A stretch of DNA of 20,118 bases, taken from positions 1 to 20,118 of the IMG/VR virus record IMGVR_UViG_3300040815_001840; one strand, given 5' to 3'. Within the stretch, counting starts at the first letter, position 1. Each line of letters opens with the position of its first letter. Shown here one piece after another: positions 1 through 20,118 of the stretch. The stretch is from a virus. Below the pieces are notes generated by a model, which saw only the letters and a list, made by a program, of their open reading frames with translations, was not told where the DNA came from and did not search any database. The position numbers and the translations under genes are program-made.

Positions 1-2502
1 AGGGATTCTTCATCTACCAATGGTACTTATTACTTTGGAGCAAGTGGTGGTGAAACTCTCAATATGAGTGGTTCGGCAAATGGTAACCCATATTTCCATG
101 CATTTGGTATTGGTTCATTACCACAGGGAGTTTGGTGTTTGGCTATTGGATTTATGTATGCAAACAATCACTCTCGGACTTCAAGTTCTGGTTTAGGTGG
201 TGTTTGGAGATTAGATACTGGTCAAAAAATTGCAACATCTACTGATTACAAAATGAGATATACTGGTACGAGAAGCCAGACTCATAGAACATATTTGTAC
301 TACTCAACTGACCCTGCTGCATCTCTAAAATGGTGGGGACCTGGTGTATATGAGATAAATGGTAATGAACCAAACATTGAACAACTTTCTGGTAATAGAG
401 TAAATCAGGGTAATGGTTTATGGTTCGATAACGCATCTGCTATTGTAATGCCTGCACACAGCGGTACAATGAGATTGAGAACCAATACTCATTGGGATTC
501 TCAACCTGGTATTGATTTCATTGGTGGAGCTGGTGAATTCAGAATGAGTTCTGATACTGGTAATCTAAACTTGAGAATTGATGGATGGCATATCAACTAC
601 GATTATACCAATACACCGAGGGTTTATGATTTAAACGATAGTAACTATTATTCAGACCCTGCTTCTACATCGTACTTCAACGATATGAGAGCAAATATCT
701 ACTATGATAGAAATAGTACTTCTTATTATGGTGATTTTGCATCAACATCTTATATGAATGATGTTCGTGCAAACATTGTTTACGATAGAGAGAATACTGC
801 ATACTATTTTGGTAGTGGACAGGGTGATGCTCGTATGAATACGGCGAGAGCGTGGAATTTCTACGCTGATGATTGGTTTAGAAACTACAACCAAAACGAA
901 GGTCTATATAACCAATCAAGTGGTAATCACTGGTACTCATCTGGTGAATATTGGGCTATTGGTTATAGTGGTACTTCTAAGGGTATTATTGTAAGAGATG
1001 GACACCAAGGTACAGTTAGAGGATATTTCTACGCAACCGATTCTAATGAAATTGGTTTATTAGATTCCGATGGAAATTGGGCAGTAAGAGTTGTTCGGGA
1101 TTCTTATGTAGAAATGAGAGACAATGATGAGGTTACCTTCAGAATTGGACAAGGTGGTGTAGATGGTAACTATGGTACTGTTCAGACTCATGGTGGAGGT
1201 AAAGGTGGTTGGGAAGGATACTCAATCAATGGTAGATATGTGTTCATGTCATCAAACAACAATGAATCTGGTATCTACAACGATATTGATAATGAGTGGA
1301 TGACCATTTGGAGAAGAAATGGTGCAACTGAACTTTACTACAATGGTTCGAATGTAATGCAGACTCGGTCTGAAGGTATCACTGTTAATAGTAGTGGATA
1401 TATCTACGCTAAGAGATACTATGATAGAGATGCAACTGGATACTACTCAATTCCTGCTGGTAACTCTCGATTAAACACTTCGGTAACTAATACAACATAT
1501 TTAGGTTCGGATGGTAACAAAGGATACGCTACTTCATATGGTACATATTCTACATCATTACATAGGATAGCACACATATCGTTTGACTGGAACGCTAATT
1601 ACAATAATTACGCTTATCATGGTATCTCATCTACTAATAGTGGAGGTTCTTTTAGTGATAACATGTCTATCAACTCATACAATGATGTTACCATTAGATT
1701 GGATAGTAATAATAACAACGCTAATTCATATCTAAGAATTTCAGACAACTCTACTGGTAACGACCAAATCGCATACATTGGTAGAGAGGGTGGTAGTAAT
1801 CCAATTGCATATTTCTATGGAAGAGTATATGGTGAAGCATTCTTTGATAGAAATGATGGAAATTATTACGCTAATCCGGCATCAACATCCATAATGAACG
1901 AAATCCGTATTGATAGTCTTATACGGCACAATGGTGATACCAACACTTACATGCAATTCCATGCATCTGACCAATGGAGAGTTGTAACGGGTGGTTCGGA
2001 AAGATTAGAAGTTAATAACTCACAAATCTACGCTACTCGGGTATTTAGATGTACGCAAGATGTAATTGCATATTACTCTGATATAAGATTAAAGAATAAA
2101 AAAGGAAGAATAGGAAACGCACTTTCTAAGATTCTTTCATTGGATGGTTTCTATTATGAAACTAATGAGTTGGCAAACAATGTAGGATTTACCGAAGATG
2201 GGTTGCAAGTAGGTTTATCTGCACAACAGGTTAGAGATGTAATGCCTGAGGTAGTTCATTTAGCACCATTTGATTCTGATTATGATGAAAACGGAAACTT
2301 ATACTCTAAATCGGGTGAAGAATACTTAACTATTAAATATGATAGATTAGTTCCTTTGGTGATTGAAGGTATTAAAGACCAAAATAAGATTGTAACTTGG
2401 AACAATTCTAAAGTTAAAGAATTAGAAGGTATTATTGAAAAGCAACAAAACGAAATTGAAGAATTGAAAAAATTAGTAAATCAAATAATTAATAGAGATT
2501 AA
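1..2502 (+). CDS. Tail fibre protein, C-terminal part, with S74 intramolecular chaperone (5' end outside window)
   Basis: The reading frame is open from base 1, so the ATG at 64 is almost certainly internal; 833 residues are visible. Most of the protein is a Gly/Asn/Ser/Tyr-rich fibre shaft. It carries repeats of the type YDR-x2-T-x-YY-x2-PA-x-TS-x-MN-x2-R. Three form an exact 78-base tandem (622-699, 700-777, 778-855), with single copies near base 1, 1417 and 1840. The C-terminus (about 2065-2502) matches the Peptidase_S74 chaperone family: SDIRLK at 2077-2094, GLSAQQV, PEVV and YDRLVPLVIEGIK, then a coiled coil. In that family the domain trimerises the fibre and cuts itself off before the Ser of SDxRLK, using a Ser/Lys dyad; both residues are present. 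The role inferred is host receptor binding. Which T4 fibre it corresponds to cannot be told. Confidence 0.88.
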   Translation, partial: RDSSSTNGTYYFGASGGETLNMSGSANGNPYFHAFGIGSLPQGVWCLAIGFMYANNHSRTSSSGLGGVWRLDTGQKIATSTDYKMRYTGTRSQTHRTYLYYSTDPAASLKWWGPGVYEINGNEPNIEQLSGNRVNQGNGLWFDNASAIVMPAHSGTMRLRTNTHWDSQPGIDFIGGAGEFRMSSDTGNLNLRIDGWHINYDYTNTPRVYDLNDSNYYSDPASTSYFNDMRANIYYDRNSTSYYGDFASTSYMNDVRANIVYDRENTAYYFGSGQGDARMNTARAWNFYADDWFRNYNQNEGLYNQSSGNHWYSSGEYWAIGYSGTSKGIIVRDGHQGTVRGYFYATDSNEIGLLDSDGNWAVRVVRDSYVEMRDNDEVTFRIGQGGVDGNYGTVQTHGGGKGGWEGYSINGRYVFMSSNNNESGIYNDIDNEWMTIWRRNGATELYYNGSNVMQTRSEGITVNSSGYIYAKRYYDRDATGYYSIPAGNSRLNTSVTNTTYLGSDGNKGYATSYGTYSTSLHRIAHISFDWNANYNNYAYHGISSTNSGGSFSDNMSINSYNDVTIRLDSNNNNANSYLRISDNSTGNDQIAYIGREGGSNPIAYFYGRVYGEAFFDRNDGNYYANPASTSIMNEIRIDSLIRHNGDTNTYMQFHASDQWRVVTGGSERLEVNNSQIYATRVFRCTQDVIAYYSDIRLKNKKGRIGNALSKILSLDGFYYETNELANNVGFTEDGLQVGLSAQQVRDVMPEVVHLAPFDSDYDENGNLYSKSGEEYLTIKYDRLVPLVIEGIKDQNKIVTWNNSKVKELEGIIEKQQNEIEELKKLVNQIINRD

Positions 2503-2520
2503 TCTTTTTACTAATATAGT

Positions 2521-2530
2521 TATATTTATA
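2521..2530 (+). promoter_or_regulatory. Late-type promoter motif TATATTTATA
   Basis: Exact copy of the motif shared by eight intergenic sites in this window. It lies 23 bases before the ATG at 2554, and no TTTG -33 element is present. The promoter function is inferred from recurrence and position. Confidence 0.6.
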
Positions 2531-2553
2531 TAAACAAAGTAATGTAAACACAA

Positions 2554-3078
2554 ATGGCTTTAAAAATAAACAAACAAATCGGTACAAGTAAAGGTATCAC
2601 TTCTGAGGGATATGTTAGGATTGAATCATTTGAATTCAGAAAGCAAAATGGATTCTTGAGAGTATATCCAGTAATGTATTTAAATGAAGGTGCAGCATCA
2701 AGTGCTTCACAAGACTTATTCGATGCACATTCACCTGCAATGCTAGTTGAGGAGTGGGAAGCTAAGAATTATGAAATCAATGACGTTTACACTTTCCATC
2801 TAACTGAATCACAAGTAAGAACTAGAGATTTCTTACGAGTTGAGACTGTATCACAATCAGTTGACCAAATGATTCCAGACCCAGATAATCCTGGTGCAGA
2901 AATCACACAATCAACTTGGGAATACGATACTGTTACTGTTAGTGGTAGTGAAGAATACACCACAGATGTAATTTCAACAAATGCAATTGATAGTGTATCT
3001 ATATATGCATTTGCATATCCGTTATTGAAAGCAGAATTGAATACAAAATTCGGTTCAGCTAATGTAGAGGATGCATAA
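2554..3078 (+). CDS. Unknown 174-residue protein between fibre and sheath genes
   Basis: I do not recognise this protein. It begins MALKINKQIG and has a mixed, beta-rich looking sequence with no signal peptide, membrane segment or cysteine. A proline- and acid-rich loop (PDPDNPGAE, about residues 109-117) sits in the middle and the last residues are acidic. It starts at the first ATG after a late-type promoter motif and stands alone between the tail fibre and the sheath gene. The position suggests a small virion or tail-assembly component expressed late. A tail-completion or neck protein is possible, but nothing in the sequence proves it. Confidence 0.75.
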   Translation: MALKINKQIGTSKGITSEGYVRIESFEFRKQNGFLRVYPVMYLNEGAASSASQDLFDAHSPAMLVEEWEAKNYEINDVYTFHLTESQVRTRDFLRVETVSQSVDQMIPDPDNPGAEITQSTWEYDTVTVSGSEEYTTDVISTNAIDSVSIYAFAYPLLKAELNTKFGSANVEDA

Positions 3079-3090
3079 AATATAAAAGTG

Positions 3091-3148
3091 TAAAATCAAA
3101 TTTATCTTTTGGGGATTTTCCTTATATTTATATGTGTATTTGATTTTA
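3091..3148. repeat. 11-bp perfect inverted repeat around the sheath promoter
   Basis: The arms 3091-3101 (TAAAATCAAAT) and 3138-3148 (ATTTGATTTTA) are exact reverse complements separated by 36 bases. The late-type motif at 3123-3132 lies inside the loop. It is not followed by a clear T tract, so it is not a typical terminator. It could form a hairpin in read-through transcripts of the upstream gene, or bind a dimeric protein. Confidence 0.5.
3123..3132 (+). promoter_or_regulatory. Late-type promoter motif TATATTTATA (sheath gene)
   Basis: Exact motif 49 bases before the sheath ATG at 3182. There is no TTTG at the -33 spacing (the nearest TTTTGG ends about 10 bases upstream). A GGAG at 3168-3171 sits 10 bases before the ATG and may help ribosome binding. 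Confidence 0.6.
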
Positions 3149-3181
3149 TTATCAAAATAAACTTATTGGAGAAATAATAAT

Positions 3182-5503
3182 ATGGCAGAAAGAATAGTAT
3201 CACCTGGAGTTTTCACAAGAGAAAATGATTTATCATTCTTGGCACAGGGAGTAGGAGAAATCGGAGCAGCGTTCATCGGACCTTTTAAGCAAGGACCAGC
3301 GTTCGTTCCCACAATTGTAAGAACACAATCGGAATTCGAAGATAAATTCGGAACTCCCGATGGAACTTATTATACAGAATATGCAGTACAAAACTATCTT
3401 AGGGAAGCTGGGACAGCAACAATTGTAAGAGTTTTAGGAAAAACTGGCGATGATGCTGGTTATACTCAAGCTACACCAATTGGTTTATTAGCTACTGGTT
3501 CTGATGGAACGGGATATTTAGTATCAACATTACACTCATCTGTTAATGGTGATGATTCCTTTGGATTTGGTGCATATACTGTTTCACCATCTTTCAACAA
3601 TTTGGGCTCATTTGTAGTTAGTGGTAGTGGTATTGGTGAAGTATCATCTTCAGTAGTATCTTCTGATGGAAATGATGTAACTGATGTATTTGGTACTAAC
3701 CCATTAGGTAGTAAAGATGCATATGTTTATACATATTTCAAAAATGTAGCTGATTCAATTACATTTGAAACTGGTTCTGAATTTGGTGTTGATAATGTTA
3801 CAGCATTATCCCTACCAACGCAAGATTTCTCATATGAAGCAACTTGGGCATCTACACCATTTATTAAATCACAATTAATCTCAGGTGTAAGAAGTGATTT
3901 ATTTAAATTCCATACATTAGGATATGGTACGAATGAAAACACTAGATTTAAAGTTTCAATCTCCAATGTAAAAGCAGCGGGTGAAGATGGTGGTACTGAT
4001 TATTCAGTATTCTCTGTAACTATCCGTTCATTCTCTGATACTGATAAAAGAAAAGTAGTATTAGAAACATTTAACAATGTAAACTTAGACCCTGCATCTC
4101 CAAACTTTATCGCAAGAAGAATTGGTGATAGATATCTAACTATCGGTTCAGATGGTAAGATTACTGAAAATGGTGATTGGGTAAATAATTCAAAATATGT
4201 AAGAGTTGAAGTAGCAGCTCAGGGTTCTTATCCTGTATCAGCTGCACCATTTGGACATGGAGCATATACAAATCCAATCTATATTAATGGTGATGAAAGT
4301 TTAGTACCTGCTGTGGTTTACCAAACAGGTTCAGTAGTAAATACTGCTGGTTCTCCAACTTACTTTGCTGGATTTAATTTCGAAACTACTGGAATTAAAG
4401 ATGATAACGCTAACTACTTAAAACCAATTCCTGAAAGTGCAACTGTTGGAGCAAATGTTGATTTTGGATTCGATTCTCAACTTTCTTATGTAATGAGTGG
4501 TTCTGAATCATCTGATATGGTTAAGAGACAATTCTCTGTGGCATTCCAAAGTGGGTTTGATGGGCAATCTCCAGCAACTGAAATTAAATTAGGTTCTGAA
4601 ATTAATGCTGGTAATTCGCAGGGTTATGATTTATCATCGGCAACTGCTGGTGGATACTTATCATACGCTAAAGGTATCAACGCAATTTCAAACGCTGATG
4701 AGTGGGATATCAATATGGTAGTAACTCCTGGTGTTGTAAGAACATTACACCCAACTGTTATTACTAAGGTAATTGATATGGTTGAAGCTAGAGCAGATGC
4801 ATTTTACATCGCTGATTTCGCTGAAGCTGGTTCAACTATCTCAGATGTAACTGGACAAGCTAACTCAGTAGATTCAAACTACGCAGCAACTTACTATCCT
4901 TGGGTTAAGACGGTAGATACAAACACTAACAAATTAGTGAGTGTACCACCTTCAGTATTACTTCCAGCGGTTTATGCAGCAAATGACGCTATTGCAGCTG
5001 AATGGTTCGCACCTGCTGGTTTGAATAGAGGTGGTATTGTAGGAGCTGTTTCAGTTCTTAATAGATTAACACACTCTGAAAGAGATACCTTATACGAAAA
5101 CAAAGTTAACCCAATCGCTTCTTTCCCTGGACAAGGTATTGTGGCATTCGGACAGAAAACTCTGCAAGATAAGGCATCTGCGTTAGATAGAATCAATGTA
5201 AGAAGATTGTTAATTACTGTTAAGAAGTTTATCGCATCTACTTCTAGATTCTTAGTGTTCGAACAAAATACCGCTACAACAAGAGGTAGATTCATCAACA
5301 CTGTACAACCTTACTTAGAGGGAATCCAACAAAGACAAGGTTTATATGCATTCAAAGTAGTTATGGATGAGACTAACAACACACCTGATGTAGTTGATAG
5401 AAACATACTTGCTGGACAGATTTTCTTACAACCGGCTAAGACGGCTGAATTCATTGTAATTGATTTCAACATCTTACCAACTGGAGCATCGTTCTCGGCA
5501 TAA
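3182..5503 (+). CDS. gp18: Tail sheath protein, T4 gp18-like
   Basis: This is the contractile sheath subunit that polymerises around the tail tube and shortens on infection to drive the tube through the cell envelope. The N-terminus SPGVFTREND, followed by GEIGAAFIGPFKQGPAF and the EFEDKFG / YAVQNYLREAG segments, is typical of phage sheath proteins. The C-terminal part (about residues 600-773), including FVFEQN-like LVFEQNTATTRGRF, YLEGIQQRQGLYAFKVVMDETNN and the FIVIDFNILPTGASF ending, is the conserved core that makes sheath-sheath contacts. At 773 residues it is about 110 longer than T4 gp18 (659). The extra length seems to lie in the middle, Gly/Ser-rich region (about residues 90-480), where family members carry variable surface domains. 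Many codons end in C or A in the conserved parts, as expected of a highly expressed gene. The tube gene follows directly. Confidence 0.95.
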   Translation: MAERIVSPGVFTRENDLSFLAQGVGEIGAAFIGPFKQGPAFVPTIVRTQSEFEDKFGTPDGTYYTEYAVQNYLREAGTATIVRVLGKTGDDAGYTQATPIGLLATGSDGTGYLVSTLHSSVNGDDSFGFGAYTVSPSFNNLGSFVVSGSGIGEVSSSVVSSDGNDVTDVFGTNPLGSKDAYVYTYFKNVADSITFETGSEFGVDNVTALSLPTQDFSYEATWASTPFIKSQLISGVRSDLFKFHTLGYGTNENTRFKVSISNVKAAGEDGGTDYSVFSVTIRSFSDTDKRKVVLETFNNVNLDPASPNFIARRIGDRYLTIGSDGKITENGDWVNNSKYVRVEVAAQGSYPVSAAPFGHGAYTNPIYINGDESLVPAVVYQTGSVVNTAGSPTYFAGFNFETTGIKDDNANYLKPIPESATVGANVDFGFDSQLSYVMSGSESSDMVKRQFSVAFQSGFDGQSPATEIKLGSEINAGNSQGYDLSSATAGGYLSYAKGINAISNADEWDINMVVTPGVVRTLHPTVITKVIDMVEARADAFYIADFAEAGSTISDVTGQANSVDSNYAATYYPWVKTVDTNTNKLVSVPPSVLLPAVYAANDAIAAEWFAPAGLNRGGIVGAVSVLNRLTHSERDTLYENKVNPIASFPGQGIVAFGQKTLQDKASALDRINVRRLLITVKKFIASTSRFLVFEQNTATTRGRFINTVQPYLEGIQQRQGLYAFKVVMDETNNTPDVVDRNILAGQIFLQPAKTAEFIVIDFNILPTGASFSA

Positions 5504-5521
5504 ACAAAAAAGTGAATAACT

Positions 5522-5531
5522 AATATTTATT
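5522..5531 (+). promoter_or_regulatory. Late-type promoter motif AATATTTATT (tube gene)
   Basis: Variant of the shared motif, 22 bases before the ATG at 5554. It lies within a small palindrome, ACTAAT (5519-5524) and ATTAGT (5529-5534), with loop ATTT. An AAGG at 5539-5543 may aid ribosome binding. Confidence 0.5.
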
Positions 5532-5553
5532 AGTATAAAAAGGAAAATAACAA

Positions 5554-6042
5554 ATGGCAGAAGTATTAGAATTTAACGAAATGTTCTTCACCAACTTCGA
5601 ACCGAAGATGAAGAACCGCTTTATTATGGAGATTGATGGTATTCAATCTTACTTAATCAAAACAGCGGCAAGACCATCTATCAATTTCGAAACTGTGAAG
5701 TTGGACCACATCAACACTTATCGCAAATTGCAAGGTAAGGGTGAGTGGCAGGATATCACAATCACACTTTATGACCCAATTGTACCTTCAGGTGCACAAC
5801 AGGTAATGGAGTGGGTGAGATTGGGATATGAATCTTTAACTGGTAGAAAAGGATACGCTGATTTCTATAAGAAGGATATCGATTTCTATATGTTAGGTCC
5901 TGTTGGTGATAAAATCGAACAATGGAAGTTAAAAGGAGCATTTATTCAGGCAGCTAACTTCAATGATTTAGATTTCTCTTCTAATGACCCAGCTGATATC
6001 GAATTGACTTTAGCATACGATTACGCTATTTTGGAATTTTAA
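5554..6042 (+). CDS. gp19: Tail tube protein, T4 gp19-like
   Basis: This is the subunit of the inner tail tube through which DNA passes. It is 162 residues long, against 163 for T4 gp19. Family features are the early segment MKNRFIMEIDGI, then RPSINFETVKLDHINTYRKLQGKGEWQDITITLYDP, a central MEWVRLGYESLTGR helix, and the C-terminal WKLKGAFIQAANFNDLDFSSNDPADIELTLAYDYA strand pair. It follows the sheath gene as in T4 and has its own late-type motif, which would allow the high and separate expression needed for a major virion protein. A strong terminator lies 30 bases downstream. The start is the first in-frame ATG. Confidence 0.95.
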   Translation: MAEVLEFNEMFFTNFEPKMKNRFIMEIDGIQSYLIKTAARPSINFETVKLDHINTYRKLQGKGEWQDITITLYDPIVPSGAQQVMEWVRLGYESLTGRKGYADFYKKDIDFYMLGPVGDKIEQWKLKGAFIQAANFNDLDFSSNDPADIELTLAYDYAILEF

Positions 6043-6071
6043 TATATTATCCACTACTATATTTAGAAAAG

Positions 6072-6098
6072 AAGGTTCTCTTAGTGAGAACCTTTTTT
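6072..6098 (+). terminator. Rho-independent terminator after tube gene
   Basis: Perfect 9-bp stem AAGGTTCTC (6072-6080) / GAGAACCTT (6086-6094) with loop TTAGT, running into six T (6093-6098). It closes the sheath-tube transcription unit. Confidence 0.9.
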
Positions 6099-6122
6099 CG
6101 TTTTACAACTTTTTTGTTTTCA

Positions 6123-6132
6123 TATACTTATA
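6123..6132 (+). promoter_or_regulatory. Late-type promoter motif TATACTTATA
   Basis: One-mismatch copy of the shared motif, 24 bases before the ATG at 6157 and just after the terminator. There is no -33 TTTG. Confidence 0.5.
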
Positions 6133-6156
6133 TATACAAACAAATAAAGGTTAATT

Positions 6157-6927
6157 ATGAGCGATAACACATTTGAATTTCCAACGGAAATTATCGATTT
6201 ACCTTCAAAGGGATTACTTTATCCAGAAGGACACCCACTAAGAAAGGGGAATATCGAAATCAAATACATGACTGCAAGAGAAGAAGATATCCTTGCTTCT
6301 CAAACTCTAATCAAAAAAGGAGTAGTTTTAGATAAACTATTTGAATCGGTAGTTGTAGAAAAAGGTGTAGACATTAATGATATCTTCATTGGTGATAAAA
6401 ATGCAATTCTTTTGGCAACGAGAGTAATGGGATATGGTGCTGATTACAAAGTACAAGTAACTGACCCATTTACTTACGAAGAACAAGAGGTAACTATTGA
6501 TTTATCTAAGGTAAAAACCAAAGATTTTAATGAAGAACTCTTAAATGGTGATAATATTTACAAATTTAAGTTACCTAAGAGTGGTAAGGAGTTAGAATTT
6601 AAACTACTAACACATGGTGATGAAACTGAAATCACCAAAGAAAACCAAGCATTGGCTAGATTATATAAAGGTAAGGGTGATGCTACATTTGATGTAACTA
6701 CTCGTTTAAAATATATGATTAAATCAGTAGATGGTAATGATGATAGGGGATTCATTACTAAGTGGGTACAAAATGGTTTCTTAGCTTTAGATACTAAAGC
6801 ATTTAGAAAATTTGTTAACGAAATTAGTCCAGATATGGATTTAACTTTTGAATTTACTTCGGAGTTGACGGGTGAGAAGGAGGCACTTGATATTCCCTTT
6901 GGGATTTCGTTTTTTTACCCTTCCTAA
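6157..6927 (+). CDS. Baseplate protein, T4 gp26-like (T4 base plate family)
   Basis: The 256-residue protein opens with FEFPTEIIDLPSKGLLYPEGHPL; the IDLPSKGLLYP motif followed by an IEIKYMTAREEDIL segment is typical of the family that includes T4 baseplate hub assembly protein gp26. The C-terminus (IPFGISFFYPS) matches the family's usual ending with aromatic residues and proline. In T4, gene 26 is followed by gene 51 and other hub genes, and here too a small ORF and the tape measure follow. The last 56 bases overlap the next ORF in the +1 frame across a T7 run, so a minority product may be extended by frameshifting. It could equally be viewed as the upstream part of a tail-assembly chaperone pair. 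Family assignment comes from recalled motifs. Confidence 0.7.
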   Translation: MSDNTFEFPTEIIDLPSKGLLYPEGHPLRKGNIEIKYMTAREEDILASQTLIKKGVVLDKLFESVVVEKGVDINDIFIGDKNAILLATRVMGYGADYKVQVTDPFTYEEQEVTIDLSKVKTKDFNEELLNGDNIYKFKLPKSGKELEFKLLTHGDETEITKENQALARLYKGKGDATFDVTTRLKYMIKSVDGNDDRGFITKWVQNGFLALDTKAFRKFVNEISPDMDLTFEFTSELTGEKEALDIPFGISFFYPS

Positions 6928-7123
6928 AGATTACAGCATCCAACTTCACAATCAAATTTGGGAGTTGGTTAATTTTGGTAATGGATTTACTTGGAGAGAT
7001 GTTTACTTCATGCCAATCCAATGGAGAAAGTTTTACTTTAAGAAATTAGTTGACTTAAAGAAGAAAGAATCCGATGAATATAAAAAGATACAACAAAAAT
7101 CAAAAGTGAGGGTTAAAAGATAA
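6872..7123 (+). CDS. Small ORF overlapping gp26-like gene, probably expressed by frameshift (gp51-like or tail-assembly chaperone extension)
   Basis: This frame is open from a GTG at 6872 but has no ATG before 7010, well inside its body. The other possible starts (TTG at 6887 or 6899) have no suitably spaced ribosome site. The meaningful part begins about 6920 with LPKDYSIQLHNQIWELVNFGNGFTWRDVYFMPIQWRKFYFKKLVDLKKKE, a compact helical domain with aromatic and basic residues, then a lysine-rich tail. The layout (large ORF, slippery overlap, short ORF, then tape measure) is that of the gpG-gpGT tail-assembly chaperones, which bind the tape measure. By T4 gene order it would occupy the place of gene 51. 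The coordinates give the open frame; the true N-terminus is uncertain and may be the gp26-like protein itself. Confidence 0.6.
   Translation: MRRRHLIFPLGFRFFTLPKDYSIQLHNQIWELVNFGNGFTWRDVYFMPIQWRKFYFKKLVDLKKKESDEYKKIQQKSKVRVKR
6910..6927 (+). other. Candidate programmed frameshift site (+1 or -2)
   Basis: The gp26-like frame reads TTT TTT TAC CCT TCC TAA here. Seven T in a row (6910-6916) could allow a -2 slip, or the sequence TCC TAA A (6922-6928) a +1 slip at the stop codon. Either would enter the frame of the downstream 83-codon ORF, whose conserved-looking part starts exactly at this point. Confidence 0.45.
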
Positions 7124-7137
7124 TCCTCACTTTTTTT
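7102..7137 (+). terminator. Rho-independent terminator overlapping the end of the small ORF
   Basis: Stem AAAAGTGAGG (7102-7111) / CCTCACTTTT (7125-7134) with a 13-base loop that contains the stop codon at 7121-7123, followed by a T tract to 7137. Confidence 0.85.
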
Positions 7138-7143
7138 ATATCT

Positions 7144-7153
7144 TATATTTATA
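7144..7153 (+). promoter_or_regulatory. Late-type promoter motif TATATTTATA (tape-measure operon)
   Basis: Exact motif directly after the terminator, 28 bases before the ATG at 7182. It is the only promoter-like site seen for the 7.2-kb operon that follows. Confidence 0.6.
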
Positions 7154-7170
7154 GTTGTATAAAACTATAA
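7149..7170 (+). promoter_or_regulatory. Leader hairpin before the 70-residue ORF
   Basis: Perfect 8-bp inverted repeat TTATAGTT (7149-7156) / AACTATAA (7163-7170) with a 6-base loop. The right arm runs into the weak ribosome site AAGGAAA (7169-7175). The left arm overlaps the promoter motif, so only part of the hairpin may be transcribed from it. Confidence 0.4.
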
Positions 7171-7181
7171 GGAAATTACCT

Positions 7182-7394
7182 ATGTCAAAAGAAAAAACAA
7201 ACGAAGGATTATTTTCTGCAGCTAAGAAATTCTCTGATGCATTCTTTGATGGATTATCGAAAAACGCATCTGATAGAATGTTGGCTAAAGCTAAAAAAGC
7301 TGGTGTTCCAAAGGAACTAACCGATGTAATGGCTAAAATTCAGAAGGATAAAGATGAATTAGATGCTATTTTAAATAGAATAGCTAAAAAATAA
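7182..7394 (+). CDS. Small helical protein before tape measure, unknown
   Basis: A 70-residue, lysine-rich (many Lys, Ala, Asp), probably all-helical protein with no membrane segment. I choose the ATG at 7182 (MSKEKTNEG) because the frame's upstream TTG at 7155 lies in the promoter leader and AAGGAAA sits 6-7 bases before this ATG. It is the first gene of the tape-measure operon and ends 9 bases before the next start. A chaperone or small structural partner of the tape measure is possible from position alone. I do not recognise the family. Confidence 0.7.
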   Translation: MSKEKTNEGLFSAAKKFSDAFFDGLSKNASDRMLAKAKKAGVPKELTDVMAKIQKDKDELDAILNRIAKK

Positions 7395-7403
7395 TAAGTC
7401 CAT

Positions 7404-9869
7404 ATGGCTGATGATTTAAGAGGTAGATTAGAAATCTTAAAAGAGATTGAAAATGCTGAAGCTCGTATTGATAGGGCCAGAAAATCTAATGTCTTAACTC
7501 AATTAGATATCAACAAATATGTTGATGAACAAAAGAAAAAGGTAAGAGAGTTAGGTAAGGAGTTACGAACAGCCAATTTAGAAAGAATAAAAGGATTTGC
7601 AGCTGAAGAATCATCTTTAAAATCAATGGGTTCTATCTATGATGATTTAGCTAAAAAAGATAGAGAACGAATATTAGCTCAAGTCAAATCAACAACCCTA
7701 ACAGCACCTCAAGAAGCAGCATTAAGTAGAATGTCTGAAATTAATAGAGATTTAGCTCAATTGGGTAGAGATGATACACTACAACAAGCTGCATTGCTGG
7801 AAGAGTATAATCAACAAAAAGGTGTACTTAGTAGTATTGGAGCTGAAAATCAACATATAGTTCAAAATCTAAATGAACAAAATGAATTAGCAAAAACTCA
7901 TTCTAAACTTACTACAAAACAAAAAGATTTCCTACAAAAACAAAAGAATGTTTATGATGGTATAAAAGATACGATTGGTGGTATATTAGAAACAGCATCA
8001 TTACTTACATCAACTGTTGGTGGTGTATTGGGTGGAGCACTTATTGGTGCTAGTACGGCTGGGAAAAAATTATTAGATACTTCTTATCAATTGGGTGGTT
8101 CACTTACAAATACAAGTAATATAGCAACTACATTATTTGGGACAGTATTTGAAGATGCAGTTGGTACTACGAAAGGATTATCAAAGGAGTTCGGTGGATT
8201 AAATGATGTATCCTTACAAACTCAGTTAAGAACTAATGTATTGGCTAAGAACTTAGGTATTGGAGCAGGTGAAGCTGCAAGATTAACTGGTTCTTTTGCT
8301 AGATTAAACGATGGTTCAGCAGAAACCGCACAAAACTTAATACAATCTACCCAAAACTTAGCACAAGCAAACGGATTAGTTCCAAATGAAGTAATGGCTG
8401 ATGTAGCTAATTCAGCTGAAGAGTTTGCACTTTATGGTAAAGATGGTGGTAAGAATATAGCTGAAGCCGCAGTTGCTGCTGGTAAGTTGGGTGTTAGTAT
8501 GAAAACCCTTAGTGGTATTACTGATAACCTATTAGATTTCGAATCATCAATCAACGCTGAGTTGGAATTAGGTGCAATGTTGGGTAGAAATATCAACTTA
8601 GATAGAGCTAGAGCATTGGCATATGAAGGTGATATTGGTGGTTCAGTTAGAGAAACACTTTCAGCATTGGGTGGTATTGAAGAGTTCAACCGAATGGATT
8701 ACTTCCAAAAGAAGCAAACCGCAGCACTATTAGGTGTATCGGTGGAAGAGTTCCAAAAGATGGCAGATAACGCTGATAAGTTGAATAAGGATGGTTCAAT
8801 TCAAGTATCCCAATATGAATCCTTAGTTAATAACGCAAAAGCATTTGGTTCACAAATTCTATCAGCTGGACAAGGTTTGGGTGGTGTTCTAATTGCTACT
8901 GGGCAAATCAAAGATGGTTGGGGTAGTATTGGTGGTATTTTCGGAGGATTAAAAGATAAAATCGGAGGTATATTTGGTGGAACAAAGGATGCGGCTATGG
9001 ATGCATTCTCCGCTGCTAAAGCTAAAGGATTATCCGATAAACAAATATTATCTGGATTTGGTGGTAAGGAAGCCAAAGATATGATGATGGATAAAGGAAA
9101 AGATTTGATGCCTGATGCTGGTGATTTAACTGAAGGAGCAAACCCAGCCAAAAAAGGTGGAATGATGGATTCCATGTCAAAAATAGATATGAATGCAGTT
9201 CTTAAAGGAGCAGCAGCTATGGTAATTGTTGCAGCCGCAGTATTTGTATTTGGAAAAGCAGTACAAGAATTTATGAAGGTTAGTTGGGAAGCCGTTGGAA
9301 TGGCTGTTGTATCAATGTTAGCCTTAGTTGGAGCAGTTGCTCTATTGGGTGCAATTATGATGAGTGGAGTTGGTGCAGTAGCAATCTTAGCTGGTGCAGC
9401 AGCGATGTTAGTAATCGCAGCATCGGTATTGGTATTGGGATATGCACTTCAAGCAATCGGAACTGGATTTGAAATGATGTCAACTGGTATCCAATCGTTA
9501 ATGCCACAATTAATGGCAGTTGCTACAACAATAGGTGGATTGGTAGTTCTAATTCCATCAATTGCATTATTAGCATACTCAATAATGGGATTATCCGCAT
9601 CGTTAGTAGCATTTGGAGTAGCGGGTCTACTTGCTGCACCTGGTCTGATGGCATTAACAGCAGTTGGTGCAGTATCAACTGGATTGAATACATTGTTAGG
9701 TGGTGGCGAAGAAGGTGGTGGTAGTGATTCTGACTTATTAAATGAAATTAGAGGTTTGAGAGAAGATTTGAATAATGGTAAAGTTGCGGTTTATATGGAT
9801 GGCCAAAAAGTAACTGCCGGAGTTTCAAGGGTTGTAAGTAGAGTAGGAAGTAATTCTTACGCAACATAA
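7404..9869 (+). CDS. Tail length tape measure protein (T4 gp29 role)
   Basis: At 821 residues this is the largest product of the baseplate/tail operon. Residues 1-185 are charged and coiled-coil-like. A hydrophobic Gly/Ala segment follows at about 186-224 (IGGILETASLL...GGALIGAS). The region around residues 340-470 (KTLSGITDNLLDFESSINAELELGAMLGRNINLDRARALAYEGD) is a pattern typical of tape-measure proteins. A long, strongly hydrophobic stretch at about 600-765 contains several membrane-length segments, as in tape measures that insert into the cell envelope at DNA ejection. A Gly-rich linker leads to a C-terminal VYMDGQKVTAGVSRVV end. The family sets tail length and fills the tube lumen; T4 gp29 is 590 residues, so a longer tail is a reasonable inference. 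It is translationally close to its neighbours (9 and 8 bases). Confidence 0.85.
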   Translation: MADDLRGRLEILKEIENAEARIDRARKSNVLTQLDINKYVDEQKKKVRELGKELRTANLERIKGFAAEESSLKSMGSIYDDLAKKDRERILAQVKSTTLTAPQEAALSRMSEINRDLAQLGRDDTLQQAALLEEYNQQKGVLSSIGAENQHIVQNLNEQNELAKTHSKLTTKQKDFLQKQKNVYDGIKDTIGGILETASLLTSTVGGVLGGALIGASTAGKKLLDTSYQLGGSLTNTSNIATTLFGTVFEDAVGTTKGLSKEFGGLNDVSLQTQLRTNVLAKNLGIGAGEAARLTGSFARLNDGSAETAQNLIQSTQNLAQANGLVPNEVMADVANSAEEFALYGKDGGKNIAEAAVAAGKLGVSMKTLSGITDNLLDFESSINAELELGAMLGRNINLDRARALAYEGDIGGSVRETLSALGGIEEFNRMDYFQKKQTAALLGVSVEEFQKMADNADKLNKDGSIQVSQYESLVNNAKAFGSQILSAGQGLGGVLIATGQIKDGWGSIGGIFGGLKDKIGGIFGGTKDAAMDAFSAAKAKGLSDKQILSGFGGKEAKDMMMDKGKDLMPDAGDLTEGANPAKKGGMMDSMSKIDMNAVLKGAAAMVIVAAAVFVFGKAVQEFMKVSWEAVGMAVVSMLALVGAVALLGAIMMSGVGAVAILAGAAAMLVIAASVLVLGYALQAIGTGFEMMSTGIQSLMPQLMAVATTIGGLVVLIPSIALLAYSIMGLSASLVAFGVAGLLAAPGLMALTAVGAVSTGLNTLLGGGEEGGGSDSDLLNEIRGLREDLNNGKVAVYMDGQKVTAGVSRVVSRVGSNSYAT

Positions 9870-9877
9870 TATAGATT

Positions 9878-11545
9878 ATGCCAACATTAGAAGAATTATT
9901 TAAAAGTAAACAACTCCCCTCACAAGGTGGTAAAACCGCTGAGGAGGTATATGCTGTCCAAAACTCCAAGAATATAAGAATATCATCAGCAGACCCATTA
10001 GTGAGTATTGTTGGTATGGCTCCTGCTAGAGGATTAAGAAAGTTATTGGGTGCAAGAACAAATGAAAGTTTGGTAGAAGAGGAAGCAACTGGATTACGAA
10101 TTATCAGAACGGGTTCTATTCCGTTTATATATGGAACTGATTTACCAAGACTTACTCTAAGAACAACTGATGCACTTTCACAAATGAAGTTAGTTACTTC
10201 TGGTGAATTATCGGATACTGGTACAATTGGTGGTAAAATTGCTGGTGCTGTTAGTAGTGTTAAATCTACATTAGGATTACCTACTCTAGCAACTCCAACA
10301 TATGTAGTAACCCAATTAAACGATAAAACAAAATACAATGTATCCAATATATCGGATAGGATTATTGATTTGGGTAAAATCAAAGATTCGGCAGCGGGTT
10401 CTTTATTAGGCCAATTCTTAAAATCAACTGGTGGTGGTAATTTAAAAACTTTAGGTAAACAAGCATTAGGTGCTGGTTTAAAATTAGGAAAAGAAATTAT
10501 CCGTAAAGAACTTTTTGGAGGTGGAGAACGAAAAGGATTAGAAATTAAAGGTAATGTATTAATATCTAATTCAGTAGTTGGATTCACCGAAGAGAGTTCA
10601 AATTGGTTTGGGACTCGTAATATAAATTATGGTGGTAACTTAAATGGACAACCAAATTCAGACCCAAACACTGTTGATGTTGATATGAATGACACTCCAT
10701 ATACAAAAGTTGTCAATCCATATGCAGATGAACCAAAAGATAGAAATGATTTATCTCTAAAACAACAATTGGAGTTCGAACCAATAAAATTTAGAGAAGA
10801 ACCTGAACGAGTTGCTAAATTTTCTAAGAAAGCTGATTACAATAGAGAATACTCCAAAGATGATTTTATTGAAAAGAAAAGAGGAATGTATCAAACCTAT
10901 GATACTATAAATTCTGAAGCTATTTTTGATGGAGATACCAAAACAATGGGTGATGGTAGAACATTGGATGAGTATGATTTCGTACCACTAAAGTTTACAT
11001 CAATTCATAAAAATAAAACTGTACAATTTAGGTCAACTATTACTGGATTAACTGAAACTCTTTCACCATCTTGGGATAGTGGAAAGTTTGTGGGTTCACC
11101 ATTTAGTTATTACACATATAATGGTATCGAACGAAGTGTTAGCTTTAACTTTAAAGTATATTCATTGAATGCAAATGAACACAAAATTGCTTGGGATAAA
11201 ATTAACTTCCTAAATTCATTGGTATATCCACAGGGATATTATGATTCATCGGCGGTAGTTGCACCACTTATCAAATTTACATTAGGTGATATGTATGCTA
11301 AACGATTTTCATTTATAGAATCAATTTCACATACTTTTGATGATAATACTCCTTGGAATGTTACTGATAAAGAAGCACCTATTGGATTAGCTGCAGCTGG
11401 TACTATAACTGGAAATAGTGGTGATATCAAAATGACGGGATATCGATTACCAATGATGGCTGATGTAGCTATTACTATTAAATTTTTAGAAAATAGAAAT
11501 AATAGTGAAGGTGGAAAATTCTATACATTTACACCACAAACATAA
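9878..11545 (+). CDS. Baseplate tail-tube initiator protein (gp48/gp54-like)
   Basis: A 555-residue protein. The C-terminal half (about residues 365-540) has FVPLKFTSI, VQFRSTITGLTETLSPSWDSGKFVGSPFSYYTYNGIERSVSFNFKVYS and a late LPMMADVAITIKFLEN strand. This pattern is recalled from baseplate proteins with a tube-like fold that cap the hub and start the tail tube. The N-terminal half (LPSQGGKTAEEVYAVQNSKNIRISSADPLVSIVG; RIIRTGSIPFIYGTDLPRLTLRTTDALSQMK) is variable and probably forms baseplate contacts; the middle has a Gly/Lys-rich, likely flexible section (about 180-250). It lies between the tape measure and a LysM protein, matching the order in T4-like and related contractile systems. It could serve as a merged equivalent of gp48 and gp54. 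Role by motif and synteny, not exact orthology. Confidence 0.7.
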   Translation: MPTLEELFKSKQLPSQGGKTAEEVYAVQNSKNIRISSADPLVSIVGMAPARGLRKLLGARTNESLVEEEATGLRIIRTGSIPFIYGTDLPRLTLRTTDALSQMKLVTSGELSDTGTIGGKIAGAVSSVKSTLGLPTLATPTYVVTQLNDKTKYNVSNISDRIIDLGKIKDSAAGSLLGQFLKSTGGGNLKTLGKQALGAGLKLGKEIIRKELFGGGERKGLEIKGNVLISNSVVGFTEESSNWFGTRNINYGGNLNGQPNSDPNTVDVDMNDTPYTKVVNPYADEPKDRNDLSLKQQLEFEPIKFREEPERVAKFSKKADYNREYSKDDFIEKKRGMYQTYDTINSEAIFDGDTKTMGDGRTLDEYDFVPLKFTSIHKNKTVQFRSTITGLTETLSPSWDSGKFVGSPFSYYTYNGIERSVSFNFKVYSLNANEHKIAWDKINFLNSLVYPQGYYDSSAVVAPLIKFTLGDMYAKRFSFIESISHTFDDNTPWNVTDKEAPIGLAAAGTITGNSGDIKMTGYRLPMMADVAITIKFLENRNNSEGGKFYTFTPQT

Positions 11546-11551
11546 TAGATT

Positions 11552-11842
11552 ATGGCAAGTAGATATCAAAATAATGAACAAAAAACAACCAATGATGGTA
11601 GAAGGGTGTATAAATCAAAATTATATCCAGCAATTCCATTAAGAGATGATGATATCTATGTTGCAAGTGAAACTGGTGATAGGTTAGATACACTTGCTTA
11701 TCAATATTATGGTGATTCATCACTTTGGTGGATAATTGCAACTGCAAATAATATTCATAATGCACCATTTGGATTGGCTGATGGTACAATTCTAAGAATA
11801 CCTCAAAATTTTATTGAAATAAACAACAATTTTATAGATTAA
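11552..11842 (+). CDS. LysM-like baseplate protein (gp53/gpX type)
   Basis: A 96-residue protein with one LysM-like module: DDDIYVASETGDRLDTLAYQYYGDSSLWWIIATANNIHN, then a closing ILRIPQN strand. The RLDTLAYQYYGDSSLWWII signature is the one seen in T4 gp53-type wedge proteins, P2 gpX and the LysM proteins of contractile injection systems. In this setting the module glues baseplate parts together and is not thought to bind peptidoglycan. T4 gp53 is about twice as long, so this is a minimal form. It starts 6 bases after the initiator gene and ends 3 bases before the hub gene, which suggests coupled translation. Confidence 0.8.
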   Translation: MASRYQNNEQKTTNDGRRVYKSKLYPAIPLRDDDIYVASETGDRLDTLAYQYYGDSSLWWIIATANNIHNAPFGLADGTILRIPQNFIEINNNFID

Positions 11843-11845
11843 GTT

Positions 11846-14041
11846 ATGTCATTTCCAAATTTTTCGAACATACAGGGATTTGTTCAGAGTAGATTAAAGG
11901 AACGAAGAGGAAATACTGAGTTAATATCAAAGTTAAATCCATTCGTTAGAATCGTATCTGGTGCTAGTAGTGGATTACAATTAGTATCTAATCCTAATTT
12001 TAAATTGCTCCAAGCAACTGGTGCAACTTATGGTTCATCAACTACCGCAGGTACTATTGGTACAACTTGGGCTGGTGCACCTATAAATCCTAATGCTGGG
12101 CAAGGATATAGACCATCACCCATTGTAACATCATTGGAAGTCGATGAAGGTTCGGGTACTTTATCTAGAAAAGCATCATTCTCAATCACTTGTTTTACAA
12201 AGGAACAAATGGAAAAACTTTCTCAATATATTTTAGAACCAGGGTTTTCTATTTTTATTGAATGGGGTTGGAATACCAATAGTGGTTACAGCGGATTACA
12301 ATCATTGGATGAAACCACTATAACTTCTTTTCAATCAGCTGTAAACAGAGATAAAGTTAGAAATAAAACCGGTGGTACATATGATAATTATTTGGGATTC
12401 GTTACTGGTGGTAGTGTTGGTTTAGATGGTGATAAATGGACTTTAACTGTAAATTGTACTGGATATACAGAATTACCTACTTATTTGTTAACAACCGAAA
12501 CTGGAGAACAAAAAACGGGAGATGTTGGAATATTAACATCGGCTAAGGCATTTGGATTAGATTATATAGATAGTTTAAACTCTTCACCTTCCGATGAAAG
12601 GTTTATGAAATTATTCAATGACTTACCACAAACCCGTCAAACCAAAGCCGTTAAAAATTTAAGAAGTAATGCCGATGTAAATAATTTAAAATCTTTAATA
12701 AATTTTGATGATGAGGTTTCTGAAGATATAAATGATGAAAGTGATGGATGGACTGTTCCATTTACTGATTGGCAGATTGCAAAATCTTCACTTAAAGTAG
12801 ATGGGATTGATATTGTTTTTCCCAAAGGAACTAAAATTGTTGGAAGTGAAAGATTTATTCGATTTGATACTTTGATGAGAATAATTTATGAAATTGGAAT
12901 TGAAGGTTATCAGTTGGCAGATGATACGGTTATTTATACCAAAGTAGATTACGAAGATACAGTTTGTTCAGCATTTCCAAAAATATATAGTACTGATGCA
13001 TCTAAATTATTTATACCAAATCCAGAAACTCCCAAATTCAGATTATCGGCAGCTCCTCCTGGTGTAGGTACTAAAATAACTGATTTGACTAAAGGAAGTT
13101 GTAATAATTCGATTGATGGTGTTCAGTTTCCCAAACAAACTAAGCATACATTTCAACCCAAAATAGGAAACCTCATAACAAAAGAGGCAAAGATGTGTGG
13201 TTATCTAAAAGACCTATATGTTAATTTTGATTTTGCCAAGAGTGTTATGGAAACTAAAAATTTCTATTTAAAGGATGCACTTTATCAAATATTAAATGGA
13301 ATATCATCGGCTGTAAATGGTATGTGGGATTTTCAAATTGAGGAAAGTGAAGTGGGTAATACCTCTATACTAAAAATTTGGGAAATGAATATGATATCTG
13401 ATAACCCAAAGGGTGAGATTTATACATTCGATATGATTGGAGAAAAATCAGTATTCATAGATGCATCTTTAGATTTGGATATTAGTGGAGCAAAGATGAA
13501 TCAGATAATTGGACAGAAGTTAGGTCAAAAATTAAATGGTGATTCTAAACGAGTTACTTTGTTTAGAAGTAATTTTACAGATAGGTTGGGTGTAAAAATA
13601 AAGCAGAAGGCGATAGATTCAAATGATGAAGATTCGACTGAAACGGATGAGGATAAGAAGAATATAGCAGAGGAAAATTTAAATATTATGTTGGGTAAAG
13701 CTAAGTTTTATCCAAAAGTTGACCTTACCGATAAATCATCACTTAGTGGTGAGCTATATGATATGTGTTATATGGGAGCATTTTCCGATTCTAATGTATT
13801 TAGTGCATTAAAAAATGGACATGATGAGATAAATGAAAAAAATACATCATCACCATTAATGCCAATCAATTTTACTTTTAAAGTTCATGGTGTGAGTGGT
13901 ATTAGGAGAGGTGATATGTTTAAAGTAAATGGTATCCCATCTATGTATAATAATGGATTTTTCCAAGTACTTTCAGTTAAACATAGTTTACAAGGTATGG
14001 AATGGACAACTGAAGTAACTGGTGGATATAGAAATAATTAA
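11846..14041 (+). CDS. Baseplate hub protein (gp27/gpD-like)
   Basis: A 731-residue protein. The N-terminus (NPFVRIVSGA; TSLEVDEGSGTLSRKASFSITCFTKEQMEKLSQYILEPGFSIFIEWGWNT, about residues 30-145) and the C-terminus (INFTFKVHGVSGIRRGDMFKVNGIPSMYNNGFFQVLSVKHSLQGMEWTTEVTGGYR, about 675-729) look like the tube-forming halves of hub proteins of the gp27 / P2 gpD type. These sit at the tip of the tail tube and bind the spike. The long middle part (about 220-600) has acidic stretches (DDEVSEDINDESDG, DSNDEDSTETDEDKK) and several cysteines. It probably decorates the hub. No lysozyme domain like that of T4 gp5 is visible, so the spike or lytic activity must come from elsewhere. Assignment is by pattern and gene order. 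Confidence 0.7.
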   Translation: MSFPNFSNIQGFVQSRLKERRGNTELISKLNPFVRIVSGASSGLQLVSNPNFKLLQATGATYGSSTTAGTIGTTWAGAPINPNAGQGYRPSPIVTSLEVDEGSGTLSRKASFSITCFTKEQMEKLSQYILEPGFSIFIEWGWNTNSGYSGLQSLDETTITSFQSAVNRDKVRNKTGGTYDNYLGFVTGGSVGLDGDKWTLTVNCTGYTELPTYLLTTETGEQKTGDVGILTSAKAFGLDYIDSLNSSPSDERFMKLFNDLPQTRQTKAVKNLRSNADVNNLKSLINFDDEVSEDINDESDGWTVPFTDWQIAKSSLKVDGIDIVFPKGTKIVGSERFIRFDTLMRIIYEIGIEGYQLADDTVIYTKVDYEDTVCSAFPKIYSTDASKLFIPNPETPKFRLSAAPPGVGTKITDLTKGSCNNSIDGVQFPKQTKHTFQPKIGNLITKEAKMCGYLKDLYVNFDFAKSVMETKNFYLKDALYQILNGISSAVNGMWDFQIEESEVGNTSILKIWEMNMISDNPKGEIYTFDMIGEKSVFIDASLDLDISGAKMNQIIGQKLGQKLNGDSKRVTLFRSNFTDRLGVKIKQKAIDSNDEDSTETDEDKKNIAEENLNIMLGKAKFYPKVDLTDKSSLSGELYDMCYMGAFSDSNVFSALKNGHDEINEKNTSSPLMPINFTFKVHGVSGIRRGDMFKVNGIPSMYNNGFFQVLSVKHSLQGMEWTTEVTGGYRNN

Positions 14042-14045
14042 TTAA

Positions 14046-14399
14046 ATGAGTATTGATAGATATAAAGAAATAGCAGAGCTAACATCTGATTTTAAAAAGA
14101 TTGATATTGTATCTTTTATTCCAACTCCAACTGATGAGGATTATAGAAGAGGATATATTACACGCTATTTTGTACAAAAATCAAATGATAAAAGTTCTAT
14201 CATAACTGAAATTAGAAAAAAATCAATTTCTAAATTTGTTAGTAATTCATTCTATACTACGATTTCATTGGATTGGAAAATTAAAGGAGAACCAATCGAT
14301 GTAAAGAAATCAAATTCGGAATCAATTCGAATTGCATCCGAATCAATTCCAAAGATTCAACTCTATCTTCCAAACCTTTTACAATTTCACAAAAAATAA
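14046..14399 (+). CDS. Unknown 117-residue protein at end of baseplate operon
   Basis: The start is 4 bases after the hub stop codon, so it is almost surely co-translated with it. The sequence has an aromatic/basic middle (DEDYRRGYITRYFVQKSND, about residues 36-54), a FYTTISLDWKIKGEP strand-like section and a C-terminal helix (SIPKIQLYLPNLLQFHKK). There is no membrane segment or cysteine. Position suggests a small baseplate or assembly factor. The family is not recognised. Its stop codon directly abuts the -33 element of the promoter for the next gene. Confidence 0.75.
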   Translation: MSIDRYKEIAELTSDFKKIDIVSFIPTPTDEDYRRGYITRYFVQKSNDKSSIITEIRKKSISKFVSNSFYTTISLDWKIKGEPIDVKKSNSESIRIASESIPKIQLYLPNLLQFHKK

Positions 14400-14431
14400 T
14401 TTGGATAATTCAAATAAATTTCTTATCTTTG
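14400..14431 (+). promoter_or_regulatory. Host-type (Bacteroidota primary sigma) promoter for DNA polymerase
   Basis: TTTG at 14400-14403, 20-base spacer, TATCTTTG at 14424-14431: an exact match to the Bacteroidota consensus TTTG-N(19-21)-TAnnTTTG. The ATG at 14436 follows the -7 box by only four bases, so the mRNA would have little or no leader. Confidence 0.75.
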
Positions 14432-14435
14432 TGGG

Positions 14436-15704
14436 ATGATTGTAGTAGAGTCTAACAAAGAGAGAGAAGAATTCCTAAATCGATGGAACAATGAGCCATC
14501 GGTTATCATTCCTATATGGTCTGATTTGGAAAAGCATCCAATGAACAATGAACTTTCGTTTTTGTTCGTTATGATGGGACAATCCACCTTTATACTCATA
14601 TACAACCATATTGATGGGAAATCCCATCATTTAGACCTCTCAACATCCACACAACCAAAATGGGTATGGAATAAGAAAGGATTTCTACAAATGGATACAA
14701 AGATACAAAATCTTTTTGATATATCCAACTACACCTTCTTTGATGAGAATCGCTTGTTGGATTTCAAACCCGAAGAACAACCTTTCATCTCACACTACCT
14801 AAGAATGGGAATTAGAGAAAACTTAGGAAAGATAGCACCTTTGATGAAATGGGGTGAGTATCTAACTTCTTTTGTGAATTCCTTTGAACTTCCTACTCCT
14901 ACTCGTAGTTGGATGAATAACGATGTAATCCCTATCCTCTCAGATATCGAACGATATGGGGTTCGGGTCGATGGAGAAAAATTTCTTGATAGATATCCTC
15001 AAGCCACTAAACACTTAAAGAACAATACTCTTTATACGGAATACAACCCATACACCATTACATCCCGTCCCTCCAACCGATTTGGTGGAATCAACTTTTC
15101 GGCTTTGAACAAAAAGGATGGAACGAGAGAAGTGTTTGTTCCCAAGCCCAACCACATATTCCTACAAATGGATTATGATGCATATCACCCTCGAATCATT
15201 GGAAAGATTGTTCACTATCCATTACCGAAAACTTCGGTTCACCAATGGTTAGCGGACCAATATGGAGTTCCTTATGATGAATCCAAAGGAATCACCTTCC
15301 AACTACTTTATGGTGGGATACCCGAAGAGTTCGACTCTATCCCTTACTATAAGAAGGTTAGAGAGTACATTGAGAAGTTGTGGGAGAATGTATCCCAAAG
15401 AGGGCATATGAACACCTTATATCGTAATATTCCCCTATCATCCATTGAAGATGCGAATCCACAAAAGGTGTTCAACTACCTCCTTCAAGCAACTGAAACT
15501 GAGTTGAATATAAGAACGATGAAGAGAGTGTTGGAGTTTATTGAACAAACCGACATTGAATTGACCTTATATACTTATGATTCCTTCCTATTCTCTTTTC
15601 CATTGGATACTCCTAAAGAACATGCTCTTAAATTGAAAGAATTGATTGAAGAGGGTGGGTTTCCTATAAAAGCAGATTGGGGAACGGATTACTCAAAACT
15701 TTAA
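14436..15704 (+). CDS. Reduced family A DNA polymerase
   Basis: A 422-residue relative of DNA polymerase I. Recognisable are TSRPSN (R211, cf. TGRLSS), GINFSALNKKDGTREVF, motif A DYDAYHPR (D246), motif B SKGITFQLLYGG (K284, F288, Y292) and motif C YDS (D382). Both catalytic aspartates are kept. Changes from the usual motifs are His251 for the steric-gate Glu, Tyr280 for the Arg at the start of motif B, and Tyr-Asp-Ser for His-Asp-Glu in motif C. Only 32 residues separate D179 (YGVRVD) from R211, where Klenow-type enzymes have about a hundred, so the thumb is nearly missing. The N-terminus has DLE (30-32) recalling exonuclease motif I, but no clear motifs II and III. G+C is visibly higher than in flanking genes. 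T4 itself uses a family B enzyme. A role in phage replication is inferred; activity is unproven. Confidence 0.8.
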   Translation: MIVVESNKEREEFLNRWNNEPSVIIPIWSDLEKHPMNNELSFLFVMMGQSTFILIYNHIDGKSHHLDLSTSTQPKWVWNKKGFLQMDTKIQNLFDISNYTFFDENRLLDFKPEEQPFISHYLRMGIRENLGKIAPLMKWGEYLTSFVNSFELPTPTRSWMNNDVIPILSDIERYGVRVDGEKFLDRYPQATKHLKNNTLYTEYNPYTITSRPSNRFGGINFSALNKKDGTREVFVPKPNHIFLQMDYDAYHPRIIGKIVHYPLPKTSVHQWLADQYGVPYDESKGITFQLLYGGIPEEFDSIPYYKKVREYIEKLWENVSQRGHMNTLYRNIPLSSIEDANPQKVFNYLLQATETELNIRTMKRVLEFIEQTDIELTLYTYDSFLFSFPLDTPKEHALKLKELIEEGGFPIKADWGTDYSKL

Positions 15705-15712
15705 TATTTATA
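15703..15712 (+). promoter_or_regulatory. Late-type promoter motif AATATTTATA
   Basis: Copy of the shared motif whose first two bases overlap the polymerase stop codon (15702-15704). It is 20 bases before the ATG at 15733. Confidence 0.55.
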
Positions 15713-15732
15713 GGATATAGGAAGAATTAAGT

Positions 15733-17946
15733 ATGAATTATTTTAATAATTTTTTAAACGATTTATTAACTGAGGTTTCGTATCGAACCAAAGAAGGTAT
15801 TGTGGATTTGAAAAACCCAACACATATTGATATCTTATCTGAGGTATTAGATGAGTTGGGATTGTGGGAAATCAAAAGTGAATTATTCCAAAATCTATTT
15901 GAAGCAGATACAAAATCTGATGAGGATAAAAAATACAAAGGCATTGGTGGACAACCCCCATCTTATGTAAGAGCTAACGATTATGAAAAGTGGCAATCGA
16001 ATCCTGATGGTTTTGATGGTGAGAAGTTTAGAAGAACTGAAACCGGTAAGTATCTTCCTATTGATGCTGGTGGTGGTGAAGGTGGTGAAGAAAAATCTAA
16101 ATCAAATATTTTTTCTAAGGAAGCTGGATATGATGCTCCGGATTTGGATAGAGATTCTGATAAACCACTCACTAATAAAGATAAGAAAGCGATAGCAACT
16201 AAAACTTACGAAGAATCGGAAAGTAGAGCTAAAGAAATTTATGGTGAAGATTTATCAACACCACTATTACAAAATTCAAAAACATCCGATGAACTATTAA
16301 GAAATGGGTATGTTAAGGGTAAGTATTATACTGCACCCGGAAATGCTGGTTCAGCATACAATGAGAATATATCAAATGAAGGTGTTAAAATCTTAGAAAG
16401 ATATTCTGATTTATCTGAAGAACAACTTGCTGCAATATTATTTAGGAAAACAAATGGAACTGCGTTAGGAACGCAACAAAAATCGACAAGAGTCCACTCA
16501 CCTACAAAAAAAGAAACAGGGGTTGTTCCAAATGGGTTAACAAAAGAAGAAGCTGATTTGTATAGAAGTGCTATAATTGCGGCTAGAAGTGCAAAATCAA
16601 AATACAATAGAGCTAAAAAGGCAGTAGAAGTTTCACAATCTCAGGTAGGATTTGGTTCGGATGTAACTATGAGAGCATATGGTGGTACATCCAGAACTAC
16701 AACGGGCAAGGGTGATGCTGTAACTCCGTCTGATGTGGTTACCGACTTGGAAGCATTGGAATCGGAAATCCAGACTGCAAACAAATGTTTTATTTATGAT
16801 GAGGAAACTGGTAAGACTTACGAAATTCCAAAAGAATTATTGGTTGAATGGATACAATCTTCTGGTGGTGGTGAAAACGCAGCAGATACGGCTGTAACTA
16901 CTAAAGATGAAAATGGAAATTTGTTGTACGATGGGTGGTCTGATAAAAAGGCATTTGATGACCTTCAGGGTAACTCCACTTTAAATGATGATTACAACAA
17001 ACAATCTTCCAACTTATCTAAATTGGAAGAAAATGGAAATGTAGATTCAGATACGGCATCTCAAGCTAAAATACTTATTTCTGATGCTAAAAAGAAAAGT
17101 TCTGTAATCGAATCGGATTACAAAAAGGCACCTAAAAAAGAAGCTCAATACTTTGGAACTTTATTTGGGGAAGATAAAGAACGAATAGTTCAACATTTGA
17201 AAGACCAAGAAGATGGTTATGAGCGTGCTGGTACATCAAACCACATAGAAAAGGCAATGAATATCTATGGTGTATCCACTCATGAAGAATTATTAGATAA
17301 ATTGATAGATGAATCTAAAACAGGAAATCCATCTAACGATAGGTTAAAGATAATTAACAGAGCAGCTGATGCTGAGAGAGCATATATAAAATCTACTGAT
17401 AATGAACTGCCAGCTGGAATAGATACAAACAAAATTTTATCAGATGCAAGAGAGCAAGCATTGAATCTACAAAGAGAGACGATGGAAAAGTTAAACCAAT
17501 TGAAGGGTAAGACTAAATCTGGTAAAGAAAAGAGAGTTGGTGATTTATTAGGTTTTCAGGAAACCATTGATTTCCTACATATTGATAAGATTGAAGAACC
17601 TAATGGTGATGATGATTACAAATCGATATTAAAAAGAAACACTCAATTGGTAATGGCTGGTGTAGCTGTTCCACCTAAAAATCTCAAAGATTGTTTGGGA
17701 GTGGATGGTTTAACTGAATATGAAGATGATTTTGAGGTAGTTACTGAAGAAGAATTTACAAAAGATAGACAAACTGAAAAATATACTACTGGTAAAGTTG
17801 TTTACATATATGCACTATCTAAGGATGGGAATGAAAAGAAATATGTGGCTAAAAAAGTATATCGTTCAAAGGAGGGAGCAACTGGTAAAACTCAAAATAC
17901 AATTGAGTGGTCAACTGATATGCAACGCTGTTTTGATTCAAAGTAA
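15733..17946 (+). CDS. Large unknown protein (737 residues), possible virion-associated protein
   Basis: I cannot name this protein. Its N-terminus (residues 1-57, FLNDLLTEVSYRTKEGIVDLKNPTHIDILSEVLDELGLWEIKSELFQNL) looks like a compact helical module. A charged linker follows, with KWQSNPDGFDGEKFRRTETGKYLP (about 85-109) and a Gly/Glu-rich run. Next come a folded-looking segment, YYTAPGNAGSAYNENISNEGVKILERYSDLSEEQLAAILFRKTNGT (about 197-243), long lysine-rich helical stretches, NLLYDGWSDKKAFDDLQGNSTLNDDYNKQ (about 395-425) and a beta-rich C-terminus. It is hydrophilic throughout, with no membrane segment. Its own late-type motif points to expression with virion genes. L-x-E triplets near the N-terminus (LTE, LSE) resemble sites cut by the T4 head protease, so a head-internal protein is one possibility. 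Confidence 0.8.
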   Translation: MNYFNNFLNDLLTEVSYRTKEGIVDLKNPTHIDILSEVLDELGLWEIKSELFQNLFEADTKSDEDKKYKGIGGQPPSYVRANDYEKWQSNPDGFDGEKFRRTETGKYLPIDAGGGEGGEEKSKSNIFSKEAGYDAPDLDRDSDKPLTNKDKKAIATKTYEESESRAKEIYGEDLSTPLLQNSKTSDELLRNGYVKGKYYTAPGNAGSAYNENISNEGVKILERYSDLSEEQLAAILFRKTNGTALGTQQKSTRVHSPTKKETGVVPNGLTKEEADLYRSAIIAARSAKSKYNRAKKAVEVSQSQVGFGSDVTMRAYGGTSRTTTGKGDAVTPSDVVTDLEALESEIQTANKCFIYDEETGKTYEIPKELLVEWIQSSGGGENAADTAVTTKDENGNLLYDGWSDKKAFDDLQGNSTLNDDYNKQSSNLSKLEENGNVDSDTASQAKILISDAKKKSSVIESDYKKAPKKEAQYFGTLFGEDKERIVQHLKDQEDGYERAGTSNHIEKAMNIYGVSTHEELLDKLIDESKTGNPSNDRLKIINRAADAERAYIKSTDNELPAGIDTNKILSDAREQALNLQRETMEKLNQLKGKTKSGKEKRVGDLLGFQETIDFLHIDKIEEPNGDDDYKSILKRNTQLVMAGVAVPPKNLKDCLGVDGLTEYEDDFEVVTEEEFTKDRQTEKYTTGKVVYIYALSKDGNEKKYVAKKVYRSKEGATGKTQNTIEWSTDMQRCFDSK

Positions 17947-17972
17947 TAAAACTTACCCCAAAAAAATAATCT

Positions 17973-17982
17973 GATATTTATA
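17973..17982 (+). promoter_or_regulatory. Late-type promoter motif GATATTTATA
   Basis: Copy of the shared motif 38 bases before the ATG at 18021; no -33 TTTG. The leader contains AGGAAAA at 18007-18013. Confidence 0.55.
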
Positions 17983-18020
17983 GGTACTTAAAACATACCC
18001 TAAATAGGAAAATATTATAT

Positions 18021-18422
18021 ATGAAAACACAGTTATTATGTACTTTTACAACAAAAGATGGGTTACAAAAGACACTGCAAGATATCAGAGAGACATATGT
18101 AATTGTATATAACTACATTTACATTCTACAAAATAAATCGAACTTAGATGAGTTGTTTGTAACTTACAACATCAATACCGAGTTCAAGCCCCCACAACCC
18201 TTAGAGGATACTATATTGATTCATCGTAAGAAAGAATCAAATACTCTATATACAATCAATGCCTTAAACCAATTGGTAAAGGAAGAGAATGGTGGGATTT
18301 TAGACAAATCATTTATTATCGATTGGCAAAAATTCAGAAACTCAATTATACTTACTAATACTGAGGGTACGAAGAGAATCCAAACTCGTATCTTTGAGGT
18401 TATAGAATTTAATCAAAACTAA
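18021..18422 (+). CDS. Unknown 133-residue protein, probably conserved in T4-like phages
   Basis: The protein begins MKTQLLCTFTTKDGLQKTLQDIRETYVIVYNYIYILQNK and has a later section HRKKESNTLYTINALNQLVKEENGGILDKSFIIDWQKFRNSIILT (about residues 69-113). The alternation of strands and helices suggests a small folded soluble protein. It contains one cysteine and no membrane segment. The sequence style is familiar to me from T4-like phages, but I know of no function. It is the first gene after a late-type motif and 13 bases before the amidase gene, so the two are probably one transcript. Confidence 0.75.
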   Translation: MKTQLLCTFTTKDGLQKTLQDIRETYVIVYNYIYILQNKSNLDELFVTYNINTEFKPPQPLEDTILIHRKKESNTLYTINALNQLVKEENGGILDKSFIIDWQKFRNSIILTNTEGTKRIQTRIFEVIEFNQN

Positions 18423-18435
18423 TATATTAAGAAAT

Positions 18436-19359
18436 ATGCTACTAAAAATTGGCTCAAGAGGAGAACTCGTTAAAGATGTACAAGAAGTCGTTGGTGTTGG
18501 TGCCGATGGTATCTTCGGAAAAGGAACTGCTGAAGCAGTAAAAAAATGGCAAGCTGCAAATGGATTAGATGCAGATGGTTTAGTTGGTAGAGGAACTTTG
18601 GCAAAAATGGAATTGTTGGATACTGATAATGGTTCAGGTGGAGCAAATCCAGAAGATGCAAAAGGTTTATACACTAAGAAACCATATACAACTTCAAATG
18701 GTTTGGAAATCATTGAATACTTCATGCCAGACGATGAATATAAAAAAGGTCCTATCAACGCTGAGTGGGTATTTATCCACCACACCGCTGGTTGGCACAA
18801 TCCTTACAATTGTATCAAACAATGGGATGCGGATAAGAATGGTGCAATCGCTACTGAATTCGTAATGGGTGGACCTTCAGTAAAAGGTAACGATGATAAA
18901 TTCGATGGTGAAGTAGTTCAGGCATTCCCTGCTGGAAACTGGGGATATCACTTAGGTAAGAATGGTTCACAAAAGATGCACGTAAACTCTATTGGTATGG
19001 AGGTGTGTAACTTTGGATATGTGAAAGATGGTAAAACTTACGCTGGTACAACTGTTGAAGAATCACAAATCGTAACTCTTGCTAAACCATTTAGAGGACA
19101 CTCAACTTGGCATAGATATTCAAACAAACAAATCGAAGCATTGGAGAAGTGGTTAAGATTCATCGCTGAAAGAGATAACATTGATATCTCAGCTGGTTTA
19201 CCTGCATTAGTTAAAGAGAAGGGTGCTGATGCATTTGAATTTAACGAAGATGCATACTATGGTAGAGTAAAGGGTGTGTGGACACATACTAACACTCGTA
19301 AAGATAAATACGATATGTTCCCACAACAGGAACTATTGGATATGTTAATGAGTTTGTAA
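18436..19359 (+). CDS. N-acetylmuramoyl-L-alanine amidase with peptidoglycan-binding domain (endolysin or virion lysin)
   Basis: A 307-residue, two-domain enzyme. Residues 1-58 form a peptidoglycan-binding type 1 domain (GSRGELVKDVQEVVGVGADGIFGKGTAEAVKKWQAANGLDADGLVG). After a short linker comes an amidase type 2 domain (about 95-307), which cuts the bond between muramic acid and the stem peptide. FIHHTAG supplies H115/H116, the first zinc ligand region. GNWGYHLG and SIGMEVCNFG are core motifs. H284 in WTHTNTRKDKYD with K289 and D293 fits the second metal site. There is no signal peptide or membrane segment, so export would need a holin, or the enzyme acts from the virion. The N-terminal placement of the wall-binding domain is typical of phages of Gram-negative hosts. 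No holin gene is recognised next to it. Confidence 0.9.
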   Translation: MLLKIGSRGELVKDVQEVVGVGADGIFGKGTAEAVKKWQAANGLDADGLVGRGTLAKMELLDTDNGSGGANPEDAKGLYTKKPYTTSNGLEIIEYFMPDDEYKKGPINAEWVFIHHTAGWHNPYNCIKQWDADKNGAIATEFVMGGPSVKGNDDKFDGEVVQAFPAGNWGYHLGKNGSQKMHVNSIGMEVCNFGYVKDGKTYAGTTVEESQIVTLAKPFRGHSTWHRYSNKQIEALEKWLRFIAERDNIDISAGLPALVKEKGADAFEFNEDAYYGRVKGVWTHTNTRKDKYDMFPQQELLDMLMSL

Positions 19360-19360
19360 T

Positions 19361-19600
19361 ATGATAAAGAAGTTATATAGATTAGTGAATAGAGGATTGG
19401 CTGGTGAGCCTGAAGATATTGTTCTTCAGATAGTTGATGGGGTTCATATAATCGAAATAACTGATATTCATAAGGTTTTAGAATTAGATTCTGGTATTAG
19501 GCAATGGGATGATGATTTGGATGAACAACGAATGTTTCAAAAGGATGGTCATCAATTCTACATACATGAATTAAATGGTGAAATCATTTTAGAACTATAA
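19361..19600 (+). CDS. Unknown 79-residue protein coupled to amidase gene
   Basis: The ATG follows the amidase stop with a single base between, which implies translational coupling. The sequence (MIKKLYRLVNRGLAGEPEDIVLQIVDGVHIIEITDIHKVLELD... HQFYIHELNGEIILEL) has a basic start, then an acidic beta-rich body. There is no transmembrane helix, so it is not a holin. It could regulate the amidase or be an unrelated small protein. A terminator follows within 10 bases. Confidence 0.7.
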   Translation: MIKKLYRLVNRGLAGEPEDIVLQIVDGVHIIEITDIHKVLELDSGIRQWDDDLDEQRMFQKDGHQFYIHELNGEIILEL

Positions 19601-19605
19601 AACGC

Positions 19606-19636
19606 AAGGGGGAAAAGAAATTTTCCCCTTTGTTTG
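19606..19636 (+). terminator. Rho-independent terminator with GAAA tetraloop
   Basis: Stem GGGGAAAA (19609-19616) / TTTTCCCC (19621-19628), extended by G·T and A-T pairs (19607-19608 / 19629-19630), closed by a GAAA loop and followed by T-rich sequence. It ends the amidase operon and abuts the next promoter. Confidence 0.85.
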
Positions 19637-19664
19637 TTTATATCAAATATTTTTCGTATATTTG
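19633..19664 (+). promoter_or_regulatory. Host-type promoter P1 upstream of gp32-like gene
   Basis: TTTG (19633-19636), 20-base spacer, TATATTTG (19657-19664). Bases 19651-19670 are repeated exactly at 19785-19804. A start near 19670 would give a leader of about 8 bases to the ATG at 19678, or a long one to the gp32-like gene. Confidence 0.75.
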
Positions 19665-19804
19665 TATCAACAAAAATATGAAAGAGATGAATCCAAGCAA
19701 TTTAGACTATGATGGAATGGGTAATTTCAGTAGATTTCCACCCAATGAAAAAAAAGTTAAAAAGAGTTTGGATATGTGGAAAAGTTTTCGTATATTTGTA
19801 TCAA
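19651..19804 (+). repeat. 20-bp direct repeat (promoter duplication)
   Basis: Bases 19651-19670 and 19785-19804 are identical and include the -7 box and the sequence on both sides. The identity exceeds what the promoter consensus needs, so it suggests either duplication or a shared operator. Confidence 0.85.
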
Positions 19805-19842
19805 ATAAATCTCAAAAGTCCACCAAAAATAGGGTTTCTTGA
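19678..19842 (+). CDS. Possible small ORF (54 residues) in gp32 control region
   Basis: The ATG at 19678 comes shortly after promoter P1 and opens MKEMNPSNLDYDGMGNFSRFPPNEKKVKKSLDMWKSF. The remaining residues are encoded by promoter P2, which makes the C-terminus unlikely to be under protein-level selection. A TTG farther upstream in frame lies inside P1 and is not a sensible start. It may be a real small early protein, or simply the untranslated leader of the gp32-like gene. Confidence 0.4.
   Translation: MKEMNPSNLDYDGMGNFSRFPPNEKKVKKSLDMWKSFRIFVSNKSQKSTKNRVS
19767..19798 (+). promoter_or_regulatory. Host-type promoter P2 upstream of gp32-like gene
   Basis: TTTG (19767-19770), 20-base spacer, TATATTTG (19791-19798). 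The 20 bases 19785-19804 are identical to 19651-19670 in P1, 134 bases away. It lies inside the possible small ORF and about 118 bases before the gp32 start. Confidence 0.75.
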
Positions 19843-19850
19843 TATTTATA
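19841..19850 (+). promoter_or_regulatory. Late-type promoter motif GATATTTATA (gp32-like gene)
   Basis: Copy of the shared motif, 65 bases before the ATG at 19916. It gives the gp32-like gene a third, late-type start in addition to P1 and P2. Confidence 0.5.
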
Positions 19851-19853
19851 TAA

Positions 19854-19915
19854 GGTGTAGGAAAGACACCAAAATAAAACCAATAAAACAATTAAAACTT
19901 TAAAATTTAAAAATT
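19854..19915 (+). promoter_or_regulatory. Candidate gp32 autoregulatory leader
   Basis: A 5-bp hairpin GGTGT (19854-19858) / ACACC (19866-19870) is followed by about 45 bases of almost pure A/T with a few C and no G, running to the ATG. Four loop bases AAAG (19862-19865) could pair with CTTT (19898-19901) as a pseudoknot. T4 gp32 represses its own translation by binding a pseudoknot plus an unstructured AU-rich leader. The resemblance is in layout; function is inferred. Confidence 0.4.
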
Positions 19916-20118
19916 ATGGCACTAGATTTAAGCGCAATCAGAGGTAGACTGAACAAACTACAAAACACTTCCAACAGAACATCTAATCTTTGGAAACCCA
20001 CTCCGGGTAAACATCAAGTAAGAATCGTTCCTTACAAATTCTCTCCTGAGAATCCTTTCATTGAACTATTCTTCCACTACAACATCAACAACAAAACTTA
20101 CTTATCTCCATCTTCGTT
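19916..20118 (+). CDS. gp32: Single-strand DNA-binding protein, T4 gp32-like (3' end outside window)
   Basis: The first 67 codons are visible. The protein starts MALDLSAIRGRLNKLQNTS, a short basic/hydrophobic region like the one gp32 uses to bind its neighbour cooperatively. It continues LWKPTPGKHQVRIVPYKFSPENPFIELFFHYNINNKTYLSPSS, which matches the opening of the gp32 DNA-binding core (the WK...VRIVPY strand, then FFHYN...TYLSPSS). The zinc-binding part expected after this lies outside the window. Gp32 coats single-stranded DNA in replication, recombination and repair. Codons use more C in the third position than the virion genes, as in the polymerase gene, in keeping with early expression. 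Three promoter-like sites and an AT-rich leader precede it. Confidence 0.8.
   Translation, partial: MALDLSAIRGRLNKLQNTSNRTSNLWKPTPGKHQVRIVPYKFSPENPFIELFFHYNINNKTYLSPSS

Follow-up and report, generated by a model that had tools for sequence, protein, structure and literature searches.

A Conserved Pseudoknot and a G-Free Tract before Gene 32 of T4-Like Phages: A Candidate Autogenous Operator

Introduction

Why does the last gene of a viral DNA fragment have a leader that begins with a small hairpin and then runs to the start codon without a single G? The fragment, hereafter the window, is the whole stretch of 20,118 bases in virus record IMGVR_UViG_3300040815_001840, and its gene matches are those of a T4-like phage; they include a tail sheath gene (PHROG 23, 2.9e-72), a baseplate hub and an endolysin/amidase. 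A first-pass annotation, made from the letters alone, had compared this leader with the translational operator of T4 gene 32. According to the consulted passages of PMC535899, that operator combines an approximately 28-nt pseudoknot with a downstream stretch of over 40 nt that contains UUAAA/UAAA repeats; repression needs both parts, and the proposed role of the pseudoknot is to nucleate the cooperative binding of gp32. The consulted part of PMC3014915 also treats the autogenous mechanism of T4 gene 32.

The gene in question occupies positions 19916 to 20118 (+ strand), where the end of the window cuts it after its N-terminal 67 codons. A full-length relative, L005, encodes a protein that is identical to the window protein over all 67 visible residues and that matches the Pfam gp32 family at 1.2e-14 and PHROG 1192 at 4.2e-24. 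A PDB search with a 25-sequence profile gave 8gme (E 3.2e-5) and 1gpc (E 1.2e-4), both of which are T4 gp32 structures. A fold search with an AlphaFold model returned five matches at E ≤ 0.001, all of them gp32 of T4 or RB69; the model is of low confidence (mean pLDDT 63, pTM 0.48), and so the fold matches serve to back the identity derived from the sequence. Judged by these matches, the gene at the right end of the window is a true gp32 homologue. An acidic FDDLF C-terminus is present in 112 of the 114 distinct gp32 proteins of the window's clade, which is defined below. T4 gp32 binds zinc; unlike it, the clade proteins are without zinc cysteines and the LAST motif, as cysteine is absent from the first 200 residues in 111 of the 114 and (K/R)3(S/T)2 occurs in none of them.

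Sampling of Gene 32 Leaders

Scans for gp32 yielded 438 loci, many of them from shared contigs, and the gp32 start was placed in 436. The leaders tested were 213 distinct segments spanning -85 to -26, of which 91 come from the window's clade, defined by a gp32 identity of 68% or more to L005, and 122 from more distant gp32 genes. By motif, the 91 clade leaders are divided into class I (54 leaders, the window's type, to which the AGGACAG leaders L039, L161 and L274 also belong), class II (22), class III (4) and 11 others. We presume that the clade consists of T4-like phages with Bacteroidetes hosts. No isolate of the clade is present among 50,697 phage records, in which the best gp32 is 56% identical. 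Microcystis phage Mel-JY01 (PP395634.1) has a gp32 56% identical to that of L005 and a TATATTTG box upstream of it, and its host may therefore be a Bacteroidetes companion rather than Microcystis.

The Folded Element

In the window, the hairpin lies at positions 19854-19870 (+ strand, like all leader features given here) and consists of a 5-bp stem that closes the 7-nt loop AGGAAAG. The two strands of stem 1, GGTGT (19854-19858) and ACACC (19866-19870), are assigned by covariation. Within the loop we distinguish loop 1, which is the single base A at 19859, the 5' strand of stem 2, GG at 19860-19861, and loop 2, AAAG at 19862-19865. The A-rich loop 3, AAAATAAAA (19871-19879), is 8-10 nt long in the window's subclass and leads to the 3' strand of stem 2, CC at 19880-19881. 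The 45 bases from 19871 to 19915, which end at the ATG at 19916, contain no G, three TTAAA and five TAAA. The hairpin and the almost G-free leader of about 45 bases are thus present as the first-pass annotation had described them.

Taken alone, the window would not attract attention. Its minimum free energy is no better than chance (z = 0.08), and the hairpin of its 60-nt segment, which is identical in L014, has p = 0.285 against dinucleotide shuffles. The evidence that the window's element is real is comparative and owes nothing to single-sequence statistics.

The comparison begins with stem 1, for which covariation in the leaders of related phages had been proposed as a check. When 36 class I elements that had been picked with pairing required were aligned with MAFFT, 98.4% of the stem 1 cells proved to be paired versus 84.9% with shuffled partners, and 28 cells carry double changes versus 5.0 expected; neither the pairing nor the double-change count was reached in any of 500 shuffles. 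Sliding the register of stem 1 lowers the pairing to 30-52%. Further pair types show no excess over shuffles (9 versus 8.4, with 227 of the 500 shuffles doing as well). These figures are for class I, the class II alignment having been left out because of misplaced gaps, and L028, which is one base off in the MAFFT set, counts against the structure in them. A repeat that was independent of pairing selected elements by the loop motif only, which reduced 160 of the 278 clade loci to 19 distinct stem-loops. In this set 91 of the 95 stem cells are paired, whereas swapping the 3' strands gave a mean of 68.4 and a maximum of 79 in 2000 trials; of the four unpaired cells one is in L143 and three are in L199, a class III leader that was included accidentally. 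The wobble pairs in these stem-loops are five G.U and no A.C, which fits the sense RNA as the folding strand. On a gp32 protein tree of 69 rows, the five stem 1 pairs require at least 13, 5, 4, 2 and 13 changes; this is a quick tree, and two non-standard stem 1 cells (L034 and L064) are due to the fixed register. Some of the pair switches may come from recombination that exchanged whole leaders. Stem 1 is therefore kept by compensating changes in the relatives, and the hairpin on whose conservation the first-pass annotation had made its reading depend is conserved.

The second helix differs among the classes. In class II, an AGUUU-type sequence in the loop pairs with an AAACU-type sequence 3' of the stem (6-9 pairs), and the class III counterparts are ACAG(U) and (A)CUGU, with 4-7 pairs; in class I stem 2 is reduced to GG/CC, with a third pair in a few leaders. 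These descriptions come from a search that required pairing and are meant as descriptions only. A class-blind search for pseudoknots, with p ≤ 0.05 against shuffles, found them in all 22 of the class II and all four of the class III distinct leaders, in 8 of the 54 class I leaders, in 2 of the 11 other clade leaders and in 10 of the 122 leaders outside the clade. A hairpin beyond shuffles is present in 4 of the 54 class I leaders and in 12 of the 122 outside the clade. For the window, where stem 2 consists of GG/CC only, the case is made by the switches between GG/CC and AG/CU in its relatives: the second pair is G-C in 30 of 37 distinct class I leaders and A-U in six, with one leader unassigned, and it requires at least five changes on the 69-row gp32 tree. 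For the clade as a whole, the geometry is that of an H-type pseudoknot about 28 nt long, located in the leader's 5' portion.

The first-pass annotation had also suggested a pseudoknot, with a different partner for the loop, namely AAAG (19862-19865) with CTTT (19898-19901). The two are complementary as letters, but a Watson-Crick partner for the last four loop bases is kept in only 10 of 39 leaders, the window included, eight of them at the window's position; because two of the 39 rows are class III leaders and L255 has a wrong register, as many as three rows may count unjustly against that proposal. We rejected this pairing, and judging from the covariation the loop's partner is CC at 19880-19881. 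We hold it very probable that the folded structure is real in the clade, and the window's own two-pair second helix, which rests on covariation, is likely.

Eleven clade leaders were not classed. One of them, L061, keeps the pseudoknot, which lies near -105 because of an insert with its own inverted repeat, and L129 looks like a contig-end artefact. The element is missing from L079 and from eight leaders of the L031 type (L031, L032, L033, L035, L045, L207, L231 and L232), which means that it is dispensable. The L031-type leaders have, by eye, an inverted repeat CGGTG ... CACCG around a late-type promoter box, and the same repeat, also by eye, occurs alongside the pseudoknot in class II. A separate pseudoknot with a six-pair second helix, TTGACC/GGTCAA, is found in the gp32 leaders of L352 and L355 (p 0.00 and 0.033 with 60 shuffles).

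Linkage to Gene 32

The clade's pseudoknot is conserved and strictly linked to gene 32. To examine this, a class I covariance model was applied to 20 records, the longest of 289 kb; in the three largest the scoring covered 150 candidates. The gp32 leader was the best match in 17 of the records (16 at E < 1e-6 and one at 0.0028), and the three records without such a match are of class II, which lies outside the model's description. No site other than a gp32 leader scored better than E 0.069 in the 20 records. Two degenerate DNA patterns, built from known elements, were run on IMG/VR without reference to protein and matched at least 120 and 29 stretches, respectively. All 149 of the pattern matches listed lie 30-76 nt before a gp32 start; these starts were extrapolated from HMM matches, and many of the contigs were also among those reached by the gp32 scans. 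Rfam gave no match in the window at gathering scores and none in the leader at E ≤ 5.

The G-Free Tract and the Promoters

The composition of the leader is unusual as well. The unstructured A/U tract of the window leader exceeds 40 nt and carries UUAAA/UAAA repeats as far as the start; the equivalent stretch before 14 other genes of the window contains 3-9 G in each case. Among related loci, the combination of no more than one G with four or more TAAA occurs in 32 of 80 distinct gp32 leaders versus none of 210 other intergenic leaders, the ORFs behind which were called mechanically (ATG, 100 codons). The consulted passages of PMC6847099 and PMC9976891 describe Bacteroidetes as starting without Shine-Dalgarno pairing and favoring A upstream of the start, and those of PMC6847099 report that A-rich start regions increase translation in Flavobacterium johnsoniae. 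Because of the difference between the gp32 leaders and the other leaders, the tract exceeds an ordinary A-rich start region of this kind.

Which transcripts would carry the element depends on the promoters. Two TATATTTG boxes, at 19657-19664 and 19791-19798 (+ strand), match what we take to be a Bacteroidetes-type promoter box and are early promoter candidates; mRNAs from both would be early and contain the whole element, those from the second box starting near 19805. This second box sits within a small ORF of 54 codons (19678-19842, + strand), and a similar ORF precedes gp32 in L020. Among the elements listed, 20 of 54, including all of the window's subclass, have TATATTTG or TATATTAG within 120 nt upstream.

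A third box, TATTTATA at 19843-19850 (+ strand), is probably a late promoter because it recurs between other genes of the window. The + strand of the window has eight copies, of which six lie between genes (2523, 3125, 7146, 15705, 17975 and 19843; a count with no chance estimate) and two within a gene (12931 and 13008), and a variant, TATACTTATA, lies between genes at 6123 (+). Boxes of this type resemble TATAAATA, which we take to be the T4 late-promoter sequence. In the window's subclass the box ends 2-3 bases before the stem and in the other subclasses mostly 8-12 bases before it, the spacing having been corrected by eye where TATTTATATATA holds a second box. The suggestion that a late transcript would start inside the hairpin thus fits the window's subclass, in which part of the stem might be missing from the late mRNA, but not most of the others; in both cases the starts are predicted ones.

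A Possible Autogenous Operator

We think that the leader is best read as an autogenous translational operator of gp32 that would work like the one in T4, and we give this reading a probability of roughly 65%. The trigger would be gp32 in excess of the available single-stranded DNA. The first gp32 would be seeded at the pseudoknot, and more gp32 would then coat the 34-45 nt of G-free, UAAA-rich sequence (19871-19915 in the window) cooperatively, up to and past the start codon. With the start codon coated, the ribosome would be excluded and translation would be off. As the presumed hosts start on A-rich sequence and not on a Shine-Dalgarno, gp32 would compete for the ribosome's own tract. We infer such a host, and also the binding of gp32, its cooperativity, the repression and the sufficiency of the window's two-pair helix. 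The clade-wide lack of the LAST motif makes the operator reading slightly less likely.

Four other explanations were considered. In one, which we find rather unlikely, gp32 has no part: the fold would shield an abundant mRNA at its 5' end, and the tract would be a very strong non-Shine-Dalgarno start. The Flavobacterium results cited above speak for it, as do the late-type boxes 8-12 nt before the stem in most subclasses, which would put the pseudoknot at the 5' end of the late mRNA, and the candidate plain hairpins in the same region of more distant gp32 leaders. A stabilizer, however, has no need of a covarying second helix and might be expected before other genes, whereas in the searches described above the element was found only before gp32; furthermore, the window's tail sheath gene, which is expected to be highly expressed, has a leader with four G and no TTAAA. 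That the whole is a chance hairpin in an AT-rich leader would be in line with the window's own statistics, and for the clade this notion is refuted by the covariation and by the 149 of 149 listed matches before gp32; we give it next to no weight.

It is quite improbable that the element is the target of some other phage or host protein, such as a RegA-, polymerase- or CsrA-like regulator. CsrA sites resemble AGGA, and so does the loop of the window's subclass; yet the loop varies between subclasses (AGGAAAG, AAGAAAC, GACAGT, TAATAAGTTTG), where a protein that reads sequence would keep it, and the strict link to gene 32 alone also argues against such a target. A metabolite riboswitch of the small preQ1-I-like type would be very surprising. 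Riboswitches of the preQ1-I type have a short stem, a loop and an A-rich tail, and there is a general likeness to our 5-bp stem, loop and A-rich tail that pairs back, but the absence of Rfam matches, the lack of invariant pocket bases across the subclasses and a gene that is not metabolic all count against it. A precedent for another protein's target is the T4 polymerase, whose gene is preceded, according to the consulted part of PMC3014915, by a plain hairpin that the polymerase uses as its operator.

If the leader is indeed a gp32 operator, then a broader interpretation can be offered tentatively: that these leaders form a large, undescribed family of gp32-operator RNAs in T4-like phages whose hosts initiate without Shine-Dalgarno pairing, and that in them gp32 competes for the A-rich landing tract of the ribosome and the pseudoknot ranges from a full T4-like form (classes II and III) to the two pairs of the window to loss, possibly with more than one origin and with a late promoter that may cut the stem in the window's subclass. 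If so, one could watch how the RNA partner in a protein-RNA feedback loop is remodeled, and the late mRNA of the window's subclass may escape repression. The 91 distinct leaders of one clade, with a second helix that is full, minimal or absent, are a natural set for learning which features of the RNA target gp32 requires, and they also bear on how such a switch works in hosts without Shine-Dalgarno initiation.

Comparison with Known Systems

In the open-licence literature we found no report of a gp32 pseudoknot in phages other than T4, T2 and RB69. Among the known systems nearest to the element is the STAXI motif, presumably RF01728, to which no Rfam match was obtained; the class I model gives one strong match per record in 17 of 20 records and none in three. 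STAXI pseudoknots, as described in the consulted part of PMC2864571, are likewise often near genes for single-stranded-DNA-binding proteins, but they come as two or three in tandem, and the genes are cellular or mobile Ssb genes. The T4 gene 43 operator is similar in being autogenous, in belonging to a replication protein and in having a 5' hairpin (PMC3014915, consulted part); it differs in that this is a plain hairpin with a conserved loop before another gene.

More distant gp32 leaders, the L307 and L364 group, resemble the window in having a candidate plain hairpin in the same region before gp32: a possible stem of at least 5 bp is present in 76 of 79 distinct leaders (47 distinct stem-loops, counted with no shuffle control). 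They differ from it in that no second helix was seen and in having AGGAG before the start. The AGGAG is present in L307, L364 and their relatives even though Shine-Dalgarno initiation is rare in such hosts. Genes for ribosomal protein S21 are present in 4 of 14 records searched (those of L061, L070, L321 and L362), and none was found in the records of L424 and L431, which are fragments from the AGGAG group.

The T4-like isolates were searched under less strict settings, which admitted a stem 1 of at least 4 bp and a stem 2 of at least three pairs, and L449, an uncultured 484-kb phage, was left out because its gp32 start is ambiguous. For T4 itself the search returned UGCC/GGUA, a one-base loop A and GCUAUGA/UCAUAGC at -67 to -40 (p = 0.02), which we take to be the published operator. 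Pseudoknots at p ≤ 0.05 were found in three of the ten T4-like leaders, namely T4, NHEP10 and Klebsiella phage kv_tblp5, and for the latter two none of 100 shuffles was as good. The kv_tblp5 pseudoknot has the T4 geometry with another sequence, GTCC A GGTGCAA GGAC TCATG TTGCACC (stem 1 by eye). The seven leaders in which none was found at p ≤ 0.05 include RB49, Aeromonas L9-6 and cyanophage S-RIM44; the consulted part of PMC3014915 likewise gives the RB49 gene 32 leader as one without a pseudoknot.

Like the operator of T4, T2 and RB69, the window's element lies in the 5' leader of gene 32 and is probably an H-type pseudoknot about 28 nt long, at -62 to -35 where that of T4 is at -67 to -40, and an unstructured UUAAA/UAAA tract runs up to the start in both. 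The one-base loop 1 (A) is shared by T4, NHEP10 (gp32 85% identical to that of T4) and the window. The likeness claimed in the first-pass annotation consequently stands for the structured element, its size and place, the G-free leader and the gp32 gene, but not for the loop's partner. Unlike the T4 operator, the window's leader has no Shine-Dalgarno, its element has no sequence similarity to that of T4 by eye, and in the window's subclass stem 2 has only 2 bp, loop 2 has 4 nt and the A-rich loop 3 has 9 nt. Class III comes nearer to T4: L194 has helices of 6 and 5 bp with a 7-nt loop 3, and T4 has 4 and 7 bp with a 5-nt loop 3. Because sequence and helix lengths differ, and because seven of the ten T4-like leaders have no significant pseudoknot, a repeated origin appears as possible as descent from the T4 operator, and loss followed by regain would fit these comparisons equally well.
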